DNA from: Kiloniellales bacterium
GTDB taxonomy: Bacteria > Pseudomonadota > Alphaproteobacteria > Kiloniellales > JAKSBE01
DNA: 64,000 nucleotides
Assembly (NCBI GenBank): GCA_030066685.1
Contig: JASJBF010000008.1
Location: 1 to 64,000, forward strand
Direction of reading: 5' to 3'
Shown: piece after piece, positions 1 to 64,000 of the stretch
How positions within the stretch are numbered: the first letter of the stretch is position 1
How the letters are laid out: each line of letters opens with the position of its first letter
Position numbers and translations under genes: made by a program
The notes under the pieces: model-generated
What the model was told of the DNA's origin: nothing
Database searches by the model: none
What the model saw: only the letters and a program-made list of their open reading frames with translations

Positions 1-28
1 ACGGCCAGCATTATCCCGGTCCGACCCC

Positions 29-224
29 GCCACCGCCGGCGAGTGGCCACTCTCCGGCGGTGGCCCATCTTCGCCCGATGGGCCGAACCTGTCATAAGAC
101 AGGCATTATCCGATCAGATGGAATCGCTTTGCGATCCATCTGGCCGGATGTAATGACCTGACTTCAAGGCATTAGCGCACTACTTCCGGCCAGACGCGAA
201 CGCGTCTGATCGGGAATTGCGCTA
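29..224. repeat. Cluster of tandem hairpins in intergenic DNA
   Basis: No gene fits in positions 1-221. The stretch holds a series of near-perfect inverted repeats. There is an 11-bp stem at 29-39/54-64 enclosing the 12-bp palindrome GAGTGGCCACTC at 41-52. Others are an 8-bp stem at 62-69/77-84, a 6-bp stem with ATAA loop at 88-93/98-103, a 12-bp stem with one bulged A at 115-127/131-142, and an 8-bp stem at 191-198/201-208. The last lies inside an outer stem 173-179/218-224 that reaches the stop codon of the MFS gene. It could be an array of repetitive palindromic elements, a bidirectional terminator or a structured RNA. The sequence alone does not decide. Confidence 0.6.
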
Positions 225-1457
225 GCCACCGGCGCCTGCCCTCGCCAGCCTTGGTGCTCTGTAGGCTAGGGCCAGGAAAAATCCGGCGGCGGCCAGCGTG
301 TAGAGGGCCAGTGCCAGCACCTGCGCCTCCAGCCCGACGCCGAGGTCCAGCAGGCCGCCCATGAGGCCGGGCGCGAGACCGGTTGCGAAGACCATGGCGG
401 CGACCGCCAGGGCGCGAATGGCGCCGAGGTGCCCGGTGCCGTAGATCTCCGCCCAGAGGGCGCCGATCAGGGTGGTCGCGGCGCCGGCCGTAGCGCCGCC
501 CAGGGCCATGAAGGCGAGCGCGACCCAGGGCGCGTCGCCGAGTCCCAGCAGGAACAGGCCGGCGGCCATGGGCAGCAGATAGGCGGGCAAGAGGCGCGCG
601 GCGTTCCAGCGGTCGACGGCCCAGCCGAAGGCGAGCGAAGTGCCGACCGCCGCCAGGGAATACCCGGGATAGGCGGCGGCGAAGAGCGCCAGGCTCCAGC
701 CCTTGGTCTCGACCAGGTGGACCTGGTGGAAGAACACGCCGGTCAGGATGAAGGACGGCGCCAGGACCCCGGGCATCAGGGCGTAGAACAGCGGATCGCG
801 CAGGACCTCGCCGCGGGTCCAGTCGCGCGGCAGCACTTTCCCGTTGCCGCCTTCGAGTGGCACCGGATTGCGCGGCGTGCGGCCGTGCCGCAGGAGCGCA
901 AAGGCGAGCGGCAGGGCGACCAGGAGCAGGGCGCCGGCGGTCACGACCCAGGTCTCGCGCCAGCCGATCCAGAGCGCCAGGCCGACCGCCACGATGGGGA
1001 AGAGCGCCTCGCCGGCCGGAAAGCCCATGGCGGCGATGGCGATGGCCCGGCCGCGCTGGGCGTTGTACCAGCGGCCCATGGCAGTGAAGCAGAGGTGGCT
1101 CAGTAGGCCCTGGCCGAAAAGCCGCAGGCCGAAGAGGACCAGGACCAGCATGACCGGGGAGGCGACCGCGGCCATGGCCAGCGCGGTCAGGGCCAGGCCG
1201 AGGATTGTCGCCGCGGAGAGCCGGGCGAGCGGCTGGGTGTCGGCCAGCTTGCCGAGCCAGACCAGGGTCGCCGCGCTGGCCAGGGTGGCCAGGGTGTAGA
1301 GCCCGCCGAAGCCGCCGTGGCTCAGGTCGAAGGCTTCACGCAGATCGCCGGAGAAGAGCGAAATGAAGTAGGTCTGCCCGAAGCTCGAAGAGAGGCTCAG
1401 CAGAAACCCGGCCCCGAGCCAGCGCAGGTTGCTCCGCAGGAAGGAGAAGCTCAGCAT
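222..1457 (-). CDS. MFS transporter
   Basis: A 411-residue membrane protein dominated by hydrophobic segments, with the length and roughly 12-helix spacing of the major facilitator superfamily. An MFS-like loop with a Gly/Asp/Arg-rich stretch (VDRWNAARLL) follows the seventh helix. Its N-terminus (RSNLRWLGAGFLLSLSSSFGQTY) resembles the monocarboxylate/OFA-like branch, which moves small organic acids or drugs by proton exchange across the inner membrane. The substrate cannot be read from the sequence. The ATG at 1457 is the only good start before the first helix. The gene stands alone; its stop codon falls in the hairpin-rich region at the window edge, and the next gene upstream is a CoA-transferase on the same strand beyond a palindromic repeat. 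Confidence 0.85.
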   Translation of the reverse strand: MLSFSFLRSNLRWLGAGFLLSLSSSFGQTYFISLFSGDLREAFDLSHGGFGGLYTLATLASAATLVWLGKLADTQPLARLSAATILGLALTALAMAAVASPVMLVLVLFGLRLFGQGLLSHLCFTAMGRWYNAQRGRAIAIAAMGFPAGEALFPIVAVGLALWIGWRETWVVTAGALLLVALPLAFALLRHGRTPRNPVPLEGGNGKVLPRDWTRGEVLRDPLFYALMPGVLAPSFILTGVFFHQVHLVETKGWSLALFAAAYPGYSLAAVGTSLAFGWAVDRWNAARLLPAYLLPMAAGLFLLGLGDAPWVALAFMALGGATAGAATTLIGALWAEIYGTGHLGAIRALAVAAMVFATGLAPGLMGGLLDLGVGLEAQVLALALYTLAAAGFFLALAYRAPRLARAGAGG

Positions 1458-1523
1458 GCGGTGCGCAACTCAGCGGCTCGACGCGGTTCGTGAAGAGGCG
1501 GCGTCATCGGCACTCAAACCCGT

Positions 1524-1600
1524 TGTCATGCCCGGACTCGATCCGGGCATCCATGGAAACGCCGCCACCATGGATCGCCGGATCAAGTCCGGCGATGACA
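1524..1600. repeat. Dispersed palindromic repeat, copy 1
   Basis: A 77-bp imperfect inverted repeat. The left arm begins TGTCATGCCCGG and runs to CCATGG. The right arm begins CCATGGATCGCCGG and ends GGCGATGACA. Each arm also contains its own small dyad (CCCGG..CCGGG and CCGG..CCGG). In frame it reads as MPGLDPGIH and RIKSGDD, peptides typical of the short interspersed repeats scattered through alphaproteobacterial genomes. A second, diverged member lies at 47283-47367. It sits between the MFS gene and the end of the CoA-transferase gene. Confidence 0.75.
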
Positions 1601-1629
1601 GCGGTGTCGGGGATCCATGGGGAGCGACA

Positions 1630-2844
1630 TTAGATCACGCCGCCGTCCTTGAGCCCTGCGATCTCGTCGGGGCTGAGTCCGAACTCCTGCAGGACCTCGT
1701 CGGTTTGCTGGCCGCAGGTCGGCGGGGCGTGGCGGTAGTCGACCGGCGTCTCGGAGAACTTGATCGGGTTGCCGATCAGGTCGACCTCGCCGCTTCGGCT
1801 GCCGAGGTAGGGCATCTTGAGGTGCATGCCGCGGTGGACGACCTGCGGATCGGCGAAGACCTGGTCCAGGGTGTTGACCGCGCCGCAGGGCACGTGCAGG
1901 CCGGCCAGGCCGTCGACCCATTCGGCCTGGGTCTTCTTGATCGTCACCTCGGGCAAGAGGGCGTAGAGCGCTTCGCGGTTGCGCACCCGGTCGGCATTGG
2001 TCGTGAAGCGCGGGTCGGTGGCCAGGTCGGGCGCCTCGGCGAAGGCGCAGAAGCTCTGGAACTGCCGGTCGTTGCCGACCGCCAGGATGAAGTAGCCGTC
2101 GGCGCAGGGCAGGACCTTGTAGGGCACGATGTTGGGATGCTCGTTGCCCTGGCGCTTGGAGACCTTGCCCGAGGTCAGGTAGTTCAGCCCCTCGTTGACC
2201 AGCCAGGCGACCTGGGTATCGAGCAGCGCCAGGTCGACGTGCTGGCCCTTGCCGGTCTGGTGGCGGTGGTGCAGGGCGGCCAGGATCGCGCTGACCGCGT
2301 ACATGCCGCACATGACGTCGGCGATGCCGACCCCGACCTTGTAGGGCTCGCCCTCGACCGGTCCGGTCAGGCTCATGATGCCGCCCAGGCCCTGGGCCAG
2401 GTAGTCGTAGCCGGCGCGCGGCGCGTAGGGGCCGGTCTGGCCGAAGCCGGTGATCGAGCAGTAGATCAGGCCCGGGTTGGCGTCCCTCAGGTCGGCGTAG
2501 GCGAGGCCGTACTTGGCCAGGCCGCCGACCTTGAAGTTCTCCACCAGGATGTCGCAGCCGGCGATCAGCCGTCGTGCCAGTTCCTGACCTTCGGGCTTTG
2601 CGATATCAAGGGTCAAGGAGCGTTTGTTGCGGTTTGAGCTGAGGTAGTAGGCGGCCTCCGTCGAGTCCTCGCCGCCCGCGTTCTGGAGGAAGGGCGGGCC
2701 CCACTTGCGGGTGTCGTCGCCTTCGCCCGGGCGCTCGATCTTGATCACGTCGCAGCCCAGGTCGCCAAGCAGCTGCGTACAGGTCGGCCCGGCGAGGATA
2801 CGGGTCAGGTCGAAGACGCGGAGGCCGGCGAGCGGTGCGGTCAT
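1630..2844 (-). CDS. CaiB/BaiF family (family III) CoA-transferase
   Basis: A 404-residue family III CoA-transferase, which moves CoA between carboxylic acids through an aspartyl-CoA thioester. The start (MTAPLAGLRVFDLTRILAG) and the motif PTCTQLLGDLGCDVIKIERP are the family signature. The segment around GVGIADVMCG holds the expected catalytic aspartate, and the C-terminal half keeps GNPIKFSETP. The ATG at 2844 was chosen because the conserved N-terminus begins there; the frame stays open upstream without similarity. The donor and acceptor acids are unknown. It is divergent from an enoyl reductase-like oxidoreductase (3013), which suggests a joint role in degrading an acid through CoA thioesters. 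It is distinct from the formyl-CoA:oxalate transferase at 31475-32749. Confidence 0.9.
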   Translation of the reverse strand: MTAPLAGLRVFDLTRILAGPTCTQLLGDLGCDVIKIERPGEGDDTRKWGPPFLQNAGGEDSTEAAYYLSSNRNKRSLTLDIAKPEGQELARRLIAGCDILVENFKVGGLAKYGLAYADLRDANPGLIYCSITGFGQTGPYAPRAGYDYLAQGLGGIMSLTGPVEGEPYKVGVGIADVMCGMYAVSAILAALHHRHQTGKGQHVDLALLDTQVAWLVNEGLNYLTSGKVSKRQGNEHPNIVPYKVLPCADGYFILAVGNDRQFQSFCAFAEAPDLATDPRFTTNADRVRNREALYALLPEVTIKKTQAEWVDGLAGLHVPCGAVNTLDQVFADPQVVHRGMHLKMPYLGSRSGEVDLIGNPIKFSETPVDYRHAPPTCGQQTDEVLQEFGLSPDEIAGLKDGGVI

Positions 2845-3012
2845 GGCGGCGAGATCCTCGGATGACGAACTGCCCCGGGTGTTCCACGGCCGCCGCGGGG
2901 CGTCAAGCCGAAGCTGGCCGCCCTGCGGCGGGCCCCGGTCGGGCGCAACGTCTTTCGGAGGACGGCCGCTTCGCCTAGTCTGAGCCACCATGAGTTGCGA
3001 GGCGAGATCCAG

Positions 3013-3999
3013 ATGAAACAGATCCAGTTGCTGCGCCATGCCCGGCCGGACGAGGCCTGCGCCTGCATGGAGGTCGAGGACGTCGGGGCGCCGGGCGCCG
3101 GCGAGGTCGTGGTCGCGATCGAGGCCGCGGCGATCAACCCGGCCGACCTCTTGAGCTTCGAGGGCCGCTACCCCGGGCCCGAGACCCTGCCGGCCCCGGT
3201 CGGGATCGAAGGCGCCGGCCGCGTTGTCGAGGCCGGGCCGGGTGTCGAGGGCCTGGCGCCGGGCGACAAGGTGATGAGCCTGTCGCGGGCCAACTGGTCC
3301 GAGCGGCTGCGCCTGCCGGCGGCCCAGGTGGTCAAGCTGCCCGAGGCCCTGGACATCCGGCAGGCCGCGATGCTCAAGGCTAACCCACCCTCGGCGCACC
3401 TCATGCTCAAGGACTACGTCGAGCTGCAAGAGGGCGACTGGGTGATCCAGAACGCCGCCAACTCGGCGGTCGGCCGCCATGTGATCCGCCTCGCCCGGGC
3501 CCGCGGCGTCAAGACGGTCAACGTCGTGCGCCGGGACTCCCTGATCCCCGAGCTCACCGGCTTCGGCGCCGATCTCGTGGTGGTGGAAGGCGCCGACCTT
3601 GCCGAGCGCGTGCGCGCCGAGACCGGCGCCGAGGCGCCGATCCGCCTGGCGATCGACGCGGTCGGCGGCAGCGCCTGCGAGCATCTGGCGGACTGCCTCT
3701 CCGAGGGCGGGATGGTGGTCAACTACGGCTTCCTCTCCGGCGAGGCCTGCCGGATCACGCCCGCGCACCTGATCATCAAGGGCCTCACATTAACCGGCTT
3801 CTGGCTGTATGGCTTCATGCGCGCCGCCGACCGTTCGGAGATCCAGGCGCTCTACGACGAGATGTCCCAGCGCTTCATCGACGGCACCCTGGACGTGCCG
3901 ATCGAAGCCCAGTACGGCCTGGACGAGATCGCCAAGGCCCTGGCCCACGCCCACAGCGAAGGCCGCGGCGGCAAGATCCTCCTGCGCCCCAGCGGCTGA
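3013..3999 (+). CDS. Zinc-independent alcohol dehydrogenase / 2-enoyl thioester reductase-like protein
   Basis: A 328-residue MDR-superfamily oxidoreductase. The N-terminal GroES-like domain contains AINPADLLSFEGRYPG and GIEGAGRVVEAG. The nucleotide-binding domain carries QNAANSAVGRHVIRLAR near residue 150. This Asn-rich variant is typical of the mitochondrial-type trans-2-enoyl-thioester reductase (MECR/Etr1) and quinone oxidoreductase groups, which use NADPH and lack the catalytic zinc cysteines. The ATG at 3013 follows a purine-rich GAGGCGAG; an in-frame TTG at 2995 is less likely. The adjacent divergent CoA-transferase fits an enoyl-CoA substrate, but this is inference. Confidence 0.85.
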   Translation: MKQIQLLRHARPDEACACMEVEDVGAPGAGEVVVAIEAAAINPADLLSFEGRYPGPETLPAPVGIEGAGRVVEAGPGVEGLAPGDKVMSLSRANWSERLRLPAAQVVKLPEALDIRQAAMLKANPPSAHLMLKDYVELQEGDWVIQNAANSAVGRHVIRLARARGVKTVNVVRRDSLIPELTGFGADLVVVEGADLAERVRAETGAEAPIRLAIDAVGGSACEHLADCLSEGGMVVNYGFLSGEACRITPAHLIIKGLTLTGFWLYGFMRAADRSEIQALYDEMSQRFIDGTLDVPIEAQYGLDEIAKALAHAHSEGRGGKILLRPSG

Positions 4000-4019
4000 T
4001 CCGGCCGGAGAGGCGGTCC

Positions 4020-4268
4020 ATGCTGAAGGAGGTCCCCGTGCCGATCGCCGAGATCTACGTCCCCGCCCGGCTGCGCGGGACCCTGGATGCGGCCAAGGTC
4101 GAGACCCTGGCCGAGGACATTTTGGAGCACGGCCAGCAGACCGCGATCTCGGTGCGCAAGGGGGATAACCGCTACGTCCTGGTGTCCGGTCTGCACCGCC
4201 TCGAGGCTTGCAAGGCCCTCGGCGAGGCCACGATCAAGGCGATCATCGTCCGCGCCCGGCAGTTCTGA
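4020..4268 (+). CDS. Small stand-alone ParB/sulfiredoxin-like domain protein
   Basis: An 82-residue protein made of a single ParB N-terminal-like domain. It has a start IAEIYVPARLRG, a helix KVETLAEDILEHGQQTAISVRK, a strand RYVLVSG and the diagnostic GLHRLEACKALGE, the counterpart of the ParB box-II motif that binds CTP in full-length ParB. There is no helix-turn-helix or dimerisation domain, so it is not a partition protein. Its role is unknown. An in-frame GTG at 4038 is preceded by a perfect AAGGAGGT (4026-4033) and may be the real start, giving 76 residues. It lies 20 bp after the oxidoreductase, and its 3' end overlaps the convergent DUF1194 gene by 26 bp. Confidence 0.75.
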   Translation: MLKEVPVPIAEIYVPARLRGTLDAAKVETLAEDILEHGQQTAISVRKGDNRYVLVSGLHRLEACKALGEATIKAIIVRARQF

Positions 4269-4989
4269 CCTTTGGGGTCGGGCCGCCGGGCCCTGCGACC
4301 TCCAGCAGCAGCTTCTTGCGCACGGCCTCGGCGAAGCTCTCGCGGTTGTCGGCGGTAACCACGAAAGCGCCGGGGCCGCCGATGATCAGCCGCTCGAAGG
4401 CTTCCTCCAAGTCGTAGCTGATCGGCCGGCCGCTGCTGCAGTGGCGGCAGAGGATCGCCAGGCCGTTGATCACGATGCCGGCAGCGACCGCTGAGTCCCG
4501 CGCCACGGTGATCGGGATGCCGCCCCAGTTGTTGGCGCTGTCGCCGGAGAAGTCGATGACCCTGCGGAAGCCCTTTATGTCGTTGCCGTCGATCAGGGCC
4601 TGGCCGGCGGCGAGGGCATTGCCGATGGCGTTGCGCCCGAAGGCCAGGCGCGGCGTCGCCATCAGCTTCTCCGCGAAGGCCGCCGCGCTCTCGGCGCCGT
4701 CGATAATGGCCCAGGGCACCACGACCTCCTGCGAGTCCACGGCACCCCACTCGACATAGGTCACCGCGATCCGCTGCTCGTAGCCCTGGGCGATCGCGGC
4801 GATTACCTGGGGATGAGTGATGGCGTCGGCGTAGCCCTGGCGCTGGAAGAGGATCTCGGCGTCGTCGATCGAGCCCGAGGCGTCCGCCAGGAGAACCAGC
4901 TCGACGTCCACCGCCTCGGCCCCCACCGCCGGCCGGACGAGGAAGGTGCCGAGCAGCACCAACGCAAAGAGTTTTCTGAACAGCTCCAT
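4243..4989 (-). CDS. DUF1194 family protein, secreted VWA-like domain
   Basis: A 248-residue protein with a cleavable signal peptide (ELFRKLFALVLLGTFLV then AVGAEA) and one von Willebrand A-like domain. The metal-ion site motif DASGS sits about residue 34, and VIDFSGDSANN matches the second conserved block of DUF1194. Length and order agree with the family, which is common in alphaproteobacteria and has no settled function; periplasmic metal-dependent protein binding is a guess from the fold. Start at 4989 is the first ATG giving an intact signal peptide. The gene lies downstream of RuvX on the same strand, with about 95 bp between them. Confidence 0.85.
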   Translation of the reverse strand: MELFRKLFALVLLGTFLVRPAVGAEAVDVELVLLADASGSIDDAEILFQRQGYADAITHPQVIAAIAQGYEQRIAVTYVEWGAVDSQEVVVPWAIIDGAESAAAFAEKLMATPRLAFGRNAIGNALAAGQALIDGNDIKGFRRVIDFSGDSANNWGGIPITVARDSAVAAGIVINGLAILCRHCSSGRPISYDLEEAFERLIIGGPGAFVVTADNRESFAEAVRKKLLLEVAGPGGPTPKVRTAGRGR

Positions 4990-5084
4990 CGGCCCGCTAC
5001 CTTCGCCTCTTTCCTGTGTGAAAGCGCAGACTAGCCGATCGGTAGCGGCCGGATAAGCGAGGATCTGCGACCTGGCACCCCGCC

Positions 5085-5576
5085 TCAACCGTCCGGCTGC
5101 TGCCGGTTCTCGGCGAGCGCGTCCAGAGCGCCCTGCAGGATGTAGGCCGCGGCCAGCTTGTCGACCACCTCGGCCCGGCGTGCCCGGGTCATGTCGGCCT
5201 CCTCGACCAGCAAGCGTTCGACCGCCGCGGTCGAGAGCCGTTCGTCCCAGAGCGCAACCGGCAGGGTCATCCCGGCCTCCGCCTCCAGGTTGCGTGCGAA
5301 CTGCCGGGTCGACTGGCAGCGCGGGCCCTCGCTGCCGTCCATGTTGACCGGCAGGCCGAGCACCAGACCCGCGACCTCCCGCTCGGCGACGATCGCAGCC
5401 AGGGCAGCGGCGTCCACGCGGAACTTGCCGCGGCGCAGGGTCTTCAGGGGTGAGGCCAGGCTGCGGTCGCGGTCCGAGATCGCCAGCCCGATGGTCTTCT
5501 CGCCGAGGTCGAGGCCGAGCAGCCGGCCCCGGGCGGGCAGGGCGTCCGCGAAGTCGGCAAGGGCGAGGATGGTCAC
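5085..5576 (-). CDS. ruvX: Putative pre-16S rRNA nuclease / Holliday junction resolvase-like protein RuvX (YqgF)
   Basis: A 163-residue RNase H-fold protein. Characteristic blocks are [17 protein letters not shown] near residue 18 with the first metal-binding Asp, [16 protein letters not shown] near residue 93, [15 protein letters not shown] with the conserved Glu, and [12 protein letters not shown] with the last acidic residue. All match YqgF/RuvX, which processes the 5' end of 16S rRNA precursor in E. coli and is universally conserved. It is divergent from gatC, sharing about 175 bp of upstream DNA. Confidence 0.95.
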
Positions 5577-5752
5577 GGCGGTCTGGCCTCCGGCTGGACT
5601 TATAGGCTTGCGCGCGCCCGGGCGGCAAGTCGGCGGGCGGACGGCTTGCCCCCGGCCCGGCGCGGGTGATAGGTTCCGCGCGCTTCGGGCCGCCGGAGGT
5701 CGCCTTGGCTGGGGCGCCCGGTGGCCGCCTTCGCCGCTCTGGAGTCAAGGCC

Positions 5753-6040
5753 ATGTCCGTCGACAGGGACACCGTCGCGCAGATCGCCAAGCTCGCCCGG
5801 ATCCGCATCGAGGCCGAGCAGATGGAGCCCCTGGCGGCCGAGCTCTCCAACATCCTGGGCTGGATCGAACAGCTGAACGAGCTCGACACCGAAGGCGTCG
5901 CGCCCATGACCTCGGTGGTCGAGGTCGAGGCGCCGCTGCGCAAAGACGCGGTCACCGACGGCGATTGCCGCGACCAGGTCCTGGCCAACGCGCCGGAGGC
6001 GGCCGAGGGCTTCTTCCTGGTGCCCAAGGTCGTGGAATAG
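5753..6040 (+). CDS. gatC: Aspartyl/glutamyl-tRNA(Asn/Gln) amidotransferase subunit C
   Basis: A 95-residue GatC, the small linker subunit of the tRNA-dependent amidotransferase that converts Glu-tRNA(Gln) or Asp-tRNA(Asn) to the correctly charged form. The N-terminus [18 protein letters not shown] and the central [18 protein letters not shown] are standard, as is the ending [12 protein letters not shown] 5753 was chosen because the family begins there; the upstream frame reads through non-conserved sequence. It is followed 10 bp later by gatA. Confidence 0.95.
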
Positions 6041-6050
6041 GGCAGCCGGC

Positions 6051-7523
6051 ATGAGCGAGCTCACCAAGCTGACCATCGCCGAGGCCCGCGACGCGGTCGC
6101 CAGCGGCGAGCTGACCGCCGCCGAGCTGACCGAAGCGCACATCGCGGCGGTCGAGAAGGTGCGGCCCCTCAACGCCTTCCTGGTAGAGACCCCGGACAAG
6201 GCCCTGGAGATGGCCAAGGCCGCCGATGCCAGGCGCGGCAGCGCCGAGGCCGGCGTGCTCAACGGCATCCCCCTGGCGATCAAGGACCTCTTCTGCACCG
6301 AGGGAATCCAGACAACCGCCGGCTCGCGCATCCTCGAGGGCTTCACGCCGACCTACGAATCGACCGTCTCCGCCAAGCTCTGGCGGGAAGGTGCGGTGAT
6401 GCTCGGCAAGGCCAACATGGACGAGTTCGCCATGGGCTCTTCCAACATGACCAGCGCCTTCGGTCCGGTCGAAAGCCCCTGGCGCCGGCCCGGCGACAAC
6501 CGGGCGCTCGTTCCGGGGGGGTCCTCCGGCGGCTCGGCGGCGGCGGTGGCGGCGCGCTGCGCCCTGGGCGCGACCGGCACCGACACCGGCGGCTCGATCC
6601 GCCAGCCGGCCGCCTTCGTCGGGATCGTCGGCTTCAAGCCGACCTATGGCCGCTGCTCGCGCTGGGGCCTGGTCGCCTTCGCGTCCTCGCTCGATCAGGC
6701 CGGGCCGATGACCCGGACGGTGCGGGACTCGGCGATCATGCTGCGCGCCATGGCCGGCCATGACCCCAAGGACTCGACCAGCGTGGACCGCCCCGTGCCC
6801 GACTACGAGGCGGCGCTGACCGGGGACGTGCGCGGCCTCAAGGTCGGCGTCCCCAAGGAGTACCGGATGGAGGGCATGCCGGAGGAGATCGAGACCCTGT
6901 GGCGCCAGGGCATCGACTGGCTGAAGGCGGCCGGGGCCGAGACCGTCGACATCTCCCTGCCGCACACCAAGTACGCCCTGCCGACCTACTACATCGTCGC
7001 GCCCGCCGAAGCCTCGTCCAACCTGGCGCGCTACGACGGCGTGCGCTACGGCCTGCGCGAGCCGGGCGAGAGCCTGGACGAGATGTACGAGGCGACCCGC
7101 GGCACCGGCTTCGGCGCCGAGGTCAAGCGCCGGGTCCTGATCGGGACCTACGTGCTCTCGGCCGGCTACTACGACGCCTACTACAACAAGGCCCGGCGGG
7201 TGCGGACCTTGATCCTCAACGACTTCCGGCAAGCCTATGAAAAGGTGGACGTCATTCTGACGCCGACCGCCCCGAGCGAGGCCTTCGCCGTGGGCGAGAA
7301 GATGGACGATCCCATCGCCATGTACCTCAACGACGTCTTCACCGTGCCCTCCAGCCTGGCCGGCCTGCCGGCCGTCTCGGTGCCCGCCGGCCTGGGCGCC
7401 GAGGGCCTGCCGCTGGGCCTGCAGCTGATCGGCCGCGCCTTCGACGAGGAGACCGTGCTGCGGGTCGCCGACGTGCTGGAACAAGCCGCCGGCTTCGACG
7501 CCGAGCCGGCCTTCCTAGCTTAA
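6051..7523 (+). CDS. gatA: Aspartyl/glutamyl-tRNA(Asn/Gln) amidotransferase subunit A
   Basis: A 490-residue amidase-signature enzyme, the glutaminase subunit of GatCAB. The Lys-Ser-Ser triad is visible: AIKDLFC supplies the Lys, [13 protein letters not shown] the first Ser and [12 protein letters not shown] the nucleophilic Ser. Length and the C-terminal [18 protein letters not shown] are typical. It is translated with gatC (10-bp gap). gatB is about 2 kb downstream, after two oppositely oriented exporter genes. The stop codon lies 3 bp from the stop of the convergent DMT transporter. Confidence 0.97.
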
Positions 7524-7526
7524 ACC

Positions 7527-8510
7527 CTATCGGTTCGGGGGCAGGGGGCGGCGGGCGGCGAGGAGGCGGCCGAGCGAGGCCTCGCGGGCGAAGACCATCA
7601 GGCCGGCGCCGACGATCAGCGCGATGCCGAGGACGGCGGTGAGGTCCGGCCAGTCACCCCAAAGGACGATCCCCCAGGTCGCGGAGAGCGGGACGGCGAC
7701 GTACTCGAAGGGGGCCACGACGGTGGCCTCGGCGATCCTATAGGCCTGTGAGAGCAGGTAGGCGGCGGCGGCGATCAGGACGCCGCAGAGCAGGATCAGC
7801 AGGGCGTCCTCCCGACCCGGCCAGACCCAGGCCCGGAACAGGAACTCGAGGCTCGGCTCGCCCGAGCCGGCGAAGCGGCCGTCACCGATCGCCAGGCCGG
7901 TCGCGCCGCTGACCACCACGAAGGTCAGCTGGACGTAGAAGGCCATGGCCGAGGCCCTGTCGGTCGCGCCGAGCCGCCGGGTCAGGATCTGCATGCTGGC
8001 GTAGCAGAAGGCGGCCAGCACCGGCAGCAGCGCGACCGGATTGATGGCGCCCTCGCCGGGACGCAGCATGACCATCACGCCGCAGAGCCCCGCCAGGACC
8101 GCGAGCCAACGGCGCGGGCCGACCCGCTCGCCGAGAAAGGGCACCGAGAGTGCGGTGATGAAGAGGGGGGCCACGAAGAAGATCGCGATGGTCTCGGCCA
8201 GCGGCATGGCCGCGAGCGCCAGGAAGTAGGAGAGGTTGGCCACGACCAGTAAGAGCGCGCGCGCCAGGTGCAGGCCCGGCCGTCGGCTGCGCAGCAGGCC
8301 CCAGCCGCCCTCCAGCCGGACCATGATCAGTGTCAGCACGACAGCGACGACGGCCCGACCCAGGATCACCTGGTGCAGCGAATAGTCGCCGCTCAGCCAT
8401 TTGATGATGGCGTCCTGGGCGGAGAGCAGGGCCATGCCGGCGAGCACGCAGGCGATGCCTCTTGCCTGCGATTGCGATATCGTTGTCGCCGTCACGAGGT
8501 TGCCCTGCAT
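7527..8510 (-). CDS. DMT-superfamily (EamA) transporter
   Basis: A 327-residue membrane protein with about ten hydrophobic helices arranged as two EamA repeats. The first starts at ACVLAGMALLSAQDAIIKWLSGDYS and the second near NPVALLPVLAAFCYASMQILTRR. Such proteins usually export small metabolites; the substrate is unknown. Start is the ATG at 8510 after a purine-rich leader. It is oriented against gatA and forms, with the LysE-type gene, a two-gene insert between gatA and gatB. Confidence 0.88.
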   Translation of the reverse strand: MQGNLVTATTISQSQARGIACVLAGMALLSAQDAIIKWLSGDYSLHQVILGRAVVAVVLTLIMVRLEGGWGLLRSRRPGLHLARALLLVVANLSYFLALAAMPLAETIAIFFVAPLFITALSVPFLGERVGPRRWLAVLAGLCGVMVMLRPGEGAINPVALLPVLAAFCYASMQILTRRLGATDRASAMAFYVQLTFVVVSGATGLAIGDGRFAGSGEPSLEFLFRAWVWPGREDALLILLCGVLIAAAAYLLSQAYRIAEATVVAPFEYVAVPLSATWGIVLWGDWPDLTAVLGIALIVGAGLMVFAREASLGRLLAARRPLPPNR

Positions 8511-8653
8511 GCCGTTGAAACCCTAGGGCGCAAGCCTTAGCACAGCCGCGACCCGTTCTCGTGCCGGAAAGCGGCCCGGCTCCGTCGTCGCTTGGACAGG
8601 CTCGAGGTCGGCGCGCGCTCCGTCGCCGGGAGGGAACTGGTCCTCGACGGGAC

Positions 8654-9250
8654 CTAGACGAAGATCAGGACCACGGAAACGGCGGTGAGGGCGCCGAGGC
8701 AGAGGTTGAAGACGCGCAGGGTCCGGTCGGACTTGAGCAGGCCGCCTATGGCGGTGCCGAAGCCGGCCCAGACCGCGGAGCAGGGGAAGGCCACGGCGCC
8801 GAAGACCAGGGCAATCATCACGGCGTTGGCCAGGGGCGAGAGCTCCAGGCTGGAGAAGGCGCTGACCGCGCCGATGGCGATTACCCAGGCCTTGGGGTTG
8901 ACCCACTGGAAGGCGGCGGCCTGGAGGAAGGTCAGGGGCCGGCCGCCGGCCCGGCCCTCGCGCGGCCGCTCGGCGGTCGCGATCCGCCAGGCGAGGTAGA
9001 GCAGGTAGGCGGAGCCCACGACCTTCAGGCCATCGTGCAGGACCGGCAGCGCCTGGAAGGCCGCGCCCAGCCCCAGGCCGACGGCGACCACCAAGACCGG
9101 AAAGCCCAGGGTGATGCCCAGCAGGTGCGGCAAGGTTCGGCGGAAGCCGAAGGTCGCGCCCGAGGCGGTGACCATCACCACGTTCGGCCCCGGCGTGATC
9201 GAGGTCGAGACGCAGAAGGTCAGCAGCGGCCCCAGAAGCTCGGGCATCAT
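8654..9250 (-). CDS. LysE/RhtB-family amino acid exporter
   Basis: A 198-residue inner-membrane exporter. The hallmark N-terminal sequence LLTFCVSTSITPGPNVVMVTASG contains the conserved PGPN of the LysE family. Further helices and the block FQWVNPKAWVIAIGAVSAF fit RhtB-type homoserine/threonine efflux proteins. The start at 9250 (two consecutive ATG codons) places the PGPN motif about 19 residues in, as in relatives; an upstream ATG at 9289 would add a non-conserved 13 residues. The substrate is probably an amino acid but cannot be named. Confidence 0.88.
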   Translation of the reverse strand: MMPELLGPLLTFCVSTSITPGPNVVMVTASGATFGFRRTLPHLLGITLGFPVLVVAVGLGLGAAFQALPVLHDGLKVVGSAYLLYLAWRIATAERPREGRAGGRPLTFLQAAAFQWVNPKAWVIAIGAVSAFSSLELSPLANAVMIALVFGAVAFPCSAVWAGFGTAIGGLLKSDRTLRVFNLCLGALTAVSVVLIFV

Positions 9251-9532
9251 TCGTCTCGCTGTCCGGACGGGATTCAGAGCAAAAAGCATGGCTCATCTCT
9301 AAATGGCTGAAAACAAGCAACTTGTCATGGAGACAATTCCGGTCCCCTGGGGCGGCCTGGTACCCGCGCGGTACCCGAAGGCCGTCGCGGCCGGGGCTGG
9401 CGCAGGCCGTCTCCCGGTGATACCTAATGGCCCCGGCTCGGATGGCTCTAGCTCTCGAGTTCCGAAGGTTCACACTTTCCGGCCATGACAGGGAGAGCCA
9501 AGGAGTCAGTCGGGGAGACAAGGAGTGGCGGC

Positions 9533-10984
9533 ATGGCGATGATCGAAGGGCGGACGGGCAGCTGGGAGATGGTGATCGGGCTGGAGGTCCATGCCCAGGT
9601 GATCTCGGAGGCCAAGCTCTTCTCCGGCGCGGCAACCGCCTTCGGGGCCGAGCCCAACACCCAGGTCTCCCTGGTCGACGCCGGCATGCCGGGCATGCTG
9701 CCGGTGCTCAATCGGGGCTGCGTCGAGCAGGCGATCAAGACCGGGCTCGGGCTCAGGGCCCGGATCAACCTGCATTCGGTCTTCGAGCGCAAGAACTACT
9801 TCTATGCCGACATGCCAACCGGCTATCAGATCTCCCAGTACCTGGAGCCGATCGTCGGCGAGGGGACAGTGATTCTCGACATGGAGGACGGTTCGACCCG
9901 CGAGATCGGGATCGAGCGCCTGCACCTGGAGCAGGACGCCGGCAAGTCGCTGCACGACCAGCACCCGACCAAGTCCTACATCGACCTCAACCGCTCCGGG
10001 GTCGCGCTGATGGAGATCGTCTCCAAGCCCGACCTGCGCTCGCCCGAAGAGGTCGGCGCCTACCTGTACAAGCTGCGCTCGATCCTGCGCTACCTCGGGA
10101 CCTGCGACGGCAACATGGAGGAAGGCTCCCTGCGCTGCGACGTCAACGTCTCGATGCGCAAGCCGGGCGACCCCCTCGGCACCCGCTGCGAGATCAAGAA
10201 CGTCAACTCCATCCGCTTCATCCAGCAGGCCATCGCATTCGAGGCCAAGCGCCAGGTCGGGCTTCTGGAAGAGGGCGAGGCGATCGTCCAGGAGACCCGG
10301 CTCTTCGACTCCAACACGGGCCGGACCCGCTCCATGCGCGGCAAGGAGGAGGCGCACGACTACCGCTACTTCCCCGACCCGGATCTGCTGCCGCTGGAGC
10401 TCGATCCGGCCTGGGTCTCGGAGATCGAGGCCGACCTCCCCGAGCTGCCCGACGACAAGAAGCAGCGCTTTATCGACGACTTCGGGCTCTCGGCCTACGA
10501 CGCCGGCGTCCTGGTTGCCGACCGCGAGACGGCGGCCTACTTCGAGGCGGTGGCGCAGGGTCGGGACCCCAAGGTCGCGGCCAACTGGGTCATGGGCGAG
10601 CTCTTCGGTGCGCTGAATCGCAACGACCTGGAGCTCAGCCGATCGCCGGTCGATGCCGCTGCGCTGGGCCGCCTGATCGACCTGATCGCCGACGGCACGC
10701 TGTCCGGTCGGCTGGCAAAAGACGTCTTCGATGAGATGTGGAAGACCGGCAAGCAAGCCTCTGAGGTCGTTGAGCAAAAGGGCCTGAAGCAGATTAGCGA
10801 TTCGGGCGAGATCGAAGCAATCGTCGCCAAGATCGTGTCCGAGAACCCGGGTCAGGTCGAGCAGTTCCGCTCCGGCAACGAGAAGGTCATCGGCTGGTTC
10901 GTCGGCCAGGTCATGAAGGCGACGCAAGGCAAGGCCAACCCCAAGCTGGTCAACGAGGTTCTGCGCCGGGCGCTCGCCGGTTAG
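9533..10984 (+). CDS. gatB: Aspartyl/glutamyl-tRNA(Asn/Gln) amidotransferase subunit B
   Basis: A 483-residue GatB, the tRNA-binding kinase/transamidase subunit. The signature GLEVHAQV near the start, [31 protein letters not shown] and [12 protein letters not shown]-type block ([16 protein letters not shown]) are all present, and the C-terminal YqeY-like tail ends [18 protein letters not shown] 9533 was preferred over 9485 because AAGGAG (9520-9525) stands 7 bases before it. Its TAG shares bases with the TAA of the convergent PLP-enzyme gene (10981-10984). Confidence 0.97.
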
Positions 10985-12156
10985 CCCGAACTGCGCAGCC
11001 CCTTCAGCCGCTCCACCAGAGCCGCCACATCCTCCCCGTCCTGGTAGATCCCGAAGCCGAAGCGCAGGCGGTCGCCGCGGTGGTCGGTGACGATGTCTCT
11101 CGCCAGCAAGGCTTCGTAGAGCGCGCCGGCCGCCGGCGTGCGGAAGGTGAGGAAGTTGCCGCGGTTTGGCTCGTCGAGCGGCACCACCAGGTTCTCCGCC
11201 GAGAGGCCGGGGATGGCCAGACCGGGCAGGGCGGCGACGAAGGCTTCCTGCAGGGCGACGGCGTGGTCGTGGATGGCGGCGGTGGTGAGGCCCTCGGCCT
11301 CCAGCCAGTCGAGGACCGCGTTCTGGCGGTAGATCCCGACCGGGTCGAAGGTCGCACCCAGGAAGCGGGAGCCGTCCGCGCCGTAAGGCACCTTGCCTTC
11401 GGCCCGCGCGGTCAGGGCGCCGAAGGCGGCGAACCAGCCGGTGTCCAGCGGCCGCGTGGCCTGGCCGGGCGGACAGTGAAGGAAGCAGACGCCTTCGCCG
11501 GCCATGGCGTACTTGTAGCCGCCGCTCATGTAGAAGGCGCGATCCTCGATGGCGGAAAGGTCGGTGGGGCGAGCGAGGAAGCCGTGGTAGCCGTCGATCA
11601 CCACCAGGGCCTCCGGCTCCGGCACGGCGGCGACGATGCCTGGCAGTTCGGGCACGGCGTAGCCGGAGTTGTAGAAGACCTGGCTTAGATAGATCAGATC
11701 GCGGCCGCCTTCGGCCGCCGTCTTGGTGAAGCGTTCCGTGAAGCCGTCGAAGGGCTCGGTCGGGACCCGGGTCACCTCGGCGCGGCCGGCCTCCTCCAGG
11801 CGCCGCATCTGGCGCTCGAAGCTGTGGAACTCGCCGTCGCTGGTCAGGACCCGGATGGCCCGGTCCTGGGGCAGGCAGGACAACAAGCGGAGAAGGAAGC
11901 CGTGGGTGTTGGGCCCGAACGCGAGGCTTGAGGGATCGCCTAGCTTCAGGATCTTCGCGATGCCGGCTTGGGCTCGCGGAATCACCTCGCCGAAGATCGT
12001 CTCCCACTTGCGGTCGGCCAGGCGGGCGGCGTCCTCCCAGCAGCGCTGCTGGGCGGCAAAGGCGACGTCGGGCCAGTAGTGGTGGCTGTGGGCGGCGAAG
12101 TGCAGGCGCTGCGGGTCGGCCTCGCGGAAGCGCCGGAACCCGGCCTTCCAGCTCAC
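10981..12156 (-). CDS. Class V aminotransferase-fold PLP enzyme, kynureninase candidate
   Basis: A 391-residue PLP-dependent enzyme of fold type I, class V. Asp188 (VVIDGYHG) and Lys215 ([12 protein letters not shown]) are placed as the PLP-ring Asp and Schiff-base Lys. It does not show the usual KynU consensus strongly, so sequence alone supports only 'aminotransferase class V'. Its start ATG overlaps the stop of tryptophan 2,3-dioxygenase by 4 bp (12153-12156), implying one operon and translational coupling. That context makes cleavage of (N-formyl)kynurenine to anthranilate the best guess. Other possibilities are a cysteine desulfurase-like or isopenicillin-epimerase-like lyase. Confidence 0.8.
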
Positions 12157-13253
12157 GGACTCTGCTCGGTGTAGCTGTAGCCCATGGCCCGGCGTAGGGC
12201 CTCCGGCAGCGGTGGCAGCTGGGAGCGGGGCAGGAAGTAGGTCGAGAGCGCGAAGAGGTCGCCGAAGATCCGGTGCCGCTCCGCGGTCCGGCGCAGGTAG
12301 TCGAAGCCCGAGGAGCCGCCGGTACCGACCTTGCGGCCGATCATGCGCTGGGCCATCAGGGCGTGGCGGTAGCGCCAGGTGGTCAGGTTCTCGTCGATGT
12401 CCATCAGGACGCTCAAGAGCCGGAAGGGCAGCTGCAGCACCGGCTCGTCGCGGTAAAGGTTGATGAAGAGGGCGGCTTGCAGGGCCTTGGCGCTGAGCCG
12501 CCAGGCACCTTCGGCGGCCAGCTTGGCGTGGGCCGCCTCGTCGAAGATCGATTCGAAGCGGGTCAGGGCCGCGTCGAGGGCGGCGAGCTCGGCCTCCAGG
12601 GCCGTCTTCACCAGGGAGGGGTTGCGGCGCATGGCCTCCTGGTCGCTGCCCAGGGCGCGCAGCACGGCCTCGCGGTAGGCGGCGCTGAACTCGTAGCCGG
12701 CCTGGCTGACGAAGGGCGTCCGCTCCAGCCAGGCCTCGACCTGGTCGACGAGGGAAGGCGCCGCCTCGGCCTCGGCGATGCGCGCGCGCTCCGGCTCCGA
12801 GAGCATGGCGTCGTAGGGCTTGTCGGCGTAGGTCAGGCGCTCGGCCCGGGTCAGGCCCAGGCGGGTTTCCAGCAGGCGGAACTGGAGGCTCTGGAAGCCC
12901 GAGGCTGGGAACAGCAGGTCGCGGAAGTCCAGGAAGTCGAGCGGCGTCATGCTCTCCAGCACGTCGAGCTGCTCGATCAGCAGCTTCTGGATCAGGGCGA
13001 TTCGCGACAGACCGTGGACCGCCTGGCCGATCTCACGGTCGTCGGCGACCGGGCCGGCGAAGATCTCTTGGATCCGGTCGAGCTCGAAGAGGATCAGCTT
13101 GAACCAGAGCTCGTAGGCCTGGTGCACGATGATGAAGAGCATCTCGTCGTGGGCCGGCTGGCCCTTGAGGGCGCTCTGGCGCTCCTGGCTGGAGAGCAGT
13201 CGGTCGAGCCGCAGATGCTGGGCGTAGGTGAGAGTCCGGTCGGGATCGGTCAT
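12153..13253 (-). CDS. kynA: Tryptophan 2,3-dioxygenase
   Basis: A 366-residue haem dioxygenase that opens the indole ring of L-tryptophan to N-formylkynurenine. Family blocks in order: LTYAQHLRLDRLLSSQ, HDEMLFIIVHQAYELWFK with the distal His, ESMTPLDFLDFRDLL, PASGFQSLQFRLLE, and the C-terminal DENLTTWRYRHALMAQRMIG with the proximal haem His, then GTGGSSGFDYL, which binds the substrate ammonium/carboxylate. It is longer than the roughly 280-residue bacterial enzymes (Xanthomonas, Cupriavidus type) and closer in size to eukaryotic TDO. The start ATG at 13253 follows no long leader. No formamidase gene lies next to it in this window. Confidence 0.95.
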   Translation of the reverse strand: MTDPDRTLTYAQHLRLDRLLSSQERQSALKGQPAHDEMLFIIVHQAYELWFKLILFELDRIQEIFAGPVADDREIGQAVHGLSRIALIQKLLIEQLDVLESMTPLDFLDFRDLLFPASGFQSLQFRLLETRLGLTRAERLTYADKPYDAMLSEPERARIAEAEAAPSLVDQVEAWLERTPFVSQAGYEFSAAYREAVLRALGSDQEAMRRNPSLVKTALEAELAALDAALTRFESIFDEAAHAKLAAEGAWRLSAKALQAALFINLYRDEPVLQLPFRLLSVLMDIDENLTTWRYRHALMAQRMIGRKVGTGGSSGFDYLRRTAERHRIFGDLFALSTYFLPRSQLPPLPEALRRAMGYSYTEQSP

Positions 13254-13386
13254 GGTCGCGGGGCCGCCTCGTCGGGCCTAACGGCAAGAGCCGGCGCGGC
13301 TCCCCTCGGAGCCGCGGCGGCGCTCTCAGGCTATCACAGGCCTCCCCGATTCGCCTCCGTCCCGGCAGGAGACGGAGGGTCGCGCT

Positions 13387-14016
13387 CTAAGCGGAGGATC
13401 TCTTCAGTTCCTTGATCAGGCCTTCCACCGTCCCGCCCGATCTCTCGATGACCGCGCTGTACTCCTGCCGCAAGGTCAAGGCCATGCTGATGCCTTCGGC
13501 AACGATATCGACGATCTTGTAGCCTTCCCCGGCCTTCCGGATCCGCCACTTGACATCGGCGATGGCCCCGTTGGACCGCTTGACGTTAGTCGTGATCGCG
13601 ATCAGCTTGGGGTTGGTGCGGTCGGGCGCCACCTTGGTGATGTCGAAGGTCTCGCCCGTGTACCGGCCGAATATGGTCAGGGACTGCTGGACCATCGCGT
13701 CTTCGAAGACGCCGACGAACTCCTTGCGCTGGCCCTTGTCCATCTTCCGCCAGTGCTTGCCCAGCACCACGCGGGCGAGGACATTGAGGTCGAAACCTTC
13801 GCGCAGTAGCGCGCGAATCCGCGTTTCGCGGTCGTCCTGGGGGGCGGTCTTGTCCCGGGCCACGTGGATCGCTCGCTCTCCGAGCGAGGCCAGGAAAGTA
13901 CGCGCTTTCCCGTTCGCCGGCTCTTCGCTGGCGGCCTGCGTTGCAGGCAGCGGCGCAGCGGCGAGCGTCAGCGCAAACAGGACGATGGTCCAAGGGGCGC
14001 TCGACTTCCTTACCAT
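13387..14016 (-). CDS. MlaC/Ttg2D-family periplasmic phospholipid-binding protein
   Basis: A 209-residue secreted protein with signal peptide (WTIVLFALTLAAAPLPATQA). It has the MlaC core: NVLARVVLGKHWRKMDKGQRKEF, then TFDITKV, and GYKIVDIVAEGISMALTLRQEYSAVI. MlaC shuttles phospholipid between the outer membrane MlaA complex and the inner-membrane MlaFEDB ABC transporter. No other mla gene is nearby, so this is an unlinked copy; in alphaproteobacteria mlaC-like genes often stand alone or with hopanoid genes. Start ATG 14016 has GGAAGGA upstream on the minus strand; an in-frame ATG at 14040 is less likely. Confidence 0.88.
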   Translation of the reverse strand: MVRKSSAPWTIVLFALTLAAAPLPATQAASEEPANGKARTFLASLGERAIHVARDKTAPQDDRETRIRALLREGFDLNVLARVVLGKHWRKMDKGQRKEFVGVFEDAMVQQSLTIFGRYTGETFDITKVAPDRTNPKLIAITTNVKRSNGAIADVKWRIRKAGEGYKIVDIVAEGISMALTLRQEYSAVIERSGGTVEGLIKELKRSSA

Positions 14017-14317
14017 AGGTCCTTCCCCTGCTGTTCCCAATAACTCCTACCCTCGTGCCTCGAGCCTAGAAGATCAATATGGTTAACAAATGCCTAAATT
14101 CGTTCGAAATTGTGGCGAGCGGATAGCACCGCTCGGCACCAGGGGCAACGCCCGTTTGAGTGATACGCAGGTGTTCGCCGAGACATCCGTGCTCGGCGCA
14201 CCTTAGCCCTCGTCTGAGTGGTCCCACCTATTTTGCCGGAGAGGCCTGAGCCGTGCCAGGGTTATTACGACCCGGTCCCGGGAGCCGTCAGCGGGCTCCT
14301 GTGGGGCTCGGCCTGCC
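14017..14317. other. Intergenic region with small hairpins
   Basis: About 300 bp without a supportable gene. It contains a perfect 7-bp stem with a 6-base loop at 14116-14135 (CGAGCGG..CCGCTCG). A 6-bp stem at 14281-14299 lies just past the stop of the small gene 14318-14617 and could terminate it, though no T-run follows. The part near 14080-14110 is AT-rich and could hold the mlaC-like gene's promoter. Confidence 0.45.
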
Positions 14318-14617
14318 TCAGCCGTCGAGGTCGCTCAGCAGACTCTGCATCATCTCGATCCAGGGCCTGCGGTCGAGCTCCCGTTCCTCACGCCCGAGAC
14401 AACAGCGGATCTTGACTGCCAAGCCCCGGCGGCTGTCGGCGGGGGTCATGGCGATGTCGCGCTCGATCTCGTCCAGGAGGGCTTGCGCCTGCCGCCTGGA
14501 GGTTTCGTCGCGCGTGTGCTCGAAGGTCGAGAAGTGCCGGATCCACAGGCGCTCGAGCCGTAACAGGCGGTTGTCGCCTAAGAGCACGCTGGACGGCGTA
14601 GCGAGGCCATTGTGCAT
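14318..14617 (-). CDS. Small hypothetical protein
   Basis: A 99-residue, charged, probably helical cytoplasmic protein with no signal peptide or membrane segment. The centre (RLWIRHFSTFEHTRDETSRRQAQALLDEIERDIAM) looks like an amphipathic helix pair, and SRRGLAVKIRCCL follows. I do not recognise a named family. Small orphan proteins with a comparable 'Trp...Asp..Glu..' helix and a conserved GLAVK-like segment occur in many alphaproteobacteria, but that is memory, not a search. Codon usage is GC-rich at third positions like the neighbours, which supports it as a real gene. It stands alone between two long intergenic stretches. Confidence 0.55.
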   Translation of the reverse strand: MHNGLATPSSVLLGDNRLLRLERLWIRHFSTFEHTRDETSRRQAQALLDEIERDIAMTPADSRRGLAVKIRCCLGREERELDRRPWIEMMQSLLSDLDG

Positions 14618-15070
14618 GCGGCCGCTCCGTTAACCCTGATGCGATCCCCGACAGGAAGCCGTGTCGGCGGGGACAGGCTCTTGATAGATCCGATGGGATT
14701 CTATTCTACTATGGGTGAGTCGGGCCAGGAAGATTATCGCTTGCGGTCGCCGGAGGTGCGGGGCAATACCTCGAAACGGGCCTCGATGCGCTCACGCTAT
14801 AGTTTCAAGGGCTAATACTGCAATTCAACGTAAACTTCGTCGATAAATATTGACTGTCTAGCCGCACAGATTAGTATTATTTGAGCGTATATGCCCATTA
14901 TTTTGGTATTTACAGATAATATAGTTAACGGGGAAGGGATGGAGGGAACGGCGAGTCGAGCCGGAATAGAGGCAACGGCCAATGGGCGTTCTCCGTTTCC
15001 GGCCGAGCCGCGATCACACTAAGGCTCAAGCCGAAGGGTTGCGACGCCGGCTTCTCTCCTGTTGATCGGG
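14618..15070. other. AT-rich intergenic region
   Basis: About 450 bp with no convincing gene. The segment 14815-14935 is markedly AT-rich compared with the surrounding GC-rich DNA. It contains the best sigma-70-like promoter I see in the window (14850-14880), pointing toward the pilin gene at 15071. The short open frames in it lack codon bias and ribosome-binding sites. Confidence 0.5.
14850..14880 (+). promoter_or_regulatory. Candidate sigma-70-type promoter for the Flp-like pilin gene
   Basis: TTGACT at 14850-14855 matches the -35 consensus in five of six positions. TAGTAT at 14872-14877 (16-bp spacing) or TATTAT at 14875-14880 (19-bp spacing) could serve as -10. It sits in AT-rich DNA about 190 bp before the pilin start. 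Confidence 0.4.
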
Positions 15071-15277
15071 ATGCGAGGTTTGCTGAGGGAGTTCTGGACC
15101 AGCGAGCGCGGCTCAGTAGCCGACGAATACGCTTTGATGGTCACCATGATCATCCTGATCGGTGCCGTCGGTCTCCACGCGGCCGGCCTGCCGCTGTCGG
15201 CGCTCGGCGACTTCATCGGCAGTACCTTCCATGGTGTCGCCGGCCTGCTGGGCCGGCCGCCCGAGGAACAGAACTGA
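15071..15277 (+). CDS. Orphan Flp/Fap-type (class IVb) pilin-like protein
   Basis: A 68-residue protein with one hydrophobic helix. The stretch ERGSVADEYALMVTMIILIG matches the type IVb prepilin processing region: a Gly before the cleavage site, Glu at +5 and Tyr at +6, then a hydrophobic helix. Flp pilins are normally encoded in tad clusters with TadV peptidase, CpaB-F and TadZ; none are here, so export and assembly would depend on a system elsewhere. Flp proteins usually have 50-65 residues; this one adds a C-terminal tail (LLGRPPEEQN). Start ATG 15071 was chosen; an in-frame TTG at 15062 is possible. Confidence 0.75.
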   Translation: MRGLLREFWTSERGSVADEYALMVTMIILIGAVGLHAAGLPLSALGDFIGSTFHGVAGLLGRPPEEQN

Positions 15278-15470
15278 CCCGATCCCATTCAGCCGCCGAC
15301 CAGCCACCCGCCGGGGTCTCGGCGGCTTTCCGCTTGTCTGTTCTCTGGGCCTAGCCGTGATGCTAGGCTGTATGCGGCCTTGGCGCCACGAGACAATGGA
15401 CCGGAGGGGCGGTCCGCCTGTTGGTCGCCCGACCTCGGGGCCGAGAGAATAACAGGGAGAAAAAAAGGGG

Positions 15471-16577
15471 ATGCCGAAACTCGATCGAGTCAGGGTGTCG
15501 CAGCCAGCCAGCCGCAGGCGTTTCCTGACCGGCGCTTCCGCGCTCGCCGGCGTGGCGGCGCTCGGCTTTCCGGCGGTCGTCGGCCGGGCCGCGGAGCCGC
15601 TGAAGGTCGGGACCTACGGCGGCTACTTCAAGGATTCCTTCGACAAGCACATCTACCCGGAGTTCACCAAAGAGACCGGCATCGAGATCGAGTCCATCGC
15701 CGAACCCACCGGCGAGGCCTGGCTGGTCCAGCTCGAGACCGCCGCTCGCGCGGGTCAGGCTCCGGCCGACGTCTCGATGATGGCCCAGGTCGCCATGCTC
15801 AAGGGCCAGTCGTCCCGGCTCTGGACGCCGCTCGAGCTCGGCAGGATTCCCAACGCCAAGAACCTGCTGCCGCAGTACCTGCACCGCTATCCCGACGGCA
15901 AGGTCGACGGGATCGGCGCCGTCGCCTGGTACATCACCCTGGTCAGCAACACCGACGCCTACGCCGAGCCACCGAGCTCCTGGGCCGAGTTCTGGGATCC
16001 GAAGAACGAGGGCAAGCTCGGGCTGCTCGCCCTGGTCAGCAACTCCTTCCTTCTGGAGATCACCGCGAAGACTTTCTTCGGCGGGACCGAGTTCCTCAAC
16101 ACCGAGGAGAACATCCTCAAGGTCCTGGACAAGCTGGCCGAACTCAAGCCCAACGTGGCGCTGTGGTACCGCGACGAGGGCCAGTTCCAGCAGGCCCTGC
16201 AGTCGGGCGAAATCCCGATGGGCCAGTACTATCACGACGTGGCCGGGCTGGCCGCGGCCGACGGCCATCCGGTGCGCTCGACCTTTCCCAAGGAAGGCGG
16301 GGTCAACGACTCCGGCTGCTGGGCGCTGTCGCGCGCATCCAAGCGCGAAACGGAAGCGCTGGTCTTCATGGACTACATGTGCCGGCCGGAGATCCAGGCG
16401 AAGCTGGCGCGCAAGGTCGGGACCGCGCCCACGGTGCGCCGCGAGCTGACTGACCTGACCGATGCGGAGTTCGCCGCTGTCTCCAGCGACATAGAGCCGA
16501 TCATTCCGCGCTACGACCTCTACCAGGCCAAGTCCGACTGGCTGAACCAGAAGTGGACCGAGCTGGTCACCGGCTGA
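15471..16577 (+). CDS. Spermidine/putrescine-type ABC transporter substrate-binding protein
   Basis: A 368-residue periplasmic binding protein of the PotD-like extracellular family. The N-terminus carries a twin-arginine-like signal (ASRRRFLTGASALAGVAAL). Mature blocks include LKVGTYGGYFKDSFDKHIYPEFTKETGIEIE and the C-terminal 'YDLYQAKSDWLNQKWTELVTG'. It opens a four-gene importer operon (ATPase 16660, permeases 17709 and 18560) that continues into a nitrilase-family gene. Ligand is probably a polyamine, guanidino compound or other small cationic amine, judged from family and from the amide/guanidine hydrolases downstream; this is inference. Confidence 0.88.
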   Translation: MPKLDRVRVSQPASRRRFLTGASALAGVAALGFPAVVGRAAEPLKVGTYGGYFKDSFDKHIYPEFTKETGIEIESIAEPTGEAWLVQLETAARAGQAPADVSMMAQVAMLKGQSSRLWTPLELGRIPNAKNLLPQYLHRYPDGKVDGIGAVAWYITLVSNTDAYAEPPSSWAEFWDPKNEGKLGLLALVSNSFLLEITAKTFFGGTEFLNTEENILKVLDKLAELKPNVALWYRDEGQFQQALQSGEIPMGQYYHDVAGLAAADGHPVRSTFPKEGGVNDSGCWALSRASKRETEALVFMDYMCRPEIQAKLARKVGTAPTVRRELTDLTDAEFAAVSSDIEPIIPRYDLYQAKSDWLNQKWTELVTG

Positions 16578-16659
16578 TTTCACCTCGGCCCGGGGCACAA
16601 GCCGCGCCTCGGGCCACCGCCGTCTTTCCCTGATGCCGCGAATCTGCTGACCTGCCGTC

Positions 16660-17712
16660 ATGTCCGGTTTGCTTCTCGACAGGATCGACAAGCGCTTCGG
16701 GTCGGTCGTCGCTTTGAGCGACGTTCGGCTGGAGATCGCCCACGGCCAGTTCGTCTGCCTGCTCGGCCCCTCGGGCTGCGGCAAGACGACCTTGCTGCGG
16801 ATCATCGCCGGCCTGGAGGCGCCCGGCGCCGGTCGCGTCCTGCTGGACGGCGAGGACATCACCGAGCAGCCGGTCCACCAGCGCGGCTTCGGTATGGTCT
16901 TTCAGTCCCTGGCGCTGTTTCCACACCTGACGGTCGGGGAGAACATCGCCTACGGCCTGAGGGTTCGCGGCCTGGCGAGGCCTGAGCAGGAGTTTCGGGT
17001 CGACGAGCTCCTGGAGCTGGTGCGCCTGCCCGGCCTCGCCGAGCGGCACGTCGTCCAGCTGTCGGGCGGTCAGCGGCAGCGGGTCGCGATCGCCAGGGCC
17101 CTGGCCCTGAAGCCCAAGCTCTTCCTGCTCGACGAGCCGCTCTCGGCCCTGGACGCCAAGCTACGCGAGGAGATGCAGATCGAGCTGCGCCTGCTGCAGC
17201 AGCAGCTCGGCATCACCACCATCGTCGTGACCCACGACCAGCGCGAAGCCATGACCATGGCCGACCTGGTGGTGGTGATGGGCGACAACCGGGTCCAACA
17301 GTCCGGCGCGCCGCTCGACATCTACCGGCGCCCGGTCAACCGCTTCGTGGCCGATTTCATCGGCACCAGCAACCTCCTTCCGGGTCGCCTGCGCGATGGC
17401 GCGGTGGAGGTCGCGGGCGCCCGTCTCGCCGTCGCCGAGGTGGGGCCCGGGCTGGACGAAGGCGGCGAGGCCAGCCTCTGCATCCGGCCCGAGGAGGTCC
17501 GTCTGCTTGCGCCGGGGGAGGCGGGCGCCAACCGCCTGCCCGGACGGATCAGCTTCGTGCGGGACCTCGGCGCCACGGTGCAGATCTCCCTGGACTGCGC
17601 CGGGACCCAGGTGCTCTGTCTGACCATGCCGGAGCAGCACGGCGAGTTCCGACAGGGCGGGGCGGTCACGGTCGAGCTGCCGGCCGCCGCCTGCCTGGCG
17701 CTGGCGCCGTGA
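16660..17712 (+). CDS. ABC transporter ATP-binding protein, PotA-like
   Basis: A 350-residue ATPase of the CUT1/POPT type. Walker A GPSGCGKTT is near residue 36, the signature LSGGQRQRVAIARAL is in the middle, Walker B LFLLDEPLSALD follows, and the switch His is in TIVVTHDQREA. The C-terminal third is a TOBE domain (about residues 270-350). The stop codon overlaps the start of the first permease (17709-17712), so expression is coupled. It energises import together with the two permeases and the binding protein at 15471. Confidence 0.93.
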   Translation: MSGLLLDRIDKRFGSVVALSDVRLEIAHGQFVCLLGPSGCGKTTLLRIIAGLEAPGAGRVLLDGEDITEQPVHQRGFGMVFQSLALFPHLTVGENIAYGLRVRGLARPEQEFRVDELLELVRLPGLAERHVVQLSGGQRQRVAIARALALKPKLFLLDEPLSALDAKLREEMQIELRLLQQQLGITTIVVTHDQREAMTMADLVVVMGDNRVQQSGAPLDIYRRPVNRFVADFIGTSNLLPGRLRDGAVEVAGARLAVAEVGPGLDEGGEASLCIRPEEVRLLAPGEAGANRLPGRISFVRDLGATVQISLDCAGTQVLCLTMPEQHGEFRQGGAVTVELPAAACLALAP

Positions 17713-18563
17713 TCCGCGCCGCGCCCAAGGGACGAGAGCTCGCACTCGGCGCCTACCCGCTGGCCATGCTGGCGGTCTTCTTCCTGATGCCCTTCGGGAT
17801 CATGCTGGCGGTCAGCGTCTTCCACCGAGTCCAGGGCGGCTTCTACGAGCCCGGCTTCGAGCTGGCCTCCTACGCCCGCTTCTTCACGCCCTTCTTCGGC
17901 GGCATCCTGGGTTTCTCGCTGGGCCTCGCCGGGCTCACCTCCTTGCTCTGCGTCGCCCTTGGCTTTCCCTTCACCTATTTTTTGACCCGCATGGCACGCC
18001 GCCGCCAGGTGCCCTTCCTGGTCTTCATCCTGTCCGTGCTCTCCCTGTCCGAGGTGATCATCGGCTTCTGTTGGTCGATTCTGCTGTCGCGCACGGCCGG
18101 TCTGTCCAACCTCTTCGTCGCCCTGGGGCTGCTCGAGGCGCCGGCCGCCTGGACACCCGGGTTCGGCGCCCTGCTGGCAGGCCTCTGCTACTTGGCGCTG
18201 CCCTACGCGGTCCTGGTGCTCTATCCCGCGCTGAGCCGCCTCGATCCGGAGCTGGTCGAGGCCGCGCGCAGCCTCGGGGCCTCGCCGCTGCGCAGCTTCT
18301 TCACCGTCGTGGTCCCGGTCCTGCGCCCGGCCATCGTCGCCGCCCTGGTCATGGTCTTCGTGTTTACCCTGGGTGCCTACCTGCTGCCGCAGCTTCTCGG
18401 GCAGCCGCAGCACTGGACTCTGTCGGTGCTGATCACCGACCAGGCGATCTACCAGTCGAACCTGCCCTTTGCCGCGGCCATGGCGATCTTCCTGCTGGCG
18501 GTCAGCCTGCCCCTGGTCGGCCTGACCCAATGGCTGGGCCGCCGGCGGAGCCCGGCGCTATGA
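17709..18563 (+). CDS. ABC transporter permease, PotB-like
   Basis: A 284-residue inner-membrane permease with about six helices. The cytoplasmic EAA loop reads LVEAARSLGASPLRSFFTVVVPVLRPA near residue 180 and contacts the ATPase. It overlaps both neighbours by 4 bp (17709-17712 and 18560-18563), a tight operon arrangement. GTG at 17709 is the start. It pairs with the next gene to form the channel of the importer. Confidence 0.92.
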   Translation: MIRAAPKGRELALGAYPLAMLAVFFLMPFGIMLAVSVFHRVQGGFYEPGFELASYARFFTPFFGGILGFSLGLAGLTSLLCVALGFPFTYFLTRMARRRQVPFLVFILSVLSLSEVIIGFCWSILLSRTAGLSNLFVALGLLEAPAAWTPGFGALLAGLCYLALPYAVLVLYPALSRLDPELVEAARSLGASPLRSFFTVVVPVLRPAIVAALVMVFVFTLGAYLLPQLLGQPQHWTLSVLITDQAIYQSNLPFAAAMAIFLLAVSLPLVGLTQWLGRRRSPAL

Positions 18564-19360
18564 GCCGGGCCCTGCGCCGCGCCTATATTGCGGTTCTGGT
18601 GCTGTTCCTCTGCGCGCCGCTGATCGTGGTCGTCGGCGTCTCGCTCAACGCCAAGAAGCAGCTCCTTTTTCCCCCGGCGGGGACCTCGCTGCGCTGGTAT
18701 GCCGAGCTTTTCGAAGACGATGCCTGGCTGGGCGCCGTGGCCAACTCGCTTCTGATCGCCATGACCTCGGCCCTGGTGGCGCTGTCGATCGCCCTGCCGC
18801 TGGCCTATTTCCTGTGGCGCTACCGGGTCCGCTACGCCCGCGCGTTCTTCGCCCTCGGCGTTGCGCCCTTCCTTCTGCCGCCGGTGATCACCGCCCTCGG
18901 CTTCCTGATCTTCTGGGCGACCCTGGGGTTCTACGGCCAGCTGCCGGCGGTGGTGATCTCCCACGGCATCTTCTTCGTCACCCTGCCGCTGGTCACCCTG
19001 TCGCTGGGCTTCGAAGCCATCGATCCGGCCCTGGTCGAGGCGGCCGAGACCCTGGGCGCCGACCGGCGGCGGGTCTTCCGGACCGTGATCCTGCCCCTGG
19101 TCCGGCCCTATCTGGTGTCCGGCTATGCCTTTGCCTTTGTGCTCAGCCTCAACGAGTATATCGTGGCTTACATGGTGGCGGGTTTCACGGTAGAGACCCT
19201 GCCGATCAAGATCTTCAACAGCCTGCGATATGGCTACACCCCGGTGATGGCGGTGGTCGCCGTCCTCTTTGCCCTGCTGGCCGCCCTGATCTTCGCTCTG
19301 GTCGGCCGCTTCGGCAATCTGCCGCGCCTGCTCGGCGCCCTGGGGCCGGGGGAGAAATGA
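18560..19360 (+). CDS. ABC transporter permease, PotC-like
   Basis: A 266-residue permease with about six membrane helices and an EAA loop (LVEAAETLGADRRRVFRTVILPLVRP). It begins at the ATG that overlaps the previous stop (ATGA at 18560-18563). The open frame extends further upstream but that part is antisense-like in composition and belongs to the previous gene. It is followed 1 bp later by the nitrilase-family gene, so the hydrolase is almost certainly co-expressed with the importer. Confidence 0.92.
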   Translation: MSRALRRAYIAVLVLFLCAPLIVVVGVSLNAKKQLLFPPAGTSLRWYAELFEDDAWLGAVANSLLIAMTSALVALSIALPLAYFLWRYRVRYARAFFALGVAPFLLPPVITALGFLIFWATLGFYGQLPAVVISHGIFFVTLPLVTLSLGFEAIDPALVEAAETLGADRRRVFRTVILPLVRPYLVSGYAFAFVLSLNEYIVAYMVAGFTVETLPIKIFNSLRYGYTPVMAVVAVLFALLAALIFALVGRFGNLPRLLGALGPGEK

Positions 19361-19361
19361 C

Positions 19362-20156
19362 ATGCGCGTAGCCCTGCTTCAGGATTCCGGCGTTCCAGGC
19401 GAGCCGACCGACAACCTCGAACGCCTGGCCATGGCGGCCCGCCGGGCGGCCTCCGAGACGATCGACCTGCTGATCGCGCCCGAGCTCTACCTCACCGGCT
19501 ACAACCTCGGCGATCGGCTGCGCGACCTGGCGGAGCCGGCCGACGGCCCTTCCGCGAAGCGGGTCGCCGAGATCGCGGCGGAGACCGGCGTGGCGCTGCT
19601 CTACGGCTATCCGGAAGCGGCGGGCAAGAAGTTCTACAACGCGGCGCTGCTGGTCGACGGCGCCGGGGCTGTCCGCGCCAACTACCGCAAGACGCACCTC
19701 TTCGGGCCGGAGGAGAAGCGCATCTTCTCGCCCGGCACGGAGCTGATGCTGGTCGAACTCGGCTCGATGACGCTGGGTCTTCTGATCTGCTACGACGTCG
19801 AGTTCCCGGAAGCCGTGCGTGCCCTGGTCCTGGCCGGTGCCGATCTGATCGCGGTTCCGACCGCCCTGATGCGACCCTACGAGAACGTCCCTGAGCAGAT
19901 GGTGCCGGCACGGGCCTTCGAGAACCAGGTCTTCATCGCCTATGCCAACCGCTGTGGCCAGGAAGGCGAGCTGACCTACTGCGGGATGAGCTGTGTCATC
20001 GCGCCGGACGGCAAGCCTCTGATCCAGTCCGGCCGCGGCGAAGCCTTTCTGGTCGCCGAGGTCGACCCGGCGGCCTATGCGGAGTCGCGCGCGACCAACC
20101 CCTATCTCGATGACCGGCGCCCGGCCCTCTACGAGCGCGCGCCGAAGCGGCTTTAG
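19362..20156 (+). CDS. Carbon-nitrogen hydrolase (nitrilase superfamily amidohydrolase)
   Basis: A 264-residue nitrilase-fold enzyme. The catalytic Glu-Lys-Cys set is visible: Glu41 (IAPELYLTGYN), Lys110 (NYRKTHLFG) and Cys143 (LLICYDVEFPE). The set is typical of aliphatic amidases and N-carbamoyl-amine hydrolases acting in the cytoplasm on linear amides. The start is 1 bp after the last permease gene, so the substrate is probably derived from the imported compound. Its stop shares bases with the stop of the convergent ureohydrolase (20153-20156). Candidate substrates are an amide such as 4-guanidinobutyramide or N-carbamoylputrescine; neither can be decided here. Confidence 0.88.
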   Translation: MRVALLQDSGVPGEPTDNLERLAMAARRAASETIDLLIAPELYLTGYNLGDRLRDLAEPADGPSAKRVAEIAAETGVALLYGYPEAAGKKFYNAALLVDGAGAVRANYRKTHLFGPEEKRIFSPGTELMLVELGSMTLGLLICYDVEFPEAVRALVLAGADLIAVPTALMRPYENVPEQMVPARAFENQVFIAYANRCGQEGELTYCGMSCVIAPDGKPLIQSGRGEAFLVAEVDPAAYAESRATNPYLDDRRPALYERAPKRL

Positions 20157-21127
20157 CCGGCCTTGCGGGCCGCCAGGGAATCGGCGACCACGCAGAGGAT
20201 CTCGTAGAGGATGGTGGCCCCGACCAGAGCGGTGTTGCCGCTGGGGTCGAAGGGGGGCGCAACCTCGACGACATCGCCGCCGATCAGGTTGAGGCTGCGC
20301 AGGCCGCGAATCATGATCTGTGCCTCGATCACCGAAAAGCCGCCGCACTCCGGTGTCCCGGTGCCGGGTGCGAAGACCGGGTCCAGGCCGTCGACGTCGA
20401 AGCTGATGTAGGTGGGGCCGTCGCCGACGATGCCGCGGGCCTCTTGGATCACGTCCTTGGGGCCGCGCTCGTAGAGTTCCTCCATGTAGACCACGCGCAT
20501 GCCCGACTCGTGGCTGAAGCTCCAGATGTCCGGGTCGTTGATCGCCCCGCGGATGCCGATCTGCACGGTGCGCTTGGGATCGAGCAGGCCTTCCTCGACC
20601 GCCCGCTTGAAAGGGGCGCCGTGGTGGAACTTGGAGCCCAGGTAATCGTCGCCGGTGTCGCAGTGGGCGTCGAAGTGGATCATGCCGACCGGGCGCTCGG
20701 CCGCGATGCCGCGGAACACCGGCAGGGTGACCGAGTGATCGCCGCCGGCCGAGACCGGGACCGTATCGGCGCCGTGGAGCCGCCGGTAGAAGGCGGCGAT
20801 CTCCTCCAGCGCGCCCTCGAGCTCGAAGGGTCGCTCCACCCAGGCGTCGCCGGCGTCGGCGATCCGGCAGAGCGCGAAGGGATCGATTCCGGTCGCCTGG
20901 TTGATCCGGCGCATCAGGCTGGACTGGTTCCGGATCTCCCGTGGCCCGTGCCGGGCGCCGGGGCGGTTGGTGACGCCGCCGTCGAACGGGATGCCGACCA
21001 GGGCGATGTCAAGCGCTGCGGGGTCTTCCTCATAGGGCGCGCGCATGAAGGTCGGGAGCCCGGTATAGCGGGGCCGCACCATGGGATCGGCGAACTCCGG
21101 ATACTTGTAGCTTCTCTCGTCGGCCAT
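20153..21127 (-). CDS. speB: Agmatinase/guanidinobutyrase-family ureohydrolase
   Basis: A 324-residue binuclear-manganese ureohydrolase, releasing urea from a guanidino substrate. Metal ligands lie in SAGGDHSVTLP, IHFDAHCDTGDD and ISFDVDGLDPVFAPG, the three arginase-family motifs. TPECGGFSVIEAQ is common in agmatinase and guanidinobutyrase members; the two activities are hard to separate by motif, so the symbol reflects the family. Convergent with the nitrilase-type gene, with overlapping stops. Agmatine gives putrescine; 4-guanidinobutyrate gives GABA. Confidence 0.9.
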   Translation of the reverse strand: MADERSYKYPEFADPMVRPRYTGLPTFMRAPYEEDPAALDIALVGIPFDGGVTNRPGARHGPREIRNQSSLMRRINQATGIDPFALCRIADAGDAWVERPFELEGALEEIAAFYRRLHGADTVPVSAGGDHSVTLPVFRGIAAERPVGMIHFDAHCDTGDDYLGSKFHHGAPFKRAVEEGLLDPKRTVQIGIRGAINDPDIWSFSHESGMRVVYMEELYERGPKDVIQEARGIVGDGPTYISFDVDGLDPVFAPGTGTPECGGFSVIEAQIMIRGLRSLNLIGGDVVEVAPPFDPSGNTALVGATILYEILCVVADSLAARKAG

Positions 21128-21729
21128 CTCTGTCTGTTTGTCCCTTTTGAGCCTGTCCCTGCCGGGGCGGTCGCCGCCGCGACGCCGATCACGGCTGGCA
21201 GCTTACTCTCTGGCGCGCTCGGCAGGCAAAGGCGGTGTGCGGGTTTTCGGCCTCCCGGGCGTCACGACGAGCCGCGCCGCGGCGCGCTGGGCTTATCGCC
21301 TAGGCGGATACGGAATCTCCCCGGGTTCAATACTTATGCCTTTTGGGCTAATAACGGGGCAACGAATTTGCTGCACACCATGCTCTGGCGAAAGTCGAAG
21401 CTTCGCCACGCCCTCCGCTCAGGAAGATGCGCGGGCAAACCTGGCCACGGCTGTGACAAATTTAGGCCCCGTATCGCCCCAGGGATCTTTCAGCCGCGGT
21501 AGCAATCCTTGGTTGCTGTACTTCGGTCGGCACACCATACTTGGATTAACCCACCCCTGACCATGAACGAGGAGCTCAGGCCTTCAATGGCGGCACGTAT
21601 CGCCTGCAGGCCTTGAGGTTTTGGCCGCACTTCGCGGCGGCGCGCCGGTCTCCGACGGGCGCCTTTCGAAGCCTCGAGTCCGCTGTCGGCGACGCCTCGG
21701 GCCGGTAATAGGTCAGACGGGAGTCAGGC
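21128..21729. other. Long intergenic region with palindromes
   Basis: About 600 bp without a convincing gene. It contains the 10-bp palindrome CGCCTAGGCG at 21297-21306. A 7-bp inverted repeat TGGCGAA/TTCGCCA at 21386-21392/21402-21408 encloses CGAAGCTTCG-like sequence. The stretch 21310-21560 has lower GC than average. A continuous frame exists on the plus strand (21138-21560), but its composition (many Ser, Arg and Cys) and lack of a ribosome site argue against coding. Confidence 0.45.
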
Positions 21730-22035
21730 ATGCAAGCTGTGATCCAACTTCGGTCGGACGTCGCCGCGCTGCTGTACGGGGGATCGGTGGAATGCGCCGA
21801 TCGCGAAGAGCTGAGGAAGATCAAGCAGGACCTGGAAGAGGCCCTCAGCCGCTGGGGCCTGACCTTGAGCCCCGCGCACCCGGCCCGCCAGGACGCCGAG
21901 CTGAAGCGCTATTTCCTGCTGACCGGGCCGGCCGAACAGAGAGCCGAGGATGTGCTCCTGTCGCTGCGCCGCCTGGAAGCGGTGACCGCCGCCTATTCGA
22001 ATCCGCAGCCGCAGACGGTGGGCGCCTGCGGCTGA
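21730..22035 (+). CDS. Small hypothetical protein with possible inhibitor I9/propeptide-like fold
   Basis: A 101-residue cytoplasmic protein without signal peptide. The pattern 'hydrophobic N-terminal strand (IQLRSDVAALLYGG), long helix (REELRKIKQDLEEALSRWG), strand (KRYFLLTGP), helix (AEDVLLSLRRLEAV), strand ending AAYSNPQP' looks like the ferredoxin-like fold of subtilisin propeptides (I9), whose last strand often reads V..AY..P. This is a fold guess from pattern only. The start ATG at 21730 lies a few bases after a purine-rich GACGGGAGTCAGGC. It converges with the CoA-ligase alpha gene, with 24 bp between stops. Confidence 0.6.
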   Translation: MQAVIQLRSDVAALLYGGSVECADREELRKIKQDLEEALSRWGLTLSPAHPARQDAELKRYFLLTGPAEQRAEDVLLSLRRLEAVTAAYSNPQPQTVGACG

Positions 22036-22063
22036 TCGCGGCGCCGCGCCCCGCGCCGATCAG
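22032..22063. terminator. Candidate bidirectional terminator between convergent genes
   Basis: CTGATC at 22032-22037 and GATCAG at 22058-22063 pair across a GC-rich centre that can extend the stem. The structure overlaps both stop codons of convergent genes. There is no T-run on either side, so factor-independent termination is uncertain. Confidence 0.35.
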
Positions 22064-22941
22064 GACGCGCCGTCCAGGGCCTGGCGCATGGCGTGGCCGA
22101 TCAGGTTGGCGCTCTCGACCACGATGACTCCCGCCTTCTCCAGGGCCCGGATCTTGTCCATGGCATCGCCCTGCCCCAGCAGGTCGACGGTCCCGGCATG
22201 GCCCATGCGGCGCTCCGGCGGTGCGTTCATCCCGGCGACGTAGGCGACCACCGGCTTTTTCGGGCGGCGGTCCTCCAGGAAGGCAGCGGCGTCCTGCTCC
22301 GCACGGCCGCCGATCTCGCCGATCAGGACGATCCCCGCCGTCTTGGGGTCGGCCAGGAAAAGCGCCAGGCAGTCGACGAAGTCCAGGCCGTGGACCGGGT
22401 CGCCGCCGATGCCCAGGGAGGTCGACTGGCCCAGGCGGAAGCGGGTGGTCTGGGCCACCGCCTCATAGGCCAGGGTGGCGGAGCGCGAGGCGATGCCGAT
22501 GCGCCCCGGCTTGTGCGGGCGATCCGGCATGACGCCGATCCGGCAGGCCTCCGGCGTGATGATGCCGTAGGAGTTGGGCCCGATGACCCGGGTCTTGGAT
22601 CCGGCCAGGGCCTGCTTGACCCGCACCATGTCGAGCACCGGCACGCGCTCGGTAACGCAGACCACCAGAGGGATCTCGGCCTCGATGGCCTCGATCATCG
22701 CCGCGGCGGCCTGGGCCGGCGGCACGAAGACCCCGGTGGCGTCCGGCCGGGTCTCCGCCACCGCCTGCGCGACGCTGTCGAAGACCGGCAGGCTCAGGTG
22801 CGTGGAGCCGCCCTTGCCGGGCGTGACGCCGCCGACTACCCGGGTGCCCGAGGCGATGGCCCGCTCGGCCATGCGGGTCGCGGTGGCGCCGGTCAGGCCT
22901 TGAAAGACGACCCGCGTGTCTTGGTCGACCAGGATGCCCAT
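22060..22941 (-). CDS. Succinyl-CoA synthetase alpha-like CoA ligase subunit
   Basis: A 293-residue protein of the SucD family, the subunit that binds CoA and carries the phosphohistidine. His248 lies in RRMGHAGTV, exactly at the family site; the CoA-binding domain shows FQGLTGATATRM. Differences from E. coli SucD occur at usually conserved points: GPNSYG where SucD has GPNCPG, and SRSATLAYE where it has SRSGTLTYE. The acid substrate may therefore not be succinate; malate (MtkB type) or another short diacid is possible. The ATG at 22941 shares one base with the beta-subunit stop (TGATG), implying coupling. It is the last gene of a two-gene unit with a GntR operator upstream of the beta gene. 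Confidence 0.88.
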   Translation of the reverse strand: MGILVDQDTRVVFQGLTGATATRMAERAIASGTRVVGGVTPGKGGSTHLSLPVFDSVAQAVAETRPDATGVFVPPAQAAAAMIEAIEAEIPLVVCVTERVPVLDMVRVKQALAGSKTRVIGPNSYGIITPEACRIGVMPDRPHKPGRIGIASRSATLAYEAVAQTTRFRLGQSTSLGIGGDPVHGLDFVDCLALFLADPKTAGIVLIGEIGGRAEQDAAAFLEDRRPKKPVVAYVAGMNAPPERRMGHAGTVDLLGQGDAMDKIRALEKAGVIVVESANLIGHAMRQALDGAS

Positions 22942-24113
22942 CACGCGCCTCCCGCCTGGGCCAGCCGCAGCGCTTCGTCGACGGCCTCGCCCAAGTCGTC
23001 GAAGACGGCGGCGGGGACGCCCTGGTTGCGCAGGGTCATCTCGCCCAGCTCCTTGGCGGTGCCGGCGCCCCGGAAGACGATCGGCAGCTTCCGCGCCGAG
23101 GTCCGATAGGCCTCCGCCACGCCTTCGGCAAGGGTGTCGCAGCGCAGGATGCCACCGCCCATGGCGTTGACCAGGATGACCCGGACCCGCGGCGACCGCA
23201 GCAGGATGCCTAGGCCCTCGGCGATCTGGGCGCCGCTGGCCACCGGGCGCACGTCCATGAAGTTGGCCGGTTCGCCGCCGCGCCGCTTGATCATGTCGAT
23301 GGTCGCCAGGCAGAGCCCGGCACCGGTCACCATCAGGCCGATGTCGCCGTCCAGCCGGACGTAGTTCATCTCGAAGCGATGAGCCTCGCGCTCCTGCGGG
23401 TCGCTTTCGTCTTCGTCGCGCAGGGCTTCCAGCTCCGGGTGCCGGAAGAGCGCGTTGTCGTCGAGCACCATCTTGACATCGAGGACCGCCAGCTCCCCGG
23501 ATTTCGTGACCGCCAGAGGATTAAGCTCGATCAGGCTGGCGTCGAAGGCGAGAAAGGCCTTCCAGACCGCGGCGAAGACCCCGGCCGCCGCTTTGGCGGC
23601 TTCGCCGGCGAGCCCGAGCCCTGCGGCCATGGCGGCAAAGTCCGTGTGTTCGGGGTCCATCCCGGCATCGGAGGAAAGGCGGACCAGGCCCTCCGCAGCG
23701 GCCAGGCCGGCCTCGACGTCCTCCCCGCCGGTCGGGCTGGCGATCAGGGTCAGGCAGCCTGCCGCGCGGTCGACCAGGGCGGCCAGGTAGATTTCCCGCT
23801 CGATCTCGACGGCCTTCTCGACGTAAACCGACGTGACCAGCAGCCCTTCGCGGCCGGTCTGACCGGTGACCAGCGGTCGGCCCAGGAGCTCGCGCGCGGC
23901 CTCGGCCACCGTCTCGCGCGATTCGGCGAAGCGGACGCCGCCGGCCTGCTTCCGCCGGCCGGCGTGGATCTGGGCCTTGACCGCCCAGCTCCGGCCGCCC
24001 AGGACCTGGGCCAGGGCCGAGGCCTCCTCGGGCGTCGTCGCCACGCCGCCCTGCGGGCTCGGCAGGCCGTAGTCGCGCAGCAGGCTCTTGGCTTGGTGTT
24101 CGTGGAGGTTCAT
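22941..24113 (-). CDS. Succinyl-CoA synthetase beta-like CoA ligase subunit
   Basis: A 390-residue ATP-grasp subunit. N-terminus NLHEHQAKSLLRDYGLPSP and KAQIHAGRRKQAGG are family-typical. The C-terminal half diverges where SucC and MtkA are nearly invariant: MVTGAGL (Thr263 for Asn), DVRPVASG (residues 288-294) in place of DVGGGA, and NAMGGGILRCD (316-326) with one extra residue compared with NIFGGI.RCD. These lie in the domain that meets the alpha subunit active site, suggesting an altered acid substrate. A GTGGTATACCAC operator sits about 93 bp upstream of the ATG, the same as for tctC and the GntR regulator, so this ligase belongs to the oxalate-linked regulon. Confidence 0.88.
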   Translation of the reverse strand: MNLHEHQAKSLLRDYGLPSPQGGVATTPEEASALAQVLGGRSWAVKAQIHAGRRKQAGGVRFAESRETVAEAARELLGRPLVTGQTGREGLLVTSVYVEKAVEIEREIYLAALVDRAAGCLTLIASPTGGEDVEAGLAAAEGLVRLSSDAGMDPEHTDFAAMAAGLGLAGEAAKAAAGVFAAVWKAFLAFDASLIELNPLAVTKSGELAVLDVKMVLDDNALFRHPELEALRDEDESDPQEREAHRFEMNYVRLDGDIGLMVTGAGLCLATIDMIKRRGGEPANFMDVRPVASGAQIAEGLGILLRSPRVRVILVNAMGGGILRCDTLAEGVAEAYRTSARKLPIVFRGAGTAKELGEMTLRNQGVPAAVFDDLGEAVDEALRLAQAGGA

Positions 24114-24205
24114 GGCCGTCCTCCCGGCTTGCGTTCCGAAGCGCGCCATCCCCGGCCCGAACACGGAAGTTCGCACTCGGCGGCCCCTTCGTCGCACTCT
24201 GGTAT

Positions 24206-24217
24206 GTGGTATACCAC
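24206..24217. promoter_or_regulatory. GntR-type operator upstream of CoA ligase genes
   Basis: The 12-bp perfect palindrome GTGGTATACCAC. It contains TGGTATACCA, found also at 27582-27591 and 35405-35414, and fits the T.GT..AC.A pattern bound by FadR/VanR-type GntR regulators. It lies between the tctA stop and the start of the beta-ligase gene (24113). Confidence 0.7.
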
Positions 24218-24299
24218 GATTTCGGCGCCAAAGCAACCTCTTCGAACCCTCGGCCTCGGCCCGCCGGTGTTCGGGTCGGAACAGGACTTCGCCCGTGGT

Positions 24300-25805
24300 T
24301 CAGCCCGCCTTCCGAAGGCGCCGCGCGAGCGTCTTGAACAGCGGCAGGAAGATCAGGATCAGGGCGATGATCGTGATCGGCCCGGCGATCGGGCGGTTGA
24401 TGAAGATCATGGGGTCGCCGTTGGAGATCAGCAGGGACTGCCGCAGCGCGGGCTCCGCGATCGGCCCCAGCACGATCGCCAGCACCGCCGGCGCCAAGGG
24501 ATAGTCGAGCTTGCGCAGCAGGTAGCCGCCGGCACCGAAGATCAGCATCAGCCAGACGTCGTGCATCTTCTGGGTCGGCGCGTAGCCGCCGACTAGGCTG
24601 AGCACGAAGATGATCGGTGCCAGGATGGTGAAGGGCATCTTCAGCATCCAGAGAAAGGCCGGAATGAAGACGATGTTGATCAGCACCGCGAAGAGGTTGG
24701 CGGCGTAGAGGCTGGCGATCAGGCCCCAGACGAACTCGGTCTGGTCGACGAAGAGAAGGGGGCCGGGGACCAATCCCCAGATCACCATGCCGCCCAAAAG
24801 GATCGCCGTGGTCGGCGAGCCCGGAATCCCCAGGGTCAGCATCGGCAGCATGGCGCCGGTCGAGGCGGCGTTGTTGGCGGCCTCCGGCGCGACCACGCCC
24901 GAGACCTCGCCCTTGCCGTAGTTCTCCGGCGTCTTGGAGATCATCTTGGCGACGCCGTAGGACATCAGGGAGCCCGGCGTGGCGCCCGCTGCGGGCAAGA
25001 TGCCGACGAAGAATCCGAGAAGGGAACTGGACATGGCGACCTTCCAGGTGCCCAGCAGTTCCTTCAGGTTGTTGAGGATGCGATCGACCGTGATCACCGC
25101 CTTCGACATCATGGAATCGCCTTCGGTCTTCTCGATGGTCCAAAGCATCTCGCCGATGCCGTAGATGCCGATCGCCAGGACCAGGAAGTTGATTCCGCTC
25201 ATGAAGCCGATGATGTCGAAGAAGATCAGCCGCGGCTCGCCGCTCATGATGTCGAGGCCGACCGCGCTGAAGACCAGCCCGATGCAGATCGAGAAGATGG
25301 TCTTGGGGATGTCGTCGCTGCCCAGGCCGACGAAGGTGGCGAAGGCCAGGAGCATCAGGGCGAAGATCTCCGGATCGCCGAAGTCGAGGGCGATGCTGGC
25401 CAAGGCGGGGGCGAAGCCGGTGAAGAGTACGATCGAGATCGTGCCGCCGAAGAAGGAGGCGAGGGCGGCCGCGACCAGAGCCTTGTCGGCCTCGCCTCTC
25501 AACGCCAAGGGACGGCCATCGAAGGTCGTCGCGACCGCCGTCGAAGCGCCGGGAATGCCGAGCATGATCGAGCTGATGGCGCCGCCGTACATGGCGCCGT
25601 AGTAGATGGCCGCCAGGAAGATCATCGCCGAGGTCGGGGGGACCAGGAAGGTCATCGGCAGCAGGATCGCCACGCCGTTGACGGACCCGAGGCCCGGCAT
25701 GGCCCCGATGAAGAGCCCGACCACAACGCCCAGGATGACGAGCCCCATGTTCAGGGGATCGAAGGCGATGAGGAAGCCGTCCGTCAGGTGCTGCAAGATT
25801 TCCAT
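24300..25805 (-). CDS. tctA: Tripartite tricarboxylate transporter, large membrane subunit TctA
   Basis: A 501-residue permease with about 10-12 helices. The family motif GxxxGxxPGLG is present as IGAMPGLGSVNG near residue 35, with the second repeat GILPAAGATPGSLMSYGV near residue 270 and the GIPGSPTTA segment. TctA forms the channel of a secondary, binding-protein-dependent importer for carboxylates. It is the last gene of tctC-tctB-tctA, about 90 bp after tctB. The start ATG 25805 gives the standard N-terminus (a leading hydrophobic loop then VVVGLFIGAMPG). Confidence 0.93.
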   Translation of the reverse strand: MEILQHLTDGFLIAFDPLNMGLVILGVVVGLFIGAMPGLGSVNGVAILLPMTFLVPPTSAMIFLAAIYYGAMYGGAISSIMLGIPGASTAVATTFDGRPLALRGEADKALVAAALASFFGGTISIVLFTGFAPALASIALDFGDPEIFALMLLAFATFVGLGSDDIPKTIFSICIGLVFSAVGLDIMSGEPRLIFFDIIGFMSGINFLVLAIGIYGIGEMLWTIEKTEGDSMMSKAVITVDRILNNLKELLGTWKVAMSSSLLGFFVGILPAAGATPGSLMSYGVAKMISKTPENYGKGEVSGVVAPEAANNAASTGAMLPMLTLGIPGSPTTAILLGGMVIWGLVPGPLLFVDQTEFVWGLIASLYAANLFAVLINIVFIPAFLWMLKMPFTILAPIIFVLSLVGGYAPTQKMHDVWLMLIFGAGGYLLRKLDYPLAPAVLAIVLGPIAEPALRQSLLISNGDPMIFINRPIAGPITIIALILIFLPLFKTLARRLRKAG

Positions 25806-25894
25806 GCGTCTCTTCCCGGACCTTTGAGCGATCCTCTCCTCTTGACGCAGCGTCCCAAGGCCTGCGCCGCCTCGCTACCTGCAGGTGCCCGACC

Positions 25895-26392
25895 CTATAA
25901 GAAGATGTCGTAGAGCGGCAGAAACAGGGGCTCGAGATAGCCCTTGGGCAGAACGATCCTCATCGCGACGTCGAAGAAGAAGAAGGTGACGATCGGCGCG
26001 GAGACCGAGATCAGCATCGTCGTCGGCCAGGCATGCCGGCCGAGGAAGCGGATGTAGTAGATCAGGAACACCAGGATCGCGCCGTACATCCCGACGAAAT
26101 GAACCAGGGCGATCATGACGGTGACGCCGCCGCCCACTAGAAGGAATTTCTTCTTGGCGGCCGAGTCCATGTATTGCTGGTCCGACACAGACTGCGGGCT
26201 TTTGCGCCGGAACCAGTTGATGGCGATCCAAAGGCAGCACAGCAGCATGACTGCGGCCAGCCAGAAGGAGAAGGCGCCGCCCCCCGGGCCCTCGTCTTCG
26301 ATCCAGCCGATGGGGAGCTCTGCGCTCTTGACCATCAGATAGATCGAAAAGAGCGCCATCAGCGCTGCGGTGATGATCTCCGCCCTACGCAT
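25895..26392 (-). CDS. tctB: Tripartite tricarboxylate transporter, small membrane subunit TctB
   Basis: A 165-residue membrane protein with four predicted helices, the usual size for TctB. The first helix is ITAALMALFSIYLMV, and a Trp-rich pair (FWLAAVMLLCCLWIAINWF) follows. TctB is poorly conserved at residue level, so assignment relies on topology and on its place between tctC and tctA. It lies 48 bp after tctC. Confidence 0.88.
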   Translation of the reverse strand: MRRAEIITAALMALFSIYLMVKSAELPIGWIEDEGPGGGAFSFWLAAVMLLCCLWIAINWFRRKSPQSVSDQQYMDSAAKKKFLLVGGGVTVMIALVHFVGMYGAILVFLIYYIRFLGRHAWPTTMLISVSAPIVTFFFFDVAMRIVLPKGYLEPLFLPLYDIFL

Positions 26393-26440
26393 GATGGCGC
26401 CCTTTCGAGTCTCGACGTGTCGTGCCGTCCACGTTGGAGG

Positions 26441-27433
26441 TTACAGGGCCCCCATCTTGGCCAGCATCTGCTTGTGGATCTCGCGCTCCTTCAGCCAGTA
26501 GTCCTTGAGCGCCGCGCCGGTCAGGAACTCACCCTGAAGGCTCTTCTTCTTCCGATAGTCCTGCCACTCGGAGGACTCGAAGACCTTCTGGAAAAGCGCC
26601 TGGTAGTAGGCGGCCGCCTCGTCGCTCATGCCCGGGGCACCGACGACGCTGCGCTGCATGAAGTAGACGAACTCGTTACCCAGCTCGCCAAAGGTCGGCG
26701 CGTCGGGAAACATCTCCAACCGCTTTGGCGTGAAGGCGGCCAGGGGCACCGTCGTGCCGGCGGCATAGAAGCCTTCCTGCTCGGAGGGGTTGTTGACCGT
26801 GGAGTTGGCGTGCTTGCCGGCCAGCTGCTTGGCCACCTTGCCGCCGCCCTTGTAGGGCACGTACTTCATCTTCAGGCCATAGGCCGCATTGAGGAAATCG
26901 GTCAGCAGCTGGTCTTCCTGCAACTTGCCGGTGCCGGCCATGATCCAGCCGTCGCCGGCCGCCTTGGCCGCCTTGACGAAGTCATCGACGTTCTTGATGC
27001 CGGAGTCCTTGTGGACCCAAAGGAGGAAAGTGTCCTCGGCCATGCGCGCGACCGGCGTGAAGGCCTCGATGTCGACCTCCAGCTTCGGCTGCCGCAGTGG
27101 CGTGGTGTAGAAACTGTTGAGGGTCACCATGATGGTGTGATTGGGATCCGACTTGGCCTTGTCCTTGAGGTAGACCAAGGCCTCGGCGCCCGAGCCGCCA
27201 GGCTTGTTGATCGGCGTGAGCGGCTTGGCGGCCCAGCCGTTCTTCTCGATGACCGTCTGCATCAGCCGCGCCATCTTGTCGGCACCGCCGCCCTTGCCGG
27301 CCATGATCACGAACTCTACGGGCTTCTTGGGCTCCCAGGCGGCGGTCGCCGCGCCGGGCAGCGTAAAGGACGCAACCGAGCCAAGAGCAACGGCAGCAGC
27401 CAGCCCCAGAAGGTGTCTTCTCGTCTTCGCCAT
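26441..27433 (-). CDS. tctC: Tripartite tricarboxylate transporter substrate-binding protein TctC (Bug family)
   Basis: A 330-residue periplasmic receptor with a signal peptide (RRHLLGLAAAVALGSVASFTLPGAATA). Bug-family marks include PVEFVIMAGKGGGADKMAR, the ligand loop region KPLTPINKPGGSGAEAL, and KYVPYKGGGKVAKQLAG. It captures a small carboxylate for TctAB. The ATG at 27433 gives the signal peptide directly; the frame is open upstream only by chance. A TGGTATACCA palindrome is centred about 150 bp upstream, tying it to the regulator at 34647. The ligand could be oxalate or a related acid; this is inference from the regulon. Confidence 0.92.
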   Translation of the reverse strand: MAKTRRHLLGLAAAVALGSVASFTLPGAATAAWEPKKPVEFVIMAGKGGGADKMARLMQTVIEKNGWAAKPLTPINKPGGSGAEALVYLKDKAKSDPNHTIMVTLNSFYTTPLRQPKLEVDIEAFTPVARMAEDTFLLWVHKDSGIKNVDDFVKAAKAAGDGWIMAGTGKLQEDQLLTDFLNAAYGLKMKYVPYKGGGKVAKQLAGKHANSTVNNPSEQEGFYAAGTTVPLAAFTPKRLEMFPDAPTFGELGNEFVYFMQRSVVGAPGMSDEAAAYYQALFQKVFESSEWQDYRKKKSLQGEFLTGAALKDYWLKEREIHKQMLAKMGAL

Positions 27434-27581
27434 GATTTGTCCTCCCAGACATCTTGCGCGTTCGTCGGTGCAGGCTTTCGCAACCGAGGAACGAGGTCGA
27501 GTATAGCGCCTCCTGCAGCTTTCAAAAGCGAGGATCGTCCTCTCGATTGCCCTCACCCGCACTCGGTCTCTTTTTGGCGTA

Positions 27582-27591
27582 TGGTATACCA
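27582..27591. promoter_or_regulatory. GntR-type operator upstream of tctCBA
   Basis: The 10-bp palindrome TGGTATACCA, identical to the core of the sites at 24206 and 35404. It lies about 150 bp before the tctC start, in a stretch with lower GC that probably holds the promoter. Confidence 0.65.
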
Positions 27592-27799
27592 GCGTCTGAT
27601 TGTAACAGATCGGCAGTGCAGTTCAATGGCCTTGCCCGCAGAAATCCTCCGGTTCCGACAGAGCTTGCGCTCCGCTCGGCGAGCCCGGCCGAAGAGGGCT
27701 GGGTTTCGAGGCCGAAGGGCCCGCCCGAAAAAACATTCGAGCTAAATCCAAGAATTGCCACCGGCTGCCATCGTGATCCTGTTTCCGAAACCCTCCGGC

Positions 27800-28666
27800 T
27801 CAGTGGCAGAGCAGGACCGGGAGGTCGGATTCGTCAATTACATGTTGGGTCACCCCGCCCATGATCAGCTCCCGGCGCCGGCTCTGCCCGTAAGCACCCA
27901 TGAGCAGCAGGTCCGCGCCGGCCTCCCTGGTTGCCAGAAGCAGGGCCTGGCCGACCTCGCTGCCGCGGGCGGTCTGGCTGCGGACCTCGGCGACGATCCC
28001 GTGGTCGGACAGGTAGTCCCTGACCGCCGCCGGGGCCAGGGCCTCCTTGGTGCCCGTGGACACCGCAAGGAGCGTGACCTTGTCCGCCGCGGCCAGGACC
28101 GGCAGGGTGGCGGCGATGGCGCGGGCCGCCTCGGTGCTGCCGTTCCAGGCGACTGCGACGTGCGCGCCGAGCGGACCGGCGAGCGGCTTCGGAGGACAGA
28201 GCAGCACCGGGCGTCCGGACTCCAGCAAGGCGGCCTCCAGCGTGTTCAGGCCGAGGTTGCGGCTGTGGTCTGGCTGGGCGACGACGACGACGTCTGCGAG
28301 GCGGCCGAGCACCCCGACGATCGCGGCCTGTTTGCCGGTTTCCTCGCGCCAGGACACCGACATGCGGTCCCTCGGCCAGGGCCGCGCCGTGACGACCGTG
28401 AGCTGGTGGCGCCGGCAGTAGTCCTCGAAGAGCGTCTTGACGCGCTGCTCCTCCTCGTTGGCGAGGCTGCCGGCGGAGGCCGTGATCTCCTGCTTTAGGG
28501 CGGCCGGAACGAAGACTCCGAAGGGTAGGAGGTCCTCGGGGTTCGGACGGCAGTGGACGATGTCCAGGTGGGCGTCGAAGCGCCGTCCAAGCGCCAGGGC
28601 ATGGTTCAGCACCCCTTCGCCGAGGCCGTCGCCGCGCACCGGAACCAGGATCGTGTGTAGCGTCAT
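27800..28666 (-). CDS. Tandem universal stress protein (UspA family)
   Basis: A 288-residue protein with two Usp domains. The first starts HTILVPVRGDGLGEGVLNHALALG. The second starts GAHVAVAWNGSTEAARAIAATLPVL, and its C-terminal LLLMGAYGQSRRRELIMGGVTQHVI holds the G-2X-G-9X-G(S/T)-type nucleotide-binding loop. Usp proteins bind ATP and help in stress or energy shortage. It is the last gene downstream of fhs (90-bp gap) in the oxalate block and on the same strand, so it may be co-transcribed; its role there is unknown. The start at 28666 gives the standard N-terminus. Confidence 0.9.
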   Translation of the reverse strand: MTLHTILVPVRGDGLGEGVLNHALALGRRFDAHLDIVHCRPNPEDLLPFGVFVPAALKQEITASAGSLANEEEQRVKTLFEDYCRRHQLTVVTARPWPRDRMSVSWREETGKQAAIVGVLGRLADVVVVAQPDHSRNLGLNTLEAALLESGRPVLLCPPKPLAGPLGAHVAVAWNGSTEAARAIAATLPVLAAADKVTLLAVSTGTKEALAPAAVRDYLSDHGIVAEVRSQTARGSEVGQALLLATREAGADLLLMGAYGQSRRRELIMGGVTQHVIDESDLPVLLCH

Positions 28667-28756
28667 CTCGGCCTCCCCAGACCGTGGCCCGGCCAAGCGC
28701 TGGGCCTGGTTATTCTTCTCCTCCCGACGGGGCCGAAGACCTTGCTTCGGCCGGGT

Positions 28757-30430
28757 CTAAAAGAGCCCCTCGATCTCACCCGCCTCGTTAAGGTGGATCG
28801 CCTCCGCCGCCGGCACCCGCGGCAGGCCCGGCATGGTCATGATGTCGCCGGTGATGGCGACGACGAACTCGGCGCCGGCCGACAGCCTGACCTCCCGTAC
28901 GTTGACCTCGTGGCCCTCGGGCGCGCCCTTCAGGTTCGGATCGGTCGAGAAGCTGTACTGGGTCTTGGCCATGCAGACCGGAAAGTGGCCGTAACCGGCC
29001 TTCTCCCAGTCCGCGAGCTGGTTCCTGACCTTGCCGTCGGCGTTCACTGCCACGGCCCCGTAGAGCTTGGTCGCTACGGCCTCGATCTTCTCGAAGAGCG
29101 GCAGGTCGTCGGGGTAGAGCGGCTGGAAGTCCGCCTGGCCCGATTCCGCGAGCTCGACCACGTGCCGGGCCAGGGCCTCGGTGCCGGCCGAGCCGTCGGC
29201 CCAGTGCGAGGCCAGGATCGCATTGGCACCGAAGGAGCCGGCGGTCTCGCGCACGGCTTCCAGCTCGGCCTCGGTGTCGGAGATGAACTGGTTGATCGCG
29301 ACCACCGCCGGCACGCCGAAGGAGGTGACGTTCCGGATGTGCCGGGCCAGGTTCTCGCAGCCGGCCTTGACCGCCGCGACGTTCTCCTTGCCCAGGTCCG
29401 TCTTGCCGACGCCGCCGTGCATCTTCAGCGCCCGCACGGTGGCGACGATGACCGCGGCCGCCGGCTTGAGCCCGGCCTTGCGGCACTTGATGTCGAAGAA
29501 CTTCTCGGCCCCCAGGTCGGCGCCGAAGCCGGCCTCGGTCACCACGTAGTCGGCCAGCTTGAGCGCCGCCTTGGTCGCGGTCACCGAGTTGCAGCCGTGG
29601 GCGATGTTGGCGAAGGGCCCGCCGTGCACGAAGGCGGGGTTGTTTTCCAGGGTCTGCACCAGGTTCGGCATCAGGGCGTCCTTCAGCAGGACCGCCATGG
29701 GGCCGGGCGCCTTGAGCGCCGAGGCGCGGATCGGCTGCCGCTCGCGGGTGTAGCCGACGACGATGTTGCCGATGCGCTGGGTCAGGTCGTCCAGGTCGTT
29801 GGCCAGGCAGAAGATCGCCATGATCTCGGAGGCCACGGTGATGTCGTAGCCGTCCTCGCGCGGGAAGCCGTTGGCGACGCCGCCCAGGTTGCAGACGATG
29901 GACCTGAGCGCGCGGTCGTTCATGTCGACCACCCGGCGCCAGGCGACGCGGCGGGAATCGAAGCCCAGGGCGTTGCCCCAGTAGATGTGGTTGTCGATCA
30001 TCGCCGACAGCAGGTTGTGTGCCGTCGAGATGGCGTGGAAGTCGCCGGTGAAATGGAGGTTGATGTCCTCCATCGGCACGACCTGGGCGTAGCCGCCGCC
30101 CGCCGCGCCGCCCTTCATGCCGAAGCAGGGGCCGAGCGAGGGCTCCCGGATGCAGATCGCCGCCTTCTTGCCGATCTTGTTAAGGCCGTCGCCGAGGCCC
30201 ACCGTGGTCGTGGTCTTGCCTTCGCCGGCCGGGGTCGGGGTGATCGCCGTGACCAGGATCAGCCTGCCGTCCTCGCGGCCCTGCAGCGACTTGATAAAGT
30301 CGTAGGAAACCTTGGCCTTGTGCGGACCGTACTGCAGCAGGTGCTCGGCGGGGATGTCGATCTTGGCGCCGACCTCGGCAACCGGCTGCATCGACGCTTC
30401 GCGGGCGATCTCGATGTCGCTCTTTGGCAT
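28757..30430 (-). CDS. fhs: Formate-tetrahydrofolate ligase
   Basis: A 557-residue enzyme that makes 10-formyl-THF from formate, ATP and THF. The P-loop [21 protein letters not shown] (about residues 64-84), the block [17 protein letters not shown] and the C-terminal [18 protein letters not shown] are conserved. Full length, so probably active. It sits just downstream of the formyltransferase-fold gene, frc and oxc on the same strand, so formate released from formyl-CoA can feed one-carbon metabolism. Confidence 0.97.
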
Positions 30431-30511
30431 GGCCTTCCCCTCGTCCTTTTCTGTCTGCGGCGGGTATGCAGGCGATGCCGATTTCCGCCGTTCCTGATGG
30501 TTCGGCGCCCC

Positions 30512-31426
30512 TCAGCCGCCAAAGCGGCTTCCGACCTCGACGCCGGCCGCAGCCGCGAACTCGCTGGCCGCGATCTTGCCAGCACCCGCCGGCCGCACTT
30601 TCTTGACCAGAATGGCGCCCTCGGCTGCGGCCACGGCGACACCTTCCTCGGAGACCGCGACAACGTCACCGGGGCTGCCCGAGGCCGCGACCTTGGCGGA
30701 GTCGAAGATCTTGACCTCCTGGCCGTTCAAGGTGGTCCAGGCGCCGGGCTGGGGATTGGTGCCGCGGATCAGGTTGTAGACCTCGTCGACCGGCTTGGAC
30801 CAGTCGATCTCGGCGTCGGCCTTGCGGCACCAGCTCTCGTAGGTCGCCTTGCCGTGGTCCTGCACCCTGCGCGGCGCCTTGCCATCGCGCACCAGGTCCA
30901 GGGACTCCAGCATGGCCGCGACGCCCATCGGGAAGAGATGATTGAAGTAGAGGCTGCCCAGGGTGTCGTCGGGGCCGATCTCGACCTCTTTCTGCAGCAG
31001 CACCGGGCCTTCGTCCAAGCCCTCGTCCGGCCAGAAGATGGTCAGGCCGGTCTTGGTCTCTCCCATGATGATCGGCCAGTTGATCGAGCTCGGGCCGCGG
31101 TGCAGGGGCAGCAGGGAGGGGTGATACTGGAAGGTCCCCAGGCGCGGGATGTCGAGCACGTTCTGCGGCACGAAGAGGGTCACGTAGGCCATGATGCAGA
31201 CGTCGGCGTCGAAGCCCTGCATCAGCTCCGCCGCCTCCTCGGTCTTCCAGGACGCGGGCTGGTGCAGGGGCAGGCCCTTCTCCAGCGCGAAGGTCTTCAA
31301 GGGATCCTCCGGCCGGCCTTCCTTGTCCGGCGCGCAGAACACGCCGACCACGTTCTCCCCGCGCTCGATCAGGGCTTCGAGGACGGCCTTGCCGAAGGCT
31401 TGTTGGCCGTGGACGACGATGCGCAT
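30512..31426 (-). CDS. Formyltransferase-fold protein resembling the 10-formyl-THF hydrolase domain of FDH
   Basis: A 304-residue protein similar to the N-terminal domain of 10-formyltetrahydrofolate dehydrogenase (ALDH1L), without the carrier and dehydrogenase domains. The catalytic His102 in YHPSLLPLHRGPSSINW and Asp138 in GLDEGPVLLQ have a constant 4-residue offset from His106/Asp142 of rat FDH. The C-terminal part has a small barrel resembling Fmt (PGAWTTLNGQEVKIFDS). Such stand-alone proteins may hydrolyse 10-formyl-THF to formate and THF, or transfer a formyl group to another acceptor. Located between fhs and frc. True methionyl-tRNA formyltransferase is expected elsewhere, near def. 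Confidence 0.85.
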   Translation of the reverse strand: MRIVVHGQQAFGKAVLEALIERGENVVGVFCAPDKEGRPEDPLKTFALEKGLPLHQPASWKTEEAAELMQGFDADVCIMAYVTLFVPQNVLDIPRLGTFQYHPSLLPLHRGPSSINWPIIMGETKTGLTIFWPDEGLDEGPVLLQKEVEIGPDDTLGSLYFNHLFPMGVAAMLESLDLVRDGKAPRRVQDHGKATYESWCRKADAEIDWSKPVDEVYNLIRGTNPQPGAWTTLNGQEVKIFDSAKVAASGSPGDVVAVSEEGVAVAAAEGAILVKKVRPAGAGKIAASEFAAAAGVEVGSRFGG

Positions 31427-31474
31427 GGTGCTTCCTTCCCCTGTCGGATCTCTGGCTCTTGGCGGTTTGCCTCG

Positions 31475-32749
31475 TCACTCGGCCGCTTGCGCCGTAGGTG
31501 CGCCGATGGCACCCGATTCACGGATGCTCTCGACCTCTTCGTCGCTGTAGCCGAGGACTTCGCTCAGGATCTCCTCGGTATGCTCGCCGAGCAGGGGCGA
31601 GCGGACCACCTCGGCCGGCGAGTCGGAGAGCTTGATCGGGTTGCCGACGGTCAGATACTTGCCGCGGGTCGGGTGGTCGACCTCGACGATGGTCCCGGTC
31701 GCGCGCAGGCTCGGCTCCTCGGCCAGCTCCTTCATCGACAGGATCGGCCCGCAAGGGATGTTCAGCGGGTTGCAGGCCTCCATGACCTCGAACTTGGTCT
31801 TGGTCTTGGTCCACTCCTCGATGGTGTCGAAGATCTGCGGAATCTTGTCGAGCCGGGCCTCGGGCTTGGCGTAGTCCGGGTCGTCCTTCCACTCGGGCTT
31901 GCCGATCAGATCGCAGATGTTGCCCCAGACCGCGGCCTGGGTGATGAAGTAGACATAGGCGTTGGGGTCGCTCTCCCAGCCCTTGCACTTGACGATCCAG
32001 CCCGGCTGGCCGCCGCCGGAATCGTTGCCGGCCCGCGGCGTGGCGTCTCCGAAGGGGATCCCCTGGCCATACTGGCTGTACTCCTTCAGCGGCCCGTGCT
32101 GCAGGCGTTGCTGGTCGCGCAGCTTCACCCGACAGAGGTTGAGGACGCCGTCCTGCATGGCCGCCAGGACCTTCTGGCCGCGGCCCGACTTCTCGCGCTG
32201 GAAGAGGGCGGTGACGATGCCGAGGGCCAGGTGCAGACCGGTGCCGGAGTCGCCGATCTGGGCGCCGCTGACCGTGGGCGGACCGTCGAGGAAGCCGGTG
32301 GTCGAGGCGCCGCCGCCGGTGCACTGGGCGACGTTCTCGTAGACCTTGCAGTCCTCGTAGGGCCCTGGCCCGAAGCCCTTGACCGAGGCGTAGATCATCC
32401 GCGGGTTCAGTTCCTGGATCCGCTCCCACCCGAAGCCCATGCGATCGAGCGCGCCAGGGGCGAAGTTCTCGACAAGGACGTCGCAGGACTTGACCAAGCG
32501 CTCCAGGACCTCCTTGCCTGTTACGTTCTTGGTGTTGAGCGTGAGCGAACGCTTGTTGTGGTTCAGCATCGTGAAGTAGAGGCTGTCGACATCCGGGATG
32601 TCGCGGAGCTGACCGCGGGTTGCGTCGCCGACGCCGGGGCGCTCCACCTTGATCACGTCGGCGCCGAACCACGCCAGCAGCTGCGTGCAGGTCGGCCCGG
32701 ACTGGACGTGCGTGAAATCCAGGATACGAACACCTTCAAGAGCTTTCAT
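31475..32749 (-). CDS. frc: Formyl-CoA:oxalate CoA-transferase
   Basis: A 424-residue family III CoA-transferase. It swaps CoA from formyl-CoA to oxalate, making oxalyl-CoA. The catalytic Asp167 lies in [11 protein letters not shown], close to Asp169 of the Oxalobacter formigenes enzyme. The flexible glycine loop, GGGQPGW near residue 255, is also present. The N-terminal block [31 protein letters not shown] is diagnostic for Frc. Located between oxc (upstream, 43-bp gap) and the formyltransferase-fold gene, all on the minus strand. Confidence 0.95.
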
Positions 32750-32792
32750 CGCATGCTCCTGTGATTGACTGGGTTGACCCGGCGGAGCCGGC

Positions 32793-34538
32793 CTACTTCT
32801 TGGACACCACGCTCTGGGGGTTGAGATTGCCGATGCGGCCGCTTTCGGTGCCGGCGTTCTCGTCGATGACGGCGTTGACCAGCGAGGGCTTCCCGGAGTC
32901 CATGGCCTCGTTCACGGCACGGCGCAGCTCGTCCGGAGAGGTGGCGTAGTAGCCCTTGCCGCCGAAGGCCTCTATCATCTTGTCGTAGCGGGCGTCCTTG
33001 ACGAAGACCGTGGTCGCGACATCCGGGCCGCCGGCGGGATTGACGTCCGAGCCGCGGTAGATGCCGCCGTTGTTGAAGACCACCACGCAGATCGGCAGGT
33101 CGTAGCGGCAGATGGTCTCGACCTCCATGCCGGAGAAGCCAAAGGCGCTATCGCCCTCGACCGCCAGCACGGGGTGCCCGGTCTCCACGGCGGCGGCGAT
33201 GGCCTGTCCCATACCGATGCCCATGACGCCCCAGGTGCCGACGTCCAGGCGCTTCCTCGGCTTGTGCATGTCTATGATGCTGCGGGCGAAGTCGAGGGTG
33301 TTGGCGCCCTCGTTGACCAGGATCGCGTCGGGGCGCTCGGCGATGACGCCGCGCAGGACGCCCAACGCGCCGTGAAAGTCCATCGGCACGTTGTTGTTCT
33401 GCAGCTTCGGCGCCATGCGCTCGATGTTGGCCTGCTTCTTAGCCTCGACGGCGCCGGTCCAATCGGCCGGCGGCGGGGCCCAGCCCGCCTCCATGCCCTC
33501 GAGCAGGGCGGAGACGCAGGAGCCGACGTCGCCGACCAGGGGCGCGGCGATCTCGACGTTGCTGTCCATCTCCTTTGGCTCGATGTCGATCTGGACGAAG
33601 CGCTTGGGCTGGCCGCCCCAGGTCTTGCCCTTGCCGTGCGAAAGCAGCCAGTTGAGCCGGGTGCCGATCATCAGGACGACGTCGGACTCCTTCAGCACCA
33701 GGGAGCGCGCCGGCCCTGCCGACTGCGGGTGCGTGTCGGGCAGAAGGCCCTTGGCCATGCTCATCGGCAGGAAGGGAAAGCCGCTCTTCTCCACGAGCGC
33801 GCGAATCTCCGCGTCGGCCTGGGCATAGGCGGCGCCCTTGCCGAGGATGATGAGCGGCCGCTCGGCGCGCTTCAGGACCTCGAGCGCGCGCTGGACCGCG
33901 TCCGGCGCCGGCAGCTGCCGCGGCGCCGGGTCGTTCACCTTGACCAGGGATTGGCGTCCGGCCTCGGCGTCCATGACCTGGCCAAGCAGATTGGCGGGGA
34001 GGTCGAGATAGACGCCCCCCGGCCGGCCGGACAGGGCGGAGCGAATGGCCCGCGCGATGCCGATGCCGATGTCCTGGGCGTGGAGGACGCGGTAGGCCGC
34101 CTTGCAGAGGGGCTTGGCGATGGCCAGCTGGTCCATCTCCTCGTAGTCGCCCTGTTGCAGGTCGACGATCTCGCGCTCGGAGGAGCCGCTGATCAGGATC
34201 ATCGGATAGCAGTTGGTGGTGGCATGGGCGAGCGCGGTCAGACCGTTGAGAAATCCGGGCGCCGACACGGTCATGCAGACGCCGGGCTTCTTCGTCAGGA
34301 AGCCGGCGATGGCGGCCGCATAGCCGGCGTGCTGTTCATGCCGGAAGGACAAGACACGCATGCCGGCGGCCTGCATGTAGCGGCCCAGATCGGTGATCGG
34401 GATTCCGGGCACATTGTAGATCGTTTTGATGTCGTTGAGCTGGAGCGCATCGATGACGAGGTGGAACCCGTCCGTCAGCGAGCCCGGTTCGGCGGCTTCC
34501 TTGGTCTCGGCCTCAACGCTTTGTGCGATTGCCGACAT
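32793..34538 (-). CDS. oxc: Oxalyl-CoA decarboxylase
   Basis: A 581-residue thiamine diphosphate enzyme that converts oxalyl-CoA to formyl-CoA and CO2. The N-terminal Pyr domain has the activating Glu in [11 protein letters not shown]. The C-terminal PP domain holds the GD..N-type diphosphate/Mg motif: [31 protein letters not shown]. Length and the start at MSAIAQ match known Oxc; the frame upstream of 34538 is non-conserved. The gene is first after gntR in the same direction, so the regulator and the pathway probably share a transcript. Confidence 0.95.
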
Positions 34539-34646
34539 TTCAATCTTCTCCCCAATACCCTGGCGGCAGCACATCGGCTGGCCGTCTTGTTGTCTGCCGT
34601 GGCCCCGAGACGGAGCGCCGCGCGTTGCGGCGACCCCCGGCACGAC

Positions 34647-35336
34647 TCAGTCCAGATAGTCCACGTTCTCTTCGATGTGCTTCGCGAGGTTCATGGTGTG
34701 CTCGCGGACCAGCCGTTCGGCCAGCTCCGCGTCGCGGGCTTCCAGCGCCTCGATGATGTGCATGTGATCGATGATCGAGCGCTTGGCGCGGTCCTTTTCG
34801 CCGATGGTCCGGGCCCGGATGCCCTTCATGTGCAGGAACAGGCCTTCGGCCGTCTCCTTGAGCAGCGCGCAGCCGCTCATCTCGAGGATCGCCTGGTGGA
34901 AGTCGATGTTGCGGTCGGAGTACTCGTCCATCCGGGCCTGGATCTGACCGTTCTCGAAGGTGGCGAAGAGCTTGCGCAGCGAGGCGATCCTTTCGTCCGA
35001 CGCGGTCTCGGTAATCAGCCGTGCGGCCATGCTTTCCAGCGCCGCCCAGACCGTGATCATCTCGAGGATCTCTTTCTTGGTCTTGCGCACGATGAAGACC
35101 CCGCGCCGGGGGATCACGGTGACCAGGCCCTCCTGCTCGAGCCGGGCGAGCGCCTCGCGGATCGGCGTCCGGCTGATGCCGAGCTGCTCGGATAGCTGGC
35201 GCTCGTCCAGCTTGAGCTGGGCATCGTCGGCATAGATGTTCATCGAGGTGATGCCCTCCTTGAGCACGTCATAGATGTGCTCCTTCAGGCTGAATCGGGC
35301 CTCGATGGGTTGAACCACAAGCTGTCGCGGCATCAT
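34647..35336 (-). CDS. GntR family transcriptional regulator (FadR/VanR subfamily, FCD domain)
   Basis: A 229-residue regulator. The N-terminal winged helix (residues 17-85) includes DERQLSEQLGISRTPIREALARLEQEGLV and PRRGVFIV. The C-terminal FCD domain has the metal-binding residues in DRNIDFHQAILEMSGC, and RSIIDHMHIIEALEARDAELAERLVREH. Such proteins sense small organic acids; an oxalate-pathway metabolite is likely from context. A GTGGTATACCAT palindrome lies 68 bp upstream of its own start, so it is probably autoregulated and drives the oxc-frc-fhs operon from there. It is also likely to act at the matching sites 24206 and 27582. Confidence 0.92.
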   Translation of the reverse strand: MMPRQLVVQPIEARFSLKEHIYDVLKEGITSMNIYADDAQLKLDERQLSEQLGISRTPIREALARLEQEGLVTVIPRRGVFIVRKTKKEILEMITVWAALESMAARLITETASDERIASLRKLFATFENGQIQARMDEYSDRNIDFHQAILEMSGCALLKETAEGLFLHMKGIRARTIGEKDRAKRSIIDHMHIIEALEARDAELAERLVREHTMNLAKHIEENVDYLD

Positions 35337-35403
35337 GCTGCTATCACCCTAGGACCGAGGTATCCAGGGCATCCTGCCCGGACCCGCCATTCGCTCGATT
35401 GCT

Positions 35404-35415
35404 GTGGTATACCAT
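35404..35415. promoter_or_regulatory. GntR-type operator upstream of the gntR-oxc-frc operon
   Basis: The core TGGTATACCA at 35405-35414 is flanked by GCT..AGC (35401-35418), giving a longer dyad than the other two sites. It is 68 bp from the regulator start and 95 bp from the divergent TPR gene, so both could be affected. Confidence 0.7.
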
Positions 35416-35509
35416 AGCCCAAGTACCACAGCACGGCAACCGTATTCGCCGCCGCGGCGCGGACCCGCGGCTTGCCAGATCGTGCCGCCTTCGTCCAAGC
35501 TGGCCTGCC

Positions 35510-36169
35510 ATGGCAGCGCAGAAGACATCGCCGCAGGGCCTCGCAGCGGCCGATCTGGACCGTCTGGCGGCGGAAGCCCGGGCGGCCCTCTCGAAGGGCC
35601 GCTGGACCAAGGCCGAGACGGCCTTGCGGGACCTGATCGCGAGGCTGCCGGCGCCCCAGGCCTCGCTGCTCTACAACCTCGGCCTGGTGCTGAAACGCCA
35701 GGGCCGGCTGGAAGAGGCCCTGGCCGCCCTCGACGAGGCCTTGGCGCTGGACCCAGGGCATGCCAAGGCCCGTTTCGAGCGGGCCGCCGCCCTTGTGGAC
35801 CTGGAGGACTTCGCCGCCGCCTACGGCGGCTTCGCGACCTACCTCGAGGCCGCGCCGGAAGACCCGGACGCCCTGCTCAACGCCGCGCGCTTGGCGTTGA
35901 GGCTCGGAAGGGGCAAGGCCGCTTCGGTTCACGCCGAAGCCCTGGAACGGCAGAGCCCGGAGGATCCCGCGACGCTCTTGCTGCTGGCCGAGGTCGCCGC
36001 CGAGCGCGGCGAACAGGAGACCGCTGCACGGCATTTTGGGAGAGTCCTGCATAAGGGTTCGCCTGAGCTGCGTGCCGCGGCCTTGGCTGCCATGACCCAG
36101 CGTCCGAAAGGCCGGATCCCACTCGCCCTCGACCGGCTCATGTATCCGGGAGATCAGTCGGCCCGGTAG
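35510..36169 (+). CDS. Tetratricopeptide repeat protein
   Basis: A 219-residue soluble protein made of TPR-like helix pairs. Visible repeats are 'ALSKGRWTKAETALRDLIARLPAPQASLLYNLG', 'LVLKRQGRLEEALAALDEALALDPGHAKARF' and 'ALVDLEDFAAAYGGFATYLEAAPEDPDALL', with the usual W/L/G/Y/A/F/A/P spacing. No signal peptide or extra domain. It probably mediates protein contacts; partner unknown. ATG 35510 was chosen over an upstream TTG. It is divergent from gntR and its 3' end overlaps a convergent gene by 16 bp. Confidence 0.8.
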   Translation: MAAQKTSPQGLAAADLDRLAAEARAALSKGRWTKAETALRDLIARLPAPQASLLYNLGLVLKRQGRLEEALAALDEALALDPGHAKARFERAAALVDLEDFAAAYGGFATYLEAAPEDPDALLNAARLALRLGRGKAASVHAEALERQSPEDPATLLLLAEVAAERGEQETAARHFGRVLHKGSPELRAAALAAMTQRPKGRIPLALDRLMYPGDQSAR

Positions 36170-36849
36170 CGCTTGCGATAGGCGCCGGGATCGGCCTTCA
36201 GGGCCTCCTGCACCTCCAGGTGCTGCGCCAGCTCGGCCTCGTCGAAGCTTGCGAAGTCGAGCTCCAGCGCTTCGCGCGGCACCGGGAAGGCCTGGGCGAC
36301 CGGGGTGCCCTTGGGCAGGCGCCCCTCGAAACCGGGGTCGGTCCAAAGCGCCGGGAAGTGCACGAAGCCGCCGGCGAAGTGGTCGCAGTCGACCCGGCCG
36401 GTCAGGGTCCGGAAGGGCAGGTCCTCGCGGTTGAACGGATGGGTGAAGAGCATGGCCCAGCCCTCGGGCAGGGTGACCGACCAGAAGTTGGTGAACTTGA
36501 CCACGAAGTGCCCGGGGTCGCCGAAGGGCGCGCCGGCGAGCTGCTCGGGCAAGTGAACCCCCAGGGGCGAGCGGCTGAGGCGGCTGTGCTCCAGCAGCGG
36601 CAGCTCGCTGTCCCAGGCGAAGACGCCGTCCGCGATGCGCAGCTCGGCGGCCAGCGGCATCAGCACGCCGTGGCGCAGGGCGTCGAGGAAAGGCGGGCAC
36701 TGCTTGACGCTGCGGACCTTGGCGCCGAGCAGAGCGCTCTCGGCTTCGGCCGGCATCCGCTTCAGCCAGTCCGGCAGCCCCTCCGCGGCCGGCTTCGGCC
36801 GCGGCAGGTGGGGCTCAAGCTCGGGCAGGCAGCGGAACCGGAGTCTCAT
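36154..36849 (-). CDS. DUF6065-like hypothetical protein
   Basis: A 231-residue soluble protein. The central block VKFTNFWSVTLPEGWAMLFTHPFNREDLPFRTLTGRVDCDHF, then VHFPALWTD and GTPVAQAFPVPRE, resembles a family I recall as DUF6065, which has 'N.W.I.TP.GYS.LF..P.N'-like motifs; the match is from memory. Function unknown. The ATG at 36849 lies inside the 3' end of the permease gene (35-bp overlap, same strand), so it may be the last gene of the Pot-type importer operon. A GTG just before it (36852) is another possible start. Confidence 0.7.
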   Translation of the reverse strand: MRLRFRCLPELEPHLPRPKPAAEGLPDWLKRMPAEAESALLGAKVRSVKQCPPFLDALRHGVLMPLAAELRIADGVFAWDSELPLLEHSRLSRSPLGVHLPEQLAGAPFGDPGHFVVKFTNFWSVTLPEGWAMLFTHPFNREDLPFRTLTGRVDCDHFAGGFVHFPALWTDPGFEGRLPKGTPVAQAFPVPREALELDFASFDEAELAQHLEVQEALKADPGAYRKRYRAD

Positions 36850-37729
36850 CACCCTCTAAACCACGGCGCTTGGCCGCAAGCCGGGCCTGGCGGTCCATCG
36901 CCCGCAGCTCGAGCTCGATCGCCAGGGTACGCTTGCGCTCCCGCTCGCGATAGTAGGCATAGAGCGTGGCGGCGACCACCGTCAGGACCACGAAGATCAC
37001 CCCGATCACGTTGATCACCGGCGACAGGCCGAAACGGAAGCGCGAGCCGATCTCGGTCACCAGGGTCCAGTCGCCGCCGATGGCGAAGACCGTGGTGTTG
37101 TAGTTCTCGATCGATTGCAGAAAGGCGATCACCGCGGCGGTCGCGATGGTCGGATAGAGGAAGGGCAGGGTGATCCGCCGGAACACGAGCAGGTTCGACC
37201 CGCCCAGGTCCAGGGCGGCCTCCTCCAGGACCCGGTCCTGGCGCTGCAGGCGCGCCATGAACAGCAGCATGGAATAGGAGGCGATGAAGGAGGACTGGGC
37301 CAGCACGGTCAGTAAGAGGCCGCCCGGGACGTCGAAGTTGCGCCAGAAGATCAGGGTCGAGATGCCCAGGATGATTCCCGGGGTCAGGATCGGCGAGACC
37401 AGGGCGGCGTAGAGCAGCCCGGTCCAGCGCGACTGCAGCCGGGTCAGGATGAAGGCCCCGGCCAGGCCCAGGGGCAGGGAGATGACGATCACGCCCAGCG
37501 CCACCACGACGGTGTTCTGCAGGCCGATCAGGATCCGGTCGTCCTCGGCCAGGGCGCCGAACCACTTGAGGGTCCAGCCTCGCCACTGGGTCACCGAGGG
37601 ATAGTCGTAGGCGTTGAAGGCGGCCAGGGACATCACGATCAGCGGCGCGAACATGTAGAGGAAGAAGACCGCGAGGTAGCCGTTCAGGATCGCCTGGGCG
37701 ACCCGGCTCTCGCTGCTCTCTGCGCTCAT
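36815..37729 (-). CDS. ABC transporter permease, PotC/PotI-like
   Basis: A 304-residue permease with about six helices and an EAA loop (VLEEAALDLGGSNLLVFRRITLPFLYPT). The hydrophilic C-terminal tail (YYRERERKRTLAIELELRAMDRQARLAAKRRG) is longer than usual and basic. Part of the second polyamine-type importer, following the PotB-like gene by 40 bp. Confidence 0.92.
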   Translation of the reverse strand: MSAESSESRVAQAILNGYLAVFFLYMFAPLIVMSLAAFNAYDYPSVTQWRGWTLKWFGALAEDDRILIGLQNTVVVALGVIVISLPLGLAGAFILTRLQSRWTGLLYAALVSPILTPGIILGISTLIFWRNFDVPGGLLLTVLAQSSFIASYSMLLFMARLQRQDRVLEEAALDLGGSNLLVFRRITLPFLYPTIATAAVIAFLQSIENYNTTVFAIGGDWTLVTEIGSRFRFGLSPVINVIGVIFVVLTVVAATLYAYYRERERKRTLAIELELRAMDRQARLAAKRRGLEGDETPVPLPARA

Positions 37730-37769
37730 GTTGCAGCTCCCAAGCGGCCCGGTGTGAATTGGTCCGGAA

Positions 37770-38807
37770 TCACTTGGCGATGTCCCGGATCCCCACCTTG
37801 AAGATCGCCATCATCAGGAAGATGAAGATGATGCAGGCGATCAGCAGGGTGAAGGAGTAGGCGGCGCCGACGTTCCAGTTGAAGCTCTCGAAGAACTGCC
37901 GATAGATCAGCTGCGAGAACCAGTCGCCCGACTTGCCCCGGGTCATGATCTGCGGCACCGCGTAGGAGCCGGCGGAGAGCATGAAGGTCATGATGCAGCC
38001 GACCGCGATGCCCGGCTTGGCGTGGGGAATCACCACCCGCCGGTGGGTCAGCCAGATCGAGCCGCCGAGGTCCTTGGCCGCCTCGATCTGGTTGCGGTCC
38101 AGGGTCTCCAGGGTGTTGTAGATCGGGAAGACCATGAACAGGATGTAGGCGTAGATCATGGCCACGAAGACCGAGCCCGAGTACTCCAGGAAGGGCACCC
38201 AGCTCTTGGCCTCGAAGGAGACGAAGCCGAGCCAGGCGAGGAAGGAGTTGATGACCCCCTGGTAGTCCAGGATCATCAGCCAGGCGTAGACCCGCAGCAG
38301 CTCGTTGATGGCGTAGGGGATGGTCAACCCCAGCAGCAGCAGCGCCGCCTTGCCCGGTGTCGAGAGATGCGCCACCGCGTAGGCGATGGGGTAGCAGACC
38401 ACCAGCGCCAGCAGGGTCACCAGGGCCGCATAGGCGATGGTCTTGACGAAGATGTTGAAGTGCAGCCCCGACATCTTGGTGTAGTTCTGCAGGCCGTAGA
38501 CCTTGGGCGGGTCCTGCTCCTGCGCCTCGAGCTCGACGATCTCGGCCTCCAGACGGCCGATGGTCGCCTCCAGCTCGGCCCTCTTCTCCGGGGCCAGGTC
38601 GTTGGCGAGGTCGAACTTGGCGGTCTCCAGCTCGGTGTAGGCGCGGTCGATGCGCAGGGAGATCTCGTTGCCGCGTTCCTTCGACCAGAGCGACTGCTCC
38701 AGCATCATGGCCTGCGGCACGATGACCAGGACCGCGAGCCAGACGACGGTCAGGCCGACGAAGAGGCCGGTCAGGCCGCGACCGTAGCTGCGCAGCAGGT
38801 CATTCAT
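37770..38807 (-). CDS. ABC transporter permease, PotB/PotH-like, with a coiled-coil insert
   Basis: A 345-residue permease with the Pot-type EAA loop (QIEAAKDLGGSIWLTHRRVVIPHAKPG). An unusual charged stretch follows the first helix (residues about 42-100): SLRIDRAYTELETAKFDLA then APEKRAELEATIGRLEAEIVELEAQ. It has heptad-like Leu/Ile spacing and is expected in the periplasm. Standard PotB has only a short loop there. The gene overlaps the ATPase start region by 8 bp (38800-38807). Confidence 0.9.
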   Translation of the reverse strand: MNDLLRSYGRGLTGLFVGLTVVWLAVLVIVPQAMMLEQSLWSKERGNEISLRIDRAYTELETAKFDLANDLAPEKRAELEATIGRLEAEIVELEAQEQDPPKVYGLQNYTKMSGLHFNIFVKTIAYAALVTLLALVVCYPIAYAVAHLSTPGKAALLLLGLTIPYAINELLRVYAWLMILDYQGVINSFLAWLGFVSFEAKSWVPFLEYSGSVFVAMIYAYILFMVFPIYNTLETLDRNQIEAAKDLGGSIWLTHRRVVIPHAKPGIAVGCIMTFMLSAGSYAVPQIMTRGKSGDWFSQLIYRQFFESFNWNVGAAYSFTLLIACIIFIFLMMAIFKVGIRDIAK

Positions 38808-39894
38808 CGGCCAGGTCTCCGGCCCGCAGGACCAGCGCGTCCTCGGCGCGGAAGCCGACCTTCTGGCGCCCGGCGAACTGGGCCGGCATCTCGGCGGAGT
38901 TGGTCACGTGCATGGTCAGCGGCAGGCCCTGGGCGTTGAGGAACATGTTGACGAAGGGCCCTTCCAGCTCGCGGCCCTCGACCTCGGCCTCGAGCTGGTT
39001 GCCGAGCCTGCCCTCGCGCTCCTGGCGGACCAGGCCGAGGCGCTCCGGCCGGACGAAGATCATCGCGCTGTCGCCGACGCCGAGACCGTCGCCGTTGAGA
39101 CCTAGGAAGCGGCCCAGCGGGGTCTCGACCTGGGCCATGCCGTCGTCGAGCCCCGCGACCTTGCCGCGGAAGACGTTCTGCTGGCCGACGAAGGTGGCGA
39201 CAAAGGGCGTCCTGGGGTTTAGGTAGATCTCGTCGGCGGTCCCGATCTGCTCGACTCGGCCGTGGTTCATCACCGCGACCCGGTCCGACATGGTCAGGGC
39301 CTCGCCCTGGTCGTGGGTGATGAAGACGAAGGTGACGCCGGTCTTGCGCTGGATCTCCCGAAGCTCGCTGCGCATGTGCTGGCGCAGCTTGAGGTCGAGC
39401 GCCGACAGGGGCTCGTCAAGCAGCAGCACCGAGGGCTCGACCGCCAGAGCCCGGGCGACGGCGACCCGCTGGCGCTGGCCGCCGGACAGCTCGGTCGGCT
39501 TCTTGCCGCCCTGCCCGGCGAGGTCGACCAGCGCAAGCAGCTCCTCGGCGCGCTTGCGCCGCGCCGCCTTGTCGACGCCGCGGGCCTCCAGGCCGAAGGC
39601 CACGTTCTCCCAGACCGTCATCAGGGGGAAGAGCGCCAGGTTCTGGAAGATCAGGGCGGTCGGACGGTTATTGGGGCCGCGACCGCGCATGTCCGCGCCG
39701 CCGATCAGGATCTGGCCCTCGGAGGGCTCGATGAAGCCCGAGATCATCCTGAGGATGGTGGTCTTGCCGCAGCCCGAGGGCCCGAGGATTGAGAAGAACT
39801 CCCCGGCTTCGATCTCGAGCTGGCTGCGGTGGACAGCCGTGAAATCGCCGAAGCGCATCACGGTGTCGCGGAGCTCGACGTCTTTCCCGTGCAT
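38800..39894 (-). CDS. ABC transporter ATP-binding protein, PotA/PotG-like
   Basis: A 364-residue ATPase: Walker A GPSGCGKTT near residue 38, LSGGQRQRVAVARAL signature, Walker B VLLLDEPLSALD, switch His in VFITHDQGEA, then a C-terminal TOBE-type regulatory domain (RPERLGLVRQ and a LPLTMHVTNSAEMPAQF segment). The ATG at 39894 gives the standard beginning; the open frame beyond it is unrelated sequence. It lies between the binding-protein gene and the permeases. Confidence 0.93.
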   Translation of the reverse strand: MHGKDVELRDTVMRFGDFTAVHRSQLEIEAGEFFSILGPSGCGKTTILRMISGFIEPSEGQILIGGADMRGRGPNNRPTALIFQNLALFPLMTVWENVAFGLEARGVDKAARRKRAEELLALVDLAGQGGKKPTELSGGQRQRVAVARALAVEPSVLLLDEPLSALDLKLRQHMRSELREIQRKTGVTFVFITHDQGEALTMSDRVAVMNHGRVEQIGTADEIYLNPRTPFVATFVGQQNVFRGKVAGLDDGMAQVETPLGRFLGLNGDGLGVGDSAMIFVRPERLGLVRQEREGRLGNQLEAEVEGRELEGPFVNMFLNAQGLPLTMHVTNSAEMPAQFAGRQKVGFRAEDALVLRAGDLADE

Positions 39895-40051
39895 GATCGC
39901 CCTCGTCTCCCGATGCGCCGCCCCGGAACCGAGGCTCAGCGGCCTGAAATCCCCCTGGCGCCGACCGACGGCCGACGGAAAGGGCTGGGGCCGCCGATTC
40001 AGGCCCGGTGGCGGGTAGGGCCCGGCAGCGTGACGCCGCCGGGCCGTCCGC

Positions 40052-41191
40052 TCAGGCGTTGGTGATCTTCTCGACGTATTCCTGGCGTACGGGGGCGAAC
40101 CAGGGCGTATCCGACTGCCACCACCAGAGGTTGGCCAGGTTGTCCTCGTTGTAGATCTGGTTGAACTGCGCCTTGAACTCCTCGCCGGCGTGGTTCTCGG
40201 CGCCCTTGACGCAGGAGTTGTAGCCGGTGTTGGCGGCGAACATGCCCGCCATCTGCGGGTCGAGCATGGCATTGATGAAGGCGTGCGCCTGGTCCAGGTT
40301 CTCGGCGCCGACCGGGATGCCCATGGAATCCATCCAGGTGATGCCGCCCTCCTTGGGCATGCGGTACTTGTACTTGGCGTCCTGGCGGTTCAGCAGGATC
40401 CCGGTGGTGTCCCAGGTCTGGCCGACCGTGCAGCCGGCGTCGGTGAAGGCCGCGGTCGCCTCGGTCGCGTTGTTCCAGAAGGCGCCGATCTTCTCCTTGT
40501 TCTCGATCACGAACTTGGCGCAGGCGTCCCAGACCCGGCGGGCGTCCTCCTCGGTCTTGTAGACGTCGAGCATGCGGTCGGTCTTGATCTGGCCGATCGA
40601 CTCGAGGTAGAGCCCGACGCCCATGATCACCGATTTTTGGCGGAAGGCGACCTGCTTGTTGAGCCCTTCGGCCCAAAGGGTGCCGTAGGAGACCTCTGCG
40701 TCGGAGAGGTCGTGGACCTCGGAGTTGAAGGTAATGGCCTCGGTGCCCCAATCGAAGGGCAGCAGGTAGCGCTTGCCGCGCTTGACCGCGCCGAGCTTGA
40801 TCGAGTCGCGCAGCATCGAGGGGATGACCTGGTCGACCTTCAGCTTGCTCTCGTCCAGCGGCGCCAGCCAGGAGCCGCCCGGGGCGTTGCTGTCGTCGTA
40901 GTTCGAGCGGTTGGTGACCGAGGGGAAGATGACGTCGAAGCCCTTGCCGCCGGCGGCGCGCAGCTTGTTCTCGGCCTCGTCGTTAGAGCCGAAGGTCGAA
41001 AGGTTGATCTTGATTCCGCTGTCCTTTTCGAAACGCTCGATCATGTTCTTCTGGACGTAATCGCCCCAGGCGAAGACGTTGACCTGGCCCGAAGACGCGA
41101 GCGCGTCTTGGGCCCTGAGCACGAAGGGTGCGGCGATGGCGGCGCCGGTGGCGGCGGCGCCCTTCAAGATGGTGCGACGGGTAACCCGCAT
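40052..41191 (-). CDS. Spermidine/putrescine ABC transporter substrate-binding protein (PotD/PotF-like)
   Basis: A 379-residue periplasmic protein with a Tat-type signal (RVTRRTILKGAAATGAAIAAPF). Family blocks include NVFAWGDYVQKNMIERFEKDSGIKI and the C-terminal 'NIAN..WWWQSD' polyamine-receptor-like end. First gene of a binding protein-ATPase-permease-permease operon. The ligand is likely a polyamine or a related cation, uncertain. Confidence 0.92.
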   Translation of the reverse strand: MRVTRRTILKGAAATGAAIAAPFVLRAQDALASSGQVNVFAWGDYVQKNMIERFEKDSGIKINLSTFGSNDEAENKLRAAGGKGFDVIFPSVTNRSNYDDSNAPGGSWLAPLDESKLKVDQVIPSMLRDSIKLGAVKRGKRYLLPFDWGTEAITFNSEVHDLSDAEVSYGTLWAEGLNKQVAFRQKSVIMGVGLYLESIGQIKTDRMLDVYKTEEDARRVWDACAKFVIENKEKIGAFWNNATEATAAFTDAGCTVGQTWDTTGILLNRQDAKYKYRMPKEGGITWMDSMGIPVGAENLDQAHAFINAMLDPQMAGMFAANTGYNSCVKGAENHAGEEFKAQFNQIYNEDNLANLWWWQSDTPWFAPVRQEYVEKITNA

Positions 41192-41336
41192 GTTGTCCTC
41201 CCCGAGAGTTGTTTAGGAACCGCTTGTCTGTCTTGCGCGGATAGACGGCGATAATAACAGCTTGATGAGTCCTTGATGACAGAATTGTTTCATCCCGCTG
41301 CCAAGTTGTAGATTTCACTTTATAGTTGTGACGCTG

Positions 41337-41358
41337 GCCCTGCGCGCGGTGGCAGGGC
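41337..41358. terminator. Hairpin between FGGY kinase and Pot-type operon
   Basis: GCCCTGC at 41337-41343 pairs with GCAGGGC at 41352-41358 around an 8-base loop. On the minus strand it lies just past the stop of the kinase gene and before the AT-rich promoter region (41215-41335) of the importer, as a terminator would. No T-run follows. Confidence 0.4.
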
Positions 41359-41380
41359 GCCTGGACTCCCAGATGGGTGT

Positions 41381-42871
41381 CTAGCCCGCCTCGCGGGCCG
41401 CCTTCAACGCGCCGTAGAGTGCCTGGTATTGCGGGTAGATCGCTCGGTAGCGGTCGCTTTGCTTGGGATCCGGCTCGATCGTGCGACTCGTCCTGACCAT
41501 GGCCTTGGCGCCCTCCTCGATCGAGGCGAAACGGCCCGCACCATAGGCGGCGAGCACGGCGCAGCCCAGGGCCGGCGCGTCGGGTACCTCGGTCAATTCC
41601 AACGGGGCGCCAATGGTGTTGGCATGGATCTGCAGCCACAGCGGCGAGTTGGTTGCGCCGCCGGCGACCACGATCCGCTTGGCCGCAAAGGCTTCGCCGA
41701 AGTTGTCGACGATCAGCCGCGTGCCCAAGCAGATGCCTTCCAGGATCGCGCGAAAGACGTGGGCGGCGGTGTGCTTCAGGGTGAGCCCGGTGATCGCACC
41801 GCGGGACAGCGGGTCGGTGTAGGGCGTCCGGTTGCCCTGGAAGTGGTCCAGGACCCGCAGGCCCTCGGCGCCCGGGGCGATCTCCCGCGCCGCCCGGTTG
41901 AGGTCTTCGAAGCTGGTCTCGGCCGCGAAGTGGCGCTTGAACCAGGCGATGACCGAACCGGTCGAGGTCTGTCCCCCCTCGATGATCGGTTTGCCCGGAT
42001 AGACCGCGTCCATGTAGGTGCCCCAGACCCCGGGCTTGTGCACCGGTTCGCTACAAACGCCGAGCTGAAGGTGCGAGGAGCCGGTGATCAGTGCCATCTC
42101 GCCGGGCTCCGTCACGCCTAGGCCGATCATACCGATGAAGGCATCGGCGCCACCCTGCACGACCGGCGTCCCGGGGTTGAGGCCCAGGTGCGCCGCCGCC
42201 TCCTGGGTCAGGCCGTCGATCACGTCGCCGGGCCGAATCGCCGGTTGCGGCCATTTCTCCTGCAGCGCCTCCAGCCCGAGGCTGGCGAGCAGCGAAGCCG
42301 GCGCACCCTGGTTGTTCTGATAGTGCCAACGCACGGACATGTTGTTCAGCGAGCCGGCCCAGCGCCCAGTCAAGCGCAGGTTGAGATAGTCCTGATACTC
42401 GCCGATCCGCGCCGCCCGATCGAAGAGTTCCGGCTGGTTGCGCCGAATCCATAGCGCCTTGGGCAGCATCCACTCGGCGGAGACTGGGCCGGCACCCGCC
42501 CCGTTCACCCGCAGCGCGGGATCGCCGCTGGCGGCCACCGCCTCGGCCTCCTTGGCGGCGCGCACGTCCATCCAGATCATCGCCGGTCGCAGCGGCTTGC
42601 CCTCGGCGTCGAGCGCAACGACGGAACAGCAGGTCGTGTCGACACAGATCGCCAGCACCTCGGTTGCGCCGATTCCTGCAGCGGACAGTGCGCCGCGCAC
42701 GGAGGCGCCCAGCGCCCGCCACCAGTCCTCGGGGTTCTGCTCGGCCCACGCCGGTTGTGGAAACCTCGTCTCGTAGGCCGTTGCGTGGGAGGCCTTGGGT
42801 CGGCCCTCCAAATCGAAAACGAAGGCCCGCAGGCTCTCCGTGCCACCGTCGACACCGATCACGTAGGCCAT
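41381..42871 (-). CDS. FGGY-family carbohydrate kinase
   Basis: A 496-residue sugar kinase. The first ATP/sugar motif is YVIGVDGGTESLRAFVFD at the N-terminus, and the second (ILEGICLGTRLIVDNF then IVVAGGATNSPLWLQIHANTIG) is in the C-terminal domain. The WMDVRA segment and NNMSVRWHY place it in the ribulokinase/xylulokinase group, which phosphorylates ketopentoses or polyols. It is 37 bp from the upstream aldolase gene on the same strand, so the product may be cleaved by that aldolase. Substrate undetermined. Confidence 0.88.
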   Translation of the reverse strand: MAYVIGVDGGTESLRAFVFDLEGRPKASHATAYETRFPQPAWAEQNPEDWWRALGASVRGALSAAGIGATEVLAICVDTTCCSVVALDAEGKPLRPAMIWMDVRAAKEAEAVAASGDPALRVNGAGAGPVSAEWMLPKALWIRRNQPELFDRAARIGEYQDYLNLRLTGRWAGSLNNMSVRWHYQNNQGAPASLLASLGLEALQEKWPQPAIRPGDVIDGLTQEAAAHLGLNPGTPVVQGGADAFIGMIGLGVTEPGEMALITGSSHLQLGVCSEPVHKPGVWGTYMDAVYPGKPIIEGGQTSTGSVIAWFKRHFAAETSFEDLNRAAREIAPGAEGLRVLDHFQGNRTPYTDPLSRGAITGLTLKHTAAHVFRAILEGICLGTRLIVDNFGEAFAAKRIVVAGGATNSPLWLQIHANTIGAPLELTEVPDAPALGCAVLAAYGAGRFASIEEGAKAMVRTSRTIEPDPKQSDRYRAIYPQYQALYGALKAAREAG

Positions 42872-42908
42872 ATCCCCACTCCTTCTGCTTCTCGGCGCGT
42901 CCTTGCCT

Positions 42909-43679
42909 TCAGGCGCGTCTGGCTTTGTTCCCCTTTCGGCCCCCCTTGGCGGGCGGGTTCCGCCGGATCGGCGCCTCGACGGCCGGGGCGTCGCCCTCTT
43001 TCAGCTCGTCGCTCTGCTTGCCGTAGGTCTTGAAGCGGGCCAGCACCCGCTTCATCTCGGCGCCGCTCAGAATCTTCGGCGTCCCGGCCTGGCAGGCGAT
43101 GAAGTACTGCGCGCAAAGGGTCTCGACCTCGCCGGCCAGCCACAGGGCCTTCTCGAGGCTGGGTCCGAAGCAGATCATGCCGTGGTTGGCCAGCAGGCAG
43201 GCCGTACGGTCCTGCAGCGCCTTCAGCATGGTCTTGGACAGGGCCTCGGTGCCGAAGGTGGCGTAGTCCGAGCAGCGCAGGCTCGGGCCTCCGGTCACCC
43301 CAATCATGTAGTGGAAGGCCGGCACCTCGATCCGCAACGACGCCAGCGCCGTGGCGTGGATGGAATGTGTGTGGACCACGGCCTGCGCCTCCGGCCGCGC
43401 CTTGTAGATGTCGAGGTGCATGCGCCATTCCGACGACGGCAGCCAGTCGCCGCGGTAGCCGCCGTCCAGGTCCATGGCAACGATCTGCTTCGGCCTGGTT
43501 TGCTCGTAGGGGATCCCGGAAGGCGTGATCAGAAAGCCCTCGGGCGTGCGGGCGCTGACATTGCCTGAGGTGCCCTGGTTGATGCCCAGGGCGTTCATCT
43601 CGAGGCAGGTGTCGATGATGGCGCGGCGCAGCTTCGAATGCTCGGGGCTGGACGTAGCCTTGGAGCCTTTGCCGGGCAT
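42909..43679 (-). CDS. Class II aldolase (fuculose-phosphate / 5-methylthioribulose-1-phosphate aldolase family)
   Basis: A 256-residue zinc aldolase. The ligands Glu84 (SSEW), His103 and His105 (VVHTHS) and His166 (ANHGMI) match E. coli FucA Glu73, His92, His94 and His155 with a constant 11-residue offset. The phosphate-binding loop GTSGNVSAR is intact. Members cleave ketose-1-phosphates to dihydroxyacetone phosphate plus an aldehyde; Ald2, the 5-methylthioribulose-1-phosphate aldolase, belongs here. mtnK and mtnA in this window make that substrate plausible. The basic tail (NPPAKGGRKGNKARRA) is unusual. ATG 43679 follows the family start. Confidence 0.88.
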   Translation of the reverse strand: MPGKGSKATSSPEHSKLRRAIIDTCLEMNALGINQGTSGNVSARTPEGFLITPSGIPYEQTRPKQIVAMDLDGGYRGDWLPSSEWRMHLDIYKARPEAQAVVHTHSIHATALASLRIEVPAFHYMIGVTGGPSLRCSDYATFGTEALSKTMLKALQDRTACLLANHGMICFGPSLEKALWLAGEVETLCAQYFIACQAGTPKILSGAEMKRVLARFKTYGKQSDELKEGDAPAVEAPIRRNPPAKGGRKGNKARRA

Positions 43680-43750
43680 GGGCTTCACCTCGGGGCGCAA
43701 GCGGTTATGCTGCCGGCTTTCTGGCACCGCAGGCGGGAGGGGGCAAGGTC

Positions 43751-45148
43751 GTGATCCAGAGCGAAGCCCGCGGCATCGCCGTCCTCGACGTCGGCTCGAC
43801 CAATACCCGGCTCATGCTCTTCGGCAGCCAGGGGCAAGTGGTGGCCGAGGCGCGCCGTGCCAGCCCTCATCTTCCCGGGCCGCCCTATGCCGCGCTCGAT
43901 CCCGAGCCGCTGCTCGACTTGGCGGCCGAGGCCCTGCCGGCCTTCGACCGCCGGCTGCCGGTCGACGCCGTGGTGCCCTGCGCCCACGGCTCGGCGCTGG
44001 CCTGTCTCGACGCCGAGGGTGAACTCGCCCTGCCGGTGATGGACTACGAAGCCGAGCCGCCGCCGGAGGTCCTCGAGGCCTATGCCCGGGTCGCACCGGC
44101 CTTCGCCGAGGTCTTCGCGCCGACCAACCCCATGGCGCTGACCCTCGGACTTCAGCTCTTCTGGCAGGAAATGGTCTTGGCCGAGGCCTTCGCCCGGGTC
44201 GCGAGCATCCTGCCTTGGGGCCAGTACTTCGCCCTGCGCCTCGGCGGCCGGGCGGTCAGCGAGGTCACGGCCCTGGGCGCCCAGACCCATCTCTGGGACG
44301 TCCGGGGACGGCGCTTCTCCAGCCTGGCCCGGGCGCGGGGTTGGGACCGGCGCTTCGCCCCACCAACCAGGGCCTGGGAGACGGTCGGACTCCTGGACCC
44401 GCGGTTCCGCGGCGACGGCTTCCGCGGGCAGGGCCGAGTGCTGGCCGGGATCCATGACTCCAATGCCAACTACCTGCGTTACCTGGCCGCCGGGCTGGCG
44501 CCCTTCACCCTGCTCTCGAGCGGGACCTGGATCATCGGCTTCGACACCGAGACCGACATCGCCGGGCTCGACCCGCAGCGCGACACCGCGACCAACTCCG
44601 ACGTGTTCGGCCGGCCAGTCGCCTGCTGCCGCTTCATGGGTGGTCGGGAGTGGGAAGTCCTGGCCGAGGGCGCTCCCGCCGTGGCGGCGACGCCGGCCGC
44701 GGTGCAGGATCTCGTCGCCCGCGGCAGCACGGCGCTGCCGTCCTTCACCGATAGCGGCGGGCCCATGCCGGGCAGCGGCGGCCGCGGCCGGCTCGAGGGG
44801 CCGCCGCCTCAGGGGCCGGCGGAGCGGGCCGCGCTGGCTGCGCTCTACTGCGCCTTGATGACGGCGGAATCCCTCGATGCCGTCGGCTCGCGGAGCCGCA
44901 TCCTGGTCGATGGGCCCTTCGCCGAGAACGCAGCCTTTCTCGGCTTGCTCGCCGCCCTGCGGCCGGGGCAAGGCCTCTTCGCGTCGCGGGCGGGCGAGGG
45001 GACTGCGGCCGGTGCGGCGCTGCTCGCCTTGATGACGTCGGACGGGGGCCTCCCGGAGATCGGTATCGAGCTGAGCGAAGTCCGGCCCTTGGACGTCGCC
45101 GGCCTGGGAGACTACCGGGACGCCTGGCGCCGGCTCAGTCAAAGATGA
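43751..45148 (+). CDS. FGGY-family carbohydrate kinase (rhamnulokinase/fuculokinase-like)
   Basis: A 465-residue kinase. Motifs: IAVLDVGSTNTRLMLF at the start, VLAGIHDSNANYLRY and FTLLSSGTWIIGFD in the centre, and RILVDGPFAENAAFLGLLAAL at the end. The GTG start at 43751 follows a purine-rich GGGGGCAAGG. It is divergent from the aldolase (71 bp) and converges with fucU with a 14-bp overlap. The segment LDPRFRGDGFRG (about residues 218-229) looks like the translation of a dispersed palindromic repeat. Substrate unknown, likely a deoxy-ketose. Confidence 0.85.
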   Translation: MIQSEARGIAVLDVGSTNTRLMLFGSQGQVVAEARRASPHLPGPPYAALDPEPLLDLAAEALPAFDRRLPVDAVVPCAHGSALACLDAEGELALPVMDYEAEPPPEVLEAYARVAPAFAEVFAPTNPMALTLGLQLFWQEMVLAEAFARVASILPWGQYFALRLGGRAVSEVTALGAQTHLWDVRGRRFSSLARARGWDRRFAPPTRAWETVGLLDPRFRGDGFRGQGRVLAGIHDSNANYLRYLAAGLAPFTLLSSGTWIIGFDTETDIAGLDPQRDTATNSDVFGRPVACCRFMGGREWEVLAEGAPAVAATPAAVQDLVARGSTALPSFTDSGGPMPGSGGRGRLEGPPPQGPAERAALAALYCALMTAESLDAVGSRSRILVDGPFAENAAFLGLLAALRPGQGLFASRAGEGTAAGAALLALMTSDGGLPEIGIELSEVRPLDVAGLGDYRDAWRRLSQR

Positions 45149-45581
45149 CGCCCTTCTTCAGGAGGAAACAGCCGTAGGGCCGGGCCTCGGTGGTCTGGAC
45201 CACGGCGTAGCCCTCGCGCGCCTCGGCGTAGAAGGCGTGGCGCTCGAGCGAGCCCATGGCGATCTCGCGGCCTTCCGCCTCCCGGGCCACCGCCAGGACC
45301 TCCTGGTGCACCTCGAGCTGGGTCTCCGGCTCGCCGACCACCTCCATGCGCCGGATCGGCGCCTCGACGAAGCTGTCGAGGGGATAGAGCGCGAGAATGG
45401 CGCGCGCGGCCTGGGTGCAGTCGGCCCCGTCGAGCCGGATCAGCTTGCCGGAGGCCGTGTGCCGGGCCACGGAGGCGGCCGGGAAGTTGCGGTCGACCAG
45501 GACCAAGTCGTCGCCGTGGCCCATGGACTCCAGGACCCACAGCAGCTCCGCGCCGACGATCGGCGATATGCCTTTCAGCAT
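45135..45581 (-). CDS. fucU: RbsD/FucU-family sugar mutarotase
   Basis: A 148-residue member of the RbsD/FucU family, which converts sugar anomers so that kinases and isomerases can use them. N-terminus LKGISPIVGAELLWVLESMGHGDDLVLVDRNFPA is the family signature with the catalytic His in GHGD, and the C-terminus ARPYGCFLLKKGVIFD is intact. FucU rather than RbsD is favoured by length and the final block. It follows DhaL by 15 bp on the same strand. Confidence 0.92.
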   Translation of the reverse strand: MLKGISPIVGAELLWVLESMGHGDDLVLVDRNFPAASVARHTASGKLIRLDGADCTQAARAILALYPLDSFVEAPIRRMEVVGEPETQLEVHQEVLAVAREAEGREIAMGSLERHAFYAEAREGYAVVQTTEARPYGCFLLKKGVIFD

Positions 45582-45596
45582 GGCGGATCTCCCCTT

Positions 45597-46211
45597 CTAA
45601 TCGTCCGGCCGGGTCAGGCCATCCAAGAGGCGCCGGAAGGCCAGCATGCCCGGGTCGTCGAGGCCGATCGATTTCTCGCCGAACATGCGTGCCCGGCCCA
45701 GCTTGTTCGGCCGATCCCGGAAGCTGTCGAGGGCCTCGCCGGTGGCGCGGTCAGCGGCGGCCAGGATTTCGGTCGGACTGTCCAGGCCTTGCGTCGCCGC
45801 TGCGACCGCGTCGACGGCATCGAGCAGGCTCTTGTCGCCCAGGCTGCCGCGCCCGCGGGCGATCATGGCGTCACGGGCGCTGGCGAGCAGGCCCGAGACC
45901 TCGTGCCATTCGGCTTCGCGCCGGCCCTTGGTGGCCTTGGCCGCGCTCATCAAGGCCGTGGCCACCAGGGTGCCAAAGGACGAAGAGGAGACCCGCTGAA
46001 AGGCCTTGGCGCAGGCGAGGAAAGCCTGGCCCAGGTCCTCGGGCAACTCCGCCGCATCATTCGCCACCTCGCGCCAGCCCTTGGAGACGGTGATCCCGAG
46101 GTCGCCGTCGCCCAGCTTGGCGTCCTGGCCGTTCAGCTCTTCGGCCGCGGCCTCGGCCTTGTCCGCGATGGCCGCCGCGGCGCGGCGCAAATGCTCGCAG
46201 GTAAAGCCCAT
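45597..46211 (-). CDS. dhaL: Dihydroxyacetone kinase subunit DhaL-like (ATP-binding)
   Basis: A 204-residue DAK2 domain. The nucleotide/Mg site Asp30, Asp35 and Asp37 is kept in QDAKLGDGDLGITV; the usual His of GDGDHG is Leu38 here. The C-terminal PDEGA-type lid ends DDPGMLAFRRLLDGL. It transfers phosphate to the ketone held by DhaK. No DhaM phosphotransferase is present nearby, so the pair may use ATP directly. It is 11 bp downstream of dhaK. Confidence 0.88.
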   Translation of the reverse strand: MGFTCEHLRRAAAAIADKAEAAAEELNGQDAKLGDGDLGITVSKGWREVANDAAELPEDLGQAFLACAKAFQRVSSSSFGTLVATALMSAAKATKGRREAEWHEVSGLLASARDAMIARGRGSLGDKSLLDAVDAVAAATQGLDSPTEILAAADRATGEALDSFRDRPNKLGRARMFGEKSIGLDDPGMLAFRRLLDGLTRPDD

Positions 46212-46222
46212 GATTCCGACCG

Positions 46223-47221
46223 TCAGGTGACGGTCCAGAAGCCGCAGTGGCAGGGCGCCTTGAGCAACCGCTCCAGCTCGTCGTCGAGCCGGCAGAGCGT
46301 CAGGGTCGCGCCGGTCATCTCCATGGAGGTGGCGTAGCGCCCGACCAGCGGCATGACGATCGCGGCGCCAACGTCGGTGAGACGCGACCTGGCCCGGCGA
46401 TACATGATGTAAAGCTCCTCCGGCGGCGTGGCGCCCAGCGAGTTGACCAGGATCGAGACCTTGTCCCCGGCGACCAATGGCCGGTCGGCCAGCAGACGGT
46501 CCATCATCTCGTCGACGATGGCATCGGCCGGCTTGAGGGCGTCGCGCCAGATCCCGGGCTCGCCGTGGATGCCCATGCCCATTTCCATCTCGCCGGGTCC
46601 AAGCTCGAAGGTCGGCTTGCCGGCCTGGGGCACGGTGCAGGGGGTCAGCGCCATGCCGATGGAGCGGCAGGCGTCGGCGGTCTTCTGCGCGACCCGGGTG
46701 ACCTCTTCCAGGCTGGCCATCTCCTCGGCCAGGGCGCCGGCGGTCTTGAAGGCGTAGACCATGCCGGCCACGCCGCGGCGCTTCTCCGCCTCCTCGGGCG
46801 GCGCCGAGACGATGTCGTCGGCCAGTAGGACGGTCGTCGCCTCGATGTCGTCCTCCAGCTCGACCATCTCGCCGGCCATGTCGAAGTTCATGACGTCGCC
46901 GCCGTAGTTGCCGTAGAGCCGCAGGATGCCGACGCCGCCGTGGGCCAGGCGCATCGCGGCGGCCATCTGCTCGGCCGAGGGCGAGGCGAAGACGTCACCG
47001 ATGGCCGCGGCATCGAGCAGGCCGGTCCCGACGTAGCCGGTGAAGACGGGCAGGTGGCCCGAGCCGCCGCCGGTGACGATGCCGACCTTGCCGGCCTTAG
47101 CTCCCCCGGCACGCGCGATTACCCGCGGCTCCGGCTGTGCGTAGATCTCAGGATGCGCCGCGACCAGGCCATCCAGCATTTCGTCGACGTAGTCGGCTGG
47201 ATCGTTGAGGATCTTCTTCAT
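46223..47221 (-). CDS. dhaK: Dihydroxyacetone kinase subunit DhaK-like
   Basis: A 332-residue DAK1 domain. His56 (GGGSGHLP) and His219 (MGMGIHGEPGIW), the residue that binds dihydroxyacetone covalently as hemiaminal, are present. NYGGDVMNFDMAGE is typical. Related LerK-type kinases act on erythrulose, so the substrate could be DHA or another ketose. ATG 47221 fits the family start. The operon continues from the transporter above, separated by a 255-bp gap that contains a palindromic repeat. Confidence 0.92.
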   Translation of the reverse strand: MKKILNDPADYVDEMLDGLVAAHPEIYAQPEPRVIARAGGAKAGKVGIVTGGGSGHLPVFTGYVGTGLLDAAAIGDVFASPSAEQMAAAMRLAHGGVGILRLYGNYGGDVMNFDMAGEMVELEDDIEATTVLLADDIVSAPPEEAEKRRGVAGMVYAFKTAGALAEEMASLEEVTRVAQKTADACRSIGMALTPCTVPQAGKPTFELGPGEMEMGMGIHGEPGIWRDALKPADAIVDEMMDRLLADRPLVAGDKVSILVNSLGATPPEELYIMYRRARSRLTDVGAAIVMPLVGRYATSMEMTGATLTLCRLDDELERLLKAPCHCGFWTVT

Positions 47222-47282
47222 TCCTTGCCTCTCCTTTAGGGCCGAGAACCCAACCGCCAAAGTGACTGCTCTCACTCACTGC

Positions 47283-47367
47283 TGTCATTGCCGGGCTTGA
47301 CCCGGCAATCCAAGGCCTCCTCGGTGTCCGTCGTCTCTGGACCCTCGGGTCAAGCCCGAGGGTGACA
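47283..47367. repeat. Dispersed palindromic repeat, copy 2
   Basis: An 85-bp imperfect inverted repeat. The left arm is TGTCATTGCCGGGC..CCCGGCAATCC and the right arm CCTCGGGTCAAGCCCGAGGGTGACA; each arm is also a dyad. Same family as 1524-1600. It lies in the gap between the binding-protein stop (47477) and dhaK start (47221), within a likely operon. Confidence 0.75.
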
Positions 47368-47476
47368 GCGAGAAGGGGCGACGGTTGGTGCGATGCTGTC
47401 CAGCTCGGGCCTGACCCTTTACGTCTGATGCAAAAGCAAACGGCGCCGCGAGGCCTACCCCGCGGCGCCGTAGGCG

Positions 47477-49021
47477 TCAGATCTTGTAGCCGAGGGCGCG
47501 GGCGCCATCGATGAAGTTCTTGTACTGGGCCTTCTGCTTGTCGATGCCCAGCTTCTGGACGATCTTGACCCATTCCTCGGCCGCCTCGTCGAGCGCCTGC
47601 TGCGAGGTCAGCTCGCCCGAGATCGCCTTGGAGATGTTGCGGCCCAGGGCGTCGGCGTACTCCGGCGCGCCCTCCCAGAAGAACTGGGGATAGCCCACCT
47701 CGACGTTGGCCAGGCCGGCATCCAGGTGGTTCTTCGCGGTGTCGAAGTTCTTGAAGATGCCGTCGTTGGTCGGCCAGAGGTCCGAGGTGCCGCGCTGCGG
47801 GTTGGCCTCCAGGTAGAGCTTGGCCGCGGCGTCGCCGTAGTGGCTCTTGCCGAAGGGATCGGAGCCGCAGAAGGGGTCGGCGACGATGTTGTTCGAATAG
47901 TCGGGATGCGACATGCGGTAGATGAAGTAGAAGGCCGCATCCTTGACGTCCTGGGGCAGGTTCTTGGGGATCGAGGCCGTGCGGCACCACAGCGAAATGG
48001 CCCGGTTGGTGATCGAGCCGTCGTCGTTCTTCCAGCCCGGCACGATGGCGCCGCGCTGGTCCTCGGCCTTCTCGACGCCCTGCTGCTGGACCGTGAACTC
48101 GGCGAGATCGATCCACCAGACGCTCATGACATCGGAGCCCGACTGCCAGCGCTGGATGGTCGTGCCGATGTCCATGGCCTCGGCCCCCGGCGGGCCGAAC
48201 TTGATGATCTCGCGGTAGATGTCGAGGGATTCGGCCGCCTTGCCCTGGTTGATGGTCGGGTTCATGTTGGCGTCAAAGTAATTGACGCCGGCCGAAGCCG
48301 CGATGTCCATCCAGAAGCCCCAGCCGAAGTTCGGCGGGTTGACCACCATCGAGGTGCCGTAGACGCCCTGGCCCTTGAGCTCCTCGGTGAAGAACTGAGT
48401 GGTCTTGAGGAAGTCCTCCCAGGTCTTGGGCACTTCCAGGTTCTGCTGGAAGCGCTGGGAGAACTTCTTCTGCAGCTCGGCGTTCTCGAAGTAGCTCTTG
48501 CGGTAGTGCAGGATGTGGATGTCGCCGTCCAGCATCACGCCGTAGGTCTTGCCGCTCCACTTGGTGTAGAACTCGCGGTAGGCCGGCATGACCCAGTCCA
48601 GATAGTCCTGGCTGCCCTCGTATTGGGCCAGATAGTCGTCCAGCGGCTCCAGCTGGCCGGTCTCGGCGAAGGCCCCGAAGAACAGCGAGGGATACTGCAC
48701 GAAGTCGAAGCGCGGCTTGCGCGACAGCAACTGCGGCAGGATCTTGGCCACGGCATCGCCGCCGTCATAGTTCTCGCGCGACTCGATGCCGACACCGGCC
48801 TCCTCCATCAGCAGGTCGGAAAGCCACATCGGCGCGTGCAGCCAGTTCGAATCCTGGAAGTACTTCAGCTTGACGTCCTTGAAGAGCTTCTTTCCCGGCG
48901 GCACCGCCTGCGCGCCGTAGGCCATCCGGCCTGGAAGGGCGCCGCCCAGGGCCGCGGCGCCGGCACCCGCCGCCACGCCCTTCAGGAACCTGCGTCGTGT
49001 CCAACCACTCAGAAAACCCAT
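47477..49021 (-). CDS. Sugar/polyol ABC transporter substrate-binding protein, extracellular family 1
   Basis: A 514-residue periplasmic receptor with a Tat signal (WTRRRFLKGVAAGAGAAALGG). Length is above the usual 420-450 of family-1 sugar receptors. The domain organisation with FDFVQYPSLFFGAFAETGQLEPLDDYLAQY and WWIDLAEF is of the CUT1 type. Ligand unknown; a polyol or deoxy-pentose is suggested by the kinases around it. The ATG 49021 was chosen to start just before the twin-Arg motif. Confidence 0.9.
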   Translation of the reverse strand: MGFLSGWTRRRFLKGVAAGAGAAALGGALPGRMAYGAQAVPPGKKLFKDVKLKYFQDSNWLHAPMWLSDLLMEEAGVGIESRENYDGGDAVAKILPQLLSRKPRFDFVQYPSLFFGAFAETGQLEPLDDYLAQYEGSQDYLDWVMPAYREFYTKWSGKTYGVMLDGDIHILHYRKSYFENAELQKKFSQRFQQNLEVPKTWEDFLKTTQFFTEELKGQGVYGTSMVVNPPNFGWGFWMDIAASAGVNYFDANMNPTINQGKAAESLDIYREIIKFGPPGAEAMDIGTTIQRWQSGSDVMSVWWIDLAEFTVQQQGVEKAEDQRGAIVPGWKNDDGSITNRAISLWCRTASIPKNLPQDVKDAAFYFIYRMSHPDYSNNIVADPFCGSDPFGKSHYGDAAAKLYLEANPQRGTSDLWPTNDGIFKNFDTAKNHLDAGLANVEVGYPQFFWEGAPEYADALGRNISKAISGELTSQQALDEAAEEWVKIVQKLGIDKQKAQYKNFIDGARALGYKI

Positions 49022-49093
49022 GTCCACCTCCCGTTGGGACTCCGTCCTCAATCTCGCCGGCCGAAGCCGGTCGTCTTGGGCGCTATCGCCATC

Positions 49094-50199
<1,106 letters not shown>

Positions 50200-50203
<4 letters not shown>

Positions 50204-51300
50204 TCCATCAGGTTGCGGCCCGAGGCCGGATCGAAGTAGTGGAAGGCCCGGTCATCGACCGAGAGCGCGACCGCCTCGCCGTGGGCAAAGTGCCGCTCCG
50301 GGCTGGTCAGGGCGGTCAGCTTCACACCGCCGGACTCGGCGAGCATGATGCCGGTCGAGCCCAGGGCCTCGAAGATGTCAACCCGGGCGTCGATGGTGAC
50401 GCCGTTGGCCAGCTCGTCCGCTGGGCGGATGTGCTGCGGCCTGAGCCCCAGGGTGACTTCGGCGGTGTTGCGCGCCTCCAGCTTGGCGCGCTGCGGCTCG
50501 GGCACGCGGAAGCGGAGGTTGCCATCCTCGGCCTGCAGGACCAGCGCCTGGTCCTCGCTGGTGAGGCGCGCCGGGATGACGTTGATCGTCGGCTGGCCCA
50601 GGTGCTCGGCGACGAAAAGGTTGGCCGGGCGTTCGAAGAGATCGTGGGGCGCGCCGGTCTGGACCAGGCGCCCGCCGTTGCCCATGACCCCGATGCGGTC
50701 GCCCAGGGACAGCGCCTCGGCGTAGTCGTGGGTGACGTAGACCGTCGCGACCCTGCGCAGATCCTCCAGGGTGTGGAACTGGGTCCGGAGCTCGTGGCGG
50801 ATCTTGGCGTCGAGGTGACTGATCGGTTCGTCCAGGAGGAAAACCTCGGGATCGGCCACGAGCGTCCGGCCCAGCGCCGTGCGCTGCTTCTGCCCGCCCG
50901 AAACCTCGCCCGGCCGGCGGTTCAGCAGCTGGTCGATGCGCAGCAGCTTGGCGATGTCGGTCACGCGCTGCTCGATGACGGCCTTGCTCTCGCGCCGGGC
51001 CTTCAAGGGGCTGGCGATGTTCTCGTAGACCGTCTTGTGGGGATAGAGTGCGTAGGACTCGAAGGTCATGGCGACCCGCCGGCGGTAGGGCGGCAGCCGC
51101 GTGATGTCCCGCTCGCCGGCCAGGATCCGGCCGCGGTCTGGGGTCTCCAGCCCGGCGATCAGGCGCAGCAAGGTCGTCTTGCCGATGCCCGAAGGGCCGA
51201 TGATGACGAAGAACTCGCCCTCCTCGACGGTGAAGCTCAGGTCGTCGATGACCGGGAAGTCCCAGCCCTTGCAGAGTCCCTCGACCTGAAGCCGTGCCAT
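50200..51300 (-). CDS. ABC transporter ATP-binding protein, UgpC-like (first of pair)
   Basis: A 366-residue CUT1 ATPase. Walker A has GPSGIGKTT (Ile instead of Cys), signature VSGGQKQRTALGRTL, Walker B VFLLDEPISHLD, and switch VYVTHDYAEA with Tyr in place of the usual Gln or Asp. The two ATPases of this operon are diverged from each other, so this is not a recent duplication. It lies 5 bp after the MalG-type permease. Confidence 0.92.
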
Positions 51301-51305
51301 GATGC

Positions 51306-52181
51306 CTAGCCCTTCACGACGCCGAGGGAAAGGCCGCGCACCATGTAGCGGCGCAGCAGGATGAACAGGGTCACCGGCGGGATCATGGCGATCAGCGAGA
51401 AGGCCATCTGCAGGTTCCACAGGGTCTGCGAGCCGTGGGTGAAGGTCGGAATCACGATGGTGTAGGTGCGCACCTCGGAGCCGACGAAGAGGTTGGCGAA
51501 GAGGTATTCGTTCCAGGCGAAGATCCAGCACAGCATGGCGACCGAGATCATGCCCGGCAGGACCAGCGGCAGGGTGATGCGCGCGAAGGCCTGGAAGGGC
51601 GTCCAGCCGTCGAGGTAGGCGGCCTCTTCCAGCTCGCGCGGCGCATCGCGGAAGAAGACCATCATCAGCCAGGTCGCCAGCGGCAGGTTGAAGACCAGGT
51701 AGAGGATGATCAGTGAGACTGCGCTGTCGGTGCCCCAGGGCGTATTGTCGAAGAGGAAGAACATCGGCACCAGCACGGCGACTGGCGGGAACATGCGGTT
51801 GGACAGGATCCAGAAGGCCAGGTTCTCGCCGCCGGCCTGGCGCGGGAAGCGCGCGAAGGCGTAGCCGGCCAGGGTGCCGAGGAAGAGCGCCAGCAGGGTG
51901 TTGCCGGTCGCGATCACGAAGCTGTCGACCAGGGCGTCGAAGTTGGTCGGCTCGGCGAAGACCCCGGCGAAGTTGCTCGGAAACCACTCCTGCGGCCAGA
52001 AGGTCGGCACCGTCAGGTTGGTTTCGGCCGCCGACTTGAGAGCCGTGATGGCCATGAAATAGAAGGGAAAGAGCGTGAACAGCAGCCACAGCCCCAGGAA
52101 GGCGAGGAACAACAGGCGCACGAAGCGCCAGCGTCGATCGGGGGCGCTGGCCTGGGCGGGTGCTGCGTCGAGGCTCGCCAT
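51306..52181 (-). CDS. ABC transporter permease, MalG/UgpE-like
   Basis: A 291-residue permease with about six helices and EAA loop LEEAAYLDGWTPFQAFARITLPLVLPG. N-terminal region WRFVRLLFLAFLGLWLLFTLFPFYFM is the first membrane helix. Start ATG 52181 is followed by the short Ala-rich leader; the frame is open further upstream but that part belongs to the MalF-like gene. It pairs with the MalF-type permease 8 bp upstream. Confidence 0.92.
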   Translation of the reverse strand: MASLDAAPAQASAPDRRWRFVRLLFLAFLGLWLLFTLFPFYFMAITALKSAAETNLTVPTFWPQEWFPSNFAGVFAEPTNFDALVDSFVIATGNTLLALFLGTLAGYAFARFPRQAGGENLAFWILSNRMFPPVAVLVPMFFLFDNTPWGTDSAVSLIILYLVFNLPLATWLMMVFFRDAPRELEEAAYLDGWTPFQAFARITLPLVLPGMISVAMLCWIFAWNEYLFANLFVGSEVRTYTIVIPTFTHGSQTLWNLQMAFSLIAMIPPVTLFILLRRYMVRGLSLGVVKG

Positions 52182-52189
52182 GCCGCGCC

Positions 52190-53179
52190 TCAGGCGATGC
52201 CCTGGGCCTTCATCACCCGCTTCATGTACTTCAGGAAGAGGATGATGAGGACCGCCGAGATGGCGAAGATGATGATGGCGTAGGCCGCCGCTTCGCCGAT
52301 GGCGAACTCCCGGATGCCACGCTGGAAGGCGATGTAAGTCGGCAGCTCCGAGGACTGTGCCGGCCCGCCCGAGGTCATGACGTAGACCAGGTCGACGAAC
52401 TTGAAGGCGTCGGTGAAGCGCAGGATGAAGGCGATGGCGATGACCTCCTTCAGCATCGGCAGGGTGATGTGGCGCAGAACCTTCCACTGGCCGGCGCCGT
52501 CGACCCGCGCCGCCTCGTAGACCGCCGGCGGCAAGGAGACCCGGCCGGAGTAGACGATCAGCAGCGGCAGGGCGGTCCAGTTCCAGATGTCGGCCAGGAT
52601 GATCGACCACAGCGAGACGCCGGCGTTGAACCACTCGATGTGTTCCGAGATCAGGCCCAGGTTCAGCAGTGCCTGGTTGATCGCGCCGTTGGAGGGCGTC
52701 AGCAGGAAGCGCCAGAGGACGCCGACGATGGAGGGCGGCAGCATCATCGGCAGAATCAGCAGGATCAGGATCACCGTGCGCCAGAGGTTCGACTTGACGC
52801 ACTCGTAGAGCGTCAAGGCCAGGACCACGCCGAGCAGGACCTGCAGGCAGGCGCCGAAGCCGAGGTACTGAACGAGGTGGACCAGGGAATCCTGGAAGCG
52901 CTCGGAGTTCACCACCGTGGCGTAGTTCTCCATGCCGATGTAGGCGTGGTTGCCGGAGAAGAGGCTCGAGATGTTGGTGTCCCGCAGCGAGTGGTAGAAC
53001 ATCCAGACCGTCGGATAGACGACGATGGCGAAGAGGGCGAGCACCGGGATGCCGACCAGGATGATCGGCACCCAACGGGACACGATCAGGGGTCGGGCTC
53101 GGCGCCGCGCGTCGAACCAGCCCGGATAGGTCGCGGGATCGCCGCGCAGGATGGCCGAGGTTTCCGCGGGCGGGGTCAT
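52190..53179 (-). CDS. ABC transporter permease, MalF/UgpA-like
   Basis: A 329-residue permease. After a cytoplasmic leader, helices begin at WVPIILVGIPVLALFAIVV. The EAA loop reads VYEAARVDGAGQWKVLRHITLPMLKEV, and the C-terminal helices end KYMKRVMKAQGIA. Its ATG overlaps the stop of the LacI regulator by 4 bp (53176-53179), so regulator and importer are co-transcribed. Confidence 0.92.
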   Translation of the reverse strand: MTPPAETSAILRGDPATYPGWFDARRRARPLIVSRWVPIILVGIPVLALFAIVVYPTVWMFYHSLRDTNISSLFSGNHAYIGMENYATVVNSERFQDSLVHLVQYLGFGACLQVLLGVVLALTLYECVKSNLWRTVILILLILPMMLPPSIVGVLWRFLLTPSNGAINQALLNLGLISEHIEWFNAGVSLWSIILADIWNWTALPLLIVYSGRVSLPPAVYEAARVDGAGQWKVLRHITLPMLKEVIAIAFILRFTDAFKFVDLVYVMTSGGPAQSSELPTYIAFQRGIREFAIGEAAAYAIIIFAISAVLIILFLKYMKRVMKAQGIA

Positions 53180-54240
53180 GCGCGCTTCCTCCGCTCGAGC
53201 CGCGCCGCCACACCGACCGACTCGCGCTCGATCAGGACCGGAGGCAGGGCGACGCTGTCCACAGCGGCGCCGCTTTCGATCTGTGCGATCAGAAGTTCTG
53301 CCGCACGGTGGCCGATCTCCGCCGCCGGCTGCCGCACCGTGGTCAGGGGCGGCACGGTGTAGGCCGCCAGCTCGATGTCGTCGTAGCCGATGATCGAGAT
53401 GTCGTCGGGCACGCTGAGGCCGCGCTTGTCCAGGGCGCAGAGCCCGCCGACCGCCAGCAGGTCGTTCAGGCAGAAGACCGCCTCGGGCGGATCGTCCCGG
53501 GTGCGGTCCAGCAGGGCTCCCATCGCCGCGAAGCCGCCGCCGACGGTCAGGTCGGAGGGCAAGACCAGAGCCGGGTCCAGGGTCAGGCCGGCCTCGGCCA
53601 GCGCAGCGCGAAAGCCGGCCAGGCGCTCGCGGCTGCGCGGATGGTCCTCCATCCCGGCGATGACCGCCAGGCGGCGGAAGCCGCGCTGCACGAGGTAGCG
53701 TCCGGCCAGCCGCCCGCCGGCCTCGGAGTCGTCGTTGACGATGGTCGTGTCCGGCACGTTCAGGGTGTCGATGGCGACCACCGGCAAGGGGCGCCGGGCG
53801 CCCAGGCGATGGAAGAAGCGCCGGTCCAGGTTGGTGGTCATGACCGCCAGGCCGTCGATGCGCTTGGCGACCAGGGTCGCCAGGTAGGATTCCAGGCGCT
53901 CGCTGACGTCGCCGGTGTTGCAGAGGATCAAGCTGTAGCCGCGGGCGAAGCAGCCTTCCTCGACGCCGCGGATCACCTCGGCGAAGAAGGGGTTGGTGGA
54001 GGAGGTGACCAGCATGCCGATGCTGCGGGTCCGGTCGGCCTTCAGGGCCCGGGCCACGGCGGAAGGGCGGAAGCCGAGTTCGGCGATAACGCTGCGCACC
54101 CTTGCGCTGGTCCGCGGCGCGACGTGGCGGGTGGCGTTCAGGACGTGGGAGACGGTCGTCACCGAAACGCCGGCGGCCTGCGCGACATCCTTGATCGTGA
54201 TCGTGGCCTGTCCTGCGCGGCGACTGCGGCTGCGCTTCAT
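53176..54240 (-). CDS. LacI family transcriptional regulator
   Basis: A 354-residue regulator. The helix-turn-helix (ITIKDVAQAAGVSVTTVSHVLNATRHVAPRTSARV, about residues 14-48) and the periplasmic-binding-type effector domain with DRTRSIGMLVTSSTNPFFAEVIRGVEEG are classic. It probably represses the sugar/polyol importer operon, and possibly mtnK in the opposite direction, through the overlapping palindromes at 54370-54397. It is the first gene of the operon. ATG 54240 starts the HTH domain; the open frame continues upstream but is non-conserved. Confidence 0.93.
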   Translation of the reverse strand: MKRSRSRRAGQATITIKDVAQAAGVSVTTVSHVLNATRHVAPRTSARVRSVIAELGFRPSAVARALKADRTRSIGMLVTSSTNPFFAEVIRGVEEGCFARGYSLILCNTGDVSERLESYLATLVAKRIDGLAVMTTNLDRRFFHRLGARRPLPVVAIDTLNVPDTTIVNDDSEAGGRLAGRYLVQRGFRRLAVIAGMEDHPRSRERLAGFRAALAEAGLTLDPALVLPSDLTVGGGFAAMGALLDRTRDDPPEAVFCLNDLLAVGGLCALDKRGLSVPDDISIIGYDDIELAAYTVPPLTTVRQPAAEIGHRAAELLIAQIESGAAVDSVALPPVLIERESVGVAARLERRKRA

Positions 54241-54369
54241 GTCGCCAGCGGCCGTCGTCGCACCCGAAGGGCTGCGCGGCCGCGCCGGAGACTTCGGCCT
54301 CGGCACCAGGTCCTCCCTCGTGTCCGGCCTTGTTGTGTCTGCGCGGCCGGCAGGGTGAGGATAGGGTTC

Positions 54370-54385
54370 GCGCAAACGATTGCGC
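54370..54385. promoter_or_regulatory. LacI-type operator 1
   Basis: GCGCAAACGATTGCGC, a 16-bp dyad with 7 of 8 positions paired and a central CG, the usual form for LacI-family binding sites. It lies between the divergent lacI and mtnK starts. Confidence 0.65.
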
Positions 54386-54397
54386 AAACGTTTTCGT
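54382..54397. promoter_or_regulatory. LacI-type operator 2, overlapping operator 1
   Basis: GCGCAAACGTTTTCGT shares its first four bases with the end of operator 1 and repeats the GCGCAAAC half-site 12 bp downstream. The right half is weaker. Together the sites repeat GCGCAAAC about one helical turn apart, suggesting cooperative binding. Confidence 0.5.
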
Positions 54398-54511
54398 TGT
54401 TGCGTTGCAGCGACCGACGTCCTGGACAGCGGCCGCCGCGCCGAAGATAAAGCGGGGAAGCGACAAGGAAGCGCATGACCCGCGTGTTGCGGGCCGAGAG
54501 GGAGGGGTTCC

Positions 54512-55807
54512 ATGAAGGCCGAGCTGGAGGTGCCCGAGGGCTACAGGCCGCACGACGCGGAGAGCTTGCGCGCTTACCTGGCGGGGATCGACGGGCTGCG
54601 CGGGTCTTTGGGCGGCGATCCGGCGGGCTGGACGGTCGAGGAGGTCGGCGACGGCAACCTCAACCTGGTCTTCAAGGTGCGCGGTCCCGCCGGCGGCCTG
54701 GCGGTCAAGCAGGCGCTGCCCTACGTGCGCCTGGTCGGCGAGAGCTGGCCCTTGCCGCTGTCGCGCGCGCACTACGAGCATCTGGCCCTGAGCCACGAGG
54801 CGCGTTTCGCGCCCGGGCTGGTACCGGCGATCCGGCACTACGACGAGACCCTGGCCCTGATCGCCATGGAGCTGCTGGAGCCGCACATCATCCTGCGCCG
54901 TGGCATGATCGCCGGCAGGGTCTATCCCAGGTTCGTCGAACACATCACGACCTTCGCGGCGCAGACCCTGTTCCACAGCAGCGACCTCGCGCTGGGCGCC
55001 GCGGCAAAGAAGGATCTGGTCGCGGCCTTCGCCGGCAACAGCGCGCTCTGCAAGATCACCGAGGACCTGATCTTCACCGAGCCCTACATGGTGGCCGATA
55101 ACAACCGCTGGACCAGCCCGCAGCTCGATCCCTATGCGGCAAGGCTGCGCGAGGACGGCGACCTCAAGGTCGCGATCTCGCGGCTCAAGCTGCGCTTCCT
55201 CGGCGACTCCCAGGCCTTGATTCACGGCGACCTGCACACCGGCTCGATCATGGTGACCGAGGAGGACACCCGGGTGATCGATCCGGAGTTCGCCTTCATG
55301 GGGCCGATGGGCTTCGACACCGGCGCCCTGGTCGCCAACCTGCTGCTCAACTACTTCGCTCAGGATGGGCACGAGGAACGGCCAGGGGCGCGGGACGATT
55401 ACCGCGCCTGGGTGCTGGAGACGACGGTGGGCTTCTGGGACAGCTTCCGTGCCAAGTTCCTGGCCCTCTGGCGCAGTGAGGCGGCGACCGGCGACGGCTA
55501 TCCGGCCGCGCTGTTCCAGGGTTCGCTCGGCGCGGCGCGCCTCGACCAGGAGCGCAAGGCCTACCTCGACCGGCTCTACCGCGACACCCTGGGCTTCGGC
55601 GCCGCCAAGATGATCCGACGGATCGTCGGCCTGGCCCACAACATCGACCTTGAATGGATCGAGGACCCGGCGCTCCGCGCCCGCTGCGAGGCCCGCGCCC
55701 TGACCCTGGCCCGAGAGTTGATGGTCAACCCCGGCACCTTTCCAACGATCGGCGACGTGATCGAAGCCGCCGCCGAGCTGCGCGGCTGGGAGCCGAAGCT
55801 CGGGTAG
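54512..55807 (+). CDS. mtnK: S-methyl-5-thioribose kinase
   Basis: A 431-residue kinase of the APH/choline-kinase fold that phosphorylates 5-methylthioribose at C1. Diagnostic features are VGDGNLNLVFKVRG near residue 45, AVKQALPYVRLVGESWPL, the catalytic loop IHGDLHTGSI with Asp240, and the metal motif IDPEFAFMGPMGFD with the MtnK-type Asp257-X-Glu259. Length matches the family. Divergent from lacI across operator DNA, and on the same strand as the methyltransferase 55924. mtnA lies at 62491. It could also act on 5-deoxyribose. Confidence 0.93.
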   Translation: MKAELEVPEGYRPHDAESLRAYLAGIDGLRGSLGGDPAGWTVEEVGDGNLNLVFKVRGPAGGLAVKQALPYVRLVGESWPLPLSRAHYEHLALSHEARFAPGLVPAIRHYDETLALIAMELLEPHIILRRGMIAGRVYPRFVEHITTFAAQTLFHSSDLALGAAAKKDLVAAFAGNSALCKITEDLIFTEPYMVADNNRWTSPQLDPYAARLREDGDLKVAISRLKLRFLGDSQALIHGDLHTGSIMVTEEDTRVIDPEFAFMGPMGFDTGALVANLLLNYFAQDGHEERPGARDDYRAWVLETTVGFWDSFRAKFLALWRSEAATGDGYPAALFQGSLGAARLDQERKAYLDRLYRDTLGFGAAKMIRRIVGLAHNIDLEWIEDPALRARCEARALTLARELMVNPGTFPTIGDVIEAAAELRGWEPKLG

Positions 55808-55923
55808 CGTCGAACGAGGGCTCGCGACCGCTTCGCCTTGACGGGGTAGGTCGCCCTGCCCATGCTGCCGCCCGCATGTCGCGCCGCGCTGGCGGGCGCG
55901 CAAGGGGAGGTCGGGACATAAGC

Positions 55924-56391
55924 ATGAGCCGCCTGGAGAGTCATATCCGCCGCTGCCTGGCGCAGTGCGCGTGCATCGAACGGGCGGCGGAGCTGATGTC
56001 CGAGCTGCCCGGCCCGGTGCTGGAGCTGGGGCTCGGCAACGGCCGCACCTACAGCCACATCCAGGAGCACTTGCCGGGGCGCGAGATCTACGTCTTCGAC
56101 CGGCAGATCGCGGCTCATCCGGACTGCATCCCCGACGAGGACCACATCTTCCTGGGCGAGATCACCGAGACCCTGCTCCAGGCCGTCGAGCGCTTCGCTG
56201 GGACGATCCCGCTGCTCCACGTCGACCTCGCGCCGGAGGTGATCCGCGATATCGCGGCCCACTTCCCGAAGCTGCTGCGCCCGGGCGGCATCGCCCTGGC
56301 CCAAGCCGAGGCTGTGGCGGAGGGCCTGGTCCCGCTCGAGCTGCCCTCCGGCGTCGCGCCCGGGCGCTATTTCATCTACCGCGCCGATTGA
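55924..56391 (+). CDS. Class I SAM-dependent methyltransferase, PF12692-like
   Basis: A 155-residue small methyltransferase. The SAM-binding glycine motif reads GPVLELGLGNGRTYSHI about residue 32, and IYVFDRQIA and LLRPGGIALAQAEAV follow. The size and N-terminal leader fit the short family I recall as PF12692, common in Rhizobiales and often beside methionine-salvage genes. Its target is unknown. It is about 115 bp after mtnK on the same strand, so likely co-transcribed. Confidence 0.8.
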   Translation: MSRLESHIRRCLAQCACIERAAELMSELPGPVLELGLGNGRTYSHIQEHLPGREIYVFDRQIAAHPDCIPDEDHIFLGEITETLLQAVERFAGTIPLLHVDLAPEVIRDIAAHFPKLLRPGGIALAQAEAVAEGLVPLELPSGVAPGRYFIYRAD

Positions 56392-56418
56392 CCGGCGGAG
56401 CCGAGCGGTCCCGACTGG

Positions 56419-57444
56419 CTACAGCCCCAGAGCCTCCCGGTAGGCGAAGAGCGCCGGCTCGCCGCCGCTGTGAAGGAAAACGACCTCCTCGTTGGCTTTC
56501 CAGCGGCCGTCGCGCACCAGGGCGATGAGGCCGGCCAGACCCTTGCCGGAATAGACCGGGTCCAGGACCAGGGCCTCCAGCCGGGCGGCGAGCTCGATCG
56601 CTTCCAGGGTCGCGGCCTGGGGCACGCCGTAGGCCGGCCCGGCGTGGCCGGCCAGGACCTCGACGTCGTCGGCTTCGAAGGGGATTTGCAGAAGCTCCGC
56701 AGCCGCCTCGGCGTAGCGCAGGACGTCGGCCTCGACCCGGTCCGGCTCGGCGTCGATGTCGATGCCGAGGACGCGGGTCTCCGGCAGGGCCGCCCGGGCG
56801 CCCAGCACCAAGCCGGCCTGGGTGCCGCCGCTGCCGGAGCAGTGCACGATGGCGCTGGGCGTGAAGCCGGCCTCGGCGCTCTGCCGTGCGATCTCGACGA
56901 CCGTCGAGGCATAGGCCAGCGCCCCGCGGGCGTTGGAAACCCCGTAGGGCACGACGAAGGGCTTGCGCCCCTGCGCCCGGAGCGCTTCGGCGCGGGACTC
57001 GATGGCCGTGTTGCGGTCGCCGGTCCAGGTCAGGGTCTCGATCTCGGCGCCGAAGAGCCGGTTGAGCAGGGCGTTGCCCGAGCGGTGGTAGTCGGGCGAA
57101 GGCGGCGTCACCCGGCCCTCGTAGACGACGAGGTGGCAGGCGAGGCCGAGCTTGGCGGCGGCCGCCGCCACCTGGCGCTGGCTGTTCGACTGCGCCACGC
57201 CGCCGGAGACCAGGGTGTCGGCGCCTTGGGCGAGGGCCTGGCTGAGGACGTAGTCCAGCTTGCGCAGCTTGTTGCCGCCGAAGCCCAGGCCGCTGCAGTC
57301 CTCGCGCTTGACCCAGAGTCGCGGACCGCCGAGGTGGGCGGTGAGGCGCGGAAGCGGCTCCAGCGGCGTCGGCAGATGGGCGAGGCCGACCCGCGGGATG
57401 CGCTCGAGGCGCTGCGCCAGATCGTCGGTCGAGGATCGACACAT
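56419..57444 (-). CDS. D-cysteine desulfhydrase / ACC deaminase-family PLP enzyme
   Basis: A 341-residue fold-type II PLP enzyme. The Schiff-base Lys is in FGGNKLRKLDYVL, the pyridine-phosphate loop is SGGVAQSNSQRQVA, and CSGSGGTQAGLVLG is the phosphate-binding glycine loop. The family contains D-cysteine desulfhydrase, ACC deaminase and L-cysteate sulfo-lyase, which differ by a few residues. Desulfhydrase would release sulfide and pyruvate from D-cysteine; cysteate lyase would release sulfite, which would suit the sulfite dehydrogenase nearby. I cannot decide. Confidence 0.85.
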   Translation of the reverse strand: MCRSSTDDLAQRLERIPRVGLAHLPTPLEPLPRLTAHLGGPRLWVKREDCSGLGFGGNKLRKLDYVLSQALAQGADTLVSGGVAQSNSQRQVAAAAAKLGLACHLVVYEGRVTPPSPDYHRSGNALLNRLFGAEIETLTWTGDRNTAIESRAEALRAQGRKPFVVPYGVSNARGALAYASTVVEIARQSAEAGFTPSAIVHCSGSGGTQAGLVLGARAALPETRVLGIDIDAEPDRVEADVLRYAEAAAELLQIPFEADDVEVLAGHAGPAYGVPQAATLEAIELAARLEALVLDPVYSGKGLAGLIALVRDGRWKANEEVVFLHSGGEPALFAYREALGL

Positions 57445-57592
57445 GTCCTCTTCCTAGCCATCAGGGTCGGCCAAGCCAACGCTTCGCTGCCCACGCCCCG
57501 CGCAGCGCTGCCATGCGCGAGGCCGAAAGCCCTTGGTGGCTTGGGCGAGGCCGGCCAAGCTGGGCGCCTGGCGCGGTGGCGAAGGAGGGATC

Positions 57593-58354
57593 ATGCGGCT
57601 TCTGGTCTTTCAACACATTGCCTGCGAGCATCCCGGGATCTTCCGCAAGTTCCTGGCCGAGGACGGCATCGCCTGGGATCCGGTCGAGCTCGACGCCGGC
57701 GAGGCGATCCCCGACCTCGAGGCCTACGACGCGCTCTGGGTCATGGGCGGCCCGATGGACGTTTGGGACGAGGACGAGAATCCGTGGCTCCGGGCCGAGA
57801 AGACGGCGATCCGCGAATGGGTGCAGGTCCGACGCAAGCCCTTCTTGGGGATCTGCCTCGGCCATCAGCTGCTCGCCGACGCGCTCGGCGGGCGCTGCGA
57901 CTGGCTGAACCCGCCCGAGGTCGGAATTCTGGAGGTCGCGCTGACCGAGGAAGGCCGGGCCGATCCGCTCTTCGCGGCGTTGGATCCGGTCGCAGAGTGC
58001 CTGCAGTGGCATTCTGTCCAGGTGGTGGAGCCGCCAGAGGGCAGCGTCACCCTGGCGAGCTCAGCGGCCTGCCGGCACCAGGCCCTGCGGATAGGACAGT
58101 ATGCCTACGGCATCCAGTACCATGTCGAGCTGGAAGCCGACACCATCGCCAACTGGGGCGAGATCCCCGCCTACGCGGCCGCCCTCGACAAGGTCCAGGG
58201 CGCGGGCGCCCTGGCCCGCATGGACGCGGCGGCCCGGCCCCTGATGCCGGCCTTCGCCAAGAACGCTCGCCGGCTGTACGACGGCTTCCTGCGGATGGCG
58301 CTGGCGCACGATGACATGAGGTCGAACCGACCTCCTGTCCGAATTGTGCTCTAA
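57593..58354 (+). CDS. Class I glutamine amidotransferase (GMP synthase-like)
   Basis: A 253-residue amidotransferase-fold protein. The nucleophilic Cys is in FLGICLGHQLLADALGG, the catalytic His and partner Glu are in YGIQYHVELE, and WVMGGPMDVWDED is in front. A strong GAAGGAGGG precedes the ATG at 57593. No synthetase domain is fused; such proteins may hydrolyse gamma-glutamyl amides. Acceptor unknown. A hairpin lies 25 bp after its stop. Confidence 0.88.
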   Translation: MRLLVFQHIACEHPGIFRKFLAEDGIAWDPVELDAGEAIPDLEAYDALWVMGGPMDVWDEDENPWLRAEKTAIREWVQVRRKPFLGICLGHQLLADALGGRCDWLNPPEVGILEVALTEEGRADPLFAALDPVAECLQWHSVQVVEPPEGSVTLASSAACRHQALRIGQYAYGIQYHVELEADTIANWGEIPAYAAALDKVQGAGALARMDAAARPLMPAFAKNARRLYDGFLRMALAHDDMRSNRPPVRIVL

Positions 58355-58378
58355 CCCTCTGAAAGAAAGCGGAATTCA

Positions 58379-58405
58379 GACATGAAGCCGGATCGGCTTC
58401 ATGTC
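58379..58405. terminator. Hairpin after amidotransferase gene
   Basis: A perfect 11-bp stem GACATGAAGCC/GGCTTCATGTC with a 5-base loop. It starts 25 bp past the amidotransferase stop. No T-run follows, so it could also be a regulatory or protein-binding site. Confidence 0.45.
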
Positions 58406-58652
58406 GTCCCGCTCCAGCAGAGGCGGACAAGTCGGCCCGTTGACCTGCCGGCTTGGCTTCCGGCGCCGGCGTTGTCAGGAACGAGAGCGGCCGCTGGCCC
58501 TCGGCGCGCGCCATTAGCCACGCCTCCGGCCTCGCTGATCCCGATCTTCGGCGCGGATGTATTCGTGCCGCAGATCGCCCAGGTCCAAGTGAAACGTCTT
58601 CCGTCGCGGGCTTCCCCCGCTTGGGCCCAGATCTGCCCGGCCATGGCTTAGT

Positions 58653-58669
58653 GCCTATTCTAAATAGGC
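58653..58669. promoter_or_regulatory. Inverted repeat upstream of the TAXI-sulfite dehydrogenase genes
   Basis: GCCTATT-CTA-AATAGGC, perfect 7-bp arms with a 3-base spacer, in AT-rich DNA 165 bp before the TAXI start. The shape fits an operator for a dimeric regulator. Confidence 0.4.
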
Positions 58670-58775
58670 TAATTTGTCACATTTATGTTCTCGAACAGCG
58701 GCAACCGCTGCTTGTATCACTGTGGGCAGGTTGATATCGTTTGCTCTGACGGCGGCCGAGATCACAAATGTCAAG

Positions 58776-58789
58776 TCACACCCGTGTGA
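58776..58789. promoter_or_regulatory. Dyad just upstream of the TAXI gene
   Basis: TCACAC-CC-GTGTGA, perfect 6-bp arms, located 45 bp before the ATG at 58834. It favours 58834 as the start because the other in-frame ATG (58768) would put the dyad inside the coding region. Confidence 0.4.
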
Positions 58790-58833
58790 TGTGGCTTTCA
58801 AATAGGGCGAGATCTGAAAATAGGGTCATCCAG

Positions 58834-59976
58834 ATGCTAGTCTCTTCAACCTTTCAGCGCAGTATTCGTTGCTTCATAGCCGCTCTGGCGATGTCTTTCA
58901 CCTTGGGCGGCGCGGCCGCGGCTGCCAACCCGGACGACTATCCTGTCGGTGACGTCGAATGGAAGCGATACGCCAACGGTGGAACGGTTCGGATCATCAC
59001 CAAGGGCCTGGGCTGCACCTGTACGGCGATCGCATCAGATATGGCACGGGTCCTGAACGATATGGGCGATTTGCGCGTGCTGCCGGTCATCGGGCATGGG
59101 TCGCTCCAGGGCATTGCCGACGTCATGTACCTCAAGGGCATCGACCTGAGTATCTTGCAGTCGGACGTGCTGGCCTACGTGAAACGCAACAGAATTCACC
59201 CGAATATCGACAACAAGGTTCGCTATGTGACGAAGCTATACAACAGCGAGCTTCACCTCATCGCCGGGCGGGGTATCGAGAAAATACAAGATCTGAATGG
59301 CAAGCCCGTCAGCTTCGATGTCAAGGGGCGCGGTGCCGCCTTCACGGCTCAGAACGTCTTCGATGCCATGGGCATCGTCCCGGTTCGGCTGAATCTCGAG
59401 CGAGATGTGGCGATCCAGAAAATCAGGACGGGCGAAATCGCGGCGGCCTTTGTGGTGACCGGCAAGCCTGCCGACTCCATGCTCAATGTCGAGCCCGGAG
59501 ACGGTCTGCATTTCCTGAACGTCCCCTTCTTGCCGGCCCTTGCCGAGACCTACCTGCCGTCCAAGCTGACCCACGAGGACTATCCCAACCTCGTCGCCGA
59601 AGGGCAGGCGGTGGATACGATCGCCGTGGGCGAAGTTCTCGCGGTCTACAACTGGGCGCCAGAGAGCGAGAGGTACAAGAAGCTCGAACGCTTCGTGGCC
59701 GAGTTCTTCTCCAATTTTGCCAAGTTCCAGGATCCGGTGCGGCATCCGAAGTGGCGGGATGTCAATTTGGCGGCCTCGCTCCCCGGCTGGAAGCGGTTCA
59801 AGCCGGCTCAGGATTGGTTGGACAAGAATACTCCGGCCTCTGCCCCGCCCCTGGCGAATCTCCGCAGCAGCTTCGAGCGATTTCTGGCCGAATCGAATTA
59901 TATCCGTCCGAGCAGTCCGCAGGATCAAGATGCGCTCTTCCAGGCCTTTCTCAATTGGGCCAAGAACCAACAATAG
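58834..59976 (+). CDS. TAXI family TRAP transporter solute-binding subunit
   Basis: A 380-residue periplasmic protein with a signal peptide (RCFIAALAMSFTLGGAAAAA). The domain contains VRIITKGLGCTCTAIASDMARVLN, ISILQSDVLAYVKR-like (LSILQSDVLAYVKR) and ISFDV/RTGEIAAAFVVTGKPADS blocks of the TAXI family. TAXI proteins normally bind glutamate or other acids for a fused TRAP membrane subunit. No membrane subunit is present here; instead a sulfite dehydrogenase follows. ATG 58834 was preferred over 58768 because the extra residues are hydrophilic and precede the signal peptide. Confidence 0.87.
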   Translation: MLVSSTFQRSIRCFIAALAMSFTLGGAAAAANPDDYPVGDVEWKRYANGGTVRIITKGLGCTCTAIASDMARVLNDMGDLRVLPVIGHGSLQGIADVMYLKGIDLSILQSDVLAYVKRNRIHPNIDNKVRYVTKLYNSELHLIAGRGIEKIQDLNGKPVSFDVKGRGAAFTAQNVFDAMGIVPVRLNLERDVAIQKIRTGEIAAAFVVTGKPADSMLNVEPGDGLHFLNVPFLPALAETYLPSKLTHEDYPNLVAEGQAVDTIAVGEVLAVYNWAPESERYKKLERFVAEFFSNFAKFQDPVRHPKWRDVNLAASLPGWKRFKPAQDWLDKNTPASAPPLANLRSSFERFLAESNYIRPSSPQDQDALFQAFLNWAKNQQ

Positions 59977-60081
59977 GCCGATTGAGGGCGGGCGCAGACA
60001 GAGATCAGGATATTTTTCCTTGAGCGCTTGCCTAACATGACGATCGGTCGGCATCCTGGCGGAGATGGCAACCATGTTCTT

Positions 60082-60109
60082 GCCCCGAGATATCGTGATA
60101 TCTCGGGGC
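60082..60109. promoter_or_regulatory. 28-bp perfect palindrome upstream of sulfite dehydrogenase
   Basis: GCCCCGAGATATC, then GT, then GATATCTCGGGGC: a 13-bp perfect stem with a 2-base centre. It ends 36 bp before the ATG at 60146 and may terminate or attenuate the TAXI transcript, or bind a regulator. Confidence 0.55.
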
Positions 60110-60145
60110 CTTGGGCCTTGATCACAAGCAGAGGGAATCTACGCG

Positions 60146-61438
60146 ATGGGTGACAAGCACCAGTTGGGATTGTTCGAGCTCTATGATGAGGATCCTGATC
60201 GGGCGGATAGGCTGCTGTTCGGGCGGGAGGCAAAGCCGGATCGACGTGGCTTTCTTCGGGGTGCCGGGCTCACGACGATGTGCGCGATGGTCGGCGCCAC
60301 GATTCCTTTCGCCGCCAACATGCCCGCGGGCTTCATTCCCGTGGCCTTGGCGGATTCCTCCAAGATCAAAGGCAAAGACGGTCTGACCCTGCTCAACGAT
60401 CGGCCGCTCAACGCCGAAACGCCGCCGCACTTGCTGGATGACGATATCACTCCGGTGTCGCGCCACTTTATCCGCAACAACGGCGTGCCTCCTGAAGACA
60501 TGAACCCGGAGACCTGGAGTCTGACCATCGACGGGCTGGTCGAAAAGCCGATGAAGCTGTCCATCGCTGAACTGAGGGACAGATTCGAGACCGTAACGGA
60601 GGCCTTGACCATCGAGTGCGGTGGCAACGGTCGGTCTTTCTTCGACCCGCCGGCCAAGGGTAATCAGTGGACGCTTGGTGCGGTCGCCTGTTCGAATTGG
60701 ACCGGCGTGCGCCTCGCGGACGTGCTCAAGGCCGCGGGTGTGAAGGACAACGTCGTCTACACCGCCCATGTCGGCGCCGATACGCATCTCTCCGGTGAGG
60801 AAGGCAAGCTGCCCATTTCCCGCGGCGTTCCGATCGAGAAGGCGATGAACCCTCACAATCTCATTGCCTTCCAGCAGAATGGCGGGCCGATCCATCCCAT
60901 GAACGGTGCGCCTCTTCGTCTGGTGGTGCCGGGCTGGCCCGGGTCGTGCTCGCAGAAGTGGCTGACGCGAATTTGGCTTCGCGATCAGGTCCATGATGGC
61001 CCGAAGATGACCGGCACGTCCTACCGCGTGCCCAACCGGCCGGTCGAAGCCGGCGAGAAGGTCGACAAGAAGGACTTTGTCATCATCAACGCGATGCCGG
61101 TGAAGTCTCTGATAACTTCGCCCGTGACGGGGCAGGAGACGTCGGATGGCAAGATCGCCGTGCGGGGCCACGCCTGGGCCGGCGATGACAGGGTCGAGCG
61201 GGTCGATCTGTCGATCGATTTCGGCGCAACCTGGATGCAGACCGATCTGAGCGAGCCTGCCAACCCCTATGCGTGGCAAACCTTCCGTGCCGAGCTGGCC
61301 CTGCCGCAAAAGGGCTACTATGAGGTCTGGGCCCGGGCGACCAGCGACAAGGGAGTCTCCCAGCCGCATGCCATTGCCTGGAACCCGAAGGGATACCTCA
61401 ACAATTCCATGCACCGGATTGCCGTACGATCGGTATAG
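60146..61438 (+). CDS. Molybdopterin sulfite oxidase-family enzyme, SorA-like
   Basis: A 430-residue exported enzyme. The N-terminal twin-arginine motif is PDRRGFLRGAGLTTM. The Mo-ligand is Cys158 in LTIECGGNGRSFFDP. The C-terminal dimerisation domain (residues about 310-425) has VDLSIDFGATWMQTDL and ARATSDKGVSQP. It oxidises sulfite to sulfate in the periplasm, passing electrons to a c-type cytochrome, here the next gene. Related SoxCD-like catalytic subunits lack a few of these features. Confidence 0.93.
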   Translation: MGDKHQLGLFELYDEDPDRADRLLFGREAKPDRRGFLRGAGLTTMCAMVGATIPFAANMPAGFIPVALADSSKIKGKDGLTLLNDRPLNAETPPHLLDDDITPVSRHFIRNNGVPPEDMNPETWSLTIDGLVEKPMKLSIAELRDRFETVTEALTIECGGNGRSFFDPPAKGNQWTLGAVACSNWTGVRLADVLKAAGVKDNVVYTAHVGADTHLSGEEGKLPISRGVPIEKAMNPHNLIAFQQNGGPIHPMNGAPLRLVVPGWPGSCSQKWLTRIWLRDQVHDGPKMTGTSYRVPNRPVEAGEKVDKKDFVIINAMPVKSLITSPVTGQETSDGKIAVRGHAWAGDDRVERVDLSIDFGATWMQTDLSEPANPYAWQTFRAELALPQKGYYEVWARATSDKGVSQPHAIAWNPKGYLNNSMHRIAVRSV

Positions 61439-61525
61439 GCGAGCGGCTTCGAAGGGTCTCCGAAGCCGGCCGAGGGCTGCGAGGGGTAACCGCCTGACGG
61501 CCGACGACAAGACACCGGACCTGTC

Positions 61526-61870
61526 ATGACCGCGTGGTTTCGCTTGACGTTGTTGGCCGCGTCGATCCCGCTCGCGTCCCTGCCATTTGTCTCGGTTCTC
61601 GACGCGGCCGGTTCCGAGACCGACGAGCTTGCGGCGCTCGGCTTCCCGCCTGACGCCGGGCGGGAAGAGGTCGAGATCTATTGCGGCGCCTGTCACTCCC
61701 TCAGGCTCGTCGCTCAACAGGGCCTGTCGCGCGGCGATTGGGACGAGGTGCTTGACTGGATGGTCGAGGAACAGGAGATGGAAGAGTTGGAAGCTTCCGA
61801 ACGGAGACTGATCCTCGACTATCTTGCCCGTCACTTGAGCATCGAGGCCCGACGGCAGAAGCGCAAGTAG
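61526..61870 (+). CDS. Monohaem cytochrome c, probable sulfite dehydrogenase partner (SorB-like)
   Basis: A 114-residue secreted protein with a signal peptide and a single haem site (CGACHS, His as proximal ligand). LDWMVEEQEMEELE may supply the distal Met. SorB-type cytochromes accept electrons from SorA; the gene is 87 bp after the dehydrogenase on the same strand. The sequence is acidic in the middle, suitable for docking to a basic partner. Confidence 0.85.
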   Translation: MTAWFRLTLLAASIPLASLPFVSVLDAAGSETDELAALGFPPDAGREEVEIYCGACHSLRLVAQQGLSRGDWDEVLDWMVEEQEMEELEASERRLILDYLARHLSIEARRQKRK

Positions 61871-61993
61871 AGCGGGCTGGGCTGGCGCCCTGGCCACTTC
61901 CGCGTAACGTTCCCATGCCTGTGATGACGCAAATCTCCTTCGGACGGGATCAGCCCAGGTTCCGGCGACTTGAGAGGTCGTTCTTGGGTGCGC

Positions 61994-62473
61994 TCAGGGA
62001 AGTCGCTTCTCCAGCTGCGGCAACCTGCGGCCCCGGATCGATGCGGAGGGCGCGTCGCCGATGAGAGTTGCGCCCATAGCCTGGTAGAAGGGCAGGGCTT
62101 TGGGATCGGAGTCGATGGTGATCCGCTTGGCGCCCAGGGCCGTTGCCCGCTCCTCGAGGCACGCCCAGAGCCGGCGACCGATGCCGCGGCCCTTCGCGTC
62201 CGGCTCGACGAAGAAGGCCTCGACATCGGCGCGCTCTGCCTCGACGCGCAGATCGAAGAAGCCCAGCACCTGTCCGGCCTCGTCTTCGCCGACCCAGATT
62301 TCTCCCGCCGCAAGCGAACTGGCATCGACGCTCAGCTCGGCCACGCAGGCAAGCATGAATGCCTTGTCATAGCCGTTCGAGGCCTTGGATCTGAAAGCAA
62401 GCTGCGTCAGCGGGCCACTGTCGTCGACGCCAGCGCGGCGCAACTTCAGCAAGGTCGGATCGGACGAGAACAC
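61994..62473 (-). CDS. GNAT family N-acetyltransferase
   Basis: A 159-residue acetyltransferase. The acetyl-CoA binding motif is VEPDAKGRGIGRRLWACLEERA near residue 92, preceded by the strand ADVEAFFV. The late ALPFYQAMGATLIGDAPS is the typical final element. Substrate unknown. It is 17 bp downstream of mtnA on the same strand, so it may be part of its transcript. Confidence 0.9.
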   Translation of the reverse strand: MFSSDPTLLKLRRAGVDDSGPLTQLAFRSKASNGYDKAFMLACVAELSVDASSLAAGEIWVGEDEAGQVLGFFDLRVEAERADVEAFFVEPDAKGRGIGRRLWACLEERATALGAKRITIDSDPKALPFYQAMGATLIGDAPSASIRGRRLPQLEKRLP

Positions 62474-62490
62474 TTCCGGCCCCCTGACAG

Positions 62491-63591
<1,101 letters not shown>

Positions 63592-63702
63592 GCTTCGCCT
63601 CCCGACGGGTGATCCCGGGCACATAGAACCGTGTCCGGCGGTCGACGGCAAACGACGATTGCGATGTGTCGCGGAGCCGGCTCCGCGTGAGCGGAGACTG
63701 CG

Positions 63703-63996
63703 CTAGACTCCGAACAGGTAAGCGGGCTTGGCCGTCTCGAGCTTGGGCCGAGTTTCGAGTTCCTCCTCCCGCTCCAGGGACTTCCTGAAGAGCAGCGAGA
63801 TCACGGCGCCGATCCCGCCGCCGACGACGAAGGCGCTGATGATGCCCGGCCATCCGGGCCCCGAAGCCGGCAGGGTGGCGAACAGCAGATCGATCAGCCC
63901 CATGCCCAAGCTGCAGGTGACGAAGAGCATCGTCCCGCCGAGCAAGGCGACGCGGGCGGGAGAGGCCTCCGGGGCCTTCGCCTGACGACAGGCCAT
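63703..63996 (-). CDS. Small two-helix membrane protein, hypothetical
   Basis: A 97-residue protein with two hydrophobic segments (VALLGGTMLFVTCSLGMGLIDLLFA and WPGIISAFVVGGGIGAVISLLF) separated by a short Gly/Pro loop. The end is charged (KSLEREEELETRPKLE). No family recognised. Start ATG 63996 lies 4 bases from the window edge, so a longer upstream start cannot be excluded. Confidence 0.6.
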   Translation of the reverse strand: MACRQAKAPEASPARVALLGGTMLFVTCSLGMGLIDLLFATLPASGPGWPGIISAFVVGGGIGAVISLLFRKSLEREEELETRPKLETAKPAYLFGV

Positions 63997-64000
63997 CGCT

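Follow-up and report, generated by a model that had tools for sequence, protein, structure and literature searches.

A free-standing FDH-type formyltransferase in a bacterial oxalate operon: a proposed formyl-CoA:tetrahydrofolate formyltransferase

The oxalate locus and its formyltransferase gene

The window, i.e., the whole stretch of DNA that was analysed (64,000 nucleotides of an assembly of 5.96 Mb in 73 contigs), encodes a formyltransferase of 304 amino acids, here termed FTL, that lies on one strand with oxc and frc upstream and with fhs downstream, the products of these three genes each exceeding the curated cut-off of their family (Table 1). The initial annotation had placed the reading frame exactly, leaving its strand unstated (it is the minus strand), and had located it beside fhs, frc and oxc, which is borne out. 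Both Pfam domains, Formyl_trans_N and Formyl_trans_C, are present and the protein stops after the latter, so that it carries no fused carrier or aldehyde dehydrogenase domain and no enoyl-CoA hydratase-like C-terminal domain of the HypX/HoxX type. The reading frame is not a product of chance, since whole-length orthologues (54–92% identical in amino acids) are present in 33 of the 97 other relatives. An open frame of 1340 amino acids on the plus strand (28742–32764), antisense to fhs, FTL and frc, is taken to be a shadow ORF.

Within the ORF of oxc the homology starts only at about residue 39, hence the true start of this gene is probably near 34529. The cluster is accompanied by genes of a tripartite tricarboxylate transporter, whose TctA subunit is a candidate oxalate importer, and by a SucD/SucC-like pair that may furnish the CoA thioester by which oxalate is activated. 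An ORF of 455 amino acids (35333–36700, minus strand) without a Pfam or NCBIfam match separates the GntR gene from a polyamine-type ABC transporter; its counterpart at locus L033 occupies the same place and is 67% identical.

Table 1. Features of the oxalate locus (window positions) and of compared loci
Feature	Position	Strand	Basis
FTL, stand-alone formyltransferase of 304 aa, FDH-type	30512..31426	-	ATG start; ORF, Pfam, PDB sequence search
Codon of catalytic His102 (HPSLLP motif)	31121..31123	-	position computed from ORF
Codon of catalytic Asp138 (GLDEG motif)	31013..31015	-	position computed from ORF
Codon of Gln100, two before catalytic His	31127..31129	-	alignment
frc, formyl-CoA:oxalate CoA-transferase, directly upstream of FTL	31475..32749	-	TIGR03253, 731.5 bits (cut-off 504.2)
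oxc, oxalyl-CoA decarboxylase	32793..34643	-	TIGR03254, 997.4 bits (cut-off 739.4); PDB 7ayg, 1e-292
fhs, formate-tetrahydrofolate ligase, directly downstream of FTL	28757..30430	-	NF010030, 919.2 bits (cut-off 652)
GntR/FCD regulator, head of conserved cluster	34647..35336	-	PF07729, PF00392; recurring position
Universal stress family protein (USP), often next in cluster	27800..28696	-	PF00582; recurrence in relatives
TctA, tripartite tricarboxylate transporter large subunit	24300..25805	-	PF01970
TctC-type binding protein	26441..27562	-	PF03401
SucD/SucC-like ADP-forming CoA ligase pair	22060..24236	-	recurs near FTL in part of relatives
Substitute thiamine (ThDP) enzyme, examples	L046 4611-6338; L064 10161-11837		in place of Oxc, frc and FTL retained
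Oxalate plus serine-cycle island	CP031587.1 (pLA6_002) 49965-90284		locus L164

Affinity to FDH and signature residues

When FTL was compared with the sequences of the PDB, the hydrolase domains of FDH/ALDH1L1 came first (1.4e-63 to 2.6e-62), followed by Fmt (1.3e-51) and, weakly, by HypX (2.9e-14). In a tree of 28 sequences FTL and FDH are grouped with moderate support (85/87) and Fmt with ArnA stands apart (98/93); FDH branches among the FTL lineages without resolution, and HypX and ArnA form long branches. The top NCBIfam model for FTL is fmt (TIGR00460), yet the score of 180.2 bits is lower than the cut-off of 201.5, and all five FTLs that were scanned fall below it (132.0–180.2 bits). The search, the tree and the score under the cut-off are thus in line with the earlier claim that the protein is of the FDH type rather than of the Fmt type. 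The AlphaFold2 model, a confident one (pLDDT 95.3, pTM 0.90), is equally close to Fmt and FDH (Z 35.5 and 35.2, respectively), and because of this tie the fold comparison was dropped as a discriminator.

Two further formyltransferase homologues are encoded by the genome. A canonical fmt is located on contig 14, adjoining a peptide deformylase gene, and scores 287.4 bits, which rules out that FTL is the only Fmt of the organism, a possibility that the initial annotation had named. The third homologue, on contig 20 (L003), is the N-domain of a HypX/HoxX protein (7.4e-179 to Aquifex HypX structures); its gene follows one for HypE, and a NiFe hydrogenase is therefore probably matured by this organism under oxygen as well. 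The PurU model (TIGR00655) was not among the NCBIfam matches of FTL at E 1e-3, and no PurU above the cut-off was found in the genome.

His102 and Asp138, which had been described as conserved, do not vary in alignments of 21 and of 40 sequences, and together with Ser104 they match the catalytic set His106-Ser108-Asp142 of FDH. The residues named for the THF site of FDH, i.e., Phe89, Arg114, Asp142 and Tyr200 (PMC4388273), align with Phe85, Arg110, Asp138 and Tyr196 of FTL, each of which is retained in 19 or in all of the 20 FTLs compared. At position -2 from the catalytic His, where FDH has Ile104, the 108 distinct FTLs (identical matched stretches merged, stretches below 45% identity excluded) contain Gln (89) or Cys (19) and in no case Asn, these counts, as well as those of co-occurrence given below, not being phylogenetically independent. 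Asn was found there in every Fmt (5/5), ArnA (1/1), PurU (3/3) and PurN (3/3) sequence checked, Ile in two FDHs and Val in the HypX of the same genome. For Fmt, ArnA and GART a crucial role of this Asn has been described, and the exchange of the FDH Ile for Asn left less than 10% of the hydrolase activity (PMC4388273). The formyl acceptor of the FDH hydrolase domain is reported to be a 4'-phosphopantetheine arm, with 10-formyl-THF as donor (PMC8748788), and the N-domain of HypX is credited in a review with the transfer from 10-formyl-THF to CoA (PMC12134894), as was proposed earlier (PMC6802093). Since FDH and HypX pass formyl to such acceptors, the classes without Asn may, in this small sample, be those whose formyl exchange involves a pantetheine thiol. 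The motif 'HP' after the His was also considered as a sign of a thiol acceptor and was dropped, because PurN sequences share it.

In comparison with known systems, FTL resembles FDH in the two-domain formyltransferase fold (37–39% identity over 288–289 residues in the structure alignment), in the His/Ser/Asp set, in the folate-site residues and in the joint grouping in the tree, but it is a stand-alone bacterial protein without carrier or dehydrogenase domain, has Gln or Cys instead of Ile and is encoded next to frc and oxc. With the N-domain of HypX/HoxX it has in common the lack of Asn; unlike HypX it has no enoyl-CoA-hydratase-like domain, the identity in the structure alignment amounts to 20–23%, and the Ser of the triad is described as replaced in HypX (PMC6802093). 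Fmt shares with FTL the fold, nearly the same length and both Pfam domains, and differs from it in reaching the family cut-off, in the Asn and in the GRGKK-type loop, which is about four residues shorter in FTL. An LDEG-type Asp motif and, as proposed for FTL, a folate substrate are common to FTL and PurU, although FTL gives no PurU match, has no Asn and coexists with PurU in five genomes. The locus itself is similar to the frc/oxc oxalate operons (e.g., E. coli yfdWU), to which FTL, fhs, a Tct transporter and often SucCD are added.

Gene order and co-occurrence in other genomes

Comparison of the conservation of the gene next to oxc and frc across genomes, which the initial annotation had suggested, was carried out in two sets, both including the own genome: 98 relatives, where the FTL matches span the whole gene and reach 1.5e-106 or better, and 398 genomes drawn from the phylum, where FTL was called at 1e-70 and the scoring was limited to at most five and four first-look candidates in each genome, because of which some presences may be missed. 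Among the relatives FTL is present in 34 and frc above the cut-off in 35; all 34 genomes with FTL contain frc, as does one (G067) of the 64 without it. In the phylum draw FTL was found in 10 and frc in 32 genomes, i.e., frc accompanies FTL in 10 of 10 genomes and occurs in 22 of the 388 that lack it, thus 22 of the 32 frc carriers have no FTL. Fisher tests of the association gave 1.4e-25 for the relatives and 2.6e-12 for the phylum draw, shared ancestry being ignored.

The gene fhs is also present in all 34 FTL-containing relatives vs. 38 of the 64 others, an excess that would also fit an Fhs-linked role. No fhs match, however, was found in five of the nine other FTL-containing genomes of the phylum draw (G242, G294, G384, G472 and G457), all of which are listed as 100% complete and the first four of which belong to one genus. 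Exactly these five contain PurU above the cut-off; in the own genome and in G140, G187, G372 and G404 fhs is present and PurU above the cut-off is not, the latter being missing as well from 57 of 58 genomes drawn, own included. Since five genomes combine FTL, frc and PurU and show no fhs, FTL follows frc and not Fhs or a hydrolase vacancy: it tracks frc and coexists with the dedicated formyl-THF hydrolase PurU. The suggestion that FTL serves to balance Fhs therefore does not hold as a general purpose.

The gene order was read in 80 named loci. These are the best 80 of at least 578 relatives, with a bias to close ones, and some of them belong to genomes of the 98-relative set; a gene was counted as frc, fhs, oxc or the substitute enzyme only where its identity exceeded 55%, and loci with too short a flank were dropped (7 with less than 1600 nt upstream, 12 with less than 700 nt downstream, 20 with less than 4500 nt upstream). 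In relatives the order that recurs is GntR, thiamine enzyme, frc, FTL and fhs, often with USP, TctCBA and SucCD nearby. Directly upstream of FTL and on the same strand, frc is found in 63 of the 73 loci with at least 1.6 kb upstream; nine of the other ten have no frc anywhere in the fetched flank. Directly downstream, fhs is found in 48 of 68 loci with enough flank. The 60 loci with 4.5 kb upstream contain oxc (34), a different thiamine enzyme (17) or neither (9), and never both. The order oxc-frc-frc-FTL is present in G242, G294, G384 and G472 (46–47% GC in the fetched stretches), and in G242 the first base of the FTL ORF is the last base of the frc ORF.

Several other arrangements were observed. 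At L082 (7777–9909) FTL is placed directly behind a sulfopyruvate-decarboxylase-like alpha/beta pair of thiamine-enzyme genes, at L088 it is divergent from frc-oxc, and at L134 (9001–14500), where the fetched flank contains no frc, it precedes genes for a PaaK-like CoA ligase and for xanthine-dehydrogenase-like proteins. The distance between frc and FTL is about 167 kb in G457, and in G025 and G372 the two genes are on separate contigs. G033 has two FTL matches (loci L053 and L065), one whole (66% identity) and one a piece at a contig end (81%), because of which it either contains two FTL copies or is a mixed assembly. Neighbours of 712–719 amino acids were considered as fused CoA ligases, which is true for one of three scanned, L161 of the FTL-less G067; L153 has an autotransporter instead and L156 a trypsin-like protease, and the fused ligase was therefore dropped as a companion of FTL.

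Canonical oxc is present in 14 of the 34 FTL-containing relatives. Of the 20 genomes without it, 19 carry an enzyme that is 69–100% identical to the substitute thiamine enzyme of L046, and the remaining one, G036, is 72% complete with a truncated contig. The L046 enzyme is 23–26% identical to Oxc and its nearest PDB structures are 2-hydroxyacyl-CoA lyases, while Frc of the genomes with the substitute still scores above the oxalate-Frc cut-off. A function as 2-hydroxyisobutyryl-CoA lyase is not supported, as the position of the acid/base Glu, a role described for Glu493 (PMC13327070), reads Ala by eye in an alignment where Glu493 was placed by an assumed numbering offset.

The only plasmid match at 1e-60 was found on pLA6_002 of Paracoccaceae bacterium La 6, where a gene annotated as fmt_2, methionyl-tRNA formyltransferase, encodes an FTL with 54.3% identity over query residues 1–279. 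The island around it is composed of ppc, sucCD, a GntR-type regulator, oxc, frc, FTL, fhs, TctB, TctA and a TctC-like gene, together with a ketopantoate-reductase-type (panE-type) gene, SHMT, glycerate dehydrogenase, folD and formate dehydrogenase; a label of argininosuccinate lyase is attached to the gene occupying the TctC position. For C. necator, a reductase of the ketopantoate-reductase type near frc-oxc was inferred from a deletion strain to be a CoA-acylating glyoxylate dehydrogenase (PMC7486775). The island is read as oxalate assimilation by the serine cycle, with formyl-CoA supplying 10-formyl-THF. Its fuller form is not general, since the reductase-type gene is near just 6 of the 80 named loci and absent from the window, across the 64 kb of which none of the serine-cycle genes of the plasmid was found except sucCD. 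In G404 (L155) frc-FTL lies beside genes for PEP carboxylase, a malic-enzyme-type protein, an HpcH/HpaI lyase and SucCD, with no oxc match in the fetched stretch.

Proposed reaction, alternatives and meaning

It is proposed that FTL is a free-standing enzyme moving formyl between formyl-CoA and THF, a reading to which we give a probability of roughly 0.58; its reaction, direction and pathway we infer from sequence, neighbourhood, co-occurrence, tree, signature residues and predicted fold. The reaction would be reversible (formyl-CoA + THF = 10-formyl-THF + CoA). Formyl transfer in either direction is somewhat better than an even prospect, and a net direction towards THF falls a little short of one. 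In the usual scheme of oxalate catabolism, formyl-CoA ends as free formate (PMC3720670). Oxc, judged by its family, would make formyl-CoA from oxalyl-CoA, Frc can spend it on activating the next oxalate with release of formate, and FTL would be the other exit. THF would occupy the conserved folate site, with His102/Asp138 and Ser104 polarising its formyl group or that of formyl-CoA, and the thiol of CoA would act as leaving group or acceptor, comparable to the 4'-phosphopantetheine thiol in ALDH1L1 and to CoA in HypX; no CoA site was identified in FTL. In oxalate-assimilating cells the likely direction would be to 10-formyl-THF and further to methylene-THF and serine, and Fhs, where present, would recapture the formate released by Frc. 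Formyl-CoA drained from the Frc loop would call for another oxalate activation, for which, as a guess, a SucCD-type ligase would possibly pay; in the introduction of one report succinyl-CoA is noted as an alternative donor to formyl-CoA (PMC12188714), and the SucCD pair would thereby gain a role.

One may ask if the same enzyme works in reverse, converting 10-formyl-THF (made by Fhs, or by FolD where fhs is missing) and CoA to formyl-CoA that primes or replenishes the Frc/Oxc cycle, similarly to the priming by acetyl-CoA:oxalate CoA-transferase YfdE that was proposed in E. coli. Such direction matches the one reported for FDH and HypX, a need for priming was argued in the case of YfdE (PMC3720670), and fhs is directly downstream at 48 of 68 loci and present in 34 of 34 FTL-containing relatives; even so it is unlikely, as five genomes with FTL show no fhs, which led to the rejection of Fhs-driven priming as a general rule, and the plasmid island with oxalate and serine-cycle genes fits assimilation instead. 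Formyl thioesters should, furthermore, exceed 10-formyl-THF in energy. Hydrolysis of 10-formyl-THF to formate and THF, as by the N-domain of FDH and by PurU, was among the roles offered initially and is disfavoured to the point of being quite improbable: the FDH-type sequence and the vacancy of the PurU role in nearly all genomes drawn, among them the own one, where a hydrolase would thus have room, would suit it, but next to fhs it would create a futile cycle, the five fhs-less genomes already possess PurU, FTL has neither a PurU match nor the Asn of the PurU sequences seen, and a hydrolase gives no reason for FTL to follow frc.

The association with frc would suit a formyl-CoA hydrolase or another folate-independent scavenger of formyl-CoA, which the retention of the folate-site residues makes very improbable. 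It is hardly to be expected, finally, that FTL serves as a second Fmt or as an N-formyltransferase acting on some other amine, despite the public label of the plasmid gene and a fold as near to Fmt as to FDH, for the scanned FTLs score under the fmt cut-off where the Fmt of the genome exceeds it, the Asn is missing in 108 of 108 and the GRGKK-type loop is shortened. Formyl transfer between formyl-CoA and THF, the remaining role put forward in the initial annotation, would thus be the best fit of the three. The novelty claimed for it is to be divided: the chemistry has a precedent in the N-domain of HypX, as reviewed (PMC12134894), whereas open PMC text searches, with most subscription journals outside their range, found at the level of titles, abstract openings and selected passages no description of a stand-alone formyl-CoA:THF transferase or of a formyltransferase in oxalate operons.

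A wider reading, which we hold tentatively, is that widespread, misannotated soluble formyl-CoA:THF formyltransferases link CoA-bound C1 units to folate without formate or Fhs. The formyl-CoA would derive from oxalate, to which thiamine enzymes standing in for Oxc in this operon would perhaps add a supply of their own. If this is true, oxalate assimilation would gain an Fhs-independent entry to C1 metabolism, a gene publicly labelled as tRNA formyltransferase would be explained, and synthetic C1 pathways that run on formyl-CoA would have a soluble tool at their disposal. It would also hint at the origin of the hydrolase domain of ALDH1L1, which may descend from the FTL lineage with the thiol-transfer chemistry retained.
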